DNA of 64,000 nt from Methanobacteriales archaeon HGW-Methanobacteriales-1 (GTDB lineage Archaea; Methanobacteriota; Methanobacteria; Methanobacteriales; Methanobacteriaceae). Positions 1-64,000 of the stretch are shown here, in pieces; positions within the stretch are counted from its first letter, which is position 1, and every line of letters starts with the position of its first letter. The notes under the pieces were generated by a model. It did not search any database, was not told the DNA's origin, and was given only the letters and a program-made list of their open reading frames with translations. Position numbers and translations under genes: made by a program. Where the stretch lies: NCBI GenBank assembly GCA_002839705.1, contig PGYO01000004.1:124001-188000 (forward strand). The letters are read 5' to 3'.

Positions 1-112
1 AATTCAGATTTTAAATATTAACATAGTATGAGTTAATAATGAATCGATTAGATATTAATAATAATATTAAATGAAAATAATAGTAATAATAATATGACAC
101 CTGAGTGATATC

Positions 113-2272
113 ATGCATGAGGTCATTATCTGCGAAAAACCCAAGTCCTCTGAAAAAATAGCACAGGCCCTGTCCCCAAATGCCGAGAAAAAAAAATATA
201 AAAAAGTTGCTTACTGGGAGTTTGAAAAAGATGGTAAAAAAACCACCGTTTTATCCGCAGTAGGTCATTTGTATTCTTTAGTTCCATTAAATCCTAAAGA
301 AGAACAATTTTTTGATTTGGCATGGGTGCCGCTTTATGATGTGGATAAAAAAAAGGCATATGTTAAAGATTATGTCAATGCCATAAAAAAATTTTCAAAA
401 GGTGCTAATAAGTTTATTCACGCCTGCGATTACGATATAGAAGGAACACTTATAGGATATAATGCTTTAAAGTATGGATGCGGAGATTCATCTGTTAATA
501 ATGCATTAAGAATGAAATTTTCTACCTTAACCAAAGAAGATGTTCTCAATGCCTATGAAAATCCTATTGATCTTGATATTAATCAAGTGGATAGTGGAAT
601 AGCCCGACACGTTCTAGATTTCATTTTTGGAGTTAATATTTCCAAATCACTAATGAAATCAGTTAGGGAATCAACAAAAAGATTCATTAAATTATCTGCA
701 GGGAGAGTACAAACCCCCACACTTGCTATTTTAGTAGATAGAGAAAAAGAAATTCGTGCATTTGTTCCCGTCCCATACTGGATGATTAAAGCTTTTTTAG
801 AAGGAGATATAGTTGCCGATCATAAAAAAGGCAAGATATTTGATAAAAAAGTTGCAGAAGACACCTTGATTAATTGCGAAGGAAATGACGCATTGGTCGA
901 AAGTATGGATATAAAACAAAGCATAAAACAACCACCATTTCCCTTTGATTTAGGTAGTTTGCAATCCGAAGCTTACAGTTTATTTGGTTTTAGTCCCAAA
1001 AGGACCCAACAAATAGCTCAAAGTTTATATACTGATGGTTACACTTCTTATCCACGGACTTCTTCTCAAAAACTTCCTAAAAGTATTGGTTTTGAAAAAA
1101 TATTTAAACAACTTTCTGGCGATTCAGTATTTGTAAAACAAATAAAAAAACTTCCCAAACCTTTAAAACCAAATGAAGGTAAGAAAACTGATGAAGCTCA
1201 CCCGTCTATTCACCCCACAGGAGTTCTACCTAAAAGCCTAAGCAAAGATGACCTTAAGATATACGAACTCGTCGTTTACCGATTTATAAGTGTTTTTGGT
1301 GAAGATGCTACTATGGAAAGCATGAAAACCGAATTAAAAATTGGTGATGAAGATTTTAGCTTCCGTAGAAAAAGAGTGGCCTATATGGGATGGTTGGAAC
1401 ATTATCCATTCCGTAAAATCGAAAATGAAGAGTTTCCTAATATTAAAAAAGGAGACAGTATAAAAGTAGAGAAAGTTGTATCTGAAGAAAAAGAGACAAA
1501 ACCACCCGCTAGATATAATGAAGCATCTTTAATAAGGGAATTAGAAAAGAGAGGTTTAGGAACGAAATCTACTAGAGCAGACATAGTAGCAATCCTTTAT
1601 AACCGAAAATACATCGAAGGAAAACAAATAACAGTAAATCAACTGGGTGAACACATAATTGATACGCTCAGAAAATATTGTGAACAGATAACCAGCGAAG
1701 AACTCACTCAGCAGTTTGAAAATGAACTTCAAGAAATAATGGATGATAAAATAACTAAAGATGATGTTATTGATAAAGCCAAAACTGAAGTCGTTTCTAT
1801 ATTAGAGGATATAGAAAAAAACAAGCTTAAGATTGGTCAACAAATCTACGAAGCATATCAGGACAGCAGAATCGTGGGAGTATGCAAGTGCGGTGGGAAC
1901 CTAGTTCTTAAATATTCTCCACGTAATAAAAGTACATTTGTTGGATGTTCAAAATACCCCGACTGTAAGGCCACTTATTCACTTCCTAGAGGTGCTAGCG
2001 TCCTTAAAACCAAGTGCGAAAAATGTACTTTGCCTATGATTTCCTATGGAAAACCACGCCAACGTGCTTGTCTTGACCCTAAATGTGGAAAAGATGGAAA
2101 AGAAACACCACGCGAAGTTGTCGGAAAATGTCCTGAATGTGGAAAAGAACTTCTAAAGCGTTCAGGTCGATACGGTGAATTTATTGGATGTTCTGGTTTC
2201 CCAAAATGTAGATTTACCCAATCAATTGAAGAAAAAGAAGGAAAAGAAGGAAAAATAGAGAGTAATGAATAA
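113..2272 (+). CDS. topA: DNA topoisomerase I (type IA)
   Basis: Type IA topoisomerase, which relaxes negatively supercoiled DNA by passing single strands. The 719 residues begin with a Toprim domain (acidic CDYDIEG motif near residue 105) and continue with the type IA core. The active-site Tyr lies in the SYPRTSS motif near residue 316. The tail (about 590-715) carries three Cys-rich zinc ribbons, the usual archaeal and bacterial TopA arrangement. The ATG at 113 follows a GAGTGAT ribosome site. It is a single gene with AT-rich DNA on both sides. The family call is firm. Whether it behaves more like Topo I or Topo III cannot be read from sequence. Confidence 0.95.
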
Positions 2273-2296
2273 CCTTAATTTCAATTAATTACTCTC
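2258..2296 (+). terminator. Inverted repeat over the topA stop codon
   Basis: GAGAGTAAT (2258-2266) and ATTACTCTC (2288-2296) are a perfect 9-bp inverted repeat around the topA stop, followed by T-rich DNA. It could be a terminator or a 3' stabilising hairpin. The 21-nt loop is large. Confidence 0.4.
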
Positions 2297-2930
2297 AGTT
2301 ATTCTTAATATATTTTTTAATTTTTTAATAAATTAAAATTTAAAATAATTTCATTATTTACTTCATTCAAAGTTTATATTATAATAAAGTTATTTTACAA
2401 AAATAGATACTTGTTCAATTTTTGATTCTGAAGTTATTCAAATCAAGTAAACAATTTAAAACAGAGATTAAATCTACTCTTATTATAATAATATTGTATG
2501 CTCCTATTGAAAAGCAATGATTTCTTCAAACTGAGCCCCCTCGGTCTAGACTAATATCTAAAGCTTAAATTTTAAAATCCATTAATTAATTATTTAATTC
2601 CAATTTGACTAATTTAATTAATATAACTAAATTGATTAATACTAAAAATAGTATTAAATCCATTTATTTATTCATAGTGTAGTCCTAGATTTTAGTTTTT
2701 TATCACCTATTTTTATCATGATTATTCAATAGATATCTAATATTCTTCGTAATAACATCATGAATCTTCTTTTTGAAATAATAAAAAAAACAAAATAATA
2801 ACACATAATAGATAAATAATAGAAAAATGAAATATTCATGAATAAAAAAGTAAATTCAAATAATAAAAATTAATAATTAATTAATTACTAACAAATCAAA
2901 GAACATTTGAGAGTTCAAAGAGGAGATTCA
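2297..2930. other. Long AT-rich intergenic region between topA and aglB
   Basis: About 630 bp with no convincing gene. The only GC-rich island is near 2536-2556 (GAGCCCCCTCGGTC). It does not fold into a tRNA and lacks a full C/D-box set. A small RNA there is possible but unsupported. The stretch just before aglB holds its leader and an AGGAGA ribosome site near 2920. Confidence 0.5.
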
Positions 2931-5567
2931 ATGGACTATAGAAAGACATTGTCGAAATTAAAGCCCTTAATAATAATTATACTGCTGTTTTCAGTTGTTT
3001 TCTTCATTAGGGCAGAAGCATACAACATTTCAGGGGCCCCAGACCAGTCAAAAGATTTTTACAAAGATGCGTCAGGGCTTCCTTATTTCAGCGAGATGGA
3101 TTCATATTATAACTACCGTCTAACCCTTAACTACATTCAAAAAGGAATGTTAGGAGATACTAAATTAAATGGAACAGATTGGGATCTTCATTCATATTCC
3201 CAACCAGGTAGATCTGCAGAATACCCACCTTTGATTGTATATATTACCTCATTTTTCTATTATGTAGCCAATCTATTTTGGAAAATGCCTTTAATTAATG
3301 TGGCCTTCTGGACCGGTGCCATAATAGGTTCACTCTGTGTGATTCCCGCGTACCTATTTGTACGCAGAATCACCAATGATTACGGTGGAATAACCGCAGG
3401 AATATTGGTAGGTCTGGCACCGACCTATTTTGCCCACACTTATGCAGGATTCTTTGATACAGATATGTTTAATATGATATTGCCTCTGCTGGTGATATGG
3501 TTCTTCGTGGAGAGTATTTTAGCCAAAGACATTAAAAAGAGAGCAATTTTTGCATCCCTTTCGGCAATATCACTCATAGTGTTCTCACTAGCATGGGTAG
3601 GATACATATTTTATCTCTCCATATTGGTTGCTTTCGTAATTGCATATTTAATAGTTGCTCGATTCATTTTAACTGAATCTAAACCAATGAGTGAATATTC
3701 AAACAAGTTAAAATGGTTCTTAGACCAAAAAGAGATTTTTTCACTACTAATTGTACTAGTTATTGGTGGAATATTTGTAGGAATATTCAACGGGTTCTCA
3801 TCCATATTAGATTCATTATATGGACTTATAGGTGTGAATCAAATACAAGCCCTTACACAAGCCACTACATACCCTAATGTGTATGTTTCAGTATCAGAAT
3901 TGCAGATACCTACATTAATCAGCGCTAGTGGTGGAATAAGTTCAGTAGTCCTACCAAATCAATCTTCAATCATTGGAGGAGTAGGCGGATTACTAGCATT
4001 TATTTCAGGCATATTGGGAGTTGGAGCTTTAATTTGGAGAGTTAAATCAACTTACCATACTAAAAAACAATCCCATGCTAGTAAAAAACCAGGCAAATCC
4101 CAAAGAAAAGAAAAGTATGCAGGTAAACGTAAAAATATTGAAAATACCCAGCACCCACATACACGAATGACTAAAACTGAATTATTTGAGTTTAAAAGGA
4201 AAAACTTATTATATGCTGCTTTATTTGTAGTATGGATTATAATGACAGGTTATGCTGTAACAAAAGGTTTCAGATTCATATCCGCATTTTCTTTACCTAT
4301 AAGCCTAAGTGCAGGAATATTCATAGGATTTGCAGTAGTTTATGTGAGAGAAAATCTAAAAACAGCATCTACCTTGGCATTGTTGGCATTTATAACTGGA
4401 GCACTGACTATTTACCCCTTTGGAATTTCTACAGTGGCCACTCTTGTCGGTGGATTAATAATGGGATTAATAGTTCTTTTAATTAAAAAACCAGGTATAA
4501 GGGCGCCTTTAGTGATGTCCCTCATGGTACTGGCAGTTATAGCTCCGGCTATTAGTGGGGCAAATACTGTTTCTAACTCGGTTGTTCCTGGTACTGACGA
4601 TGGAATGTGGGATTCTATGTCCTGGATAAAAAACAACACCCCTAATGATACCGTAGTAATGTCCTGGTGGGATTTCGGGCACCTTTTTACTGCCGCAGCA
4701 GATAGGCCAGTTACCTTTGATGGAGGTTCACAAAATACACCAAGGGCCTATTGGATAGGTAAGGCTATGGTAACCACAAATGAGACTCTTTCCAGCGGAA
4801 TATTTAGGATGCTAGCTTCCAGTGGTGATCAAGCATATTTAACATTAGATAACTATACCAATGACAGTGGAAAGAGTGCGGAAATATTGTCTGCAACCTT
4901 AGGACTTAGTAAAGATCAAGCTCAGACTGTGATGGTTAATAAATATAAATTAACAACATCACAAGCCCAAACTATACTTAACTACACTCACCCTGTCAAA
5001 CCAACACCATTTGTTTTTGTAGCAAGTTCAGACATGCTAGGAAAAGCAGGTTGGTGGAGTTACTTTGGAAGCTGGGATTTCGAGAAACAAAATGCAACCA
5101 GATCTAGCTATTTCACTTCAGTGGCCAGTTCAAAACCACAGGTGATAAATAACACCACTATGGTTGAAACTGTGAACACTCAAGTAGATAATCAATTGGT
5201 TGGAGTATTAGTACAAGAAGATATTAATGGAACTAACCAAACCAATGCAACCATAATTGTGGGGGCGAATACTACCTTCGAGAAAATAAATCCGCACAAA
5301 TTGATAATAATCAAAGGAAACCAACTGGTTACAAACGAAATCGTTGACACAAATAGTAGTCTAAGTTTAATAGTAATTGGGGATAATGGAACTTATACTA
5401 CGATAATAATGGATAAAGCATTAGAAGATGCCATGTTCACTAAACTATTCCTTTTAGGAGGATACAATCAGACATCATTTAAGTTCTTGCATCAAGAACC
5501 AGGTGTAGTTCTGTGGACATCCACTAACTCAACAATTAATGGAACCAATACCACATCGAGTACATAG
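2931..5567 (+). CDS. aglB: Oligosaccharyltransferase AglB (STT3 family)
   Basis: Membrane oligosaccharyltransferase that moves lipid-linked glycans to Asn in N-glycosylation sequons outside the cell. The N-terminal two thirds is polytopic. It carries the first acidic motif (EMDSYY, near 55) and the second, DTD in an external loop near 176. The soluble C-terminal domain starts near 560 and contains WWDFGH near 578, the family's WWDYG signature, with Phe in place of the usual Tyr. The tail is itself rich in N-x-S/T sequons. An upstream in-frame TTG at 2907 would add 8 residues. ATG 2931 is preferred because AGGAGA lies at the right distance. Length, about 878 aa, is normal. Confidence 0.95.
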   Translation: MDYRKTLSKLKPLIIIILLFSVVFFIRAEAYNISGAPDQSKDFYKDASGLPYFSEMDSYYNYRLTLNYIQKGMLGDTKLNGTDWDLHSYSQPGRSAEYPPLIVYITSFFYYVANLFWKMPLINVAFWTGAIIGSLCVIPAYLFVRRITNDYGGITAGILVGLAPTYFAHTYAGFFDTDMFNMILPLLVIWFFVESILAKDIKKRAIFASLSAISLIVFSLAWVGYIFYLSILVAFVIAYLIVARFILTESKPMSEYSNKLKWFLDQKEIFSLLIVLVIGGIFVGIFNGFSSILDSLYGLIGVNQIQALTQATTYPNVYVSVSELQIPTLISASGGISSVVLPNQSSIIGGVGGLLAFISGILGVGALIWRVKSTYHTKKQSHASKKPGKSQRKEKYAGKRKNIENTQHPHTRMTKTELFEFKRKNLLYAALFVVWIIMTGYAVTKGFRFISAFSLPISLSAGIFIGFAVVYVRENLKTASTLALLAFITGALTIYPFGISTVATLVGGLIMGLIVLLIKKPGIRAPLVMSLMVLAVIAPAISGANTVSNSVVPGTDDGMWDSMSWIKNNTPNDTVVMSWWDFGHLFTAAADRPVTFDGGSQNTPRAYWIGKAMVTTNETLSSGIFRMLASSGDQAYLTLDNYTNDSGKSAEILSATLGLSKDQAQTVMVNKYKLTTSQAQTILNYTHPVKPTPFVFVASSDMLGKAGWWSYFGSWDFEKQNATRSSYFTSVASSKPQVINNTTMVETVNTQVDNQLVGVLVQEDINGTNQTNATIIVGANTTFEKINPHKLIIIKGNQLVTNEIVDTNSSLSLIVIGDNGTYTTIIMDKALEDAMFTKLFLLGGYNQTSFKFLHQEPGVVLWTSTNSTINGTNTTSST

Positions 5568-5602
5568 CAATGAATTTATTAGAGATTAGTGGAAACTAAA
5601 AA

Positions 5603-5642
5603 TAGGTGAGAAAGCATCTCATCTATTCCCATCATTTTTTTT
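5603..5642 (+). terminator. Hairpin plus T-run after aglB
   Basis: TAGGTGAGA (5603-5611) pairs with TCTCATCTA (5617-5625), 9 bp with one G-U and a 5-nt loop. A run of eight or nine T follows at 5634-5642. It sits 36 nt after the aglB stop and looks like an intrinsic-type terminator. Confidence 0.6.
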
Positions 5643-5677
5643 ATACATGTAAACATAGTCTAATTAATTAGAAAATA

Positions 5678-5711
<34 letters not shown>

Positions 5712-5905
5712 GAAGTTCAATTAATGCGTACAATCCAGCTTCTAATATAAAAAAAATAATTCCAACTATTAATACAATTTATTTATAGAATTTGTTTATA
5801 AAATCTATAGTAGCATATTATAATTTATCTAATAAAAATAAGGAACTTGAAAAATCTGTTTAATTAGATGAATTAATTAGAAAAGATTTAATATAAAATT
5901 CTAAT

Positions 5906-6283
5906 TCAATACCTTTTATCCATTTTAGCTTTGAAAATATCTGTAGCACTTACCATACCCACAATTTCTCCTTCTTCTTCCACCAAAAGGCGCCATACAA
6001 CATGATTGACCATTTGATGTGCTGCTTCTTTTAGAGTGGCCATGGCCGAAATTGTTACTAAGTCTCTTTCCATTACTTCATGAGCTTTAACTTCACTGAG
6101 ATCATCACCTTCAGCAACAGCCTCCAAAACATCCCAGGTAGTAACAATACCAACTTTAACATTTTCACTAGTTACTACAAAACTACCCTTTCCCTTCTCT
6201 ACTGAGTTTTTAAGAACTTCATCCAAGCTTTCGTTCTCATCAATAGTACTCATTTCAGTGATCATCACATTTTTAACATTCAT
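5906..6283 (-). CDS. CBS-domain pair protein
   Basis: 125 residues consisting of two CBS motifs (about 1-60 and 66-125) and nothing else. Such a Bateman module usually binds an adenosyl ligand (AMP, ATP, SAM or MTA) and regulates a partner. The repeats are visible as '[18 protein letters not shown]' and '[18 protein letters not shown]', each followed by a GIV or GMV strand and a TxWD or SATDIF segment. It is a single gene convergent with aglB, with its own upstream AT-rich region. No partner enzyme is obvious beside it, so the ligand and target are unknown. Confidence 0.85.
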
Positions 6284-6450
6284 AAAGTCACCCTACATTA
6301 TTATGAATCTTCTGGAATATAAAAATTTCATTATGAAAGCAATATAGGAAAAGGTTAATAACGATTATTTTCAAACTGAATATGTCTATATATTATAACA
6401 TTTAATGAAATAAATCCTATTTTTAAGTTTATTATTTTCACGTGAGTTCT

Positions 6451-7545
6451 ATGGATATCGACGACAAAATCAAAAAGATTGAAGATGAAATTACAAAAAC
6501 GCCATATAACAAGGCTACTTCTCATCACATAGGTAAGCTCAAGGCAAAAATATCAAAATTGAAAGAGGAATCCATTCAAAGAAAGAGTTCTGGAACTAAG
6601 GGAAAAGGATTCCACGTGAAAAAAGCGGGGGATTCTACAGTAGTTCTAGTTGGGTTTCCATCAGTGGGTAAATCCACACTTCTCAATGAAATAACCAATG
6701 CCGAATCTAAAGTAGGAGCCTATCAATTCACCACACTGGATATAGTTCCTGGTGTTATGGAATATAAAGGTGCTAAGATTCAAATTTTTGATATTCCTGG
6801 AATAATTACTGGTGCTGCTGGTGGAAAAGGCCGTGGCCGAGAAATTTTATCTGTAGCCCGGAGTGCAGACCTTATAATCATTGTATTAGATGTATTTAAT
6901 CCAAAACACCTTGATGTAATTTTTAGAGAATTAAGAGATGTAGGGATTAGGCCAAATGAAAAACAGCCCGATGTTACGGTTAAAAGAAATAAATTAGGTG
7001 GAGTACATGTTTCATCAACTATTAAGCTCACTCATCTTGATGAAAAAATAATAAGATCCATAATAAACGAATATGGGATGCATAATGCCGATGTTCTATT
7101 AAGAGATGATGTTACTATAGATCAGTTCATTGATGCTTTGGAGGCCAATAGAACCTATATTCCGGCAGTTGCCGTTTTAAATAAGATAGATCTGGCAGAT
7201 GAAGAATATTTACAAGAAATCAAAAAGCAGTTCCCTGAAGCTATTTTTATCTCAGCTGATCAAAAAATAAATATTGATACACTTAAAGACGAAATTTTCG
7301 AGCGCTTAAAATTGATAAGAATTTATCTAAAACCTCAGGGCAAAAAAGCAGATTATGAAGACCCTTTGATAATTAGAGAAGGATCTACGGTAAAAGACGT
7401 TTGTGGAAAATTGCATAGGGAATTTGTGAAAAATTTCCGGCACGCTAATATTTGGGGAAGTTCTGTAAAATTTGAAAGCCAGAAAGTGGGTTTTGACCAT
7501 GTTTTAAATGATAAGGATGTTTTAAGAATTATTTTGAAAAAATAG
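6451..7545 (+). CDS. DRG/Obg-family GTP-binding protein with TGS domain
   Basis: Translation-associated GTPase of the developmentally regulated GTP-binding (DRG) type. After a basic helical N-terminus come G1 (GFPSVGKST), G2/G3 ([13 protein letters not shown]) and the G4 motif LNKIDL, with a Ser/Ala-rich G5 'ISAD'. The C-terminal 75 residues form a TGS domain (IRIYLKPQG onward), as in DRG proteins, which probably contacts the ribosome. I chose ATG 6451 because GTGAG sits just upstream. A GTG at 6442 would add three residues. Length of about 364 aa fits the family. The gene stands alone on the plus strand. Confidence 0.92.
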
Positions 7546-7567
7546 TCTTTAATTAACATTTTAAGAT

Positions 7568-7604
7568 ATGAAAATTATTTATTTTGATTTTCATGATATT
7601 TTTA
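7568..7604 (+). terminator. Possible terminator after the DRG GTPase
   Basis: ATGAAAAT (7568-7575) and ATTTTCAT (7587-7594) form a perfect 8-bp inverted repeat with an 11-nt loop, followed by a short T-run. It is weak, because the surrounding DNA is already very AT-rich. Confidence 0.35.
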
Positions 7605-7749
7605 CAATAATCAAAATACTTGGATTTAAAATTAATAAATATTTATAGAAATATTGAATAATATAAATAACAATAGTTAATTATAAAAATAATTTTTAAA
7701 TTGTTGATATATATACATATTATGCAATATTAAATTTAATGGTGTAAAA

Positions 7750-8526
7750 ATGGAATTAGACGATATAACTATATCCAGAGCAATAGTAGAAGAATTTATG
7801 AATGATTTCATGGATTATATGGACATAGATGTAGCTATTGGTGGTGGAGGTCCTGCCGGGCTTACTGCAGGTTACTATCTAGCCAAAGCAGGGCTCAAAG
7901 TAGCTTTATACGAACGAAAACTTTCCATAGGTGGTGGAATGTGGGGCGGAGGCATGATGTTCAATAAAATCGTTGTCCAAGAAGAAGGGAAGCGTATTTT
8001 AGACGAATTCGGAATCCAATCCAAAAAATACCAGGAAAATTACTATGTTTCTGATTCAGTAGAAGCAACTTCGACACTCTGTTCCAAAGCAACTCAAGCA
8101 GGCCTTAAAATTTTTAATTTGATGAGTATAGAAGATGTTATGATTAGAGGGGACGATATTAGTGGTTTAGTATTGAACTGGAGTTCCGTAGAAATGGGCG
8201 GGCTACATGTAGACCCACTAAGTATTAGATCCAAAGCAGTGATTGATGCCACAGGTCACCCCTGTGAAGTCGTTAAAGTGGTTCAAAATAAAATTGGTCC
8301 TAAATTAAACACACCTACCGGGGAAATTATAGGTGAAAAATCAATGTGGGCAGAAGTAGGAGAGCCCGCCATTATGGAAAACACGCGCGAAGTTTATCCT
8401 AACCTTTATGTGGCAGGAATGGCAGCTAATGCAGTTTATGGTGCCCCTAGAATGGGACCTGTCTTTGGTGGAATGCTCCTATCTGGAGAAAAAATTGCCA
8501 ATATGTTAATTGAAAAACTGAAATAA
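7750..8526 (+). CDS. thi4: Thiamine thiazole synthase Thi4 (sulfide-dependent, archaeal type)
   Basis: Makes the thiazole precursor of thiamine from NAD and glycine, with iron. The 258-residue protein has an FAD/NAD-binding [10 protein letters not shown] motif at 31-40 and the [10 protein letters not shown] segment at 61-70. The residue that is a sacrificial Cys in yeast Thi4 is His153 here (MGGLHVDPL), as in the Methanocaldococcus enzyme, which is catalytic and takes free sulfide. A GGTG ribosome site precedes the ATG by 5 nt. No TPP riboswitch is recognisable upstream. It is followed 70 bp later by an unrelated nucleotide kinase. Confidence 0.93.
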
Positions 8527-8596
8527 CACTAAATAACTCTTGGATATTTTCTAGAATTATTTAAAAACTTCTTAAAAAATTTGCAGAAACAAAAAT

Positions 8597-9175
8597 ATGG
8601 ATCCTCAAATCATAAAACCCATTAATAAAACCGTGTTCATAACTGGAACTCCTGGTGTTGGGAAAAGTACTCTGGCAAATTTAATTGAAAAAAAACTTTC
8701 CTGGCATCTGATAAAAATTAATCAGTTCGCCGAGGAAAGAAAACTTTTTTCAGGAACTGATAAAGAAAAAGGATATAAAATTATTGATTTAGATGTTCTT
8801 TGCCCTGAAATTACAAAAACCATATCTGAAATATCACAAGATGAATCTGCAAAAATCGTGGTAGATGGTCACCTATCACATTTCTGTCATGGAGCCGATT
8901 TGGTCATTGTACTGAGATTAGAACCTTCTATTTTGAAAGAACGCCTAAAAAAAAGAAATTATTCTGATTCTAAGATCCGTGAAAACTTAGAAGCCGAATC
9001 CCTGGGTGTTTGTTCCTTGGAAGCACAGGAAATACATGGAAACAATGTTCATGAAATAGATGTAGGAAAATTGTCTCCAGCAGATATTCTAAATACTGTT
9101 ACTAAAGTTATTAATGGGGAAAAATCATTCCCACTCGGAAAAATCGATTTTTTAAATTGGATAGTGAATAATTAA
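8597..9175 (+). CDS. AK6/Fap7-type adenylate kinase-like NTPase
   Basis: Small P-loop kinase with Walker A GTPGVGKST near residues 17-25, a DGHLSH segment near 94-99 and a lid-like RLKKRNYS segment near 116-123. This matches the archaeal Fap7/AK6 group, adenylate kinase-like ATPases involved in small-subunit ribosome maturation. The C-terminal 30 residues (about 163-192) look like an extra tail. The position just before a ribosome and RNase P cluster suits that role. No Shine-Dalgarno is visible before the ATG, so the message may be leaderless or start elsewhere. Confidence 0.8.
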   Translation: MDPQIIKPINKTVFITGTPGVGKSTLANLIEKKLSWHLIKINQFAEERKLFSGTDKEKGYKIIDLDVLCPEITKTISEISQDESAKIVVDGHLSHFCHGADLVIVLRLEPSILKERLKKRNYSDSKIRENLEAESLGVCSLEAQEIHGNNVHEIDVGKLSPADILNTVTKVINGEKSFPLGKIDFLNWIVNN

Positions 9176-9560
9176 TAATATCATCACATCCCCAAAATTT
9201 TAATAGGGTTCACACTCACATTTATTAATTAGTTTAATTATATCAAATAAGACTGAATAAAATTTTTTAAATAGTAAAAAAAAATTAGGATATCTGGTTT
9301 TTTTTTTAAATGATTTATAAAAAATTATAATATTTATTTACATTAAAATTACAAATATATATTGTAATAGAAAACCTTTTTAAATAGAGAAATACAAAGC
9401 ATTTTATAATATTCTTCTTGTGCCTTAAAGTCAGTGATTAATTCATCATTTTTTTGATGTTATTTAATTGATTCTGATTAATTAGAAGATTTTGGATGTC
9501 GTATTCTCCATTTATCACAGTTTAAGATAATATAAATAACCTGATAAAAGAGGTTCAACC
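9176..9560. other. Intergenic leader region before the rnp4 operon
   Basis: 385 bp without a gene. It contains a T11-12 tract (about 9298-9308) that may end the upstream transcript and a TATA-like box at 9377-9386. After the expected start near 9410 comes a leader of about 150 nt with a small hairpin (CATCA, T-rich loop, TGATG, near 9444-9460). No regulatory RNA family is recognisable. Confidence 0.5.
9377..9386 (+). promoter_or_regulatory. TATA-like element for the rnp4-rps19e operon
   Basis: TTTTTAAATA matches the archaeal TATA consensus (TTTAWATA). Initiation about 25 nt further on would give a leader of roughly 150 nt. It is the best promoter candidate before the first gene of this block. 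Confidence 0.45.
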
Positions 9561-9932
9561 TTGAAAAGAGGACGAAGACCAAAATGGATGATTAACATTG
9601 GTAAAGAAAGAATAGACATCCTCTTTAAGTTGGCAGATAATGAATTCTCCCGACATCCTGAAAGATCTCATCGCTATGTCAAACTGGCACGGAATATATC
9701 AACTAAATACAATATCCAGATGCCCATTAAATGGAAGCGCAGATTCTGCAAGAATTGTTATAAATTCTTAAAACCCGGTCAGAATTGTAAAGTGAGATTA
9801 TCTAAAGGAAAAGTGCACTTCAAATGCCTAGAATGTGGGCAAATGATGAGAGTGCCTTATGAGAAGGAGAAAAAAGAAAAAAGGAGAATTAAAATTGAGT
9901 CTTACCTTATCAAGAAAGGAGCTAATGAATAG
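9561..9932 (+). CDS. rnp4: Ribonuclease P protein component 4 (Rpr2/Rpp21 family)
   Basis: Archaeal RNase P protein that helps the catalytic RNA mature tRNA 5' ends. The 123 residues start with a basic helical part (KRGRRPKW). A zinc ribbon follows with two Cys pairs, CKNC and CLEC, plus a Lys-rich tail. It uses a TTG start preceded by GAGGTT. Its last 38 bases overlap the next gene, so the two are probably translationally coupled. It heads the cluster with rps19e. Confidence 0.9.
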   Translation: MKRGRRPKWMINIGKERIDILFKLADNEFSRHPERSHRYVKLARNISTKYNIQMPIKWKRRFCKNCYKFLKPGQNCKVRLSKGKVHFKCLECGQMMRVPYEKEKKEKRRIKIESYLIKKGANE

Positions 9933-10158
9933 AGCCCTATCTGCACTTACCATTAATATTGGAAAAGCAGGAATAAATGATAATGTTATAGAAGAAATAA
10001 AAAGGCAGCTTAAGTCCCAGGAACTGGTAAAACTGAAGTTCGCTAAAAATATTTCATCTGAAAAAGAAATTTATATTACCCAGATTGTGGAGAAAACAAA
10101 CTCTAAACTCATAGATATGAGAGGAAATGTTGCGGTAATATTCAAGAAAAAACGTTAG
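9895..10158 (+). CDS. YhbY-like CRM-domain RNA-binding protein
   Basis: About 88 residues that fit a single CRM (YhbY) domain: a Leu/Lys-rich first helix, a '[12 protein letters not shown]' segment, a strand 'LVKLKFAKN' and the '[10 protein letters not shown]' C-terminus. Such proteins bind rRNA precursors. I start it at TTG 9895 because AAGGAGAA lies 8 nt upstream. An ATG at 9859 is in frame but would add a poly-Lys stretch and has no ribosome site. It overlaps rnp4 by 38 bp and is 14 bp from rps19e. Confidence 0.8.
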
Positions 10159-10172
10159 TTAGGAGGCCAAGT

Positions 10173-10610
10173 ATGAGTACAGTTTATGATGTGCCTGCAG
10201 ATTTACTTATAAATCAAGTTGCAAAAGAATTAACCAAAGAAGATAAAATAAATTCCCCAGAATGGGCGAATTATGTTAAAACAGGTGTTCATAAAGAACG
10301 CCGGCCAGAAAATGTTGATTGGTGGTACGTTCGATGTGCTGCCCTTCTAAGAAGAGTTTATATCGATGGCCCTGTAGGCGTAAACAGCCTAAGAACCCAT
10401 TACGGTGGTAAAAAAGACCGAGGTTCCAGTCCTGAAAAATTCAAAAGAGGAAGCGGAGCTATCATAAGAGGAGCTTTACACCAATTAGAAGCTACAGGCC
10501 TAATTGAAAAGATTGAAGGCGGTAGAGTGGTTACTCCTAAGGGAAGATCTTTCCTAGATAACACTTCTGTTGGTGTCAAGGCAGAAATCCCGGAATTAGC
10601 TAAATACTAG
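10173..10610 (+). CDS. rps19e: Ribosomal protein S19e
   Basis: Archaeal/eukaryotic small-subunit protein, 145 residues. The S19e features are clear: the N-terminal '[10 protein letters not shown]', the '[18 protein letters not shown]' helix and the '[20 protein letters not shown]' winged-helix end. The AGGAGG site sits 7 nt before ATG. It lies in the same transcript as rnp4 and the CRM protein. Confidence 0.97.
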
Positions 10611-10668
10611 TTAATTTCATATTTATATATTTAATAATTATATTCCATAACAGCTCGGAGGCCTTTAA

Positions 10669-11004
10669 TTGAGCGACATAGAAGAAATTCGTCGTAAAAG
10701 AATGCAACAGTTACAACAGCAAGCACAGCAACAAACTGTGGATGCTGAGTCTCAGGAACAAATGCGTCAGCAAATGGAAATGCAGAAAAAGCAAGCTATG
10801 ATGCAAATACTGACTCCTGAAGCCAGAAGTAGATTAGCTAATATACGAATGACCAAACCAGAGTTTGTGGATCAGATTGAACTTCAATTAATCCAGTTAG
10901 CTCAGATGGGTAGGGTTCAGTCCAAAATTACTGACGAACAGCTGAAAGAATTGCTTAAAAAGGTTGCTGGGCAAAAAAGAGAGATCAATATTGATTGGAG
11001 ATAA
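10669..11004 (+). CDS. PDCD5/TFAR19-family DNA-binding protein
   Basis: 111-residue helical protein of the PDCD5 family. After a Gln-rich, probably disordered N-terminus (residues 8-45) come the conserved 'ILTPEARSRLANIR' and 'IQLAQMGRVQSKITDEQLK' helices. Archaeal members bind DNA and may contact the prefoldin/chaperonin system. Their cellular role is not settled. The start is TTG with CGGAGG 8 nt upstream. It lies downstream of rps19e in the same direction, as is common in archaea. Confidence 0.9.
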   Translation: MSDIEEIRRKRMQQLQQQAQQQTVDAESQEQMRQQMEMQKKQAMMQILTPEARSRLANIRMTKPEFVDQIELQLIQLAQMGRVQSKITDEQLKELLKKVAGQKREINIDWR

Positions 11005-11071
11005 TTTTTATATAATTCACTCTAAAAAATATTAAACCTACCAAAAAAACTTGAATATTTTCCCTGAGATT

Positions 11072-11692
11072 ATGAAAGCAGGAGTACTATATAGTGGAGG
11101 AAAAGACAGTTCCCTTATGGCTCTAATTCTACAAAGAATGGGTCTGAATGTGGAACTGGTGACCGCAAACTTCGGAGTTTATAACTCATGGATACCTGCT
11201 TCCAAATCTGCTTCTGCTTTGGGTTTCAAACACAGAATATTGAATATTGATAAAACTGTTCTTGAAACTGCTGTTGATAAAATAGTGGAAGATAATTTTC
11301 CAAATAATGGCATTGATTATATTCATCATGCTGTACTGGAGAAAATAGCTCAGTGCGATTATTCTTTAGTTGCTGATGGTACTCGCCGTGATGATAAAAT
11401 ACCTAAGCTAAAAGAAAATCAGATTCAAAGTTTTGAAGATAGAAACCAGGTAGAATATGTAAATCTTCAAAGTTTTGGATATAAAACAATTGCACGGTTT
11501 TCTTCTAAACTTTTTGAAGTGAGTAAAGAAGAAAGTAGTAGGGAAAACAATTCAGATTATGAAGTAGAAGTTCGTTGTTTGATTGATGAAATATATGGTG
11601 AAGGAAAATCCAAATCAATATTTCCCAAGCATTTCCAGACTCGAGTAACAGGCTGGAAGTCGAACTTGATTCATTCAAATAATATAATTTAA
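11072..11692 (+). CDS. PP-loop ATP pyrophosphatase family protein
   Basis: N-type ATP-pyrophosphatase with the PP-loop SGGKDSS near residues 8-14 and a later 'DGTRRDDK' motif. PP-loop enzymes adenylate a substrate before adding N or S, often on tRNA or nucleotides. The substrate here is unknown. The group is sometimes labelled alpha hydrolase. I prefer ATG 11072 (MKAGVLYSGGKDSS). A TTG at 11051 would add seven residues without a good ribosome site. It sits between PDCD5 and rpl39e, which suggests an RNA-modification role, but that is only context. Confidence 0.75.
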   Translation: MKAGVLYSGGKDSSLMALILQRMGLNVELVTANFGVYNSWIPASKSASALGFKHRILNIDKTVLETAVDKIVEDNFPNNGIDYIHHAVLEKIAQCDYSLVADGTRRDDKIPKLKENQIQSFEDRNQVEYVNLQSFGYKTIARFSSKLFEVSKEESSRENNSDYEVEVRCLIDEIYGEGKSKSIFPKHFQTRVTGWKSNLIHSNNII

Positions 11693-11810
11693 TATTAATC
11701 GTAAATTTCATTAAATTGACCAATTAAACCGTTTTAATGATAAATTTAGTTGTAATTAAAAATTAATGATTGAGAAATGGTTTTTAACTAAGTTATTGGT
11801 GGAGAACAAA

Positions 11811-11966
11811 ATGAGCAGAAATAAACCATTAGCTAAAAAATTAAGACTTGCTAAAGCAAACAAACAGAACAGAAGGGTGCCTTTATGGGCTACAATGAAA
11901 ACTAATCGTAAAGTACGTAGTCATCCTAAAATGAGGCACTGGAGAAGAAGCAATTTAAAAGTTTAG
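11811..11966 (+). CDS. rpl39e: Ribosomal protein L39e
   Basis: 51-residue, extremely basic large-subunit protein that lines the exit tunnel. The whole sequence ([17 protein letters not shown]...) fits the family from end to end. The open frame extends upstream to 11766, but GGTGGAG before ATG 11811 and the family length set the start. rpl31e follows after 11 bp. Confidence 0.96.
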
Positions 11967-11977
11967 GAGGCCTTCTT

Positions 11978-12223
11978 ATGGAAAGAATTTACGTTATACC
12001 ACTCAGAAAAGTTAAAGATGCACCAAGGACTATCAGGGCTCCCAAAGCTGTGAGAGTTGTTAGAGCATTCTTACAAAAACATATGAAAGCAGAAGAAATA
12101 AAAATAGATGCTTCTATCAACGAAAAGATCTGGGAAAGAGGAATTCAAAAAATTCCCCCAAAAATAAAAGTAAAAGCTGTCAAAGAAGAAGATGGCAGTG
12201 TAGCTGTGACTTTAGCTGAATAA
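11978..12223 (+). CDS. rpl31e: Ribosomal protein L31e
   Basis: 81-residue large-subunit protein near the exit tunnel. '[33 protein letters not shown]' type segments, with the '[24 protein letters not shown]' end, are diagnostic. An AGGAGG site is 8 nt before the ATG. It is in the rpl39e-rpl31e-eif6 transcript. Confidence 0.97.
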
Positions 12224-12253
12224 TCAGTTAAATCACAATTTAATTGGTGAATC

Positions 12254-12928
12254 ATGATACGGAGAATCAACCTCAGCGGAAATCCCAATCTGGGAGTTTA
12301 CATTTCTATTACGGATAGTGTGGCCCTGGTTCCCCTGAACCTTCCTGAGGTTATGGAAGAAGCTATAAAAGAAGCCTTGGAAATAGAAGTTTTAAGAACT
12401 CCTATAAGTGGCAGCAGCCTAGCTGGTGCCTTGGCCGTGGGTAATTCTAATGGTTTTTTGGTTTCCACACACACTATGGATAAAGAAATAGAAACTATGC
12501 GAAATGCAGGACTTAAAGTTGAAAAAGTACCTGACAGGCATACTGCAGTAGGTAATATCATTTTAGCCAATGATAACGGTGCATTAGTTAGCCCTGACCT
12601 CTCAGATAAATCTATAGAAATTATCAACAAAGTATTAGAGGTTGATGCCCAAAGAGCCACCTTGGCCGGATTTAATATTCTAGGTTCAGTGGCTACAGCC
12701 ACCAATAAAGGAGCTTTGCTACATCCACAAACTAGTAAATCTGAATTAAAACTCGTTGAAGATGTTTTAAAAGTTTCTGCAGATGTAGGAACTGTTAACA
12801 GAGGAGTAGGTTTAGTGGGAGCATGCTCCACAGCTAATTCTAATGGAGTTCTGGTGGGAGAAATAACTACCGGGCCCGAAATGGCAAGAATAGAGGAAGC
12901 ATTAGGTTTTCTCGAGGGATACTTATGA
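12254..12928 (+). CDS. eif6: Translation initiation factor aIF6
   Basis: Anti-association factor that binds the large ribosomal subunit. The 224 residues form five quasi-repeats (pentein fold), visible as recurring '..NSNGFLV', 'NDNGALV', 'TNKGALL' and 'NSNGVLV' turns. A GGTGA ribosome site precedes the ATG. The stop overlaps the start of rplX (ATGA), so the two are probably co-translated. Confidence 0.97.
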   Translation: MIRRINLSGNPNLGVYISITDSVALVPLNLPEVMEEAIKEALEIEVLRTPISGSSLAGALAVGNSNGFLVSTHTMDKEIETMRNAGLKVEKVPDRHTAVGNIILANDNGALVSPDLSDKSIEIINKVLEVDAQRATLAGFNILGSVATATNKGALLHPQTSKSELKLVEDVLKVSADVGTVNRGVGLVGACSTANSNGVLVGEITTGPEMARIEEALGFLEGYL

Positions 12929-13152
12929 AAACAAAGATATTTAGAATTCAAGGTAAATTTGTAATGGGTGAAAACTTAAAACCCTTCACAAAAGAGTTAA
13001 AAGCTCTAAAAGAAGAAGACATCTACGAAAGACTTTATTCCGAATTCGGAAGCAAACATCACATCGGTAGATATCAAGTAAAAATCGAAAAAATTGAGGA
13101 AATCTCTGCAGAAGATGTACAAGACCCAGTGGTTAAAGCCCTTTTAAGGTGA
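12925..13152 (+). CDS. rplX: Ribosomal protein LX (L18a/L20a family)
   Basis: 75-residue archaeal LX protein. '[11 protein letters not shown]', '[20 protein letters not shown]' and 'DPVVKALL' match the family. It starts inside the eif6 stop codon. The next gene begins 4 bp after its stop, indicating tight coupling with pfdA. Confidence 0.95.
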
Positions 13153-13156
13153 TCCC

Positions 13157-13582
13157 ATGGAAGACCAGCAGAGATTAGAGGAATTAGTAAACCAAATAAA
13201 CCTGTATCAAAATCAGGCCGACCTAATTCAGCAACAAATGGAAGCATTAAGAGCGTCCCTTGGCGAATTAGAAATCCTGGAAAATACATTAGAAACCATT
13301 AAAGATGGAAAAGATCTGGAAACTTTAGTACCAGTGGGTGCAGGTTCTTTCCTCGCTGCAGATATCAAAAACACCGAAGAAGTAATTATGAGCGTCGGTG
13401 CTGGTGTGGCTATCAGTAAAAAAATGGATGATGCCCAGGAAACTGTTTCCACCCAGAAAGAAGAGCTGCAAAAAACCATGGAAAAAATGGCTCAAAATTT
13501 ACAACAATTAACGGATATAATTGTTAAACTGTCTCCTCAAGCAGAGGAGCTCCTCCAAAAAGTTAGGGGAAGTGGACAGTAA
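13157..13582 (+). CDS. pfdA: Prefoldin alpha subunit
   Basis: 141-residue chaperone subunit that hands unfolded proteins to the chaperonin. It has two long heptad coiled coils (about 1-45 and 95-135) flanking the beta hairpins '[14 protein letters not shown]' and '[13 protein letters not shown]', the alpha-prefoldin pattern. Its stop directly abuts the TTG start of ftsY. Confidence 0.95.
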
Positions 13583-14866
13583 TTGTTTGATTCTCTAAAA
13601 AAGAAATTCAATGGAACCATAGGTAAGCTTACTGAACAAGTTTCTCAGGAAGCCGAAGAGGAAGCAAAAAAGGCGGAACTTGAAACTTCGGTCAAAAATA
13701 AAGCAGAATCTTCTCCTGAAAAGGTTGATGATGTAAAATCATTTCCAGTGCCTACTAAATCAGATGAATCATTAGTAGAACAAAGTGAAACTACAGAAAG
13801 CGTTCCAGAAGATATTAAAGATGATGAAACTTCTGAAGATAAAGATTCTGATTCTAAAAAATCTTTTTTTTCTAGATTAAAAAGAAAATCTTCGGAAGAA
13901 GATTCAAAACTACCTAAAGAAGATGAGGAAGAAGAAAAATCTGTTTCTGAGAAAGAAGAAAAAGAATTTGATGAATCTGATAAGGAATCTAAATCAGGTA
14001 TTTTTTCTTTTATTCGGGAAAAAACTATTTCCGAGAAAGATCTGGATGAACTTTTATGGGAACTTGAAATGTCTCTTTTAGAGAGTGATGTGGCCTTAGA
14101 AGTGGCCGAAAAAATTATTAGTTCTGTTAAAGAGGATCTGGTGGGTATAAAAATAAAAAGAAGCAGCGATGTTTCTGAATACACTCTCCAGGCCCTTAAA
14201 AAGGCCGTTACTGGAATTTTAGATGTAGAAAGTAAGAGCATGGATACTTTACTTGCTGAAAAAAAAGCCAAAAACGAACCTTTAATAATCATGTTTGTGG
14301 GCATAAATGGTACTGGAAAAACTACTACCATTGCCAAAATTTCTACTTATTTTATAAATAAAGGATATACTCCAGTTATTGCAGCATCTGATACCTTTAG
14401 AGCTGGAGCTATTGAACAAATAACTCATCATGCTGAAGCTGTTGGTGTTAAAATCATCAAGCACAAAAAAGGTGCAGATCCTGCTGCCGTGGCCTTTGAT
14501 GCAGTTTCCCATGCCAAAGCACAGGGAAAAGAAATAGTTTTGGTAGATACTGCCGGGAGAATGCAGACCAATATAAATCTTATGGATGAAATGGCCAAAA
14601 TTAAGAGAGTTATAAGTCCAGATATGATTGTATTTGTAGGTGATTCCCTTACTGGCAACGATGTCGTGGAACAGGCCATAAAATTCAATGATTCTGTTGG
14701 TTTAGATGGAATTATCCTCACCAAGGCCGATGCAGATGCTAAAGGCGGTGCAGCCCTATCTATTGGTTATGTAATTAGTAAACCAATATTATTTTTAGGT
14801 ATGGGTCAGGGATATGAAGATTTAATGGAATTTAAACCAGAATGGATGATTGAACAGATATTTTAG
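13583..14866 (+). CDS. ftsY: Signal recognition particle receptor FtsY
   Basis: SRP-receptor GTPase at the membrane. The C-terminal NG domain has G1 GINGTGKTT near 240, DTFRAGA, DTAGR near 322 and TKADADAKGG near 380. The N-terminal 130 residues or so are a highly charged Glu/Asp/Ser/Lys linker (A domain) that probably tethers it to the membrane, long for an archaeal FtsY. Start TTG is taken because it follows pfdA without a gap and gives MFDSLKKKF, a typical amphipathic FtsY start. It is the last gene of the translation cluster. Confidence 0.95.
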   Translation: MFDSLKKKFNGTIGKLTEQVSQEAEEEAKKAELETSVKNKAESSPEKVDDVKSFPVPTKSDESLVEQSETTESVPEDIKDDETSEDKDSDSKKSFFSRLKRKSSEEDSKLPKEDEEEEKSVSEKEEKEFDESDKESKSGIFSFIREKTISEKDLDELLWELEMSLLESDVALEVAEKIISSVKEDLVGIKIKRSSDVSEYTLQALKKAVTGILDVESKSMDTLLAEKKAKNEPLIIMFVGINGTGKTTTIAKISTYFINKGYTPVIAASDTFRAGAIEQITHHAEAVGVKIIKHKKGADPAAVAFDAVSHAKAQGKEIVLVDTAGRMQTNINLMDEMAKIKRVISPDMIVFVGDSLTGNDVVEQAIKFNDSVGLDGIILTKADADAKGGAALSIGYVISKPILFLGMGQGYEDLMEFKPEWMIEQIF

Positions 14867-15019
14867 GAATTAATTCAATTAATATTCCATTATAATTTAA
14901 AAAGATATAACTAAAATTATAAAGATATTTCTAAATTAAAATATTTCTTTTGAATTATTGAAAATTATTTTTAAAAATATTTTGGTTTATAAATATGATA
15001 AATCAATAGTTTTCTTAAA

Positions 15020-15715
15020 CTATTTTACTCCACCATAGACCCCATAATTATAATATTTCCATAGCACATCTACCTGCTTAAAGCCAGCATCATCTAACCA
15101 TTTGATATGGTCACTCATTTTCGAAGGATTATCTTCTGCCCTATGTGTAGGCATCCATTTATTTTCAATGTCTTCCTCAGAATGGTTTTTGGCCATGAAT
15201 TCTTTCCATTTTTTAATATACATATTCTGTAAATAGTCTGAAGAGCCTAAAACAACGTCAGCATTGTAAAATACGCCGTCATCTGAGAGCAAATTAAAAA
15301 TTTTCTCATACAATTTTTTCTTATCTGAGTCTGATTCTAGATGATGCATGGCCAAAGATGAAACAACAGCATCATAAACTCCATTTAAAGAAATATCCTG
15401 AAAATCAGCCAATTTATAAGTGATATTCGAGTAATTTGAGAGCTTATTTTTAGCTATATTAAGCATATTTTCAGATAGATCTACACAAGTTATATGGGCT
15501 GTGGGAAATCTTATTTTTATCTTTTGAGAAATATTACCAGTTCCGCATCCTAAATCAAGAATCTTTAAATCTTTTTTCTCATTAAAAGGCAGCCCATCCA
15601 CCAGCACATCAGTCATTTGATCATAGTAAGGAATTAAAGTTAAAATTAAGTTGTCATAATATTTAGCTTCACTATCAAAGTGTTCTTGAACTTTTTTCAT
15701 CTTTAATCGCCCCAT
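15020..15715 (-). CDS. Class I SAM-dependent methyltransferase
   Basis: 231 residues with the SAM-binding motif LDLGCGTGN near residue 52, an acidic 'VDLSENML' strand end and the 'DAVVSSLAMHHL' post-motif. The start could be 15715 or the ATG at 15700. The protein resembles small cytoplasmic methylases of broad type. Nothing in the sequence fixes the substrate. It is divergent from a response regulator across a 142-bp region with a 16-bp direct repeat, and may share regulation with it. Confidence 0.8.
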   Translation of the reverse strand: MGRLKMKKVQEHFDSEAKYYDNLILTLIPYYDQMTDVLVDGLPFNEKKDLKILDLGCGTGNISQKIKIRFPTAHITCVDLSENMLNIAKNKLSNYSNITYKLADFQDISLNGVYDAVVSSLAMHHLESDSDKKKLYEKIFNLLSDDGVFYNADVVLGSSDYLQNMYIKKWKEFMAKNHSEEDIENKWMPTHRAEDNPSKMSDHIKWLDDAGFKQVDVLWKYYNYGVYGGVK

Positions 15716-15771
15716 ATAGCAAAAATAATAAATTTAAATCAATTTTCTATGTTAATAATGATTTATATCAT

Positions 15772-15837
15772 AAAAGATATTAATAAACTAAACTTTTCTA
15801 TTCTAGTTAATGCTTTATCCAAAAAGATATTAATAAA
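15772..15837. repeat. 16-bp direct repeat in a divergent promoter region
   Basis: AAAAGATATTAATAAA occurs exactly at 15772-15787 and 15822-15837, 50 bp apart, between the divergent methyltransferase and response-regulator genes. The second copy lies 20-35 bp before the regulator ATG, where the TATA box would be. It could be a pair of operators or duplicated promoter elements. Confidence 0.6.
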
Positions 15838-15857
15838 ATTTTACAAATAATAATGCA

Positions 15858-17561
15858 ATGCATAAAATTTCACTAGATATTGTTATAGTAGAAGATGAAG
15901 CTATTACCGCACTGGATATTAAAAGAAAGCTAGAGCACTGGGGACATAGTATGCCAAAAGTCGCTCATAGTGGTGCTGATGCAATTAAAATAGTGAATGA
16001 AACAAATCCGGACCTCATTTTAATGGATATAGTTTTAAAAGGGGAAATTGACGGTATTGAAACTGTGACCGAGATTAAAAAGAATCATGACATTCCCATT
16101 ATTTATTTAACTGCTCATTCTGAAGAAAAAATCATGGCCCGGGCCAAATATACTGAGCCTTACGGATATCTTATAAAACCTATTGATGAGAAAGAACTTT
16201 TTTTCGCTGTTGAGTCTGCTTTTTATAAACATAGTGTAGATAAAAAACTGAAAAAAGTCAATCGTGCACTACGAATGATTAGTGACTGTAACCAAAGTAT
16301 AGTGCGAATAAAAGACAAAGATGAACTTTTGAATAACATATGTCGCCTAATTGTAGAAGAAGGAGGCTACAAACTTGCATGGGTAGGTATGACTGAAAAT
16401 GATGAATTTAAAACAGTTCTGCCTGTTGCCCATTACGGTTTTGATGAAAGTTATGTTGAATCAATAAAAATAAGCTGGGGAAATAACAAGTACGGTGAAG
16501 GGCCTGTAGGAAAGTCCATCAAAAATTCAGAAGTATCAATTTCACGAAATATAAGTGAAGATCCTTATTTTGAGCCATGGCAAGAAAAAGCTCAGGAAAG
16601 AAATTATAAGTCAGTTATTGCACTTCCTCTTTTTATTGGAAAAGAAACCGTTGGATCTTTAAATATTTATTCTTCTGAAATAGAAGCCTATGATGAAGAA
16701 GAAGTAGAACTTCTCCTAGAACTGGCTGAAGACATTTCATATTATCTTGAATCTTTTGATGTTCGGAAAGAAAAATATTTAGCACTTAAAAAACTTAAAG
16801 AAAGTGAAATTAGATATAGGAACATCTTTGAGAATTCTGAAGAAGGAATATATCAAAGCACTGCTCAGGGAAAATATATTCATGTGAACCCTGCACTGGC
16901 CCGTGTGACTGGTTTCGAATCTCCTGAAGCTATGATCTCTGAAGTAAAAGATATAACTAAATTTTATGTTAATCCCATTGATAGAAAAAATCTCAAAAAG
17001 CGTCTAGAAAAAGAAGATGTTGTTAAGGATTACCATATCGAAGTATTTCTCAAAAATGGGAAAAAGGCATGGATGTCAATAACTGAGAAAGCCATTCGTA
17101 ATGATAAAAAAGAAATATTATATTATGAAGGACTGGCTCGTGACGTGACCCGAGAAAAGAAAATTTCTGATCAGTTGAAATCCAGTGAAGAAAAATATAG
17201 GAAGATAATAGAAACTTCCAATGAAGGTATATGGTCACTTGATGAAAACTTCAATACATTATTTGTTAATAAAAAAATGGCTAAAATGTTAGGATATAAA
17301 GTTTCAGAAATGTCCAACAGACATCTATTTGAATTTATACCTCAAAACTATCTTGATGAACAAAAACAGCGTATAGAACTTAGAAAAAATGGAATATCAC
17401 AAAAATACCAGTGCAAACTAATCTGCAAAAATGGTGATAAATTATGGGTTTTAGTTTCTGCTACTCCACAAATAAATGAAAATGGAGAATTCATCGGTTC
17501 TTATGCCATGTTTACCAATTTAAATGAAATAAAAGAGATAATATTTGAATCGGATGTTTAA
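15858..17561 (+). CDS. Response regulator with GAF and two PAS domains
   Basis: 567-residue signalling protein. Residues 5-120 are a receiver domain (EDE acidic pair, phospho-acceptor Asp in LILMDIVLKG, KP near the end). A GAF domain follows (about 140-310: 'LAWVGMTEND', 'ALPLFIGKETVGSLNIYS'), then two PAS domains (about 325-440 and 445-560). There is no His-kinase phospho-acceptor helix or ATPase domain and no DNA-binding domain, so the output must be through partners. REC-first PAS proteins are common in Methanobacterium. The receiver resembles those at 53234 and 56297 in this window. Confidence 0.88.
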   Translation: MHKISLDIVIVEDEAITALDIKRKLEHWGHSMPKVAHSGADAIKIVNETNPDLILMDIVLKGEIDGIETVTEIKKNHDIPIIYLTAHSEEKIMARAKYTEPYGYLIKPIDEKELFFAVESAFYKHSVDKKLKKVNRALRMISDCNQSIVRIKDKDELLNNICRLIVEEGGYKLAWVGMTENDEFKTVLPVAHYGFDESYVESIKISWGNNKYGEGPVGKSIKNSEVSISRNISEDPYFEPWQEKAQERNYKSVIALPLFIGKETVGSLNIYSSEIEAYDEEEVELLLELAEDISYYLESFDVRKEKYLALKKLKESEIRYRNIFENSEEGIYQSTAQGKYIHVNPALARVTGFESPEAMISEVKDITKFYVNPIDRKNLKKRLEKEDVVKDYHIEVFLKNGKKAWMSITEKAIRNDKKEILYYEGLARDVTREKKISDQLKSSEEKYRKIIETSNEGIWSLDENFNTLFVNKKMAKMLGYKVSEMSNRHLFEFIPQNYLDEQKQRIELRKNGISQKYQCKLICKNGDKLWVLVSATPQINENGEFIGSYAMFTNLNEIKEIIFESDV

Positions 17562-17910
17562 AATCATTATAATAAATATTACTAATTTTAAATTGTTTAT
17601 TCCATATTTTAACTAATATTTCACTAAAAACCATATTTTACATATCAAATCGATTATAAAATAAAATTATTTCAATTATTCATTTTACTAAAAATTGCTT
17701 TTGCAAATATTTTAAAAGACTTATTTTTATTTTCTAGCATTTATTCTTTAGTATATTGATTAAATAGAATTTTAAATCTCATTAAAAATTTATTGTATGA
17801 ATTTTTAATAATTGAAATATATTTAATCCACCTAATTAATATGAACAATATATATCATATTCAAAATAGTATTAGATATAAATCTTATTTAGATAAAACG
17901 GAGATATAAA
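17562..17910. other. AT-rich intergenic region
   Basis: 349 bp with no gene-like frame. It ends in the leader of the next gene (ACGGAGAT ribosome site at 17899-17906). No repeat or RNA structure stands out. Confidence 0.5.
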
Positions 17911-18363
17911 ATGCTTGGAGAGAAAGAATTAATTAAATTATTTCCTGATTTTAAGGAACTAGCAGAGCCATCTGGAATTGATTTGAGACTAGATGAAATT
18001 TTTATCCAAACTGGACCTGGTTCACTTATTGATAATGAAAAAAACCTCCCTACTATAAAAAAATTAGAGCCTCCTATTTACAAGCTTCAGCCCAAAACGG
18101 CTTATTTAGCAACAATTGATCGAAAAATAAAAATACCAAAAGGGTTTTCTATGCTATATCTTCCCAGATCAACTCTTTTAAGGTCTTTTGTTTCTGTTCA
18201 CACTGCTGTGGGCGATCCAGGATTCTATGGAACATTGCAGTTCATGCTTTATAATTATGGAGAATTTGAATACACTATTAAACAGGGCGAAAGAATTGCT
18301 CAGGGCGTTGTTTTTGATGTGAAAGGCTCTGGAGAATATAACGGCAGCTATCAAGAAAAATAA
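17911..18363 (+). CDS. dCTP deaminase/dUTPase superfamily protein, dUTPase-like
   Basis: 150-residue trimeric dUTPase/Dcd fold. Motifs visible are PSGIDLRL (20-27), PRSTLLRS (85-92), GDPGFYGTLQFMLYN (101-115), GERIAQGVVF (126-135) and GSGEYNGSY (139-147). In E. coli-type deaminases the Glu two residues before the conserved Tyr-Asn is catalytic. Here that position is Met112, while Asp102 of the dUTPase motif is kept. This suggests dUTP hydrolysis, or another nucleotide role, rather than dCTP deamination. A GGAGAT site precedes the ATG. It is a single gene convergent with acs. Confidence 0.8.
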   Translation: MLGEKELIKLFPDFKELAEPSGIDLRLDEIFIQTGPGSLIDNEKNLPTIKKLEPPIYKLQPKTAYLATIDRKIKIPKGFSMLYLPRSTLLRSFVSVHTAVGDPGFYGTLQFMLYNYGEFEYTIKQGERIAQGVVFDVKGSGEYNGSYQEK

Positions 18364-18377
18364 AATATGGATATCAA

Positions 18378-18416
18378 AGCCAATACTAAATTAATTGGCT
18401 AATTTTAATTTTTTTA
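18378..18416 (+). terminator. Terminator hairpin after the dUTPase-like gene
   Basis: AGCCAAT (18378-18384) pairs with ATTGGCT (18394-18400), followed by TTTT and a T7 run. The second arm also has an 11-bp inverted copy at 18505-18515 (AAATTAGCCAA), just before the end of convergent acs, so the element may act for both genes. Confidence 0.55.
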
Positions 18417-18533
18417 TAAATAAAATAAAAAATAAATAAGTTATCTGAAAACTAAAACTAAAAATATGTTTATTATAATTGTAATCATACTGGCAATAAG
18501 AATTAAATTAGCCAATATAATATTATTATTTTA

Positions 18534-20486
18534 TTACAAAGCCCTATCCAATCCATCAACTGATTCTGGATTAGCTAAAGTACTAATATCCCCCACATCT
18601 TCTTCTTTAACCTTAGCCTTAATAACTCGGCGCATAATTTTTCCAGACCTGGTTTTAGGAAGGTCATCCACAAATCCAATGACTGCTGGACTGGCTATAG
18701 GTCCTATTGCTTCCCTAACATGTTCTCTAAGCTGATTTTTGAGTTGAGGAGATGCTTCAAATTCTTGTTTTAAAATTACAAATGCTGCTATTTCTTCTCC
18801 TTTAAGAATATCAGGTTTCCCCACTACTGCTGATTCAGCTACTGCAGGGTGACTTACCAGGGCAGATTCTACCTCAGCCGTACTTATTCGGTGGCCCGCT
18901 ACATTTAGAACATCATCTTCTCTTCCCTGAATCCAGAAATATCCATTTTTATCTTTCCGAGCTACATCCCCACTTAGATAGATTCCTGGAAACTTGCTCC
19001 AGTATGCCTCCACATATCGATCTGGATCCCCATATAATGTACGGAACATGGCCGGCCATGGAGTTTTCAAAACCAGATGTCCTCCACTTTCAGTAAGTGA
19101 ATTTCCATCATCATCCACGATATCTGCCTGAATTGTAGGAAATGGCTTAAATGTGGAGCCTGGTTTTAATTCAGTTATGGGGAGTGGAGTTATAATATGC
19201 ATTCCGGTTTCGGTCTGCCACCAGGTGTCCATTATGGGACATTTACGGTTACCAACATTTTTATGATACCAAATCCATGCTTCAGGATTTATAGGCTCCC
19301 CTACAGATCCTAAAAGTCTTAATGTATTTAAATCATATTTTTGAGGCCATTTTTCGCCGTATTTCATGAACAATCTAACTGTGGTTGGTGCCGTGTAAAA
19401 AATACTTACCCCATAATCCTCTATCATTTTCCAAAACCTTCCAGGATCTGGATAATCTGGGGTGCCTTCAAACATAAGCGAAGTGGCTCCCATTAAAAGA
19501 GGAGCATACACAATATAGCTATGGCCGGTAATCCAGCCCACATCTGCAGCACACCACCATATATCACTATCTTTAATGTCAAAAACAAATTTTAAAGTAG
19601 TATATGTGCCTACCGCATATCCTGCATGGGTGTGGAGAACTCCTTTTGGTTTTCCAGTTGTTCCAGAAGTATATAAAATAAATAAAGGATCTTCACTATC
19701 TAATTGCTCGGTATCGCATTTAGCACTTTGTTTTTTTAGAATTTCATCCCAGAATACATCTCTTCCTTCTTTCATTCCCACATCGCTGCCAGTATTTTGC
19801 ACCACAATTACTTTTTCAATACTGGGAATGTCATCCATAACCATATCCACAGTATCTTTAAGTTTAATATCTTTTCCTCGTCTTTGAAATCCATCTGCAG
19901 TAATAGCTACCTTAGCCTGGGCATCATTGGCCCTTTCCTGGAAAGCTTTAGCCCAAAATCCAGAAAATACAACACTATGAATGGCTCCTATTTTAGCACA
20001 GGCCAGCATGGCAATGGGCAGCTCTAATATCATGGGCAAATATATACCCACCCGATCTCCCTTTTTAACACCCATGCTTTTTAAGGCATTGGCCAGACGA
20101 TTCACTTCGCGGTATAATTCAAAGTAAGTGAGTTTTTTTACCTCACCGGCCTCGCTTTCCCAAATATATGCAACTTTGTTCTTTCTAGAGGTTGTAACAT
20201 GCCTATCCAGAGCATTATGCACAATATTGAATTTCCCATCTATAAACCACTGGGCATGAGGAGGTTTCCAATCTAATACTTGATTATAAGGTTCAAACCA
20301 TTCTAATTCTTGAGCCATTTCATTCCAAAACCATTCTAAATCTTCATTTGACTTTTCAATGAGCTCTTCGTAATTTTTTATGTTATGCGAATCCATCCAC
20401 TGTTTAATATTACTTTGAGAAATCATATCAAAGTCTGCTTCAAATTTACGTTCTTCTTTAAGTAGCGTATCTAAATTTTTGGACAT
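18534..20486 (-). CDS. acs: Acetyl-CoA synthetase (AMP-forming)
   Basis: 650-residue adenylate-forming enzyme that activates acetate to acetyl-CoA for assimilation. The P-loop-like [11 protein letters not shown] lies near residues 265-280, the hinge '[15 protein letters not shown]' follows, and the catalytic Lys is in [11 protein letters not shown] near 614. N-terminal '[11 protein letters not shown]' and 'NALDRH' match Acs and not medium-chain ligases. It is transcribed divergently from the acetolactate-synthase-like gene. Full length for the family. Confidence 0.95.
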
Positions 20487-20691
20487 TTTCCCTTCCCCAA
20501 CAAATTTGACTTGATAATTAATTATTCTCGCCTTGCATGCAATTAAACTGGAGTATTAAATAAAATATAATATGTAATTTCATCTTTGAATAGTTTACTG
20601 AATTTTAATAAATGAGAATTAATTAAATGAAATTTTAAATAAGAATTTATTTCAAATAAATTAATTTAAAATTCTAGAATACTGAATATAA

Positions 20692-20701
20692 TTAAATATT
20701 T
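20692..20701 (+). promoter_or_regulatory. TATA-like box, probably leaderless start
   Basis: TTAAATATTT lies about 27 bp before the ATG at 20723 and no ribosome site is present. Initiation at the normal archaeal distance would put the 5' end at the start codon. The 236-bp divergent region with acs holds nothing else recognisable. Confidence 0.4.
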
Positions 20702-20722
20702 CTTTTACAAAATATTAAAACA

Positions 20723-22411
20723 ATGAATAAATCATCAATGATGAAACCAGAAAAAATTAGTTGTGCAAAGGCAATTATAAATATTCTAGAACAAGAAGAT
20801 GTTGAATGGATTTTTGGACATCCTGGAGAACAAATACTATCTTTATATGATGCCCTGAGATCATCACCAATAAATCACGTTTTAGTTCGTCATGAACAAT
20901 CAGCAGCCCATGCTGCAGACGGCTATGCTCGTGCATCTGGAAAATTTGGAGTATGTGTGGCTACTGCCGGTCCTGGCGCTTTAAACTTAGTTATGGGAGT
21001 TGCTACTGCTTATCGAGACTCAATTCCAATATTAGTAATTACTGGAGATGTTCCCACAAATCAAAGAGGTCAGAATACATTTCAAGACATTGACCTCTGT
21101 TCAGTATTTAAGCCAATTAGCAGAAAAACTTTCTATTCATTTAATGTCAAAGAAGCCATTTCAAATTTGAAAAAATCCATTGAAATGCTAAAAAAAGGGC
21201 CAACTGGACCAATTCATCTTAATTTACCTAAAGATATTCTGGATAGTCTTGTTGATGAAAATATTATTTTTAAAGATTCCAATATTGATTTTGAATCTGG
21301 AAGTCTCGAAAATTCGCAATCAGATTTATCAAAACTAAAAAAAGTAGTTGAATCAATTAAATCTGCTAAAAAACCATTAATAGTTGCTGGAGCGGGTTTA
21401 ATTTGGTCAGGTGCTTTAAATGAGATTAAAGAATTTGTTAATAAAACCCAAATCCCTCTGGCCACCACTTATCATGGCCGTGGAATATTAAGAGAAGATG
21501 ATGATTATTGTATGGGCCTTATTGGGAATCGAGGAACTCCCGTGGGCAATTACGCCGGTGCCAATTGTGATGTGGTTTTAGGTTTAGGTTGTCGTTTTTC
21601 AGAGCGAACACTTACTGGAATAGGTTCTGGAGAAAATAATCCGCAGATTGTTCAAGTAAATATGGATTCTGAAACATTAAAAGGAGATATTAACCTTCAA
21701 ATGGATGTTAAGGAATTTTTAAATGAAATTATGAAAATTTCAGAATCAATAATGCCTGAAAATAATCCCCATAGCACATTATGGTTAAAAGAATTACAAG
21801 CATACTCCCAAGGCCATCCGGCATCATATGATACTAAATTTTTTTATTCCGAGGTTCCTTTAAAACCCCAGCAGGCCATAAAAGAGATTTTAGATGCTGC
21901 AAATGATTCAACCATTGTTAATGATGCTGGAACCCACACTACTTGGGTTACTCTTTATAAAAAAGTCTTAAGGCCATTTTCATTGCTATTCTCTGGTGCA
22001 TTTGGGCCCATGGGATATGGTCTGCCTGCTGCCATCGGAGCATCCTTTGCTAGACCTGTTGAGAGCATAGTGGCCATTATAGGAGATGGTGGATTTCAAA
22101 TGACAATCCAAGAATTGGCTACGGTTCATCAAAACAATTTATCTATGGTTATATGTCTAATCAACAATAGTTCATTGGGCATTATTCGCCAATGGCAGGA
22201 AATGTACCACGGTGGTAGCTATGAAGTAGAATTGGAAAACCCTGACTTTATTAAGTTAGCCCAGGCCTATGGAATTGAAGCCGTGCGAGTTGAATCCCCA
22301 GGAGATGTATTTAAATTTGTTAAAAAAGGAATTGAAATGAAAAAACCATTCTTGATTGATATTTCGGTGAAAGAAGAGAATATACCCCTTCCAGATTTTA
22401 TAAAAGAATGA
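20723..22411 (+). CDS. Acetolactate synthase large-subunit-like ThDP enzyme
   Basis: 562-residue thiamine-diphosphate enzyme. The catalytic Glu58 is in RHEQSAAHAADGYAR. The central domain follows at about 200-330, and the ThDP/Mg motif runs from GDGGFQMTIQELAT to LINNSS. The overall pattern fits IlvB. There is no small subunit (ilvN) or other branched-chain gene beside it, so it is a stand-alone paralog. Acetolactate synthase, sulfopyruvate/oxalyl-type or indolepyruvate-type chemistry cannot be told apart by eye. It sits divergent from acs, so pyruvate/acetyl metabolism is a reasonable guess. Confidence 0.8.
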   Translation: MNKSSMMKPEKISCAKAIINILEQEDVEWIFGHPGEQILSLYDALRSSPINHVLVRHEQSAAHAADGYARASGKFGVCVATAGPGALNLVMGVATAYRDSIPILVITGDVPTNQRGQNTFQDIDLCSVFKPISRKTFYSFNVKEAISNLKKSIEMLKKGPTGPIHLNLPKDILDSLVDENIIFKDSNIDFESGSLENSQSDLSKLKKVVESIKSAKKPLIVAGAGLIWSGALNEIKEFVNKTQIPLATTYHGRGILREDDDYCMGLIGNRGTPVGNYAGANCDVVLGLGCRFSERTLTGIGSGENNPQIVQVNMDSETLKGDINLQMDVKEFLNEIMKISESIMPENNPHSTLWLKELQAYSQGHPASYDTKFFYSEVPLKPQQAIKEILDAANDSTIVNDAGTHTTWVTLYKKVLRPFSLLFSGAFGPMGYGLPAAIGASFARPVESIVAIIGDGGFQMTIQELATVHQNNLSMVICLINNSSLGIIRQWQEMYHGGSYEVELENPDFIKLAQAYGIEAVRVESPGDVFKFVKKGIEMKKPFLIDISVKEENIPLPDFIKE

Positions 22412-22570
22412 TTTTATTATTGATTAAATTTTGTTAATCTTCAAAAATATTCCAAATATAAATCAAAATATCACTCAATGAATAGAAATATTAATCAAAA
22501 TGACCAAAGATAATTTATTAATAAAATTTATGATAAAAGGGATAATTAAAAATAGGGAAAAGGTGATTTA

Positions 22571-23923
22571 ATGAAAGTATTGATGATTAATCCACCACAT
22601 ATCCTTTCTAAATATAAATTTATAGGTCTTGTAGCCCCTCCTCTGGGCATAAGTTATATAGCAGCAGTTTTAGAAGAAAATGATATAAATGTGAGTATAA
22701 TTGATGCTTCTGCCATGGAAATGGACTGGGAAGAACTGGAAAAAGAAATAGAAAAGACTTCACCAGATGTGATCGGAATAACCGCTCTCACACCCACTAT
22801 TGAAAATGCAATAACCACTGCTAAAATTGCTAAAAATGTAATGCCCGAATCTAAAATCATTCTAGGAGGATATCACCCCACATTCACATTTAAAGAACTA
22901 GTAGAATACGATTTTTTAGATATAATCATGATAGGGGAAGGAGAATACACCATGTTAGAGCTGGTGAAAGCTCTGGATAATGGTTCCAACTTACGAGATG
23001 TAAAGGGAATTGCTACTAAAAATTTTGTAACACCATCTCGAGAAATAATAGAAGATTTAGACACTCTACCTTTTCCAGCACGTCACCTATTACCCATGGA
23101 TGAATATAAAATTCTTAATATTAAACTTCCCACCGGAACCATGATATCTGGAAGGGGCTGCCATTACCAGTGTTCTTTTTGCTCATCAGCGGCCATGCAT
23201 GGTAAAAAATTACGTATGCGGTCTGCAAACAATGTTGTGGATGAAATTGAACACCTTATCAATGATCATAACACAAAAATGATTGCTTTTATGGATGATA
23301 CTTTTACCATTAATAAAAAAAGAGTTGAAAGTGTCTGTGATGAAATAAAAGAAAGAGATTTAGACGTTTTTTGGGGTTGTACCACCAGAGTAGATACTTT
23401 ATCAAAAAGTCTGATGGAAAAAATGAGCGATGCTGGATGCATAACTCTTTTTATGGGTGTAGAATCTGCCGACCAACAAATACTGGATAGTGTTAATAAA
23501 AAAACAACCATAAATAAAGTAAAGTCTGCTTTTGAAATGGCCCGAAAATATGATATGCGAACTGTTGCCTCAGTAGTACTGGGAATGCCTGGAGACAGCA
23601 GGGAAAACATATTAAAAACCATAAAATTTGTTAAAAACTTAAATCCTAATTATGCTATATTTTCTCTAGCCACACCGTATCCTGGAACATTATTTTACAA
23701 ACAAGCAGTTTCACAAAATTTAATTAAGGTTAATGACTGGTCCAAATATACCCTACTAAGTCCTGTTCTGGAAACCATGGATTGTTCCCTGGAAGAACTT
23801 AAAAAACTTCAAAAAAAAGCTTTCCGGTCTTTTTATCTCAGACCCAATTATTTGATAAACCAGGCACGTAAAGATGGATTTGTGCTTATAAAAACTGCTG
23901 CGGCAATTGTTAAAGAAGTTTAA
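22571..23923 (+). CDS. B12-binding radical SAM protein
   Basis: 450 residues. The N-terminal 130 residues or so form a cobalamin-binding Rossmann domain (PPLGISYIAAVLE, then GGYHPT). The radical SAM domain has GRGCHYQCSFC, the Cx3Cx2C cluster, near residue 198, then 'FMDDTFTINKKR' and 'GVESADQQILDSVNKK'. Many such enzymes methylate or rearrange unreactive carbons (BchE, HpnP and lipid-modifying types). The substrate is unknown. A GGTGAT site precedes the ATG. It lies between the ThDP enzyme and a convergent aminotransferase and forms no clear pathway with them. Confidence 0.85.
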   Translation: MKVLMINPPHILSKYKFIGLVAPPLGISYIAAVLEENDINVSIIDASAMEMDWEELEKEIEKTSPDVIGITALTPTIENAITTAKIAKNVMPESKIILGGYHPTFTFKELVEYDFLDIIMIGEGEYTMLELVKALDNGSNLRDVKGIATKNFVTPSREIIEDLDTLPFPARHLLPMDEYKILNIKLPTGTMISGRGCHYQCSFCSSAAMHGKKLRMRSANNVVDEIEHLINDHNTKMIAFMDDTFTINKKRVESVCDEIKERDLDVFWGCTTRVDTLSKSLMEKMSDAGCITLFMGVESADQQILDSVNKKTTINKVKSAFEMARKYDMRTVASVVLGMPGDSRENILKTIKFVKNLNPNYAIFSLATPYPGTLFYKQAVSQNLIKVNDWSKYTLLSPVLETMDCSLEELKKLQKKAFRSFYLRPNYLINQARKDGFVLIKTAAAIVKEV

Positions 23924-24082
23924 TTCCATTTAAGTTAAAAAATTAATATCTAATCAATAATAGATGATTATTAAATAGTCAAAATATTAATACATTATAA
24001 TATTATTTTTCTAAAATAGAATAAAAAAAAATAAAAATAGAAATTATTAATCGTAAAAATAAAAATAACGATTAAATATTTA

Positions 24083-25237
24083 TTAGATATTATCTGGCAA
24101 GTAGGTATCTGCTACAGCAGCTACACCTTCACCCATATTCACTTCGAAACCTAACTCTCTAAGAGTCATTTCCAGAGCAGAAAATGTAGTTATGAGTTCT
24201 CTGTGAGTAATATTACCCATGTGGCCAATTCTGAAAATATTTCCCTTGAGGTGATCTTGGCCACCGGCCAGTTCTACCCGATATTTGTTTCTCATGGTTC
24301 CTCGAAGTTCTCCGTCACTTACTCCTTCGGGCATGTTTACAGCCGTAACAGTAGTAGAAGATACAGATTCATCAGGAAACAGTTCCAAGTTTAAGGCTTT
24401 TATAGCATTCCTAGTAGCTTTAGCAGCTATTTGATGCCTTTTAACTCTATTGGCCAGGCCTTCTTCCATAATTATGTCCAGTGCTTCATGCATAGCATAC
24501 ATTAAAGAGACAGATGGTGTGTAAGGAGTTTCTGGTGGTTCAGCATCACCACTTTTGCGGTATTTTTTCATGTTAAGGTAGTAACTTTTTGCTTCAACCT
24601 TATCCACAACATTCCATGCGTCATTACTTAAAGTAATAGCTGCCATACCTGGAGGTGCTGCCATACACTTCTGGGATCCAGTGACACAGATGTCAATTCC
24701 ATAGCCATCCACATCCACTTCATCTCCAGCCAGTGAAGAAACAGTGTCTACCACATAAAGAGCGTCATAGTCACTCATTATTTTTCCAATTTCTTTAATA
24801 GGGTTTGAAACACCCGTGGAGGTCTCATTGTGTACCACAGTGACAGCTTTTATGTCTTCATTCTCTTCTAAGGCATATCCGATCTCGTCAGGGTTTACAC
24901 CTTTTCCCCATTCCACATCAATAACCTCACTCTGGCCACCAAATGCATCAACGATCTGGCCAAATCTTTGGCCGAACTTTCCGCCGACTACACTCAGTAT
25001 TTTATCTCCAGGGTTAATGATATTGGCCATGGCCGCTTCCATAGCAGCAGTACCAGACCCGGTGATAAGGTAAGACTTATTATTTGTCCGGAAGACATCT
25101 GACATCATTTCAGTAGTTTCGCTCAGAATTTTACCGAATAAAGCACTTCGGTGATTCACAATGTTCTCGGACATGGCTTTCAGGACTCGGGGAGCCACCC
25201 GTGTCGGCCCGGGAATCATTAGCAATGTTTCATCCAT
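24083..25237 (-). CDS. Class V aminotransferase (alanine-glyoxylate/serine-pyruvate type)
   Basis: 384-residue PLP enzyme. Key features are the N-terminal 'MIPGPTRVAPRVL', TGSGTAAMEAA for cofactor phosphate, 'VVDTVSSLAGDEVDVD' with the PLP Asp, and the Schiff-base Lys in TGSQKCMAAPPG. It matches the methanogen group typified by the broad-specificity enzyme of Methanocaldococcus, proposed to serve phosphoserine and related transaminations. The exact substrate is inferred only. A strong GGAGGTTTTTT ribosome site lies upstream. Confidence 0.88.
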   Translation of the reverse strand: MDETLLMIPGPTRVAPRVLKAMSENIVNHRSALFGKILSETTEMMSDVFRTNNKSYLITGSGTAAMEAAMANIINPGDKILSVVGGKFGQRFGQIVDAFGGQSEVIDVEWGKGVNPDEIGYALEENEDIKAVTVVHNETSTGVSNPIKEIGKIMSDYDALYVVDTVSSLAGDEVDVDGYGIDICVTGSQKCMAAPPGMAAITLSNDAWNVVDKVEAKSYYLNMKKYRKSGDAEPPETPYTPSVSLMYAMHEALDIIMEEGLANRVKRHQIAAKATRNAIKALNLELFPDESVSSTTVTAVNMPEGVSDGELRGTMRNKYRVELAGGQDHLKGNIFRIGHMGNITHRELITTFSALEMTLRELGFEVNMGEGVAAVADTYLPDNI

Positions 25238-25574
25238 TTAAAAAACCTCCAAATATTTGCAGCTTATAAAAGAGTTTGAATTATAATCCACACAAGGACT
25301 TCATATGTCCCTAGTTTATATCTAAATTATTCTAACTTAAAAACCTTATTTAACATCAAATGATGGCAAGTTAATATTTACTAATATTTTTATCCAAATC
25401 ATGTGAAATGTACAGATTTGTGTCATATCTTAACTAATAAAATGATGAACTAAATCCATGAATACTAATCCATAGTTTTATTAATTTTAATTTAATTGAA
25501 CTTCATTTAATAAATGATTATGGAGAAAAAATCATTACAAATATTTATTTTGATGTAGTTTCTAATTTAATCTA
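25238..25574. other. Divergent intergenic region, aminotransferase / mptE
   Basis: 337 bp with no gene. Toward mptE there is a TATA-like AAATATTTATT at about 25539-25549, roughly 28-30 bp before ATG 25575, suggesting a leaderless mptE message. No repeat or riboswitch was recognised. Confidence 0.45.
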
Positions 25575-26348
25575 ATGGAAATTGAAACCTGGATGGCATG
25601 GTATAAAGAAATACTCCAGAATTTTGGATTTGATAGAAAGTCTGATGAAGAATCTGCTGAGTATCTGAATGATTATTTAAAAAATCAGTTTATAAATGGT
25701 GATGGGAATAAAAAAGCTATTTCTTTTAGTGATTTGCCTACAAGAGAAAATATTATTGTTTTTGGGGCCGGACCATCCCTTAAAAAGCATATAAATAGAC
25801 TTAAACCGAAAATATCTGCAAACACAGATCAATTTATTTTAATATCTGCTGATGGGGCCACCACAGCATTAATAGAAGAAAATATAGTTCCCCATATAAT
25901 TGTGACCGATTTAGATGGCAAATTAGAAGATATTCTAAATGCCAATTCACAAGGTGCATTTTTAGTTGTTCATAGCCATGGAAACAATCTAGATGCTCTA
26001 AAATCAAACTTAAATAATTTGAAAAATGTTCTGGGGACCACTCAAAGTTACTCTTTAGAATATGTTCATAATTTCGGTGGTTTTACTGATGGTGACCGGT
26101 GCATGTTTTTAGCTGTTGAATTAGGGGCCAAAAATCTTATTATGGCTGGCATGGACTTTGGAGAAGTAGTTACTAAATATTCGAGGCCAGATATGAAAGA
26201 TAAAGTTGGGCCTGCTGATGATATAAAGAAATTGAAGCTGAAGTATGCTGAAAGACTGGTGGAATGGATAGCTGAGAATGAAGATGTTTATATTTATAAT
26301 TTAGTTAAAAAAGCAGATTTTAATTTTGTATTTAAGAATTTATTTTAA
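25575..26348 (+). CDS. mptE: 6-hydroxymethyl-7,8-dihydropterin pyrophosphokinase MptE
   Basis: 257-residue DUF115-family kinase that diphosphorylates 6-hydroxymethyl-7,8-dihydropterin on the way to methanopterin, the methanogen C1 carrier. Typical elements are 'IVFGAGPSLKKHI', 'ISADGATTALIEENIVPHIIVTDLDG' type segments, 'VVHSHGNN' and 'GGFTDGDRCMFLA'. There is no ribosome site, so it is probably leaderless. It is followed 84 bp later by the Orc1/Cdc6 gene in the same direction. Confidence 0.92.
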   Translation: MEIETWMAWYKEILQNFGFDRKSDEESAEYLNDYLKNQFINGDGNKKAISFSDLPTRENIIVFGAGPSLKKHINRLKPKISANTDQFILISADGATTALIEENIVPHIIVTDLDGKLEDILNANSQGAFLVVHSHGNNLDALKSNLNNLKNVLGTTQSYSLEYVHNFGGFTDGDRCMFLAVELGAKNLIMAGMDFGEVVTKYSRPDMKDKVGPADDIKKLKLKYAERLVEWIAENEDVYIYNLVKKADFNFVFKNLF

Positions 26349-26432
26349 TTTTATTTGTTTAATTTTTGAATTTATAAAATTATATTTTTAGAACATCTCA
26401 TAAATTCTAACATACACATACTTTATTAATTA

Positions 26433-27578
26433 ATGAAACCAACTATCTTTATGGAAATTGAAGATATTTTATTACACGATGAGACCATCTTCAAAAATAT
26501 TAATGCTTTTGACCCGGATTATTTGCCAGAAAGCTACAAATACCGGGATTCACAGATGGAAGCCCTTGCAATATGCATCAGGCCAGCTTTAAAAAAGGGA
26601 AGGCCTATTAATGCAGTTGTTTTAGGTTCATGTGCTACTGGAAAAACCACGGCCATTAAAAAAATATTTTACATGGTAGAACGCAATTCGGAGAAAGTTG
26701 TTTGTTGTTATATTAACTGTCAACTCCATACTACTCGTTTTGGGATTTTCTCTCAAATTTATCAGAGAGTGTTTGGACATTTCCCCCCAGAGACCGGAGT
26801 TCCTTTTTCTAGAATATATCAAAAAATTATGCAGCATCTTGTATCTGAAGAAAAAGCTCTGGTTGTGGCCTTAGATGATGTTAATTATCTGTTCCACAGC
26901 AAAAATGCTAACAAAATATTTTATGACATACTTCGGGCCCATGAGGTATTTCCAGGTGCTAGAACTGGAGTTTTTGCCATTTTATCAGACATAGAATTTA
27001 GATTTGCCCTGGATAAAAATGTTAATTCTATTTTCATTCCTCAGGACGTTATATTTCAGCCTTATGCGCGAGAAGAAATATATAGCATCCTTAAAGAAAG
27101 AACTAGTCTTGGTTTTTATCCTGAAGTAATTTCTGATGAAATATTAGATGAAATAGTAGAGCGGACTTCAGAGAGTGGCGATCTTAGAGTAGGTATAGAC
27201 CTCTTAAGAGTTTGTGGAAATTTAGCAGAATCAGAAGCTTCTAGAACAATCGAAAACAAACATTTAGACGAAGCTTTAAAACGAACCGGGCCTGCAAGTT
27301 TAGCTCACACACTTAATTCTCTTTCAGATCTTGAAAACAGTCTTTTAGAATTAATAATTAATTTCAAAGATGAAAATTTAACTGCTGGAAGCCTTTATGA
27401 ATTATTTAAACAGAATACTGGAACCAGCTATTCTTCATTCAATCGAACCCTGGATAAACTGGAATTTCTCCGGTTAATTGATACCAAGTTCACTGGAAAA
27501 GGAATGAGAGGGAATTCCCGGCTAATAATATTAAGATTTAGCCAGGATGAAATCAATAAATGCATGGTTCAACCCTAA
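26433..27578 (+). CDS. cdc6: Orc1/Cdc6-type replication initiator paralog
   Basis: 381-residue AAA+ ATPase with a C-terminal winged helix (about 300-375). Walker A is GSCATGKTT (65-73) and Walker B is VVALDDVN (about 145-152), both divergent from the usual GPxGTGKT and hhhhDExD forms. The 'RSGDLR' sensor-2-like segment reads SESGDLRVGIDLLR. The family role is origin recognition and MCM loading. The divergent motifs suggest the second, less canonical Cdc6 of this order. Whether it has its own origin nearby is not shown. Confidence 0.88.
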   Translation: MKPTIFMEIEDILLHDETIFKNINAFDPDYLPESYKYRDSQMEALAICIRPALKKGRPINAVVLGSCATGKTTAIKKIFYMVERNSEKVVCCYINCQLHTTRFGIFSQIYQRVFGHFPPETGVPFSRIYQKIMQHLVSEEKALVVALDDVNYLFHSKNANKIFYDILRAHEVFPGARTGVFAILSDIEFRFALDKNVNSIFIPQDVIFQPYAREEIYSILKERTSLGFYPEVISDEILDEIVERTSESGDLRVGIDLLRVCGNLAESEASRTIENKHLDEALKRTGPASLAHTLNSLSDLENSLLELIINFKDENLTAGSLYELFKQNTGTSYSSFNRTLDKLEFLRLIDTKFTGKGMRGNSRLIILRFSQDEINKCMVQP

Positions 27579-27644
27579 TCACAAGATTGATGAAAGGGTG
27601 GGGTTTTTAAATTATTTCTGCCATTTTGAGTGCTTGGGGAGGCA

Positions 27645-27687
27645 AAATTATGGTTAACCGTTTATGATTTAACAATGACCATAATTT
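27645..27687. repeat. 10-bp perfect inverted repeat after cdc6
   Basis: AAATTATGGT (27645-27654) and ACCATAATTT (27678-27687) are a perfect inverted repeat with a 23-nt spacer, between cdc6 and a convergent small membrane gene. The left arm follows GGGGAGGC, which resembles a ribosome site before a 5-codon frame. It could be a terminator for either side. Confidence 0.5.
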
Positions 27688-27690
27688 ATA

Positions 27691-27870
27691 TTAAAATCCG
27701 GCAGGATAATTAGAGTTAGGGGCACCAGCCACAAAAAGTATGCTGAATATAAGTACCCCGGTGATAAAGAGCATCACCATGCATGATTGAACATTAATGG
27801 CCCTTAAGTCAAATAAAGGCTTTTTTTTTCTTAGATTTGGGATTGAATTGGACTTACCAACTTTAAACAT
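27691..27870 (-). CDS. Small single-span membrane protein, unknown
   Basis: Predicted 59-residue protein (64 if the upstream in-frame ATG at 27885 is used). A basic N-terminus (KSNSIPNLRKKK) precedes one hydrophobic segment of about 22 residues (CMVMLFITGVLIFSILFV) and a short tail, so it would be an N-in single-pass membrane peptide. GTGAT lies just before ATG 27870. I do not recognise a family. A class III pilin-type signal was considered but the cleavage motif is absent. It might not be expressed. Confidence 0.45.
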   Translation of the reverse strand: MFKVGKSNSIPNLRKKKPLFDLRAINVQSCMVMLFITGVLIFSILFVAGAPNSNYPAGF

Positions 27871-28080
27871 TGAAATCACTTCCACACTACTATCATTGAC
27901 TTAAAGAGTATTTAACAAAAGAGATAGAGAGCATATGAAAAGTAATCATATTATATTCAATATTTTTAGTTTACAAAATTAAAAATAAAAAAGGTTCAGA
28001 TATAATTATATATACTAATTATTAATCATCATCATTTATTAAATTTAAACCATTTAACATTCTTTAATTAAAAATTAAAT

Positions 28081-28088
28081 AAGGAGAG
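28081..28088 (+). promoter_or_regulatory. Strong ribosome site 6 nt before an in-frame ATT
   Basis: AAGGAGAG is the best Shine-Dalgarno in this gap. The only near-cognate codon at the right distance and in frame with archease is ATT at 28095. The annotated TTG at 28140 lies 51 nt away and has no clear site of its own. Confidence 0.5.
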
Positions 28089-28139
28089 CATAATATTTTA
28101 GATAATAATTTAAAAGAAAATAAATCTGAAGATGCAGCA

Positions 28140-28559
28140 TTGAAGTTTGAATTCTTTGATGTAACTGCGGATGCAGGATTCTGGGCCTATGGTTCCACCC
28201 TAGAAGAGTCTTATGAAAATGCAGGCCTGGCCATGTTTGAGATAATGACTGATGCCACACAAGTTTCTCCAGTAGTTAAAAAAGAATTCACCATCGAATC
28301 TGAAGATAAAGTTTCACTTCTATACGATTGGCTGGAAGAGTTATTGTTTTTACATGACGTGGAGTTCATTCTTTTTTCCAAATTTAAAGTAAACATAACC
28401 CCCTTAGAAGAAGGTTATAAATTAAAAGCAGAAGTTTGGGGAGATGAAATCAATCGTGAAATCCATGAACAGAGAGATGAAGTAAAGGCCGTTACTTTTC
28501 ACCTCATGGAAGTGAATAAGGAAAATAGATATAGTGTGAGGGTTATTTTGGATTTATAG
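28140..28559 (+). CDS. Archease (RtcB tRNA-ligase cofactor)
   Basis: Activates the RtcB RNA ligase by promoting guanylylation and turnover. 'FEFFDVTADAGFWAYG' at the start, 'YDWLEELLFLHDVE' in the middle and 'VKAVTFHLMEV' with 'RVILDL' at the end are diagnostic. The metal-binding Asp residues of the family are present (D7 and D12, and the terminal D). rtcB lies 242 bp downstream in the same direction. The start is uncertain: TTG 28140 gives 139 aa, while an ATT at 28095 behind a strong ribosome site would add 15 residues. Confidence 0.92.
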   Translation: MKFEFFDVTADAGFWAYGSTLEESYENAGLAMFEIMTDATQVSPVVKKEFTIESEDKVSLLYDWLEELLFLHDVEFILFSKFKVNITPLEEGYKLKAEVWGDEINREIHEQRDEVKAVTFHLMEVNKENRYSVRVILDL

Positions 28560-28610
28560 GAATATTTTAATACTTATTAATATATTCAGTTTTATAACAA
28601 CTTTAGTATC

Positions 28611-28703
28611 GTGTATAAATATAAATGCCAAAATACACAAATGGTTTATTAACTTAGAATTGAATTTCAGAGTTTTAGTATTATCAAATTATGTGTATAA
28701 ATA
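28611..28703 (+). promoter_or_regulatory. Duplicated TATA-like element before rtcB
   Basis: GTGTATAAATA occurs at 28611-28621 and again at 28693-28703, 82 bp apart, in the archease-rtcB gap. Each contains TATAAATA, so rtcB may have tandem promoters independent of archease. Confidence 0.45.
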
Positions 28704-28801
28704 AAATATTTTTAATTTTAGCTGTTTATAGTGAATTATTTATCTTAAAATAAATTAAAAATAAATTAAAAAGCTTTAAAAAACAGCACAGAGGGTTTAT
28801 C

Positions 28802-30250
28802 ATGAGTATGGAAGAAGTATTAACCAGAGTTAGAGACTGTGTCTGGGAAGTGCCCACCAGCTATAAAAAGGGCATGCGAGTGCCTGGAAGGATTTTTCTT
28901 AATGATGTGGCCATAAAAGAGTTAGAACCAGGTGCTGTGGATCAGGTGGCCAATGTGGCTTGTTTACCAGGCATTCAAAAGTTTTCCATAGGCTTACCTG
29001 ACATTCACTTTGGTTACGGATTTAGTATCGGAGGAGTAGGAGCATTTAGTGCCCGTACAGGTGTTATCAGTCCGGGCGGAGTTGGGTTTGATATTAACTG
29101 TGGAGTAAGGATGCTGCGTACCAACCTAACCGAGGATGAAGTGCGTCCCAAGATGAAAGAACTCATTGATGCTTTATTTATAAATGTTCCCTCAGGAGTA
29201 GGAAGTAAAGGTCAAATCCGGCTTCAGGAAGGTCAAATTGACGAAGTACTTAACAATGGCGCCGAATGGGCCGTAGAAAATGGATACGGTTGGGACCATG
29301 ATCTGGAATATCTAGAAGAAAACGGGAAAATGAAGGAAGCTGATTCTGAAAAGGTATCTGAGAAGGCTAAAAAAAGAGGAATTCCACAATTAGGTTCTTT
29401 AGGATCTGGAAATCACTTTTTAGAAGTGCAAAAAATAGAAGAAATTTTTGATGAAGATGTGGCTAAAACCTTTGGGGTCAAGCCTGGCGAAGTGGCCGTG
29501 CTCATACACTCTGGTTCCAGGGGATGCGGACACCAGGTGTGTTCTGATTACCTTAGAACCATGGATAAAGCTTATAAACGACATAAAATTAATATTCCAG
29601 ACCGACAACTGGCCTGTGCCCCCGTGGATTCTGATGAAGCTCAGGACTACTTTAAGGCCATGTCTGCTGCAGCCAACTATGCCTGGGCCAACCGACAAAT
29701 GATTGTGCACTGGGTAAGGGAATCTTTTGAGCAGATATTCCACAAAAGTGCCGAAGATATGGAAATGAACATAATTTATGATGTAGCTCACAACATAGCC
29801 AAAAAAGAAGTACATGAAATAAAAGGAAGGAAAACTGAGGTCTATGTCCACCGGAAAGGAGCCACACGGGCCTTTGGTCCGGGGCGAAAGGAACTACCAT
29901 CAGTCTACCAAAAAACGGGTCAGCCAGTGATCATTCCTGGAACTATGGGAACTGCTTCTTATCTTTTACATGGGACTCAAACAGCTATGGAAGAGACTTT
30001 TGGTTCAACTGCACACGGTGCAGGACGTAAAATGAGTCGAGCTGGTGCTAAAAGAGAATTTAAGGGTGAAGAAGTTCAAAAATATCTGGCCAGCATAGGA
30101 ATTGTGGTTAAGGCCACTTCCATGCCAGTAGTAGCAGAAGAAGCACCTGGAGCTTATAAAGATGTGGATGAAGTTGTTAAAACAGCAGATGAAGCAGGGA
30201 TATCAAAACTAGTAGCTAAAATGGTACCTTTAGGTGTGGCTAAGGGTTAA
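28802..30250 (+). CDS. rtcB: tRNA-splicing ligase RtcB
   Basis: GTP- and Mn-dependent ligase that joins tRNA exon halves (3'-phosphate to 5'-OH). 482 residues. The metal/catalytic Cys100 is in [11 protein letters not shown]. Metal His residues follow in [19 protein letters not shown] and [11 protein letters not shown]. The guanylated His near 405 is in [12 protein letters not shown]. Some archaeal RtcB genes carry an intein, but this one is uninterrupted. It works with the upstream archease. Confidence 0.96.
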
Positions 30251-30373
30251 GCATCACCACATTCCTTATTTTTAATTTATATTTATCCTTTTTTAAAGAA
30301 ATAGATAAAATTAATTTTTTATAACAACTCACACTTCTTAATAAAATTTTAAAAATTATAGCAGGTGCAAACC

Positions 30374-31153
30374 ATGATAGGAATAATTGGCGGTACTGGG
30401 GTCTATGAAATTACAGATCAAGCCCATGATGTAGAAAAAAAGATTTTAAAAACTCCTTATGGCGACTCGCCGGAAATTTCACTATTTAAACTACATAATC
30501 GAAACATTGCATTCATTCCCCGCCATGCAGAAGGCCATGACTATCCACCTCATATGATAAATTACCGTGCTAATATTTGGGCCTTGAAAAAAATAGGTGT
30601 GAAACAAATAATTGCCACCAATGCCGTGGGATCTCTTCAAAAATCTATTGAACCGGGTGATTTTGTTATACCTCATGATTTTCTTGATTTTACTAAATTA
30701 AGGTCAGGAACATTCTATGATAATCGAACTGTGCATGTAGATATTACCAATCCATATTGTGATAAAATTAGAATGGCATTGATCTCTGCAGGAGACGTGG
30801 TTGATCAAGGAGTATATGTATGCACAGAAGGCCCTCGCTTTGAGACTGCTGCTGAAATTAAAATGTTTCAGATATTGGGCGGCACACTAGTGGGGATGAC
30901 AGGTATTCCTGAAGCAGTACTTGCTCGAGAAGTGGAAATATGCTATTCAAGTGTCTGTTTAGTATCCAATTATGCTGCATCAATTTCTCCGGACAAATTA
31001 ACCATTGATGAAGTCTTTGAGATAATGGAAAAACAAAAACATGAACTGGTGAAATTAATAAACAATACCATTGAATTTATGCCTTCAGAAAATGGTTGTT
31101 CTTGTCAAAAAGCCCTGGAAGGGGCTGAGGTAGATGAAATAGACGAATTTTAA
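30374..31153 (+). CDS. MTA/MTI phosphorylase family, methylthioinosine type
   Basis: Purine-nucleoside phosphorylase of the MTAP class, used in salvage of methylthioadenosine. Phosphate site GGTGVYE (6-12), 'RHAEGHDYPPH' (50-60) and 'TEGPRFET' (151-158) are clear. Human MTAP reads adenine through an Asp-x-Asp pair. Here the same place is Asn199-Tyr-Ala201 (SNYAAS), which fits a 6-oxopurine such as methylthioinosine, as for the Methanocaldococcus enzyme. ATG 30374 is chosen because GGTG precedes it. A GTG at 30365 is in frame. The C-terminal CSC motif is family-typical. Confidence 0.88.
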   Translation: MIGIIGGTGVYEITDQAHDVEKKILKTPYGDSPEISLFKLHNRNIAFIPRHAEGHDYPPHMINYRANIWALKKIGVKQIIATNAVGSLQKSIEPGDFVIPHDFLDFTKLRSGTFYDNRTVHVDITNPYCDKIRMALISAGDVVDQGVYVCTEGPRFETAAEIKMFQILGGTLVGMTGIPEAVLAREVEICYSSVCLVSNYAASISPDKLTIDEVFEIMEKQKHELVKLINNTIEFMPSENGCSCQKALEGAEVDEIDEF

Positions 31154-31312
31154 GTTTTTATGACATTATTTCCTATTTATTTATGAAAAAAAATTTTATT
31201 TCCTTCTTAAAATTATCTTATTTTATTCTTTTTATTTTTTAATTGATTATTTTTCTTAAAAAATTAAAGCATTATAAAATAGAAATTAGGATAAAGTTTA
31301 AGATAAAACGAT

Positions 31313-32029
31313 TTAAGGGGCAAAAACATTCCATAAACCATGAAAAATATAAGAAGCATATGTTTTTCCAGTTTTTAGGCGTAAATATCCCACAATCAAA
31401 CCTAAAACCATTCCAATTCCCATCTTAGAAACCAGAATCATAGTCAGGTTCGTATGGGCCGCCATAGGATGAAGTAAAAATACATCCAGATATCCTAAAT
31501 GCCAGATACTGAAAAGCATAGTGACCGTTATCCATGTTAAAAATCCTGAATTAATCATTTCACTGGAATTTTCGATTTTATTCCAGATATAACCCCGAAA
31601 CATGAATTCTTCAAATGCAGGAGTAATCAGGCCAAAAATTATCCCCATTACCAGAACATCAGCCTCCCAACTAAAAGTGTAGGGAGTAAAAACTAGGAAA
31701 ATCAGCAACCCGATTCCAAAAGCATATATTATCCGGGTTCTAGTTTTTAGATCATTCCAATTGAGACTTAAGTCTTTTAAAGATGGATTAAAATATAATA
31801 ACAGAATTAAAGCAGTTATTATAATACTCAAACCATTAATCATCTGGAAAATACTTGTATTGTCTCCTGGGGCCACTATCCACCATAAAGAAAACATTAT
31901 TCCTGCCCGTAATAGTTGTATCAAAATTAAAGCCAGAACTATTTTTAATAATAGTTTTAAAAAATTATTTCGATCATTAGCCGTCTTGAAAAATTTCAAT
32001 TTCATTCCCCATTCCATTAATAAATCCAA
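31313..32029 (-). CDS. CPBP-family intramembrane metalloprotease
   Basis: 238-residue polytopic protein (about six to seven hydrophobic spans) with the CPBP/CAAX-like motif EEFMFRG in a membrane helix, a second conserved His segment (SIWHLGY) and 'YIFHGLWN' near the C-terminus. These are the family's glutamate and His metal sites. Members cleave prenylated or bacteriocin-type peptides or give immunity to them. The archaeal role is unknown. It starts 16 bp after the methyltransferase pseudogene in the same direction and may be last in a minus-strand accessory operon. Confidence 0.82.
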   Translation of the reverse strand: MDLLMEWGMKLKFFKTANDRNNFLKLLLKIVLALILIQLLRAGIMFSLWWIVAPGDNTSIFQMINGLSIIITALILLLYFNPSLKDLSLNWNDLKTRTRIIYAFGIGLLIFLVFTPYTFSWEADVLVMGIIFGLITPAFEEFMFRGYIWNKIENSSEMINSGFLTWITVTMLFSIWHLGYLDVFLLHPMAAHTNLTMILVSKMGIGMVLGLIVGYLRLKTGKTYASYIFHGLWNVFAP

Positions 32030-32045
32030 TTATATTGATATTAGA

Positions 32046-32837
32046 TTAAGCTATTCGTTCTGCTGCTACTTCTAATCGAACCATTTTAATTTCTATATTC
32101 TGAGATTTTGAGGGGTGTTTTTGAATATATAAACTCTCAATTTCATGTATGAACTCCTCTTGAAGTTCTTCAGGAAGTCTTTGAGTATATGGTAACCATG
32201 TAGTTCTGATCCATCCTTCTAATTCTTTTATATTTGAATGAATCATGACTTTTGGTATTAATTCTACTCTAATTGGTTTCAATCCAGCACCAACTAATAT
32301 TTTTCGATATTCATCTTCATCAAAAAATCCATATGGAAATTCAAAATCTTTAAAGTATTTTTTCCATTTTTCAATCAACAATAATTCATTTAGCACGGCA
32401 ATTATTTCCTCGGCATTCCCTTTACCGCCCATCTGCAAAGACAATTCTTCCTTTAATTTTTAGGGCATTTTTCATGCCTCTTAAAATAGGTTGATGGTTT
32501 TTTACCCAGTGCAGTGCTGCATTAGAAAAAATATTCGATCAAATTCATAATTAAAATCCATATCCCTAGCATCAATATGCTTAAATTTTAAATTAGAATA
32601 TTTTTCAAAGGAAAAGTTCTCTGAGCCAGCTTAATCATTTCAATAGAATTATCAATACCCCATATTCTGCCTTCAGGAATTTTAGCTGCTATTTCCGCAG
32701 TTATTCTACCATCACCACAGCCAATATCCAGAACATTTTCATAGCCTTCAAGCTCTAAAAGATTCATTAGTTCTTTGGCCCATTTTTCCCTGATTGGATG
32801 AACTTTTCCTATAATCTTCAGCGTCCCATTTAACCAT
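32046..32837 (-). pseudogene. SAM-dependent methyltransferase broken by four indels
   Basis: Reading the minus strand from ATG 32837 and shifting frame four times gives one coherent protein of about 263 residues: MVKWDAEDYRKSSS, then LDIGCGDGRITAEIA (SAM site), FSNAALHWVKNHQP, LSLQMGGKGNAEEI, and a C-terminus ending at 32046. It resembles trans-aconitate-type methylases. The shifts lie at the T5 run 32783-32787 (one extra base), 32606-32610 (one base missing), the A6 run 32526-32531 (frame change), and the T5 run 32457-32461 (one extra base). No single frame exceeds 132 residues. Confidence 0.85.
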
Positions 32838-32885
32838 TGAATCATACATTATTCTTAAATCAGCCATTTACATTTAAATTATTTA

Positions 32886-33080
32886 TTATTCATTATAACT
32901 GAAAATATCCTCAATTGTTACCTTAAAAAATTCCGCCATTTTAAATGCCAGATTTAGGGAAGGGTCGTACTTATTTTTTTCTATGGCAATAATAGTTTGC
33001 CTGGTTACTTCCAACTCCCTGGCCAAATCCTCCTGAGTTAAATCTTTCATTGCCCGGAATACTTTTAATTTATTTTCCAT
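32886..33080 (-). CDS. XRE-family HTH repressor
   Basis: 64-residue one-domain regulator. The helix-turn-helix reads 'TQEDLARELEVTRQTIIAIE', followed by NKYDPSLNLAFKMAEFF and a short 'TIEDIFSY' end, typical of small archaeal/Firmicutes XRE proteins. These often sit with DUF2178-type membrane proteins. It lies in the minus-strand block downstream of a DUF2178 gene and a CPBP protease. The dyad promoter at 34473-34509 is its likely operator. GGTG is upstream of the ATG, and a TATA-like TTTATAAG about 22 nt before it could be a private promoter. Confidence 0.9.
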   Translation of the reverse strand: MENKLKVFRAMKDLTQEDLARELEVTRQTIIAIEKNKYDPSLNLAFKMAEFFKVTIEDIFSYNE

Positions 33081-33222
33081 GGTTAAACACCTTATAAATA
33101 TTCAAATTCCACGTCACTAATTATTTCATCGATTTTTTACGTCTTTAGTGGCATGATAACTATTCAATTTCTTTTAGGCAGCAATATAGCTAATAGTTTC
33201 ATTTAATCCTGTTTATTTAAAT

Positions 33223-33996
33223 TTAAATAAATACCAATAATGGCACTATTACATGCAGCACTATATCTGCGGAAAAATGAGATATCATGGCAGACTCCAG
33301 CCCTTTCTTCCAGTAAAGCCAACCAAAAATAATTCCACCTAAGGCATTTAAAGCAATGGTGCGGATAATTAGTAAGGGAGTTATGGTGGTTATGCTCATT
33401 AAAGCAGGTAAATGACCGGCTCCAAAAATGACTGCTGCCATGACAATAGCCATCCATATACTGAGTTTAGTCGGGGCTCCTTCTTTTGTTTTTTTGATCT
33501 TGTAGAATACCCACACAATAAGCGTCATTAAGAATAGTCTTAGCATGATCTCTTCATTTATTCCACCGTAAAAAGACGCTAAGAAACCCTGCCACGCAGG
33601 AGGATTTATAGAACTGGCCTGAGCTACATTAATAGTCACTCCCATAATGGAAAATAATAAATCCAGACCAACCATCAAGACACCGACCAGTAATCCCAGG
33701 CCAATAGATATTCCTAGGATGGATTTTAAATTACTTTTTATTTTTCTACCTTCTAGCCATCCTTCTAATATTGGAAGTCCTAGACTGACTTTTTTTGCTA
33801 GTTTAAGTCCTATTAAAATTGCAATAGCTAAAATAATAGCATTTTGAATAATTTGCCCCACAATTAACACGTGAAATGGGACTGGTGAATTCGAAGGTAT
33901 TCCGCCTTGAATCGTAAAAACATAAGGTAAAATACTTATTACTCCAAAAATACTGGCCATCCATAAAATTAAAAATAATTTCCGATTTATATTCAT
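33223..33996 (-). CDS. CPBP-family intramembrane metalloprotease (second)
   Basis: About 257 residues, seven or so hydrophobic spans, with the catalytic signature GGINEEIMLR and a conserved His in 'GAGHLPALM' plus 'MISHFSADI' near the end. Same superfamily as the protein at 31313, but the sequences are clearly different. The start at 33996 (MNINRK) is preferred. ATG 34011 adds five residues. It lies 40 bp downstream of the DUF2178 gene and is probably co-transcribed with it and the XRE regulator. Confidence 0.82.
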   Translation of the reverse strand: MNINRKLFLILWMASIFGVISILPYVFTIQGGIPSNSPVPFHVLIVGQIIQNAIILAIAILIGLKLAKKVSLGLPILEGWLEGRKIKSNLKSILGISIGLGLLVGVLMVGLDLLFSIMGVTINVAQASSINPPAWQGFLASFYGGINEEIMLRLFLMTLIVWVFYKIKKTKEGAPTKLSIWMAIVMAAVIFGAGHLPALMSITTITPLLIIRTIALNALGGIIFGWLYWKKGLESAMISHFSADIVLHVIVPLLVFI

Positions 33997-34036
33997 TTTA
34001 TCAACTCTCATTTATCAATTAGTTTTATAAATTTTT

Positions 34037-34444
34037 TTAATATTTTCGACTGTAGTAAATGCGAGAAATCCCATAAATGACCAGACATAGAACTGCAGAT
34101 CCTATTAAAATATAACCCGTCAGAATCCATTCAGGAAAGCTATTTCTAAGGGCTAAAATGATTATACCCACGTAAATTATAACTGCTATGAAAATACCCA
34201 GCGTCATGGTGGATGCTTTTTCATTGATTAACTGAGTTCTTTCATCCTCTACCACATTACCATCACCTTGAAACATCTCTTTTAGATGGTCTCTTTTAAT
34301 GTAGATAATTGGAATTTCTATAATAACTATTAGAATAGCCAGTAAAACTAAATAAATACTTCCAATAATCAATCCAGCCACCCATAAACCAGTTGCAAAA
34401 GCTGAAACTATTTTTAAAATCATTCCTTGTTGTTTAAGATTCAT
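34037..34444 (-). CDS. DUF2178 membrane protein
   Basis: 135 residues with two pairs of hydrophobic helices (about 10-28 and 31-48, then 82-100 and 106-125) around a cytoplasmic-looking loop containing EDERTQLINEKAS, the hallmark of DUF2178. The function is unknown, and the family commonly neighbours XRE repressors. Strong ribosome site GAGGTGA before the ATG. It is the first gene of the minus-strand accessory block and is preceded by an elaborate dyad operator. Confidence 0.85.
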   Translation of the reverse strand: MNLKQQGMILKIVSAFATGLWVAGLIIGSIYLVLLAILIVIIEIPIIYIKRDHLKEMFQGDGNVVEDERTQLINEKASTMTLGIFIAVIIYVGIIILALRNSFPEWILTGYILIGSAVLCLVIYGISRIYYSRKY

Positions 34445-34472
34445 GATAAATTCACCTCATAAAATTCACTAT

Positions 34473-34509
34473 GTAAACTATACTTTACATTATGTAATAT
34501 AAAGTTTAC
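34473..34509 (-). promoter_or_regulatory. Nested dyad operator over the DUF2178 promoter
   Basis: GTAAACT (34473-34479) and AGTTTAC (34503-34509) form a perfect 7-bp inverted repeat. Nested inside are ACTTTAC (34482-34488) and a GTAAT-to-AGTTTAC half (34494-34509), so GTAAA/TTTAC half-sites recur four times. The minus-strand TATA-like TTTATATT is part of it (about 34497-34504), and the predicted start falls near 34475, so a bound repressor would cover both. The nearby XRE protein is the obvious candidate. Confidence 0.65.
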
Positions 34510-34699
34510 TATATGTCAATTATGATTAACATGAAAAATCAAGAAGAAATAGTGTTTAAACAGTTAAAAACAGTTCAGAATATCTAAAAAAATAAATATG
34601 CATAAAATAGCTTAAAAATTGTAAATAAAAATAAAAAAATAGATCGGTAAAAATTTCCATTATATAATTTAATAAAAATAAATTATTGAAAAATGGCCC

Positions 34700-35377
34700 T
34701 TATTTTTTTCTTTTATTTAAGGGGTTACCATTTTCAATAAGACTTACAGTAATCTTTTCAAATTCGTCCCATAAAGAGGGAGCTTCCTCTTTAAATCTGT
34801 TAGAACGAGGTAATGTGGATAATTTAGCACCACTGGAAGCATAGGTACTGTTATATTCCCTATCCTTAGTATCCAAATCTATTAGTTTAGTGTAAATGGA
34901 TTTAAGGGCATCTAAACAATGATTAAAAGACGAAACTGCTATTATTTCTTTATCAATGAATGTGATTGGTAAAAAAGAAGCTTGTTTACTCCACATATCA
35001 TTATTCCATGACGGTTCTGGCATTTTAATTAATTTATGTGCCAGATCAATCTTTAGTTCGTCATTTTCAGTTTCGTATTCTTCTGAATTGTTTAATTTAT
35101 ACCAGAAATCTTTAAGTAAATCAATATTCCTCTCATTTTCCAGAGAAATTAAGGTTCTGGTTGAATTAATTTTACTTCTTTTGGATCTTTTATGTCTACG
35201 TAAATTACTTATCTCACTGGATACAAGGCCCATAGTCACCCCAAGCATGGTGGAGATTATAGGAATATATCCTGTTATTTCAGATGGGAAAAAATCAACT
35301 CCAAATATAATTTTTATTATTCTATAATTAAAATAAATGAATTTAAAATAAAAAAGAGCATGCAATACATATTCCAA
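34700..35377 (-). CDS. Hypothetical membrane-anchored protein
   Basis: 225 residues, not recognised. Two hydrophobic segments (about 6-26 and 36-54) are followed by a very basic stretch (RRHKRSKRSKINS) and a soluble, charged domain of about 150 residues with no motif I know. The topology suggests a membrane anchor with a cytoplasmic domain. It is isolated between the DUF2178 block and the flavoprotein gene, with AT-rich flanks, and no ribosome site is obvious. The low similarity to anything familiar fits an accessory or transferred gene. Confidence 0.6.
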   Translation of the reverse strand: MEYVLHALFYFKFIYFNYRIIKIIFGVDFFPSEITGYIPIISTMLGVTMGLVSSEISNLRRHKRSKRSKINSTRTLISLENERNIDLLKDFWYKLNNSEEYETENDELKIDLAHKLIKMPEPSWNNDMWSKQASFLPITFIDKEIIAVSSFNHCLDALKSIYTKLIDLDTKDREYNSTYASSGAKLSTLPRSNRFKEEAPSLWDEFEKITVSLIENGNPLNKRKK

Positions 35378-35611
35378 TTTTTATTCAATATTTCAATAAT
35401 TTCGTTATACTATAATATTGTTTTGAGTTCCTTATAAAGGTACTGATATAAATAATTCTAAAATCTAAATTTTATTTTTAATATAAATTTCTGAGATAAA
35501 TATTTGTTTAAGAACATTCTAAAAGTATTACATTGAATTGAATCTTAATTCGTTAGAAATAGATTGTTATGAATTAATAAATTAATAGAAGAACAAGTAG
35601 GAGATTCTATA

Positions 35612-36181
35612 ATGAAAAAAGTTCTATTGTTATGTGCCAGCCCACGTAAAGAAAGTAACACCATGCAAGTAATGGAAAAATGTGCCGAAGAAATAGAAAA
35701 AAATGGCCTGGAGACTGAAATAGTATCCCTTAGAAAGATGACTATTGATTCTTGTCATGCTTGTGGCAAGTGCAAGAAAATCAAGAAATGCAAGCTGGAC
35801 GACGGATTAAATGACATTATAAACAAAATAAGAGAATCTGAAGGTTTCATTGTAGGAAGTCCAGTTTACTTTGGCACTGCTAGGGGATCACTCATGGCCG
35901 CTTTACAAAGAATAGGGATGGTTTCCAAAGCTACAGATAACTATTTAAGCTGGAAAATAGGAGGCCCTATTGCTGTAGCACGTAGGGGAGGTCATACTGC
36001 AACCATTCAGGAATTATTAATGTTTTATTTCATAAACGAGATGATTGTAACCGGATCCAACTACTGGAACATGGCATTTGGATGGGCTCCTGGTGAAGTG
36101 GGAGAAGATAACGAAGGAATGGAAACCATACGTTTATTTGGAGAAAATGTGGCTAAATTAATTAACAAAATCAACGAATAA
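35612..36181 (+). CDS. Iron-sulfur flavoprotein (Isf-like NADPH-dependent FMN reductase fold)
   Basis: 189-residue flavodoxin-like protein. CASPRKESNT (8-17) is the FMN phosphate loop. The compact Cys motif CHACGKCKKIKKC (48-60, Cx2Cx2Cx5C) is like the 4Fe-4S site of methanogen Isf proteins. 'SPVYFGTARGSLMAALQR' is the second flavin segment. It probably carries electrons or reduces small oxidants such as O2 or H2O2 (family knowledge). Ribosome site TAGGAGA. The NifX-like gene follows 97 bp later. Confidence 0.85.
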   Translation: MKKVLLLCASPRKESNTMQVMEKCAEEIEKNGLETEIVSLRKMTIDSCHACGKCKKIKKCKLDDGLNDIINKIRESEGFIVGSPVYFGTARGSLMAALQRIGMVSKATDNYLSWKIGGPIAVARRGGHTATIQELLMFYFINEMIVTGSNYWNMAFGWAPGEVGEDNEGMETIRLFGENVAKLINKINE

Positions 36182-36278
36182 TTGAATCCAGCCATCTAAC
36201 TAATTAATTTATAATTATTCAATTTTTATCTTAATTTATTTTATTAAAAATATCACATAAATTTAATGAGGATTAAAC

Positions 36279-36608
36279 ATGAAAATAGCTGTAGCATCTT
36301 CAGACGGAATTAATGCAGACCTTCACTTTGGAAAAGCGGATCATTTTTCCATATATGAATTTAACGAAGAAAAGGCCATTTTTATTGAAAGAAGAAATGT
36401 TTCCATAACTGAAGGTGAAAAACATCAGTGGAAACGACCATTAGACATTATCGAAGACTGTGAAGTGGTTATATGTGTACAGGCCGGAATGAATGGTAAA
36501 TTTGGCCTGGAGCAAAAAGGAATTAAACTGGTAGAAGACGAAGGAACTGTAGAAGAAGTTCTTGATCGTTACATAAAACATTATAATTTCATGAAAAAAC
36601 GGATTTGA
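36279..36608 (+). CDS. NifX/NafY-like dinitrogenase cofactor-domain protein
   Basis: 109 residues of the NifB/NifX C-terminal fold: 'KIAVASSDGINADLHFGKADHFSIYEF' type N-terminus, the DIIEDCEVVICVQAGMNG loop, and a C-terminal helix. In nitrogenase systems such domains carry iron-molybdenum cofactor precursors. No nif gene lies nearby and many methanogens keep stand-alone copies of unknown role. GAGGAT precedes the ATG. Co-regulation with the Isf-like gene is plausible. Confidence 0.82.
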   Translation: MKIAVASSDGINADLHFGKADHFSIYEFNEEKAIFIERRNVSITEGEKHQWKRPLDIIEDCEVVICVQAGMNGKFGLEQKGIKLVEDEGTVEEVLDRYIKHYNFMKKRI

Positions 36609-37014
36609 TAATTTAAATAATTATTTTATTAAATTAAGCTATATATTATATTAAAATATTTATTAAAATCTATAAATATTTAATTTTTCATTTTTTTGTT
36701 GTTCTTTAAAAAAGATTATAAATTAATAACTAAATTTTTTTAATTATTTTTTCATCAAAGAGCAAGGTTAAATATAAGGATACTCAAAAATAGGAATACT
36801 TCAATTTATTGGCGGTGCAAACTTTTTTAAAAATTTACTGGAATAACTCAATACATTTATTAATCATGAATGTGACTTTATAATAAAGGCATGATAGATT
36901 TTTTTCAGTTTTGTAATTATGTAGTTGATTTAATATTTATTTGAATTTGATAACTAGAAATTTGATATTATTTCAAAGTTCTTTTTACCCGATTTTACAA
37001 TTTAAGGTGATAAT
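36609..37014. other. Intergenic region before rps3ae
   Basis: 406 bp, no gene. TTAAATATAA near 36769-36778 is the best TATA-like element and would give a leader of over 200 nt. A short G-rich patch (GGCGGTGCAAAC, 36811-36822) stands out but forms no recognisable RNA. GGTGATA precedes rps3ae. Confidence 0.45.
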
Positions 37015-37602
37015 ATGGCTAAAGCGCGACGAAGAAGAGTACGTGATACATGGAAAGAAAAACAATGGTACAAGATTACTAGTCCTAAAGCATTCGGAGG
37101 AAGCGAAATCGGGACTACACCTGCAAAGGACCCTGAATTTCTCCTTAAAAGAAGAATAGACACCACTATGAGAGAATTAACTGGTGACTTCTCTAAACAA
37201 TACGTAAAATTAAAATTCCAAATTAGTGAAGTGGCAGGAGATACTGCAGGAACCAGATTCATCGGACATCAAGTAACTACTGATTATGTTAGAAGTATGA
37301 TCCGAAGAGGAACCAGCCGAATCGACGCCCCAGTTATTGTTAAAACTAACGACGGATTCACCATGAAAGTGCACATCCTCGCAATAACCACTAGAAGGGC
37401 CAAGTCTTCCCAACAAAAATTCATGAGGGAAACTATTCAGCAACTCTTAATCAAGATTGCCGCTGACAAGAGCTTTGAACAAGTAATCGAAGGATTAGTT
37501 ACTGGTAAAATAGCTTCTGAAATTTACCATAAGGCTAAAAAAATCTACCCTCTAAAGAGAGTAGAAACTATTAAGACCAAGGTCTTAGAAGAGCCACAAT
37601 AG
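37015..37602 (+). CDS. rps3ae: Ribosomal protein S3Ae
   Basis: 195-residue archaeal/eukaryotic small-subunit protein (S1e family). 'RRVRDTWKEKQWYKITSPKAFGG' type N-terminus, 'FQISEVAGDTAGTRFIGHQVT' and 'DYVRSMIRRGTSRID' are diagnostic. Preceded by GGTGAT. It ends in a strong hairpin terminator. Confidence 0.97.
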   Translation: MAKARRRRVRDTWKEKQWYKITSPKAFGGSEIGTTPAKDPEFLLKRRIDTTMRELTGDFSKQYVKLKFQISEVAGDTAGTRFIGHQVTTDYVRSMIRRGTSRIDAPVIVKTNDGFTMKVHILAITTRRAKSSQQKFMRETIQQLLIKIAADKSFEQVIEGLVTGKIASEIYHKAKKIYPLKRVETIKTKVLEEPQ

Positions 37603-37630
37603 ATTTAAATCAAATTAAATCTATTTTTTT
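37599..37630 (+). terminator. Strong hairpin terminator overlapping the rps3ae stop
   Basis: ATAGATTTAA (37599-37608) and TTAAATCTAT (37615-37624) are a perfect 10-bp stem with a 6-nt loop and an immediate T-run to 37630. The stem begins within the rps3ae stop codon. It is the clearest terminator in the window. Confidence 0.75.
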
Positions 37631-37664
37631 AAATAAATAATAAATAAACTCATAAAAATATGAA

Positions 37665-38354
37665 ATGGGACCGGTTATGATATACTGGGAATATGTGATC
37701 CTTTGCTCGATCATGGGCCTTGTTACTTACTTTAGAGGGGCTCTTGACTTTTGGGGATCTCTTTTCATGGTTATCATGGGTATTATAATCATATTAGCTG
37801 CCGGTTTTAACTGGCTACTTTTAATTCTTATTTTTCTTATTTTAGGCCTGGTATCAACCAAATACAAACATCAATATAAAAAAGAACTTGGTGTGTATGA
37901 AGGTACTCGATCTACGAAAAACGTTATTTCTAATGGGCTAGTGCCTTTTGTAATGGCTGCATTTGGATATTACGACGGTTTTGTAGGTGGATTTATTGGT
38001 TCAGTGGCTACTGCTACCGCCGATACGATGGCCAGCGAAGTTGGGGTTACCCAAACACCTCGTCTAGTTACCACCCTTAAAAAGGTAGCTCCAGGTACAG
38101 ATGGAGGAATATCAGTTTTAGGAACTGCTGCAGGTATTTTAGGGGCAGGACTAATTGGAATATTTGCATATTTACTGGGAATTCTACCAGACCCCTTTGT
38201 TTCCTTAAAAATATCCATAATAGCAGGTACTGTAGGCTGTTTTATGGACAGTTTCCTGGGAGCAATTTTCGAGAGAAGAAATTATATTACTAATGAGCAC
38301 GTTAATCTCCTGGCCACCCTCACCGGGGCATTTCTGGGAATTATACTGGTTTAA
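37665..38354 (+). CDS. DUF92 membrane protein (VTE6-like)
   Basis: 229 residues with about six hydrophobic segments. The core motif 'GGFIGSVATATADTMASEVG' type region followed by 'KKVAPGTDGGIS' defines DUF92. The plant relative VTE6 phosphorylates phytyl phosphate. Archaeal members may act on isoprenoid phosphates, but this is untested. ATG 37677 is an alternative start. The apgM gene begins 22 bp after it, so they are probably co-transcribed. Confidence 0.85.
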   Translation: MGPVMIYWEYVILCSIMGLVTYFRGALDFWGSLFMVIMGIIIILAAGFNWLLLILIFLILGLVSTKYKHQYKKELGVYEGTRSTKNVISNGLVPFVMAAFGYYDGFVGGFIGSVATATADTMASEVGVTQTPRLVTTLKKVAPGTDGGISVLGTAAGILGAGLIGIFAYLLGILPDPFVSLKISIIAGTVGCFMDSFLGAIFERRNYITNEHVNLLATLTGAFLGIILV

Positions 38355-38376
38355 GCACTTACTTAGAGTTGATAAC

Positions 38377-39609
38377 ATGAAAGGGATAATAATGATAATC
38401 GACGGGATGGCAGATCGTCCCTTAAAAGAACTGGATAACAAAACTCCGCTTGAAGCGGCTAAAACCCCCAACATGGACGAAATGGCAAAAATAGGTATCA
38501 ACGGAATAATGGATCCTATAAAACCAGGTATAAGGGCCGGAAGTGATACTTCCCACATTTCAATACTGGGATACGATCCTTATCAGGTTTACACCGGTAG
38601 AGGGCCATTTGAAGCTGCGGGCGTTGGAATAGAAGTCCTGCCTGGAGATATTGCCTTTAGGTGCAATTTTTCCACTGCTAGTAAAGAAGGCATTATAACC
38701 GACCGTCGAGCAGGGAGAATAAGGGAAAAAACAGGACAATTGGCTTCAAGTCTGAATTCCATTCATTTAGAAGGATTTGAAGATGTAGAAATCATTTTTA
38801 AAGAGTCCACCGGCCACAGGTCAGTCTTAGTGCTTAGAGGTAGCGGATTATCTGATCAAGTTAGTGATGCTGATCCTAAAAAAGAAGGAAAGGCCCCTAA
38901 AGAAATTGTAGATCTTGATGGATCTCCTGAAGCTGAAAAAACAGCCCGAGTACTTAATAAATTCGTGAGTGAATCTTATAATATTTTAAAGGATCATCCT
39001 CTGAATTTAGAGCGAATTGAAGCAGAAGAACCACCAGCCAATATAGTCCTTCCCCGAGGGGCCGGAGCCGTGCCAGATGTGCAGCCCTTCAATGAAAAAT
39101 ATGGTCTCAAATCTGCATGTATAGCTGAAACTGGTCTTATAATGGGCATTGGGAAGTTAGCAGGTATGGATATTATTGAAGTGGAAGGTGCTACAGGCGG
39201 AGTGGATACTGACCTGGAAAGTATAGGCCAAAGTATCATTAAAAACACTTCAAATGAATATAATTTCCTTTTAATCAACATAGATGGTGCTGATGAAGCA
39301 GGACACGATGGAAACCTCCAGGAAAAAGTAGATTTCATAGAAAAAGTAGATACGGTGATTGGAGAAGTAATGAAAATTCCAGATACATGTTTCATACTTA
39401 CTGCCGATCATTCCACCCCTATTTCAGTAATGGACCACACCGGGGACCCCGTTCCATTAGTAATTAATGGGCCAGAGATAAGAGTAGATGATGTGGAAAA
39501 ATTCGATGAAAGATCAGCCACTAAAGGTGGTTTATGCCGAATAAGAGGTTCTGATATAATGAATATCTTAATGGACCTGATGAACAAGTCTGAAAAGTTC
39601 GGGGCTTAA
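38377..39609 (+). CDS. apgM: 2,3-bisphosphoglycerate-independent phosphoglycerate mutase (archaeal ApgM)
   Basis: About 410 residues of the alkaline-phosphatase superfamily; interconverts 3- and 2-phosphoglycerate. Metal-ligand motifs are IDGMADRP at the start, '[15 protein letters not shown]' with the phospho-accepting Ser/Thr region, '[12 protein letters not shown]' and 'TADHSTP'. The frame is open further upstream to 38293, but [10 protein letters not shown] at 38377 with GTTGAT before it is the true start. It abuts glmM (1 bp apart). Confidence 0.93.
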
Positions 39610-39610
39610 T

Positions 39611-41029
39611 ATGGTGTTTAAAAACAGCAATACAAGTACCAAAAAAGAAGGGATAAAAAAAGAAGAAAAGGATATTAATCCCATCCCTCGACTTTTTGGA
39701 ACCTCAGGAATTCGAGGCAAGGTAGGAGAAAAAATAAACACCCAACTTGCTCTTGATGTTGGAAAAGCAGTTTCCAGCTATTTAAATGGGAAAGGAAATG
39801 TAGTTGTTGGTTATGATCCTAGAACATCCAATAAAATGCTGGAAAATGCATTATGTGCTGGTTTGATGGAAGGTGGTTGTAATGTTCAATATTTGGGCAT
39901 GGTTCCCACACCAGTAGTAGGTTTTGCTGCTTCCCGTCTTAATGCATCTGCCGGAGTTATGATAACCGCATCACATAACCCATCACCAGATAATGGAATA
40001 AAATTATGGAATACTAATGGAATGGCCTATTCCACTAAGCAGGAACTTGAAATAGAACGAATAATTCACGAAAAAGATTATTTAGAAAAAAATTGGAATG
40101 AACTGGGCAAAAAAGAAGAAGTTAAAGATTTAATTTCAGATTATGTTCAGGAACTTCTGGGACTGGTGGACATTAAACCGGGTCTAAAAGTAGTGGTAGA
40201 CTGTGGATCAGGCGCAGCTTCCTATTTATCCCCCCTTATTTTAAGAAAAGCTGGCTGTGAAGTTTTAAGTTTAAATTCTCAACCAGATGGATTTTTCCCT
40301 GGACGAAAACCAGAACCTAATCGTGCTAATCTAAAAGATCTTATGAAAACTGTGCAGCTTACTAAAGCAGATTTAGGAATAGCCCATGATGGTGATGCTG
40401 ATCGAATGGTTGCCGTGGATGATACTGGTGAAATGGCAGACTTTGATAAGTTACTGGCATTAATATCTCGCAGAGCTGGAGGAACCGTAATTACCACCGT
40501 AGATGCTTCCATGTGTATTGATGAATCTTTAGAAAGCATTGGTGGAAGGGTTATAAGAACCAAAGTAGGAGATGTTCATGTGGCCCATGAAATTGTTAAA
40601 CAAAATGCTTCCTTTGGTGGGGAACCTTCTGGAACCTGGCTACATCCAGAATTCTGTATGTGTCCTGATGGAATATTGTCTGCTTTGAAGGTAGTGGAAA
40701 TGGTTTCTGATCAAGGACCCCTTTCTGAGTTACTAGCATCCGTACCAGAGTACCCAACCATGCGGGAAAAACTACCTTGCCCTAATGAAAAGAAAGATAA
40801 GGTGATGGAAATTGCAGAGTCTGAATTGGAAGCTTGTTTTAATGATGTCTCAAATGTAAATAACATAGATGGCATTCGCATCTCATTGGAAGATGGTAGT
40901 TGGGTACTGGTAAGGCCATCAGGTACTGAACCTTATATCCGCATAACTCTAGAAGGAAAGAATAACACAAGGGCCGAGGAAATTCGGAAAATTTCTACAG
41001 AATTTATAGAAAAACTTCTGATTAACTAA
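39611..41029 (+). CDS. glmM: Phosphoglucosamine mutase
   Basis: 472-residue alpha-D-phosphohexomutase. Phosphoserine loop TASHNPSPDNG, metal loop DGDADR, sugar loop GGEPSG and phosphate loop RPSGTEPYIR are all intact. It converts glucosamine-6-P to glucosamine-1-P. The N-terminus has about 25 extra Lys/Ser-rich residues before the fold starts (RLFGTSGIRG). It feeds the GlmU-like enzyme next door, giving UDP-GlcNAc for pseudomurein and for N-glycans. Confidence 0.93.
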   Translation: MVFKNSNTSTKKEGIKKEEKDINPIPRLFGTSGIRGKVGEKINTQLALDVGKAVSSYLNGKGNVVVGYDPRTSNKMLENALCAGLMEGGCNVQYLGMVPTPVVGFAASRLNASAGVMITASHNPSPDNGIKLWNTNGMAYSTKQELEIERIIHEKDYLEKNWNELGKKEEVKDLISDYVQELLGLVDIKPGLKVVVDCGSGAASYLSPLILRKAGCEVLSLNSQPDGFFPGRKPEPNRANLKDLMKTVQLTKADLGIAHDGDADRMVAVDDTGEMADFDKLLALISRRAGGTVITTVDASMCIDESLESIGGRVIRTKVGDVHVAHEIVKQNASFGGEPSGTWLHPEFCMCPDGILSALKVVEMVSDQGPLSELLASVPEYPTMREKLPCPNEKKDKVMEIAESELEACFNDVSNVNNIDGIRISLEDGSWVLVRPSGTEPYIRITLEGKNNTRAEEIRKISTEFIEKLLIN

Positions 41030-41336
41030 GAGAATACTCCTAGCTATATTAATTACTAATTATCTTAATTCAATTTTTATTTTTAAATTTTATATCTTTT
41101 TTTATTTAATTTCAATAATACTGAAATTCTAATTTTTAACTGGTTTTAGAAAAAAATAGAATATATTAAATAAATTAGCAAATTTTTATTCAATTATTTA
41201 TCATGACTTAAACTAGCAACTATTAAATATTCCAATTAAGAAAATATAATTAAAAAAATAATTTAATAGAATTTAATGGATTTAATAAGGATATATTTTA
41301 TTTTAATCCCATTTTAGTGATTTAGGAGAAATTATT
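41030..41336. other. AT-rich gap between glmM and glmU
   Basis: 307 bp, no gene. A TATA-like ATATATTTTA at about 41290-41299 with AGGAG at 41323-41327 gives glmU its own promoter and a short leader. Confidence 0.45.
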
Positions 41337-42617
41337 ATGCAAGCCGTAATTCTTACTGCCGGAGAAGGGACCAGAATGCGTCCTTTAACATTAACCCGGC
41401 CCAAAACCATGCTTCCAGTAGGTGGAAAACCCATACTACAGTACAATGTAGAAGCCCTTCGAGATGCAGGAATAACTGAGATACTACTCATAGTTGGTTA
41501 TCATGAAGAAATGGTTAAGGAGCACTTTGAAAATGGTGAAAAGTTAGGTGTCCAAATTAATTACATCACCCAAAAAGAGCGTTTAGGTACGGCCCATGCC
41601 ATAGGCCACTGCCAGAACTTTATAAAAGAGGATTTTGTAGTATTAAATGGGGACATAATACTTGATCCAAAACTTTTAAGGGAATTAATAGAAAACTATC
41701 AGACCAGATCTCCCGATACCATGATGGTATTAACCGAAGTGGAAGATCCCAGCCCATTTGGTGTGGTAGAAATTAAAAACGGACAGATAACAAAAATAAT
41801 AGAAAAACCAGCCCTTGATGAAGCCCCTAGTAATCTAATTAACACCGGTGTCTATGTTTTTAATCAAGATATTCTCTCTAAAATAGAAGAAACTGAGCTT
41901 TCCCCTCGAGGCGAGTATGAAATAACTGATTCTCTGCAAATGCAAATAGATGAAGGAAAAAAGATTAAAGGATTCATTACTCATAAAAAATGGATAGATG
42001 TGGGAAGGCCTTGGGAACTTTTAGAAATTAATGAAGAATTTCTGACAAATCTGGAAGAAAAAATTGAGGGAAATATAGAAGAAGGAGTTAATATTGAAGG
42101 TATCATTGTTTTAGGTAAAAACAGTGTTATTCGCTCAGGTACCTATATTCAGGGGCCAGTTTATATTGGAGAAGACTGTGATATTGGGCCCAATAGTTAT
42201 TTAAGGAGCAATACATATCTAGGAAACCAAGTAAGTATAGGTAACGCTGTGGAAATTAAAAATTCTATTATTATGGACCACACAAATGTGAATCACCTTA
42301 CTTATGTGGGAGATTCCATAATAGGATCGAATTGTAACCTTGCTGCGGGTACCAACATAGCTAATCTCCGTTTTGACGATGAAAATGTAAAAATGAGTGT
42401 TAAAGATGAGAGAGTGGATACTGGCCGACGAAAATTGGGTGTAGTATTTGGTGATGGAGTGAAAACAGGAATTAACTCCAGTTTCAATCCAGGCGTAAAA
42501 GTTGGTATGAATTCCGCTATTGGATCTGGAACAGTTATCTATCAGGACGTAGATTCTGAAAAAATAGTCCTGGTAAAGCAAGAGTACCAGATTATTGATA
42601 AAAATCCGTCCCCCTGA
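41337..42617 (+). CDS. glmU: Bifunctional sugar-1-phosphate nucleotidylyltransferase/acetyltransferase (archaeal GlmU)
   Basis: 426 residues. The N-terminal half is a nucleotidyltransferase (GEGTRMRPLTLTRPK signature, 'LNGDIILD' with the metal Asp). From about 245 the sequence turns into left-handed beta-helix hexapeptides (IGEDCDIGPNSYL, IGNAVEIKNSIIM). This is the archaeal GlmU layout: acetylation of glucosamine-1-P and transfer of UMP. glmM lies upstream. Confidence 0.92.
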   Translation: MQAVILTAGEGTRMRPLTLTRPKTMLPVGGKPILQYNVEALRDAGITEILLIVGYHEEMVKEHFENGEKLGVQINYITQKERLGTAHAIGHCQNFIKEDFVVLNGDIILDPKLLRELIENYQTRSPDTMMVLTEVEDPSPFGVVEIKNGQITKIIEKPALDEAPSNLINTGVYVFNQDILSKIEETELSPRGEYEITDSLQMQIDEGKKIKGFITHKKWIDVGRPWELLEINEEFLTNLEEKIEGNIEEGVNIEGIIVLGKNSVIRSGTYIQGPVYIGEDCDIGPNSYLRSNTYLGNQVSIGNAVEIKNSIIMDHTNVNHLTYVGDSIIGSNCNLAAGTNIANLRFDDENVKMSVKDERVDTGRRKLGVVFGDGVKTGINSSFNPGVKVGMNSAIGSGTVIYQDVDSEKIVLVKQEYQIIDKNPSP

Positions 42618-42850
42618 AATTCTATTATAAAATTATAATATTGTTTAAACGTTAAATTTTAGATTATTATGACTTTTAATCAATATTTAAATATTTTATT
42701 TTATTATTTCTGTCATTACTGAACAGTTAATATAAAATAAATTATAAAAATATAATCTTAATGACAAATAAGAAGAATTATATTAAAATTAGTTGAATTT
42801 AAGACATTTAGACATACCTAATTATTTAATATATTGATGAGGATGATAAT

Positions 42851-43348
42851 TTGAAAATCCACCCCACTGCAAAAATATTTCCTGGTTCACAAATCATAGG
42901 GAATGTTGAAATAGGTCAGGATTCTTCAGTATGGTACAATGCCGTCATAAGGGGAGATATTGAATCTATAATCATAGGCAATTTTTCTAATGTTCAGGAC
43001 AATTGTGTGGTGCATTCTTCCAGAGAATATCCATTAGAATTAGGAGATTATGTTTCCATAGGCCATGGTGCAGTTGTGCATGGCTGCAAATTAGGTGACA
43101 ATGTCCTGGTGGGCATGAATTCTACTATATTAAATGGAGCTGAAATTGGAGAAAATTCCATTATTGGTGCTGGAGCTGTGGTGACTGAAGGTAAAAAATT
43201 CCCTCCAGAAAGTTTAATAATTGGTTTGCCTGCAAAAGCTGTTAGAACCTTGTCAGAAGAACAGACAAAATCCATAAAAGACAACGCCCTTAGATATGTG
43301 GAGCTTTCTAAGAAACACTCTGACAAAAAAAATTCAATCATTAAATAA
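42851..43348 (+). CDS. Gamma-class carbonic anhydrase-like protein
   Basis: 165-residue left-handed beta-helix protein. The three zinc or iron His ligands are visible: one in NCVVHSS and two in SIGHGAVVHGC. 'RGDIESIIIG' carries the conserved Arg-x-Asp. Family members hydrate CO2 (Cam/CamH) or have lost activity. The intact His triad supports activity. The CamH-like form without the acidic loop is more likely than Cam. TTG start behind GAGGATGAT. It probably belongs with the glmU locus only by position. Confidence 0.88.
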   Translation: MKIHPTAKIFPGSQIIGNVEIGQDSSVWYNAVIRGDIESIIIGNFSNVQDNCVVHSSREYPLELGDYVSIGHGAVVHGCKLGDNVLVGMNSTILNGAEIGENSIIGAGAVVTEGKKFPPESLIIGLPAKAVRTLSEEQTKSIKDNALRYVELSKKHSDKKNSIIK

Positions 43349-43611
43349 AATCCCGAAATTTAATAAAATGAATCATCAATTCAAGTTCAAATCAATTAAA
43401 TAAATAAATTTATAATATTCAATTTTTATATTTTATTTAACAATAAACTCTCGAAGAGATTATAATATCAATTTTAAAATTAATTTTATTAGAATAGAAT
43501 TGTTACCTGAAGTTAAAAATTATTGATATCTGATTAACTTTTAAATATTAATCCTTATTTAAATTTAAGAATAAAAAATTTAGAATAAAATAACACCCAA
43601 TAGTGATTTTC

Positions 43612-44715
43612 ATGGTTAAAATGCGTAAAATTATCAGTGAACTGGACCCTTATGTTCCTGGAAGGTCTATTAATGAAATTGCAGCAGAATACAACCTTAA
43701 AAAGGAAGATATTATAAAATTAGGATCCAATGAAAACCCCATGGGACCATCTCCAAAGGCCATGGCGGCTGTAGAATCAGAAATCAGCAAAATCAGTCAG
43801 TATCCAGAATCTGGCCTAGGTGATCTTAAAGAAGAAATAGCTCGCTATTCCCGAGTTTCACCAGAACAAGTGATAATCGGCGGAGATGGTGCTGATGAAA
43901 TCATTGAAATGCTGGGAAAAACTTTCATAGACCCTGAATGTGAATTTATAGTAGCTTTACCATCTTATATGTACTATGAATACACTTTACAGAATTATGA
44001 GGCCGTTCCAGTTTATGCTCGATGGGATGTTGAAGAAAATAAACTGGATGTGAAGTCTGTTTTGGATGTTATCAGTGAAAAGACCAGATTAATATTTTTA
44101 TGCACCCCCAACAATCCTACCGGTGGTTTAATTGATAAAAAAGATATAAAAACCATATTAGAAGGCACAGATGCATTAGTTGTGGTTGATGAGGCCTATT
44201 TTGAGTTCTCATTGATTGATAATGTGGATCTTCTGGATGATTATTCCAATTTATTCATTATGCGGACATTTTCAAAAGTTCTGGGCCTGGCCGGTATGAG
44301 AATTGGATACGGACTATCCAACAGCAAAATAATTGAATATATGCATCGAGCCAAACCAGTTTTCAGTTTAACCAAACTTTCCCATGCTGCAGCTCTAGCA
44401 ACCCTCAAAGACACGGATTATATTAAAAAATCAACCAAACTTTCTATTGCCAGTAGGGAATTTTTGTATGATGAAATTTCTAAAATAGATAATATACGAA
44501 TATTTCCATCAAAATCCAATTATCTGTTAATGGATATTAGAAAAACTGGTATGACTGCAGCAAAATTAAGTAAAAAACTATTAAAAAATGGAATTATTGT
44601 TAGAGATTGTACTTCCTTTAAAGGGCTTGACGAATATTGGATTAGGGCCAGTGTAGGTACATTAAAACAAGATGCGAAGTTTGTAAAGATTTTAAAAGAA
44701 TTAGTTTCATCTTAA
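43612..44715 (+). CDS. hisC: Histidinol-phosphate aminotransferase
   Basis: About 367-residue PLP enzyme of the histidine pathway. '[15 protein letters not shown]', the TPNNPTGG segment, '[10 protein letters not shown]' and the Schiff-base Lys in [17 protein letters not shown] are diagnostic. The start at 43612 follows GTGAT. ATG 43621 is also possible. No other his gene is adjacent, which is usual for scattered methanogen his genes. Confidence 0.92.
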
Positions 44716-44865
44716 ATTGATTTTAAACTAATATTAACTCAATGTTTATATTTTAATCATATCTTACTCCCATATTATTAGCACAATCAACATAAATATA
44801 GCAATAAAAAAAAATAAACTCTTTAACCTGAAAATACTCTAAACATAAAAGAAAACGATGATTAA

Positions 44866-45564
44866 ATGAAAATAGGTGGAACATTCATATCATCCCTGGA
44901 TTTTCCCGGGCGTATTTCTCTAGTTATTTCTACGGGCGGATGCCCTCTAAGATGCCCTTACTGCCATAATCCGGAATTAATTGATGGTGGAGAAGAAATA
45001 AGTATTCCAGAAGTATTAAAACAAATTGAAGATGCTCTAGAATTTATAGATGGGTTAGTAATAACTGGTGGAGAGCCTTTAATGCAATTAAGAGAAATTG
45101 AAGAACTTTTATATTATGCTAAATCGCATGGCCTGGAAACTAAACTTGATACCAATGGATGTTATCCAGAAAGGCTTAAAAAAATATTAAATCTGGTAGA
45201 TTATGTGGGAATTGATGTAAAATCACCTTTCGACAAATATGAAAAAATTGTAGGGTCCGATATTGGAGATAATGTTGAAAAATCTCTAGAAGTAGTTTTA
45301 AATTCAGATTCAACATTTTTAGAATGTAAAACTACTTATGTGCCTGGCCTTATTTCATTTGAAGATATAAAGCAGATTTCAAGAGAGATAGAATGTGATT
45401 TATATACCATTCAGCAATTTAGAAATAGAGTTGTTCTTGATCCAGAATTAGAAAATACGTCCAGCCCCTCACCCCAAGAACTTAGAAAGATGGCAGAAAG
45501 CATAAAACCTGTTTTAAAGAAAGTAAAAATCAAAACTGCTGAATTTGGGGAAGAAATAATATAA
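44866..45564 (+). CDS. Anaerobic ribonucleotide reductase activase-type radical SAM protein
   Basis: 232 residues. The radical SAM cluster is GGCPLRCPYCHNPEL near residues 27-41, then 'GLVITGGEPLMQ' and 'LDTNGCYPE'. It fits NrdG-like activases, which install the glycyl radical on class III ribonucleotide reductase. The reductase gene is not in the window, so pyruvate-formate-lyase-activase-type roles remain possible. It is followed 106 bp later by the ASCH-TPR gene. Confidence 0.85.
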   Translation: MKIGGTFISSLDFPGRISLVISTGGCPLRCPYCHNPELIDGGEEISIPEVLKQIEDALEFIDGLVITGGEPLMQLREIEELLYYAKSHGLETKLDTNGCYPERLKKILNLVDYVGIDVKSPFDKYEKIVGSDIGDNVEKSLEVVLNSDSTFLECKTTYVPGLISFEDIKQISREIECDLYTIQQFRNRVVLDPELENTSSPSPQELRKMAESIKPVLKKVKIKTAEFGEEII

Positions 45565-45670
45565 AATTAATAGAAAATATTTAATAAAAATATAATTTAA
45601 TCTTACTAATCTAAATTAAAATTCATTATAAAACAATAATAATCATTATTTAGCTGCTAGGAGGAAACAA

Positions 45671-46804
45671 TTGCCAATTTTATCATTTGGAAGCCGTAAT
45701 ATAGATCTTATAACTGGTAAAAAAACCATGACTATTCGTAAGTTATGGAAAAAACCTCTTAAAGTAGGTGACCGATTACACTGCTACTGGAATTTAGTTT
45801 CAAAAGAGCGAAACAAAATTTTTGAGGCGGAAGTGGTTGATGTTGAAGTTTTAAAATTTGAAAATCTGATTAAAAACAACAAATTAGCGCAGGAAGAAGG
45901 TTTTAAGAACGCTTCTGAGCTGGCCAGCGAATTTAAAAAGATGTACTTAGATGAAATAAATAAAGATACCTTATTCCAAGTCATAAGATTTAAGAAGCTT
46001 CCTATTAAAGACTGGGAAGGTGAAAAAATTGATGAAAAGGCAATGATAACTCAAAGAGCAGATATCTTATTTGATTCTGGAAAATACGATAAATCAGCCA
46101 TGTGCTACACTGCTGCTCTAAAATTCGATCCTAGTGATATTTACATTTTAAATAAAAAGGGAGACAACCTTACTCGACTCGGGAAATTTGATGAAGCATT
46201 AAATTGTTATAATAATGCTCTGAAAATAGAACCAGAAAATGAATACATAATAAATAATAAAGCCATAACTCTTTTGAATTCAGGCCATCCTTATGACGCC
46301 CTGAAATGCAGTGATAAAGCCGTGCAAATCAACCCCAAAAATGCAGTAATCCTTTATTGGAGAGGTTTTATACTGGAAATGCTGGGGAAAACTTATGAAG
46401 CATTAGAAACGTATGATAATGTTCTAAAAATCGACTCTAACAATCCTGAAGTTTGGAATGCCCGTGGAAATCTTTTAACCGACTTGGGGCAAACTGAAAA
46501 GGCACTTGAAGCCTATGATAAAGCATTAGAGCTGGTTTTAGATGATAAACCTACTGCAACCGCATGGAATAGAAAAGGAAATGCTCTCTTGGAGTTAGGG
46601 AGATTCAAAGAAGCATTGAAATGTTATGAAGAAGCATTGAAACTAGATAGCAAAAATGATGTGATATGGAGCAATGAAGGTGTGGTTTTAATGGAATTAA
46701 GCCGTTTTCAGGAAGCTGTAGATGCATTTAATAAATCCCTACTCATAAATCCTCAAAATGATGATGCTAAAGTATTACGTGATGAATGCCTAGAAAACCT
46801 TTAA
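45671..46804 (+). CDS. ASCH-domain and TPR-repeat fusion protein
   Basis: 377 residues. Residues 1-115 look like an ASCH (PUA-related, RNA-binding) domain: 'LITGKKTMTIRKLWKKPLKVGDRLHCYW' pattern with a later LFQVIRF strand. From about 125 on there are seven TPR units with the W-LG-Y-A-P consensus (e.g. NKKGDNLTRLGKFDEALNCY). So a possible nucleic-acid module is joined to a protein-binding solenoid. TTG start with AGGAGG 8 nt upstream. The partner is unknown. Confidence 0.82.
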   Translation: MPILSFGSRNIDLITGKKTMTIRKLWKKPLKVGDRLHCYWNLVSKERNKIFEAEVVDVEVLKFENLIKNNKLAQEEGFKNASELASEFKKMYLDEINKDTLFQVIRFKKLPIKDWEGEKIDEKAMITQRADILFDSGKYDKSAMCYTAALKFDPSDIYILNKKGDNLTRLGKFDEALNCYNNALKIEPENEYIINNKAITLLNSGHPYDALKCSDKAVQINPKNAVILYWRGFILEMLGKTYEALETYDNVLKIDSNNPEVWNARGNLLTDLGQTEKALEAYDKALELVLDDKPTATAWNRKGNALLELGRFKEALKCYEEALKLDSKNDVIWSNEGVVLMELSRFQEAVDAFNKSLLINPQNDDAKVLRDECLENL

Positions 46805-47227
46805 AATGTTTTTTCTGTCAAATCCAATATGGAATAATTCTCTTTAAAAATCAAATATAATGCAATTTAAATCTTATTTTCAAATTTTTAATCAAAAAAA
46901 GAGTTATTAATAAACATCCCCTGCATAAAATTGCTCATTAATTAGTTTAAGATATTTTTCCCCACCAAATTTCATATATGTCTATTTAATTTTCGGGTTT
47001 TGTATATTAATAATTAATCATAAAGTATTTAATATTTGAATTAACATCCTATATTTTTACAAATTATAATCCCATTTTTCAGGGATTTTGCCTTTTTAGC
47101 AGCATATATTTAAATCAATTCCTAAATAAAAATATAAAAAGTCTTTTTTAATATTTTTATAGCTTAAAGTAGATTGAATTGTCTGTAAAACCTATTTTAA
47201 ATGATTTAAAAATTAAAAACATTTAAA

Positions 47228-47241
47228 TAGTGAATTCACTA
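47228..47241. promoter_or_regulatory. 14-bp perfect palindrome at a promoter
   Basis: TAGTGAATTCACTA is a perfect 14-bp palindrome directly after a TATA-like TTTAAATA (47222-47229). It would sit between TATA box and transcription start, a classic repressor position. Confidence 0.6.
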
Positions 47242-47267
47242 CACATAGGTATACTAAAACAAATTAG

Positions 47268-47282
47268 TAGTGTATTCCACTT
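47268..47282. promoter_or_regulatory. Related imperfect palindrome downstream
   Basis: TAGTGTATTCCACTT resembles the 47228 palindrome (AGTG-n5-CACT against AGTG-n4-CACT), 40 bp further on and just past the expected transcription start. Probably a second operator half for the same regulator. Confidence 0.45.
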
Positions 47283-47408
47283 GGAAAAATTTGTTTAGGC
47301 TATTTTCTAAGATAAATGATTTATTCTCAAACTAATCCTAAAAAGTTTTTGAATCTAAAATTTTGAATATATAAAAATTTGAAAATTTCAATATTTGAGT
47401 GATATTTT

Positions 47409-47909
47409 ATGGAAAAAGAAATTGAGCCGCCCGCGCGGCTTTTAGTATATTCAACTATACTCCTATTTTGTGCTCTTATTTTTTCTAGCACATCTTTTGC
47501 AGTCGACAACACAAAGGAAGTTAAAAACCAAAAAGATATCATATCCGGATGGTTTAAACCATCTGGCCCCGGATCAAGCCATTATGAATATAAATGGCAT
47601 TATAAATATTGGGTAAATGAATGCCCTGTCTGTCATACCCATACTCTGGCTTATAACCCTAAGGGAGTTGCTGAAGCAGAATTAACCTGTTTGAAATGTT
47701 CTGCTGATTTTGATGGGGTTACGGGAATAGAAAAACAATACAATCCTCGATGGAGATTAACTCCTGATTCCCAACCAAAAGAAGAAAAAACAGTTGTGGA
47801 AGCTGCAGAGATAGTGACTCTGGCCAAAATTTCCAGACCAACCCTGCTATTAAATAAATGGCAAATTTGGAAATCCAAAAACGATATTCCAATCCCTATT
47901 GGGTCTTAG
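47409..47909 (+). CDS. Secreted or membrane-anchored zinc-ribbon protein
   Basis: 166 residues. An N-terminal hydrophobic segment (about 11-31, LLVYSTILLFCALIFSSTSF followed by AVD) looks like a signal peptide or anchor. A 'SGWFKPSGPGSSHYEYKWHYKYW' type region precedes a zinc ribbon with CPVC and CLKC pairs. The C-terminal third is not recognised. I have an impression of similar Gly/Ser-His-Tyr plus zinc-ribbon segments near methanogen cell-wall or phage proteins but cannot name a family. The gene stands alone behind a palindrome-bearing promoter. Confidence 0.7.
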   Translation: MEKEIEPPARLLVYSTILLFCALIFSSTSFAVDNTKEVKNQKDIISGWFKPSGPGSSHYEYKWHYKYWVNECPVCHTHTLAYNPKGVAEAELTCLKCSADFDGVTGIEKQYNPRWRLTPDSQPKEEKTVVEAAEIVTLAKISRPTLLLNKWQIWKSKNDIPIPIGS

Positions 47910-48180
47910 ATTTGTTAAATGGTGTAACTCACCATTTATTTATTTTAAATTGATTCCATTATTTAATTGTTATTAAATTTTATTTATTTTTGTTTTATTT
48001 TATTAAAAAGAGTTTTTTATGCAATTTCTTGCTTAATTAACCAAAAAAAGCATTTATTAGATTAAATAATATCTTAATTTAAACCATAGTATTTATTACT
48101 CTAAATTAAAAATAATATAAGAAATCCCGGGTTTAATATGTTATTTTAGTAAACCAATGTAGATCTTTAAAACTTCAGCC

Positions 48181-48426
48181 ATGAAAGAAGAAAATTTCAG
48201 TGCAGAACTGCTTCCAGCAGTTTATAATATTTTGAATCCCTTGCAGGATAGGGGAATGGTCCCTCTGGTATTTAGATTCCAGTTAGGCGGCCTTATAAAT
48301 GAAGATGAAGAAGATGTATTGCTAGATATAGAAGAAATTCTAATTAATAGTGGATGGATAATTCAGGACCCCAGAAGCAGACTTTTAATGGTTAGTGACA
48401 AATTGAGGGAATTTATTGAAGAATAA
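48181..48426 (+). CDS. Small acidic protein of unknown function
   Basis: 81 residues, not recognised. It is strongly acidic (EDEEDVLLDIEEIL) with a C-terminal 'GWIIQDPRSRLLMVSDKLREFIEE' that could be a wing-helix end. It has no hydrophobic span. Its 3' end overlaps the next gene by 11 bp and contains that gene's ribosome site, so the two are translationally coupled. The product may be a soluble partner of the membrane protein that follows. Confidence 0.6.
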   Translation: MKEENFSAELLPAVYNILNPLQDRGMVPLVFRFQLGGLINEDEEDVLLDIEEILINSGWIIQDPRSRLLMVSDKLREFIEE

Positions 48427-49294
48427 AATAAAAAAAACCATTTATTTTTCTAAAAATAGAATCAAACTGCCTCCAGGATGGTCTTTCTGGAAAATCAACA
48501 AAATTGGGCCGTTTATTACCAGAGTGATCTTAAAAAATCCTGAAGACAAATTAATATATTGGGAATCTAGAGAAGCCCGTAAACATCATTTCAGTCTGGA
48601 TAAAAGCTCAGGATCGACATGGTGGGCACCAGGTGCCATTGGATGGTGGATAGGAATTTTATTTGCTATAGGCGCATTATTTTTTGGATTAGGTTCATTT
48701 CCACCATATCATTCTCTGGTTGGTAATTTTTATAATGGATTAACCTTTTTTATAGGATCTCTCTTTTTCACCAGTGCCGCATTTTTACAGTATTTAGAAA
48801 CAATTAATAGTCCACACCAGCCCCCCGGACAAAAATTTAAAGAAAAGTTTCATTTACTCTCTTTAGAACCACGGCGTATAGACTGGTGGTCCAGTGTAGT
48901 ACAGCTCGTGGGAACACTATTTTTTAATATGAATACTCTAGAATCAATGCACCAATCCCTTTCCATATCCCAAATAGACCATCTGGTCTGGTATCCCGAT
49001 ATTTTCGGCTCCATTTGCTTTTTAATAGCCAGCGGCATGGTATGGATAGAGGTCGGGCATTCCTTACTTTGCTGGAATCCCCATAGTATTTCCTGGAGAA
49101 TTGCATTTTTAAATCTTTTAGGTTCGATTGCCTTTGGCATTTCTGCAATTTCTGCCTATGTCATGCCGGCCACGGAAATTCCTGAAAATGAATTTCTAGT
49201 CACCAGCGGAACATTTGTAGGGGCGGTGTGTTTTTTCATTGCGGCGGTATTATTACTTCCCGAGAGAACTAATGAAAATGAAATGGTGCATTAA
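48416..49294 (+). CDS. YrhK-domain polytopic membrane protein
   Basis: 292 residues. After a hydrophilic 65-residue N-terminus rich in Trp/Lys come about six hydrophobic spans. The repeated 'GSLFFTSAAFLQYLET', 'VQLVGTLFFNMNTLESM' and 'GSICFLIASGMVWIEV' segments are YrhK-like. The role of YrhK is unknown. The start is TTG 48416 because GAGGGA lies 6-7 nt upstream inside the previous gene. Confidence 0.72.
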   Translation: MKNKIKKTIYFSKNRIKLPPGWSFWKINKIGPFITRVILKNPEDKLIYWESREARKHHFSLDKSSGSTWWAPGAIGWWIGILFAIGALFFGLGSFPPYHSLVGNFYNGLTFFIGSLFFTSAAFLQYLETINSPHQPPGQKFKEKFHLLSLEPRRIDWWSSVVQLVGTLFFNMNTLESMHQSLSISQIDHLVWYPDIFGSICFLIASGMVWIEVGHSLLCWNPHSISWRIAFLNLLGSIAFGISAISAYVMPATEIPENEFLVTSGTFVGAVCFFIAAVLLLPERTNENEMVH

Positions 49295-49451
49295 ACAATG
49301 AAGCAAGTATTAATCATGAAATAGATTGTTCAGTAAAAATAAATAAGTAAGACAATAAAACCAATTATAAAATAAAAATAAAAAAAAGAATAATATTATT
49401 ATAAATTTTTTCAAAAATTAACAGGTTTAAAAATCCTATATTAACATCATA

Positions 49452-50882
49452 TTAATATAATAGAGTTGGATTCTCCCTTTCTTCATGATTCTTAGTTTTT
49501 TGTTTTTCCAAATACTCATAGGCCTCCATTATATCATCTAAAAGCGAATCAACCATATCTCTACCAAAATTCTCTTTTATGACCATTCTAAGTACGGCCG
49601 CATCCTGGGCATTTTCAGGTAAAGTATAAGCCGGAATTATCCAGCCTTTCTCCCTTAATTTTTCTGAAAGTTGAAAAACCGTGAAATCCGCATCTTTAAG
49701 GCCAACAGCCACTAGTGGGAACATAACTTCTTTGTTAATAATTTCAAATTTGCCTGATTTCTCTAATTTTCCGGCCAGATGCTTGCAGTTTTGAAGCATG
49801 TTTTCCATTATATCTTTATATCCGTTTTTGCCCAGCCTAAGGAAATTATAGTATTGTGCCACAATGGTGCTGCTTCCTTTGGAGAAATTGAGGGAATAGT
49901 TCGGCATAAGTCCTCCCAAGTAGTTAACCTTAAAAATTAGCTCCTCTGGGAGATCACTTTTATCTTTAAATATTAACCAACCTACACCAGGATATACCAG
50001 ACCGTATTTATGGCCAGATACATTTATAGAGCGTACTTGTTCTAATCTAAAATCCCATGAAAGATCAGGGTAGACAAAGGGAGCTATAAATCCTCCACTA
50101 GCACCATCCACATGTATGGGTATGTCCCATCCTCTTTTTTCTTTTATATCAATTAAAAGGTCATTAATTTCATTAATAGGATCCATTTGGCCGGTGAATG
50201 TTGTTCCAATTACAGTACCCACACATATAGTATTCTCATCTATTTGTTTGGCTACTTCTTCGGCCGTTACAATGTATGTATCCTTTGCCAAAGGAATTAA
50301 ACGAAGTTCTACATCAAAATACAGTGCAAATTTCTCCCAAACAGTGTGTACATCCGCCCCCATTACAATATTTGGCTTATCATATGGTTTTCCTTCCGCT
50401 TTTCTGCGATTTTTCCAGGTCCACTTGTGGGCCAGAAGACCCAGCATAATGGCCTCTGATGAGCCTATGGCACTGGTACCAATTGATTTAGATTCATGAG
50501 GTGCGTTAAAAAGTCGGGCCAGCATATTAATAACCCTATCTTGAATTTTAGAAGTTTGAGGGTACTCGTCATTATCAATGAAGTTTTTTCCCATACTTTC
50601 CATTATTAATTTGTCTGCCTCTGGTTCCATCCAGGTAGTGACAAAGCTGGCCAAATTGAGGGCCGGATTACCATCCAAATTTAATTCTTCGTGTATTAAT
50701 TGATATGCTGCACGAGGAGGCATTCCTTCTTCACTAATTTCATATTTAGGTATGGATTCCGAAAAATAACGGCTCCCAAAAGTACTAGCTACTTCTCTCT
50801 CAGATTTCTTCATCTTTTTAAGATTTTTTTTCTTAGATAACACTAAATTCACCCGCCGGTAATAGGAACTTAATAATTCCAT
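49452..50882 (-). CDS. gadB: Glutamate decarboxylase (GadB type)
   Basis: PLP enzyme that converts glutamate to GABA and uses up a proton. The 476-residue protein matches the E. coli/plant GAD subgroup rather than the archaeal MfnA group: 'TFGSRYFSE', '[19 protein letters not shown]', '[13 protein letters not shown]', '[14 protein letters not shown]' and the Lys near 291 in SGHKYGL. The first 24 residues are a Lys/Arg-rich leader and the true start may be an internal Met ([10 protein letters not shown]). It is divergent from a ThrE exporter. Uncommon in methanogens, so transfer is likely. Confidence 0.9.
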
Positions 50883-51100
50883 TTAATAAAAAATAGAAGA
50901 ATTAATTGCCCTATTCTCATAATAAGCATATATAATCACTAGTATACAACAATATATTTTATAATGAAACTAGTTTATTAAATTTCTCTTAGAATATCTT
51001 AAATTGATTAAGCTCTAATAAATTAATAAAGAGCGAAAAAATTTAATTTCCATATTCAATTAATACTGTTAATTTTATAATCCTATTAGAGGAAATATAA

Positions 51101-52405
51101 ATGGATAAACCGAATAAAAAAGACTTAAACGTCCCTAAAAAGGAGCATAAAGGTAAAAAATTCAATCATGAACTTTTAGAATTCATGGCGGGTTTAGGTA
51201 AGTCCCTTACTTCTGCAGGAATATCTGTTACGGCTGTTCAATCAATTTTATATGATATAGCTAAAGCTTATGAAGTTAAGGCAGAAATACTCATTTTCAC
51301 CACTTTTCTAATAATAAAGTTAGGAGATGAAGAATCTCCCCCTTTAACCACCGTAAACCAAATATCCGGCCTTTCTCACCTAAATCAAGTTTCAGAACTT
51401 TATGAATTAATATACTTAGCAGAGAAAGCAGAAATAACACCAAAAGAAGGGCAAAAACGTCTTAAAAAAATAACATGTCAAAAACACCGTTTCGGAGTTT
51501 TAGGGATAATTTTAGGATATATCTTATTTGCCTTGGGATTAGGAATGTTGTTACAGCCTACCCCTCAACAATTACTTATTTCTGGACTATTAGGAGGAAT
51601 AGTAAGTTTATTACTAATTTTAAGTGAAAATAAACCTCGATTAACACTTATTTTACCTGTAGTGGCAGCATTTATAGTATCCGCCATATTATTTTGGGGA
51701 GTAAAAGAAGGACTAATTTTAGTAGGGTCTTTCACCATTTTAGTTCCTGCTCTGGCCTATTTCTTACCCGGAGCCACCTTAACCACTGGGATGTTTGAGC
51801 TGGCCTCAGGAGACATGATTTCTGGAGCAAGTAGAACCATATACGGCGTTACTATCTTGTTTTTACTATTATTTGGAGTTTTAATTGGTGTTCAGGTTAC
51901 TGGATTGTCTCAGCACGATCTTATTGTAAATTCGGTCCCTATCAGTACTTTTGGATGGGTTCCTATGATAGGTATCCTTTTATTTGCCATGGGGATGTTT
52001 CTATTCATGTCCATGCGGACCAAGGACTTGCCTTGGGTGATACTGGTCCTTTACATCGCTTTTTTTGGGCAGCAAGTTGGAAACTATTTTATTGGGAGTT
52101 TTTTCGGTGCATTTTTAGGATCCCTCTTTATGACAGTGAGTGGTACCCTAATCGGCCGTTCACCTAAAAGAACACCCAGTTTTGTATCCACCATATCTGC
52201 TTTTTGGTTCCTGGTTCCCGGATCTCTAGGATTCATTGGCCTGGCCACCTTAATCGGGCAAAATTATTTCACGGCCGTAAATAATTTAATTTTGCTCACT
52301 ATGACCGTAGTGGCCATATCATTGGGCCTTTTAATAGGTGCAGCCATTGCTGAGCCATTAAGATTACAGAAAATAAGGTCGAAATTGTATAAAGATGGAA
52401 AATGA
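51101..52405 (+). CDS. ThrE-family threonine/serine exporter
   Basis: 434 residues. An N-terminal soluble domain (about 20-125: 'FMAGLGKSLTSAGISVTAVQ', the protease-like ThrE domain) precedes ten or so hydrophobic spans, the fused ThrE layout (DUF1212 plus DUF3815). 'LPGATLTTGMFELASGDMISGASR' is the family's central motif. It probably exports small amino acids through the membrane. Divergent from gadB across a 218-bp region. Confidence 0.88.
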   Translation: MDKPNKKDLNVPKKEHKGKKFNHELLEFMAGLGKSLTSAGISVTAVQSILYDIAKAYEVKAEILIFTTFLIIKLGDEESPPLTTVNQISGLSHLNQVSELYELIYLAEKAEITPKEGQKRLKKITCQKHRFGVLGIILGYILFALGLGMLLQPTPQQLLISGLLGGIVSLLLILSENKPRLTLILPVVAAFIVSAILFWGVKEGLILVGSFTILVPALAYFLPGATLTTGMFELASGDMISGASRTIYGVTILFLLLFGVLIGVQVTGLSQHDLIVNSVPISTFGWVPMIGILLFAMGMFLFMSMRTKDLPWVILVLYIAFFGQQVGNYFIGSFFGAFLGSLFMTVSGTLIGRSPKRTPSFVSTISAFWFLVPGSLGFIGLATLIGQNYFTAVNNLILLTMTVVAISLGLLIGAAIAEPLRLQKIRSKLYKDGK

Positions 52406-52456
52406 GGGAAAAATGAAAAGTTAGGATTAAGTTAATATGTATAATTTAATTTAGGA

Positions 52457-53071
52457 TTAATCTAAAATCAAATGGAGTCCATTCCACCATAGATAAGTCG
52501 CAAATACCAATAGCAGGACACCCATAAAGCGCATAATGTAGATATATGATTTTCCCGTTAAAAAATTCCGGGATTTACCAACCAAAACTGCTAATAAGAT
52601 TTTAGAGCCTATTAATAATACATAGAATCCGAAAAAGAACCATAAAGGAGAATACTGATTTATTTGATAGGCCGCGATGATAATTGGGCCACCTACAGTT
52701 ATCCAGAATATATATGGATTAGGACTTAGAAAATTCACAGTGGCTCCTTTCAAGAAAGATTTAGGTTCTTCCACATCAAAGTTTTCTTTAATTCCATGGG
52801 TTTTAAAACTTTCATATGCTAAATAAAGCAGGTAAAATCCGCCAATTATAGATATTAATCCTAAAATACTGCTATTTTGAGATAAATAAGACAATAATAG
52901 TAAGGTGAACATTATAATTGGTATGTCCGTTATTATAGGTGCGCAGGCCACTTTTATGCCTTCACGGTAGCCATGTTTCAGGGTTTGAGATATTATTAAT
53001 ACCATTAAGGGGCCTGGAGAAAATCCTGCTGAAAATCCCAGGGATATCCCGGCAATTAAAAGTCCAATCAT
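52457..53071 (-). CDS. LysE-family amino-acid exporter
   Basis: About 204 residues, six hydrophobic spans. 'GFSAGFSPGPLMVLIISQTLKHG' is the LysE/RhtB signature and 'FLSPNPYIFWITVGGP' the mid-protein motif. It exports basic or neutral amino acids. ATG 53071 is preferred over 53095 because GGTG precedes it. It is convergent with ThrE. Confidence 0.87.
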   Translation of the reverse strand: MIGLLIAGISLGFSAGFSPGPLMVLIISQTLKHGYREGIKVACAPIITDIPIIMFTLLLLSYLSQNSSILGLISIIGGFYLLYLAYESFKTHGIKENFDVEEPKSFLKGATVNFLSPNPYIFWITVGGPIIIAAYQINQYSPLWFFFGFYVLLIGSKILLAVLVGKSRNFLTGKSYIYIMRFMGVLLLVFATYLWWNGLHLILD

Positions 53072-53233
53072 TAATATACACCTTAATACTGGCACAATGA
53101 ATTAATATTCTAAATTAAAAAATATTGAAAATAAAATTTATCCTTTATTAAATTTACTAAATAGATTTTCTTAATTTTTATTTTATAAAATGATATCCAA
53201 AAAAGAGATAATATGCCCTAATGTTTCAATATT

Positions 53234-53608
53234 TTAAATATTATCTTTTGTTTGCTTAAGAGCAGATTCTACCGTTTCTTTTAATTCTTTATTTTCAAAT
53301 GGTTTTAGTATGTACCCTTGAGGCTTTGTAGCTAAGGCACGTTTTTGAGTGGCATTTTCAGAATTAGCAGTCAAGTATATAAACGGAATATCAAATTTAC
53401 GCAGCTCTTCAGCCGCAGTAATTCCATCGATATCTCCTTTTAATATAATATCCATTAAAACCAAATCTGGAAGCATTTCTAATGATTTTTCAATTGCCTC
53501 TTCACCTCTAGAAGCAATATAAATCACTTCATGGCCCAGGGCCTCAAGGGTATATTTTAAGTCCATGGCACCTATGCCTTCATCTTCTACAATAAGAACT
53601 CTTGCCAA
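53234..53608 (-). CDS. Stand-alone response regulator receiver
   Basis: 124 residues, receiver domain only. EDE (8-10), phospho-acceptor Asp near 54 in LVLMDIILKGD, Thr near 82 in LTANSE and Lys in ILKPFE are all present. No output domain, so it probably acts by protein contact or as a phosphate relay. Nearest kinase in the window is the hybrid kinase at 56297. Confidence 0.9.
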   Translation of the reverse strand: MARVLIVEDEGIGAMDLKYTLEALGHEVIYIASRGEEAIEKSLEMLPDLVLMDIILKGDIDGITAAEELRKFDIPFIYLTANSENATQKRALATKPQGYILKPFENKELKETVESALKQTKDNI

Positions 53609-53925
53609 ACTAGTATCTCCAGATTATTTAATTTCAATATTCAGTATTGCTTTTTTTATAATATATAATTGATTACATATTATTGGCATTTGAATTCTTT
53701 AATATAATTTTTAAATCACTAGCATAGATTCAATATAAAGAATGTTTTTAATTCATTATCCCAAAATTTATTTACAATATGTCCTTACAGAAGAAGAAAT
53801 AAAGATTATTGAAGATAGTTTGTAATTATTTATTAATAATTTCTATTTCCCATCTAATTATTAGAAAAATTAATTTAATACATCCTACAAAAATAAAAAA
53901 TAGTATAAAACCGAGGGGTATTAAG
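53609..53925. other. AT-rich gap, RR / small membrane protein
   Basis: 317 bp between divergent genes. No gene, no repeat. A GAGGGG site (53913-53918) precedes the next ATG. Confidence 0.4.
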
Positions 53926-54081
53926 ATGAATGACACTATGAATGGATTATTATTGATGGTATTAGGTGTATTGTTAGCTATTTTATATTTTGCACTGCCA
54001 CCACAGTGGTTTGTGTATGCCTACTGGGCAGCTATACTAATATTCGTGCTTTATGGGTTCTATATGTTCCGAAAAAGATAA
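53926..54081 (+). CDS. Small two-span membrane protein
   Basis: 51 residues: about 6-24 and 28-46 are hydrophobic, ending in YMFRKR. The frame is open upstream to 53809 but GAGGGGT before ATG 53926 decides the start. Not recognised. It precedes the DUF308 protein in the same direction (163 bp). Confidence 0.6.
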   Translation: MNDTMNGLLLMVLGVLLAILYFALPPQWFVYAYWAAILIFVLYGFYMFRKR

Positions 54082-54244
54082 TATTCCTAAAATTTTTTAT
54101 TTTTATTTTCTCTGTCCGATTCAGTCTTCCCTAAATAATTTGCCAGATTTCTATTTTTACTATTTCATTTAAATAGTACAATTATATTAACTAAAACCGC
54201 CAACATTAATATTAAATAAAGCTTTTAAATAGGAGGAAATAGAT

Positions 54245-54742
54245 ATGACAGAGGGAAATAACGTTTTGTTAGGGATTTTGGCCATAGTTTTAGGTATTTT
54301 ACTTATGGCATTCCCATTAATAGGAGTTTTTACCGCCAGTATCATTACTGGACTGGGAATAATATTCATTGGTATATGGTTGATTGCACACAGTTTTGGA
54401 ACCTGGGAAGCCAGTAAAGCCATAAGTATTGTATCTTTAATACTGGGTATTATTGGTATAGTTGTGGGAATAGGTTTATTTGGAAAAATAGTGGCCTTCA
54501 GTATATTTGCCAGCATGATAATTTACTTAGGTGGATTTTTCCTAATAATCACTGGAATAATAGCTTTCTTCAGCGGTGCCGGATCTTCTCCAAAATTAAG
54601 GGGCTTGAGCGGAATAGTATTAGGTATTCTATACATCATAATAGGATTATATGCTCTTGATCCGTTCTATTTAGGTGCTTTAATCGGAATCTTCCTATTA
54701 TTAGAAGGAATATTCATGATATTCTTACCTAAATCTGAATAA
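54245..54742 (+). CDS. DUF308/HdeD-like membrane protein
   Basis: 165 residues with six short hydrophobic helices rich in Gly ('LGILAIVLGILLMAFPLIG', 'VVGIGLFGKI', 'GLSGIVLGILYIIIGLYAL'), the DUF308 (HdeD) pattern. E. coli HdeD belongs to an acid-resistance island. The molecular role is unknown. AGGAGG lies 8 nt before the ATG. It is 3.4 kb from gadB in the same accessory stretch. Confidence 0.85.
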   Translation: MTEGNNVLLGILAIVLGILLMAFPLIGVFTASIITGLGIIFIGIWLIAHSFGTWEASKAISIVSLILGIIGIVVGIGLFGKIVAFSIFASMIIYLGGFFLIITGIIAFFSGAGSSPKLRGLSGIVLGILYIIIGLYALDPFYLGALIGIFLLLEGIFMIFLPKSE

Positions 54743-54867
54743 ACAAAATAAATCTTAATATATTTTTGTATTTTATTTTAAAAAAAATTTTTAAATTTAG
54801 CTTTTTTATTTTTTTCTTAATAATTAGATTTGCTGACATTACTGCAGATATAAGAAGATTTTATTAA

Positions 54868-55683
54868 TTACAACTGCTGGCACTGTGGACAGATATAAGA
54901 AGATGTACTTCCTGTTTTAATTTTCTCTATGGTAGTTCCACATACGGGACATGGTTTTTCCTCATTGTAGGCCACTAAAAAATAATCTCTGGTAAATCCC
55001 CATTCTTTAGCGTAAAAATCTTTTTCATAATACAGTCCGCCTTTATCCAGTGCATCACTCAAATTACTAATCATTATTTCATAAAGATTTTCAATTTGAG
55101 CATCTTCTAATTCATTGGCCAGTTTTTGAGGGTGAATTTTAGCTTTAAACAGTATGTCATGAATATAAACGTTCCCAATCCCTCCAATCTTCCTTTGGTT
55201 TAAAATCAGGTTTTTGATTTGCGAACGACCTTTAATAAGCTTTTTAAAGTGTTCTAAAGTAAAGTCAGAATCCAAAGGAGATAGGGCAATGTCTTTAGTG
55301 GCCTTATGTTCAATCAATTCTTTATTAGAAACGAGCTCAGAACGCCCAATCCACCAGAACCTACATGAAAAACCCGTTTCATCAATGAACGAGAAGCGAA
55401 TTTGATAGTCTTCTGGCCATTCTTGGCCTTTTGAGTGATAAAATAAATCAGTTCCCATTCCCAAATTTAATAGAAGATTATAATCATCGGATAATTCCAT
55501 GAAAATCCATTTTCCTTTGTTATAAACATTTAAAACCTTTTTGCCCTGAATTAAATCAGCAAATTCACTAGACCCCATATTTAAAATTTTTTCCTGAACA
55601 ATATCCACTGAATCAAATTCCTTATATTTCAATTCCTCGTCCATTTGCCGGCTAAAAATGATTATTTCGGGTAGTTCTGCCAT
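54868..55683 (-). CDS. Fpg/Nei-like DNA glycosylase with altered N-terminus
   Basis: About 271 residues. N-terminal MAELPEI carries the catalytic-type Glu3, but the usual Pro that becomes the nucleophile is Ala2. The beta-core Lys (NKGKWIFMEL), the H2TH motif GGIGNVYIHDILFKAKIHP and the C-terminal zinc finger (CPVC, CPQC) are intact. Family members excise oxidised bases. AAAGGAG precedes ATG 55683. The start at 55701 is less likely. It lies 30 bp downstream of the SnoaL-like gene and is in the TetR-controlled operon. Confidence 0.85.
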   Translation of the reverse strand: MAELPEIIIFSRQMDEELKYKEFDSVDIVQEKILNMGSSEFADLIQGKKVLNVYNKGKWIFMELSDDYNLLLNLGMGTDLFYHSKGQEWPEDYQIRFSFIDETGFSCRFWWIGRSELVSNKELIEHKATKDIALSPLDSDFTLEHFKKLIKGRSQIKNLILNQRKIGGIGNVYIHDILFKAKIHPQKLANELEDAQIENLYEIMISNLSDALDKGGLYYEKDFYAKEWGFTRDYFLVAYNEEKPCPVCGTTIEKIKTGSTSSYICPQCQQL

Positions 55684-55713
55684 TTGAAAAGCTCCTTTCA
55701 ATTATACTCTGTT

Positions 55714-56118
55714 TTAACTAGTTTCATTTTCATCAATAGCTTTCTGCACCAGAGCTGAATCTACATAGGCCCTCACTTCTACAATAATATCATTTTCAAA
55801 TCGTGTGATCCAACAGTAAGTATTGTTGAATGGTTTTCCATTTAGAGCAGTAGATAATGATTCCATTTCCACAATGGCCACATCAAAGTCTATAAAAATA
55901 TTTTTAACTTCCAGGATCACTCCTTCTTTTAATATTTTGTTTAATCTGTCAAATGTGTGCAATATAAACTCATCTTTACTGTGATAAGTCCCGGCCAAAG
56001 GATGAGTTCCCATTACCGTCCATTTAACATCTGGGGCCACTCGTTCGAAAAAAAGTTCATTTTGGCCGGTTTTAAGGTGGTTGAATAAATTTTTTACTTT
56101 TTCGTGAGTTAAAGACAT
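55714..56118 (-). CDS. SnoaL-like (NTF2-fold) protein
   Basis: 134 residues: 'FFERVAPDVKWTVMGTHPLAGTYHSKDEFI' region and the cone-shaped NTF2-fold pattern ('YCWITRFENDIIVEVRAYVDSALV'). Such proteins are small hydrolases or isomerases, or ligand binders. The substrate is unknown. It is the first gene of an operon with the Fpg/Nei-like glycosylase. The TetR-type palindrome at 56213-56230 sits in its promoter. Confidence 0.78.
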   Translation of the reverse strand: MSLTHEKVKNLFNHLKTGQNELFFERVAPDVKWTVMGTHPLAGTYHSKDEFILHTFDRLNKILKEGVILEVKNIFIDFDVAIVEMESLSTALNGKPFNNTYCWITRFENDIIVEVRAYVDSALVQKAIDENETS

Positions 56119-56212
56119 TTTATAGCTCCTTTAATTGGAAAAAATCTAATTATTTTAATTGGTTATAAAATATTATTAATTCTATTAATATAGAAATATT
56201 TTGATATAATTT

Positions 56213-56230
56213 AACTAACGAACGGAAGTT
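56213..56230. promoter_or_regulatory. TetR-type operator copy A (SnoaL-fpg promoter)
   Basis: AACTAACGAACGGAAGTT matches the deduced palindrome AACTAACGNNCGTTAGTT at all but two defined positions. On the minus strand TTTATATT (56232-56240) is the TATA box, so the palindrome sits right between it and the expected start of the SnoaL/glycosylase transcript. Confidence 0.68.
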
Positions 56231-56296
56231 AAATATAAATAAGACCTTAAATCCATGTAAAATTATTATAATCGCTAAATAATAGTTTAATTATAA

Positions 56297-58123
<1,827 letters not shown>

Positions 58124-58177
58124 GGGAATAACCAATAATAATATTATAATAATAATATTTGTTTTTATGGAAATTAT

Positions 58178-58195
58178 TAAGAACGAACGTTAGTT
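58178..58195. promoter_or_regulatory. TetR-type operator copy B (kinase/tetR region)
   Basis: TAAGAACGAACGTTAGTT, reverse complement AACTAACGTTCGTTCTTA. The first 14 positions match the palindrome perfectly. It lies directly before the tetR TATA box (TTTATATA, 58195-58202) and in the upstream region of the kinase gene. Confidence 0.65.
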
Positions 58196-58202
58196 TTATA
58201 TA
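58195..58202 (+). promoter_or_regulatory. TATA box of tetR
   Basis: TTTATATA is the archaeal consensus. Transcription from about 58225 would begin inside operator C. With operator B abutting the box on the other side, the regulator would block its own promoter twice. Confidence 0.6.
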
Positions 58203-58223
58203 CTACTTTTTCTAACTTAACTA

Positions 58224-58241
58224 TGCGAACGAGTGTTAGTT
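58224..58241. promoter_or_regulatory. TetR-type operator copy C (tetR start site)
   Basis: TGCGAACGAGTGTTAGTT, reverse complement AACTAACACTCGTTCGCA. It shares AACTAAC and CGTTC with copy B at the same spacing (13 of 15 identical), and covers the predicted tetR transcription start, 27 bp before the ATG. Confidence 0.62.
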
Positions 58242-58267
58242 AGTAGATTAAATTTCAGGTGAAAATT

Positions 58268-58897
58268 ATGCCATCACAAAAATCAATCAAACCAACCAAG
58301 GAAAAAATATTCGATGTTTCCATCGACCTTTTCTCAGAAAAAGGATTCGACGCCGTTTCAATCCGAGAAATAGGCCGAGGAGTGGGAATAAGAGAAAGCT
58401 CCATTTACAACCATTATTCCAATAAAGAGGCCATACTAGATAGTATTCTCGATTTCTTCATTAAAGAAATGGAAGATACTGGCATTCCTGAAGAACAAAT
58501 GGAAATACTACTGGAGCAAAGTCCGGAAATGTTCTACCATGCCGGGTCCAAAATGTTTGAAGAACGCATGCATGATCCTAAAATGATTAAAATATGGAGA
58601 TTATTGCTAATTGAAATGTACCATAATCCCAAAATCAAAGAATTCTTTTTAAAAGAATTAATAGAAACACCAATCCAGGCCTGGACCTTAATATTCTCAG
58701 CAATGATAGAAAAAAAGATCATAAAACCAGTCAATCCTGAGAGATTGGCCCGAGAATATTTTAGCTATGCCATCTACCTCTTAATTGAAAATTTCGTGCT
58801 GAAGTACCCTAACAATCCAGAGAAGTTCCTGCGCGAAATGTTCGATGATATGGAAGAACACATGCAATTCATTCTAAACAGTGTTAAAATCGAATAA
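58268..58897 (+). CDS. TetR-family transcriptional regulator
   Basis: About 209 residues. N-terminal helix-turn-helix 'IREIGRGVGIRESSIYNHYSNKEAIL' is the TetR DNA-binding signature; the C-terminal 140 residues are an all-helical ligand domain. GGTGA precedes ATG 58268. Palindromes B and C lie in its promoter and A lies before the SnoaL/glycosylase operon, so autoregulation plus local control is the likely role. The ligand is unknown. The DUF116 pseudogene begins 10 bp after its stop. Confidence 0.92.
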   Translation: MPSQKSIKPTKEKIFDVSIDLFSEKGFDAVSIREIGRGVGIRESSIYNHYSNKEAILDSILDFFIKEMEDTGIPEEQMEILLEQSPEMFYHAGSKMFEERMHDPKMIKIWRLLLIEMYHNPKIKEFFLKELIETPIQAWTLIFSAMIEKKIIKPVNPERLAREYFSYAIYLLIENFVLKYPNNPEKFLREMFDDMEEHMQFILNSVKIE

Positions 58898-58907
58898 AGA
58901 TGATAAA

Positions 58908-60075
58908 ATGGAAACCATAACCTACAATCTCCAATACAGAAGAGGAGACTGTTATAAAAAAATCAAAAGGTTCACCCCAGAAGTTCTCCAAGCATTAAAA
59001 GGATTTATTGATTCTCTGGTTAATGAGTTTCAATCATTCACACAATCGAGCTATAAAAAGAATCCCCCAAAAGAAGAATGTATTTTTGAAGCATTGATGT
59101 TAGGGATTTTCTGGAATAACTACTCATCAAGATCTTTAAAACTGGATGAACGACCTCAGAAATTATTATCAAAACTTTCCACTCTGAGAAATGAAATTTC
59201 ATCCTTAAAAGAAGAAATAGATGATGTGCGTGGATTAATGGCCACCATGTTCCTTTCAGATAATAATTCCAGTTATGGTTCCAACTATGATATTCTAAGT
59301 GAATCCTTTGAAATGGCAGAATTAACTAAAGAAAATCTAAAACTTCTATTAAAATGGTTAGAAGCAACAGAAGATTATGTTCAAGAATTAAAGCACTTAG
59401 AAATCTGGAAAGAATTTTTAAATCAAAAATCAGAAGAAGAATTTGCCTTGGATCTTACCAGCATCTTGATGTTTGCCGACTGGTTTCAAGAAACTGCCTG
59501 TAAAAATCTAAGTCAGTACAGATTATAAGTAAACAATTTCCTTGATGAAAAACTAGGTGACCATATTGATAAAGAAGACCTAATATTTTGTGGGAGAAAA
59601 CATGTTGAATATCATTTAAGCATGCTTGGAGCCGAGATTATGAATCTTATTTTCGAGGCGAATTTGAAAAACGACCTAGAAAGGCAATGCTCATTCCAGG
59701 ATGCATGATGTATCAAAACACATCATGCCAGGCCATTGAAGAAAATTTAGGGTTAAAATGCTCAATGTGTCAAAATAAATGCCCAGCAGCATTAATTACC
59801 AAAAAAGGCCGTGAGGAAATTTTGAGGTTTATATTATATCTCATGAATCAAGTGCATTTTCCCAAAGCACCCCCGAAGATAGAAATGAACTGGCCATTTT
59901 AGGAGTGGCTTGTGTTTCTAATTTAATATCGGGAGGATGGAAATCTGACTCCATGGGAATACCAGCACAGTGCGTTGTGTTGGACTATGTGGGATGTCAG
60001 AACCACTGGCAGGAATAGGGCTTCCCTACTGAAATTAATCAAAATGAACTGGAGAAAATATTAATCTATGAATAG
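58908..60075 (+). pseudogene. DUF116-type protein disrupted by two stops and two frameshifts
   Basis: The intact first part encodes about 206 residues (METITYNLQYRRGD...). Reading past TAA 59526-59528 gives 'VNNFLDEKL' and 'GRKHVEYHLSMLGAEIM'; after a one-base loss near 59645, 'YFRGEFEKRPRKAMLIPGCM' and 'CSMCQNKC'; after another near 59820, 'FEVYIISHESSAF' and 'SGGWKSDSMGIPAQCVVL'; then GCQNHWQE and TAG (60016-60018) before the end at 60075. The Cys pattern and the final Q-x-x-x-L...GC..HW motif fit DUF116. The N-terminal fragment may still be made. Confidence 0.85.
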
Positions 60076-60109
60076 ATTAGTTGTAAAAGATTAGTAATGA
60101 ATAGATTAG
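60068..60109. repeat. 13-bp direct repeat after the DUF116 pseudogene
   Basis: ATGAATAGATTAG at 60068-60080 and 60097-60109, both followed by TT, a 29-bp period spanning the pseudogene end. Likely slippage-type duplication. No function assigned. Confidence 0.6.
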
Positions 60110-60146
60110 TTTGAATAAGCATTGTGAATATGAATAGGGTGTAAAA

Positions 60147-61049
60147 ATGATATTAGATAAAATAGATAGTTTAAAATCGAAATATGCAGATTATCGACTT
60201 AATAAAATAAATAAATTGGAAATGAGATTAAATAAAGTTCCTGGAGCAGTTTCAGCTTCTAGTAATTCACCTGAAAAGAAAATGCCTGACAAGCTCAAAA
60301 TTACATTAAAAACTCTCCCTAAGCAACTTTCCATTGCTAAAAACATGGAAAAAACCATTAAATCATTAGATGAAAATCCTGAAAATCCCAAAATGCACAT
60401 GGATTCAAAATTTAAGGATGAATTTGAAAATTATGCAATTTCATTGGGAATAAATAAAATTGGATATGTGGATGTTCCTTCTGATTTAATATTTCAAGAT
60501 AGATCCATTTTATTTAAAAAAGCCATTGTATTGACCATGGAAATGGATGAAAATGCCGTAAATATGGCCCCCAGCCCACAAACTCAGGAAGATGGAATCG
60601 TAACCTATGACGAATTAGGTAAAAAAACCAACTTCTTGGCCCAGTATCTGCGAGAAAATGGTTTTTCATCACACCCCAGTCATCCAGCAGGAGGATTAGT
60701 GGTATACACCAAATTAGCAAAAGAAGCCGGACTGGGAAATATTGGAAGACATGGATTACTAATAACTCCAGAATTAGGGCCTAGACAAAGAATATCTGCC
60801 CTGTTTATAAGTGCAGAAAATCTACCTGACACCTCATCTGAGGCCCATCTGTGGATTAGTGAATTTTGTGCGAGTTGTGGTAAGTGCATAAAAAAATGCC
60901 CCGGCCAAGCTATTGTAGAAAAAAATACTCCTCAAGGATTAAAAACAAAAATAATTACTGATTTATGTCATGGGTGTACCATCTGCATGAAAGAATGTAG
61001 TTTTAACCAAGTTGGATATCATAAAATAGAAAATAATTTCCATTCCTAA
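60147..61049 (+). CDS. 4Fe-4S protein of the QueG/reductive-dehalogenase-like family
   Basis: 300 residues. After a basic, helical N-terminus come 'KFKDEFENYAISLGINKIGYVDV', 'LTMEMDENAV' and 'AGGLVVYTKLAKEAGLGNIGRHGLLITPELGPRQR', the last with the family's flexible substrate loop. Two 4Fe-4S clusters are formed by CASCGKCIKKCPG and CHGCTICMKEC. Related to epoxyqueuosine reductase and reductive-dehalogenase-like ferredoxin proteins; no B12 motif is obvious. The substrate is unknown. GGTG site upstream. It follows the pseudogene and precedes a flavoprotein, suggesting redox function. Confidence 0.8.
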   Translation: MILDKIDSLKSKYADYRLNKINKLEMRLNKVPGAVSASSNSPEKKMPDKLKITLKTLPKQLSIAKNMEKTIKSLDENPENPKMHMDSKFKDEFENYAISLGINKIGYVDVPSDLIFQDRSILFKKAIVLTMEMDENAVNMAPSPQTQEDGIVTYDELGKKTNFLAQYLRENGFSSHPSHPAGGLVVYTKLAKEAGLGNIGRHGLLITPELGPRQRISALFISAENLPDTSSEAHLWISEFCASCGKCIKKCPGQAIVEKNTPQGLKTKIITDLCHGCTICMKECSFNQVGYHKIENNFHS

Positions 61050-61082
61050 ATTTATAAAATATTTTAATTAAAATTCACAAAC

Positions 61083-61100
61083 AGTGTATTTTTTTACACT
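61083..61100. repeat. Short hairpin after the Fe-S gene
   Basis: AGTGTA (61083-61088) and TACACT (61095-61100) with a T-rich loop, overlapping CACTTGAAGTG. It could be a terminator for the Fe-S gene or an operator for the flavoprotein. Confidence 0.4.
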
Positions 61101-61209
61101 TGAAGTGCATGTCTAAATTTTAAATAAAAATAATATTTTCCAGATAATAACCATAATCAAATTTGAAAAATTTATTATTAAATATGATTGATATTAAACA
61201 GTGATTCAC

Positions 61210-61986
61210 ATGAAAATGAAAGTATTAGCAATAATAGGGAGTCCTAGAAAAAGAGGAAATACATATCAGGCCACTCAAGAACTGGAAAAAGAAATGCAGA
61301 AACTGGGTGATTTTAAATTTGAATATCTCTTTTTAAAAGATACCCATCTGGAAATGTGTAGCGGATGTTTTAACTGTGTGAGTCGCGGAGAAGAACTTTG
61401 CCCATTAAAAGATGACCGCGAAGATATTGAAAAGAGAATCTTAGAAGCAGATGGGGTGATTTTTGCGTCACCAGTGTATTGTCAAATGATTAGTGGCTTA
61501 ATGAAAAATTTCATTGATAGATTTGCATATCTTTTCCATAGGCCCGCCTTTTTCCAGCAAAAAGGCCTGGCACTTTGTACTACGGCAGGTTCTGGTATGA
61601 ATGAAACTCTAAAATACCTGGAAACATTACATATATGGGGTTTTGGGAAAATGAATAAGTTAGGAATCATTATTCCACTATGGCCTATGAGTAAAGGTTT
61701 GCACAAGAAAAACCAGAAGAATATGAAAAAAACAGCCCATAAGTTTTACAAAGACTTGAAAAAAGGCGGTTTGGCTCGCCCTACATTCACCGAGTACATT
61801 CATTTCCGTTTTATGAAATTTACCTCCGAGATGGGAGATTACTTGCCGGCCGATCATGAATTTTACAAAGACAAGGACATTTATTTTTATCCGCTTAAAA
61901 TAAGTCCTTTTAAAAGGATTATGGTTACTATAATGATGAAAATAGTTTTATTTTTAATGAGAGACCTGGGGCCGGCTAAAAATTGA
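61210..61986 (+). CDS. Flavodoxin-like NADPH-dependent FMN reductase
   Basis: About 258 residues. FMN loop GSPRKRGNT (near 11-19), CSGCFNC motif, 'FASPVYCQMISGLMKNFIDR' second flavin motif and 'CTTAGSGMNETLKYL'. The C-terminal 70 residues (about 190-258) are a basic/hydrophobic extension (MTIMMKIVLFLM) that might touch the membrane. GTGATTCAC precedes ATG 61210. It is probably a partner of the upstream Fe-S protein. Confidence 0.85.
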   Translation: MKMKVLAIIGSPRKRGNTYQATQELEKEMQKLGDFKFEYLFLKDTHLEMCSGCFNCVSRGEELCPLKDDREDIEKRILEADGVIFASPVYCQMISGLMKNFIDRFAYLFHRPAFFQQKGLALCTTAGSGMNETLKYLETLHIWGFGKMNKLGIIIPLWPMSKGLHKKNQKNMKKTAHKFYKDLKKGGLARPTFTEYIHFRFMKFTSEMGDYLPADHEFYKDKDIYFYPLKISPFKRIMVTIMMKIVLFLMRDLGPAKN

Positions 61987-62103
61987 GAATTATTAAGTTA
62001 TGAATATATTGAATTTAAACTTGAATTTATATGATGAAACAACTTGCATCCGTTAATGATTAATTAATGATTTTATATGGTATATCATTATTAAGGAGTT
62101 TTT

Positions 62104-63402
62104 ATGCTAAAAAATTCTTCAAAATTACCTGAAATTCCAATAAATCAAAATAATGACAATTTAATTGGAAAAAAAGTCAAAATACTTTTAGTAGGATATA
62201 ATGGGGCCAATAATACTGGATCTGAAGCCAGACTTCATGCCATTATAGCCGATTTAAAGGAAATTTTAGGGGAAAATGTAGAGATTACCGTGCCCACACT
62301 CAATCAAGAAAATCTTCGAAGGTATCTAAAAGAAACTGAAAACATTAAAATTGTTCCTTTACCTTCCATTTACTTTTTCACCATGCGCAAGCTGGTTAAA
62401 AAACATGACATTGTAATTTTAGTAGAAGGTAGCTGTTACATGGATACCTGGACTTCCGCGCTCCTTTGGGCCTTTTTATGGGCCACCAAATGTGCCGATG
62501 ATTTTAAAAAGTCATCAATGGCCTATGCCGTTGATGCCGGGAAATTATCTTCCCTTAATAAACGATTAGTTAAAAGAGAAGTCAGTAAAACTGATTTAAT
62601 AATCACCCGGAACTACAAATCTCGGGAAATTCTTAAATCCGCAGGTGTGACTGCCCCAATAGAAGTTACTGCCGATTGTGCATTTGAATTGAAATTAAAT
62701 CTCGATAATTACAATTTTCTAAAAGAAGCTTGGCCTGAAGCCGAAAATAACTTGGTGGGGCTTTCTGTGGTGGATTTTTACCTGTGGCCAGTGGTCATTC
62801 GGCCCTGGGGGAGGTCTGAAGACCAGTATAAATGGCCATATTATTTCTCCCGTTCCCCTAAAAGGGACCATCAAAAAGAAGCACTAGCAAATTCCTGGGC
62901 CCAAATGGCCGACCATTTTATCCAAAAATACCAGCAGAATATAGCATTGATATGTATGGAGGACCTAGATGAGCCACTGGCCCGGAAAATTTTGGAAAAA
63001 ATGCAGTATCCTGAAAAAGCCAGAATATTTTCTTCTAATAAATACAACGCCTCAGAAATGACGGTGCTGCTGAGAAACCTTAATCTTCTTCTTACTTCCC
63101 GTTATCATGCCTCAGTTTTATCCCTGAGTGAAAAAATCCCGCAAGTTGCTATCGGACATGATACTCGGTTAAAAAATCTTTATAAAGAAATAGGAATCTA
63201 TGAAGAATACTTTATAGATTATACTGACCATGATTTATGGCAGAAAGTTAGAAATAAAACTGAAGAGCTTTTAGAATCACCAGAATCCATGCAAAATACT
63301 TTAAAAATAGGTTATGATGATCAATTAAAAAGAGCACAGAAAAATAAAAATTTGCTAAAAGAGTTCCTTAAAAGATCTTTAAACAGGGCAGGCACACCAT
63401 GA
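62104..63402 (+). CDS. Polysaccharide pyruvyl transferase family protein
   Basis: 432 residues with 'GYNGANNTGSEARLHAIIADL' near the start, 'SRYHASVLSLSEKIPQVAIGHD' near the end and two Rossmann-like halves, the PS_pyruv_trans pattern. Members add pyruvate ketals to surface sugars from phosphoenolpyruvate, or act on polysaccharide or peptide cell-wall parts. In a pseudomurein-walled methanogen a surface glycan is the likely target. GGAGT site before the ATG. The stop codon overlaps the ATG of the next gene (ATGA), so they are coupled. Confidence 0.82.
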   Translation: MLKNSSKLPEIPINQNNDNLIGKKVKILLVGYNGANNTGSEARLHAIIADLKEILGENVEITVPTLNQENLRRYLKETENIKIVPLPSIYFFTMRKLVKKHDIVILVEGSCYMDTWTSALLWAFLWATKCADDFKKSSMAYAVDAGKLSSLNKRLVKREVSKTDLIITRNYKSREILKSAGVTAPIEVTADCAFELKLNLDNYNFLKEAWPEAENNLVGLSVVDFYLWPVVIRPWGRSEDQYKWPYYFSRSPKRDHQKEALANSWAQMADHFIQKYQQNIALICMEDLDEPLARKILEKMQYPEKARIFSSNKYNASEMTVLLRNLNLLLTSRYHASVLSLSEKIPQVAIGHDTRLKNLYKEIGIYEEYFIDYTDHDLWQKVRNKTEELLESPESMQNTLKIGYDDQLKRAQKNKNLLKEFLKRSLNRAGTP

Positions 63403-64000
63403 ACTCTCCTATCAAAAATTCTATTAAAAATCAATCCATTTCCACACCATTTATCCAGAAAACACCTGTAAAAAAATTAATAGTCTTTCTTACAGGAGCT
63501 AATGGTTTTATTGGAACATATATTGCTCAGGAATTAATCCAACGAAAAGATGTACAAATTTTAGCAATTGTAAGGGGGAAAAATGATTTTGATGCTAAAA
63601 TACGGCTAAAAAGAGCATGGTGGGAGTATCCTGATCTTATTGAAAGCTTAAATGACGGAAAAATAGAGATATTAAACGGAAATGTCACTGAAAAAAATCT
63701 GGGTCTAGGAGATTCCCAGTATAATATGCTGATTCATAACATAAGCCATATTATACATACTGTAGCTGATTTAAGACTTAATGCTCCATTAGATGAACTC
63801 AGAAAGACTAATGTGCTGGGTACTGAAAATGTTCTGTCTCTAGCCCGAAAAGTTGATGAAGATCATGGTTTAGAAAGATTTTCATTTTTATCCACCGCTT
63901 ATGTGGCTGGAAAGCGTGAAGGGGATATTTTAGAAAGTGATTTAGATTCCTACAACGGTTTTTCCAGTAACTATGAAAAAAGTAAATTTGAAGCAGAGAT
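63399..64000 (+). CDS. SDR-type acyl/thioester reductase, partial (runs off the window)
   Basis: First 200 residues only. After a Ser/Asn/Lys-rich start the NAD(P) motif TGANGFIGTYIAQEL appears at about 34-48, then 'ILAIVRGKNDFDA', 'ILNGNVTEKNLGL', 'HIIHTVADLRLNAPL' and the 'STAYVAGKREG' and 'YEKSKFEAE' catalytic Tyr-Lys region (YxxxK). This pattern fits NAD-binding-4 / male-sterility and thioester-reductase SDRs that reduce acyl chains or handle sugar nucleotides. The start overlaps the previous stop by four bases (ATGA). Confidence 0.78.
   Translation, partial: MNSPIKNSIKNQSISTPFIQKTPVKKLIVFLTGANGFIGTYIAQELIQRKDVQILAIVRGKNDFDAKIRLKRAWWEYPDLIESLNDGKIEILNGNVTEKNLGLGDSQYNMLIHNISHIIHTVADLRLNAPLDELRKTNVLGTENVLSLARKVDEDHGLERFSFLSTAYVAGKREGDILESDLDSYNGFSSNYEKSKFEAE

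Follow-up and report, generated by a model that had tools for sequence, protein, structure and literature searches.

The window analysed here, a stretch of 64,000 nucleotides from Methanobacteriales archaeon HGW-Methanobacteriales-1, holds a regulator gene, the remains of another gene and two intact genes behind them, all on the forward strand. The regulator gene tetR (58268 to 58897) is intact and encodes 209 aa from the ATG at 58268, a GTG at 58259 being also in frame; it carries a TetR DNA-binding domain (TetR_N, 8.1e-13; PF00440, 48.4 bits, cut-off 24). Its promoter has a TATA-box-like TTTATATA (58195 to 58202), read in the sequence and matched by similar upstream regions in relatives. Two putative TetR operators accompany it: AACGAACGTTAGTT (58182 to 58195), directly before the TATA box, whose role is suggested by its conservation in relatives, and AACGAGTGTTAGTT (58228 to 58241), a palindrome-like site of conserved pattern between the TATA box and the start codon. 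The broken gene starts with an ATG at 58908, 10 bp after the tetR stop codon (TAA 58895-58897), the spacing also given in the earlier note. It extends to 60075 and, judging by its frames, Pfam and a family profile, is the pseudogene of a long DUF116 protein with a helical N-terminal part and a C-terminal DUF116 Cys-rich domain. Behind it lies an intact Fe-S protein gene (60147 to 61049), possibly on the same transcript, whose product has a C-terminal 4Fe-4S pair and distant, sub-threshold matches to reductive dehalogenase and QueG. The gene for an NADPH-dependent FMN reductase (PF03358 by Pfam; 61210 to 61986) is also intact and starts at GTG 61201 or ATG 61210. Divergent from tetR lies a sensor kinase gene that forms one 612-aa frame.

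Four lesions interrupt the DUF116 gene: two stop codons and two reading-frame changes. Its first frame covers 206 codons (58908 to 59525) and ends in an in-frame TAA at 59526-59528; past this stop the same frame keeps a protein-like sequence as far as about 59650. The reading then moves to a second frame from 59651 (FRGEFEKRPRKAMLIPGCM...CSMCQNKC) and, from 59815, to a third (GNFEVYIISHESS...GCQNHW); this last block contains an in-frame TAG at 60016-60018 ahead of the natural end of the gene, TAG 60073-60075. The 206-residue frame, the TAA, both frame changes and the later TAG had been described before, and all were re-read directly in the window sequence.

The DUF116 identity proposed from the letters alone is borne out by two kinds of match. 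The Pfam model PF01976 scores 35.1 bits against the C-terminal part, over its curated (gathering) cut-off of 25; taken singly, the third block reaches 28.5 bits and the second 16.6 bits, under the cut-off. A profile built from nine long DUF116 proteins, with 382 model positions, matches three blocks of the window in order, over positions 3-285, 244-298 and 300-382, with E values of 8.6e-70, 8.6e-13 and 1.1e-36. Since all pieces fit this single profile in order, a mosaic gene, the less likely alternative of the earlier note, is not supported and was rejected. According to the nine-protein alignment this is a single long protein, in which a helical N-terminal region precedes a DUF116 part with eight invariant Cys. 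No Pfam or NCBIfam family reaches its cut-off against the first 206 residues; a search with them found matches in 12 of 60 genomes: the window's own, that of a sister species (G001, below) and ten more, whose open frames measure 341-557 aa.

How far has the decay gone? In an alignment of 54 of 60 candidate rows, the one used for the fold, the window's frames still show 20 of 21 invariant residues, every invariant Cys among them, and keep 26 of 28 near-invariant columns; of the 58 columns invariant in the nine-row family alignment they keep 52. Because 20 of the 21 residues invariant in the family are still readable, the decay of this gene is judged recent, and the loss of the long DUF116 gene in the window's genus likewise appears to be recent. 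A profile search of the window's genome found no intact second copy of the long gene; a separate, intact DUF116 gene of 250 aa is present.

Comparison of three species genomes of the genus, the window's (G000), G001 and G002, shows the same locus in different states. In G001 the flanks on both sides are 91-93% identical to the window. Aligned base by base, its DUF116 gene shows small changes of length early on and a further one near the end, and 324 bases of the Cys-rich core (window about 59661-59984) are missing. Of the four window lesions, three lie where G001 allows a comparison, and G001 has none of these; the fourth falls in the part deleted there. Behind tetR, G002 retains no more of the DUF116 gene than its last codons, after which the Fe-S gene comes, and a long-DUF116 profile search of that genome gave no match. 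An intact copy of the long gene is present in none of the three genomes, and intact copies with the same stops, looked for in relatives, were not found. The three sisters thus read as three stages of loss at the same place: point lesions, partial deletion and near-complete deletion. The dN/dS of the DUF116 remnant between the window and G001 is 0.32, and the three species pairs give 0.095, 0.12 and 0.099 for tetR; intact long DUF116 pairs give 0.31 (G027-G018) and 0.06-0.10 (three Methanobrevibacter pairs). The ratio of the remnant, though above that of tetR, is therefore no sign of relaxed selection on its own. The G001 sensor kinase gene divergent from tetR is in two frames (L020 10883-12722), and the kinase position beside tetR in G002 holds two other long kinase frames, of 728 and 684 aa. 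The Fe-S gene behind tetR is intact in the window and in G001; in G002, where it follows tetR, it has a frame change that leaves a 208-aa open frame versus about 300 (L046 6316-6942).

Taken together, 58908-60075 is very probably a recently inactivated long DUF116 gene, the second gene of an old Methanobacteriaceae tetR-DUF116 operon. The earlier reading as a real pseudogene is upheld by the two in-frame stops and the frame changes, by the other lesions in G001 and by the disappearance of the gene from G002. Could errors of assembly or base calling make an intact gene look broken? These are draft assemblies, in any one of which a single lesion may be an error; two of the four window lesions are frame changes, and the G001 kinase and G002 Fe-S genes nearby are frame-changed as well. 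However, the other two window lesions are stop codons, and the window's genes for TetR, the Fe-S protein, FMN reductase and polysaccharide pyruvyl transferase are uninterrupted. G001 has different lesions and lacks 324 bases, and in G002 the gene is absent from this place. With three species at three stages of loss and no working copy among them, sequencing error is hard to accept as the explanation, and it is very unlikely.

Nor is it at all probable, if perhaps slightly less far-fetched, that the cell still produces and uses the first 206 residues as a shortened protein, the product of a split or truncated functional gene. The start codon, the spacing to tetR and the 206 codons are kept, and the dN/dS of the remnant is below 1, but the N-terminal part is broken after about 50 codons in G001 and absent in G002, and the conserved Cys all lie outside it. 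Recoding, by frameshifting or stop read-through, would yield the full DUF116 protein and would suit the survival of 20 of 21 invariant residues across the lesions. Yet it would take four events in one gene, the three comparable places are not common to G001, which has lost part of the Cys-rich core, and 26 of the 27 unfragmented family copies need none; its probability is close to nil.

Any DUF116-profile match is found in 52 of 138 Methanobacteriaceae genomes, 22 of which have an ordinary short DUF116 alone (at most 55 bits). Long DUF116 occurs in 30 of the 138: 26 copies are stop-free, one has a single in-frame TAA (G011) and three are fragmented, those of the window's genome, G001 and G103. 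In Candidatus Methanorudis spinitermitis the long gene has one in-frame TAA and is otherwise readable (L028 9408-10862 / L080 3995-5440). Among the 27 copies that are not in pieces, a TetR of the same subfamily lies directly upstream in 21, one radical-SAM gene separates the two in five, and the remaining copy begins at a contig start. Because all 26 unfragmented copies with upstream sequence follow this TetR subfamily, tetR-DUF116 is best regarded as an old operon of Methanobacteriaceae with the long DUF116 gene in second place, and the same pairing supports the suggestion that DUF116 was the co-transcribed partner of the regulator. Carriers include Methanobrevibacter, Methanosphaera and Candidatus Methanorudis. 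The long protein is also found in Clostridia, Paenibacillus and a few others without this TetR, so tetR-DUF116 would be an archaeal operon built on a protein of wider distribution. Among 67 loci scanned, the 51 from outside Methanobacteriaceae contain no TetR of the subfamily (best score 31 bits, L095), and a bacterial TetR-DUF116 pairing was rejected on that count. Four genomes (L022, L025, L028, L050) have a NifH-like gene behind the DUF116 gene, either immediately or after one intervening gene. One NifH-like protein, tested with NF009702, NF033200 and TIGR01287, is over the cut-off for the nitrogenase reductase-like and cofactor F430 synthesis reductase models and below it for nifH. A nitrogenase link for DUF116 was dropped, as it is not general.

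What kind of protein has been lost? The predicted model of an intact long DUF116 relative (pLDDT 91, pTM 0.92) has an all-helical N-terminal part of about 250 residues and an alpha/beta C-terminal part. Foldseek against the PDB with this model returned nothing at E <= 0.001, none of Foldseek's best chains reached a Z of 5 in VIA-align, and a sequence search of the PDB gave one match, at E 0.66. Type II dehydroquinase was tried as a fold relative and set aside, the VIA-align score being a weak Z of 3.6 over residues 252-387. NCBIfam models matched neither of two intact long DUF116 relatives. An earlier genome-context study (PMC5898192) predicts that DUF116 proteins act in electron transfer and adopt a flavodoxin-like fold. 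The family treated there (DUF116, arCOG02078, COG1852, PF01976; for example MMP0162) shares the C-terminal Cys-rich domain with the long type, whereas its members are described there as having two N-terminal membrane helices in place of the all-helical region that the model gives the long type.

The regulator has fared differently from the gene behind it. Both sister species have an intact tetR, 91-92% identical to that of the window, and the low dN/dS values of all three pairs point to purifying selection. A genus-specific operator pattern, with one mismatch allowed, has two sites in this genome, both at the tetR promoter. In the subfamily at large, a match to CNAWCNNNNGKTAG lies in the 200 bases upstream of 114 of 116 tetR loci, against 0.16 expected after shuffling; seven short or cut loci, omitted from the TetR tree as well, and two with fewer than 200 upstream bases had been left out. 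The pattern was derived from 30 loci and then counted; the GNAT/FMN-type loci, which were not used in the derivation, are positive in 49 of 49 cases. Two sites, overlapping matches included, are present at 86 of the 116 loci, and a site abuts a TATA-like hexamer at 55. The window's operator 2 alone meets the strict pattern, operator 1 being off by its first base; no own-genus locus (0 of 3) has a site abutting the hexamer, because the first site of each falls outside the strict pattern. Since palindromic sites are conserved at the tetR promoters of the subfamily, autorepression is well supported by sequence, and the window's TetR is a putative autorepressor. A relaxed operator-TATA pattern matched 27 times in G000, versus 33 for a reversed control, so no further TetR targets are claimed there. 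In G002, an extra operator-TATA-operator cassette lies just upstream of the tetR promoter (L046 5393-5459) and another before a DUF998 gene beside rubrerythrin (L288 1501-1560); the DUF998 genes of G000 and G001 have none.

The genes behind TetR were surveyed across the 138 family genomes at 121 loci, the number left of 125 after removal of four cut copies of others. Long DUF116 comes next in 21 and after a radical-SAM gene in 5; a radical-SAM gene with no long DUF116 in the next two genes follows in 37. GNAT and then FMN reductase stand behind TetR in 31, GNAT is fused to TetR and followed by FMN reductase in 15 (L186, L187 and L235 among them), and FMN reductase follows directly in 4; the own genus accounts for 3, and other genes or contig ends for 5. 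A radical-SAM protein (for example L101 2817-3893) is the commonest single gene type in this position, at 42 of 121 loci. In a TetR tree of 61 of 118 rows, with every third row of the radical-SAM and GNAT sets, the GNAT/FMN type forms one side of a branch (100/99), as do the three own-genus sequences (100/99); the long-DUF116 and radical-SAM labels are mixed, and several deep branches are long and unsure. The survey and the mixed labels together suggest that long DUF116 came and went while the switch stayed. With Fe-S and FMN reductase genes behind the broken DUF116 gene, the TetR switch may still serve these two in the window's genus.

These observations are compatible with a model in which TetR is an autorepressor that would bind a pair of CTAAC-N4-GTTAG-type sites flanking its TATA box and, without its signal, keep the operon off; upon induction the downstream redox gene would be made. 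Once the DUF116 product was no longer needed in the genus, its gene would erode, leaving TetR to control mainly itself and the rest of the transcript, here perhaps the Fe-S protein and the FMN reductase. The proposal that the regulator's former target was lost therefore stands in part: the DUF116 gene is dead, but TetR is not clearly purposeless, because its putative operators are kept, its dN/dS is 0.095-0.12 and it is followed by two intact genes of the same orientation. One-component autorepressors of the TetR family likewise combine a TetR_N domain and palindromic sites at their own promoter with an effector gene behind; here, by contrast, an archaeal TATA box lies between the sites, and different lineages have different genes behind the regulator. 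The window's TetR reached the cut-off of no NCBIfam TetR equivalog. Gene erosion has been described in Methanobacteriota, with most pseudogenes in arthropod-gut lineages (Microbiome 2026, PMC13135261); the relevant passages of that paper mention neither this operon nor a TetR. A literature search on DUF116, TetR in methanogens and Methanobacteriaceae pseudogenes, with most subscription papers outside its reach, yielded one relevant paper for DUF116 and, among the papers listed, nothing on this TetR family.

In itself, the DUF116 pseudogene is ordinary gene loss, whose value lies in showing one operon gene at three stages of its loss beside a regulator kept in all three sisters; the TetR/operator family would be the more interesting by-product. 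The balance tips slightly towards an undescribed Methanobacteriaceae TetR family that is autoregulated, shares a TATA-straddling CTAAC-N4-GTTAG operator code and commands interchangeable redox payloads: long DUF116, radical SAM, GNAT with FMN reductase, or Fe-S protein with FMN reductase. These payloads would turn over while the switch is kept, as with the G002 cassette before a new gene (DUF998), and one of them, long DUF116, has a confident predicted fold for which the searches found no solved relative. The Fe-S, radical-SAM and flavin payloads point to redox chemistry. Follow-up of a pseudogene has thus exposed a putative family-wide TetR/operator system of methanogens, whose purpose is perhaps redox or oxidative stress.
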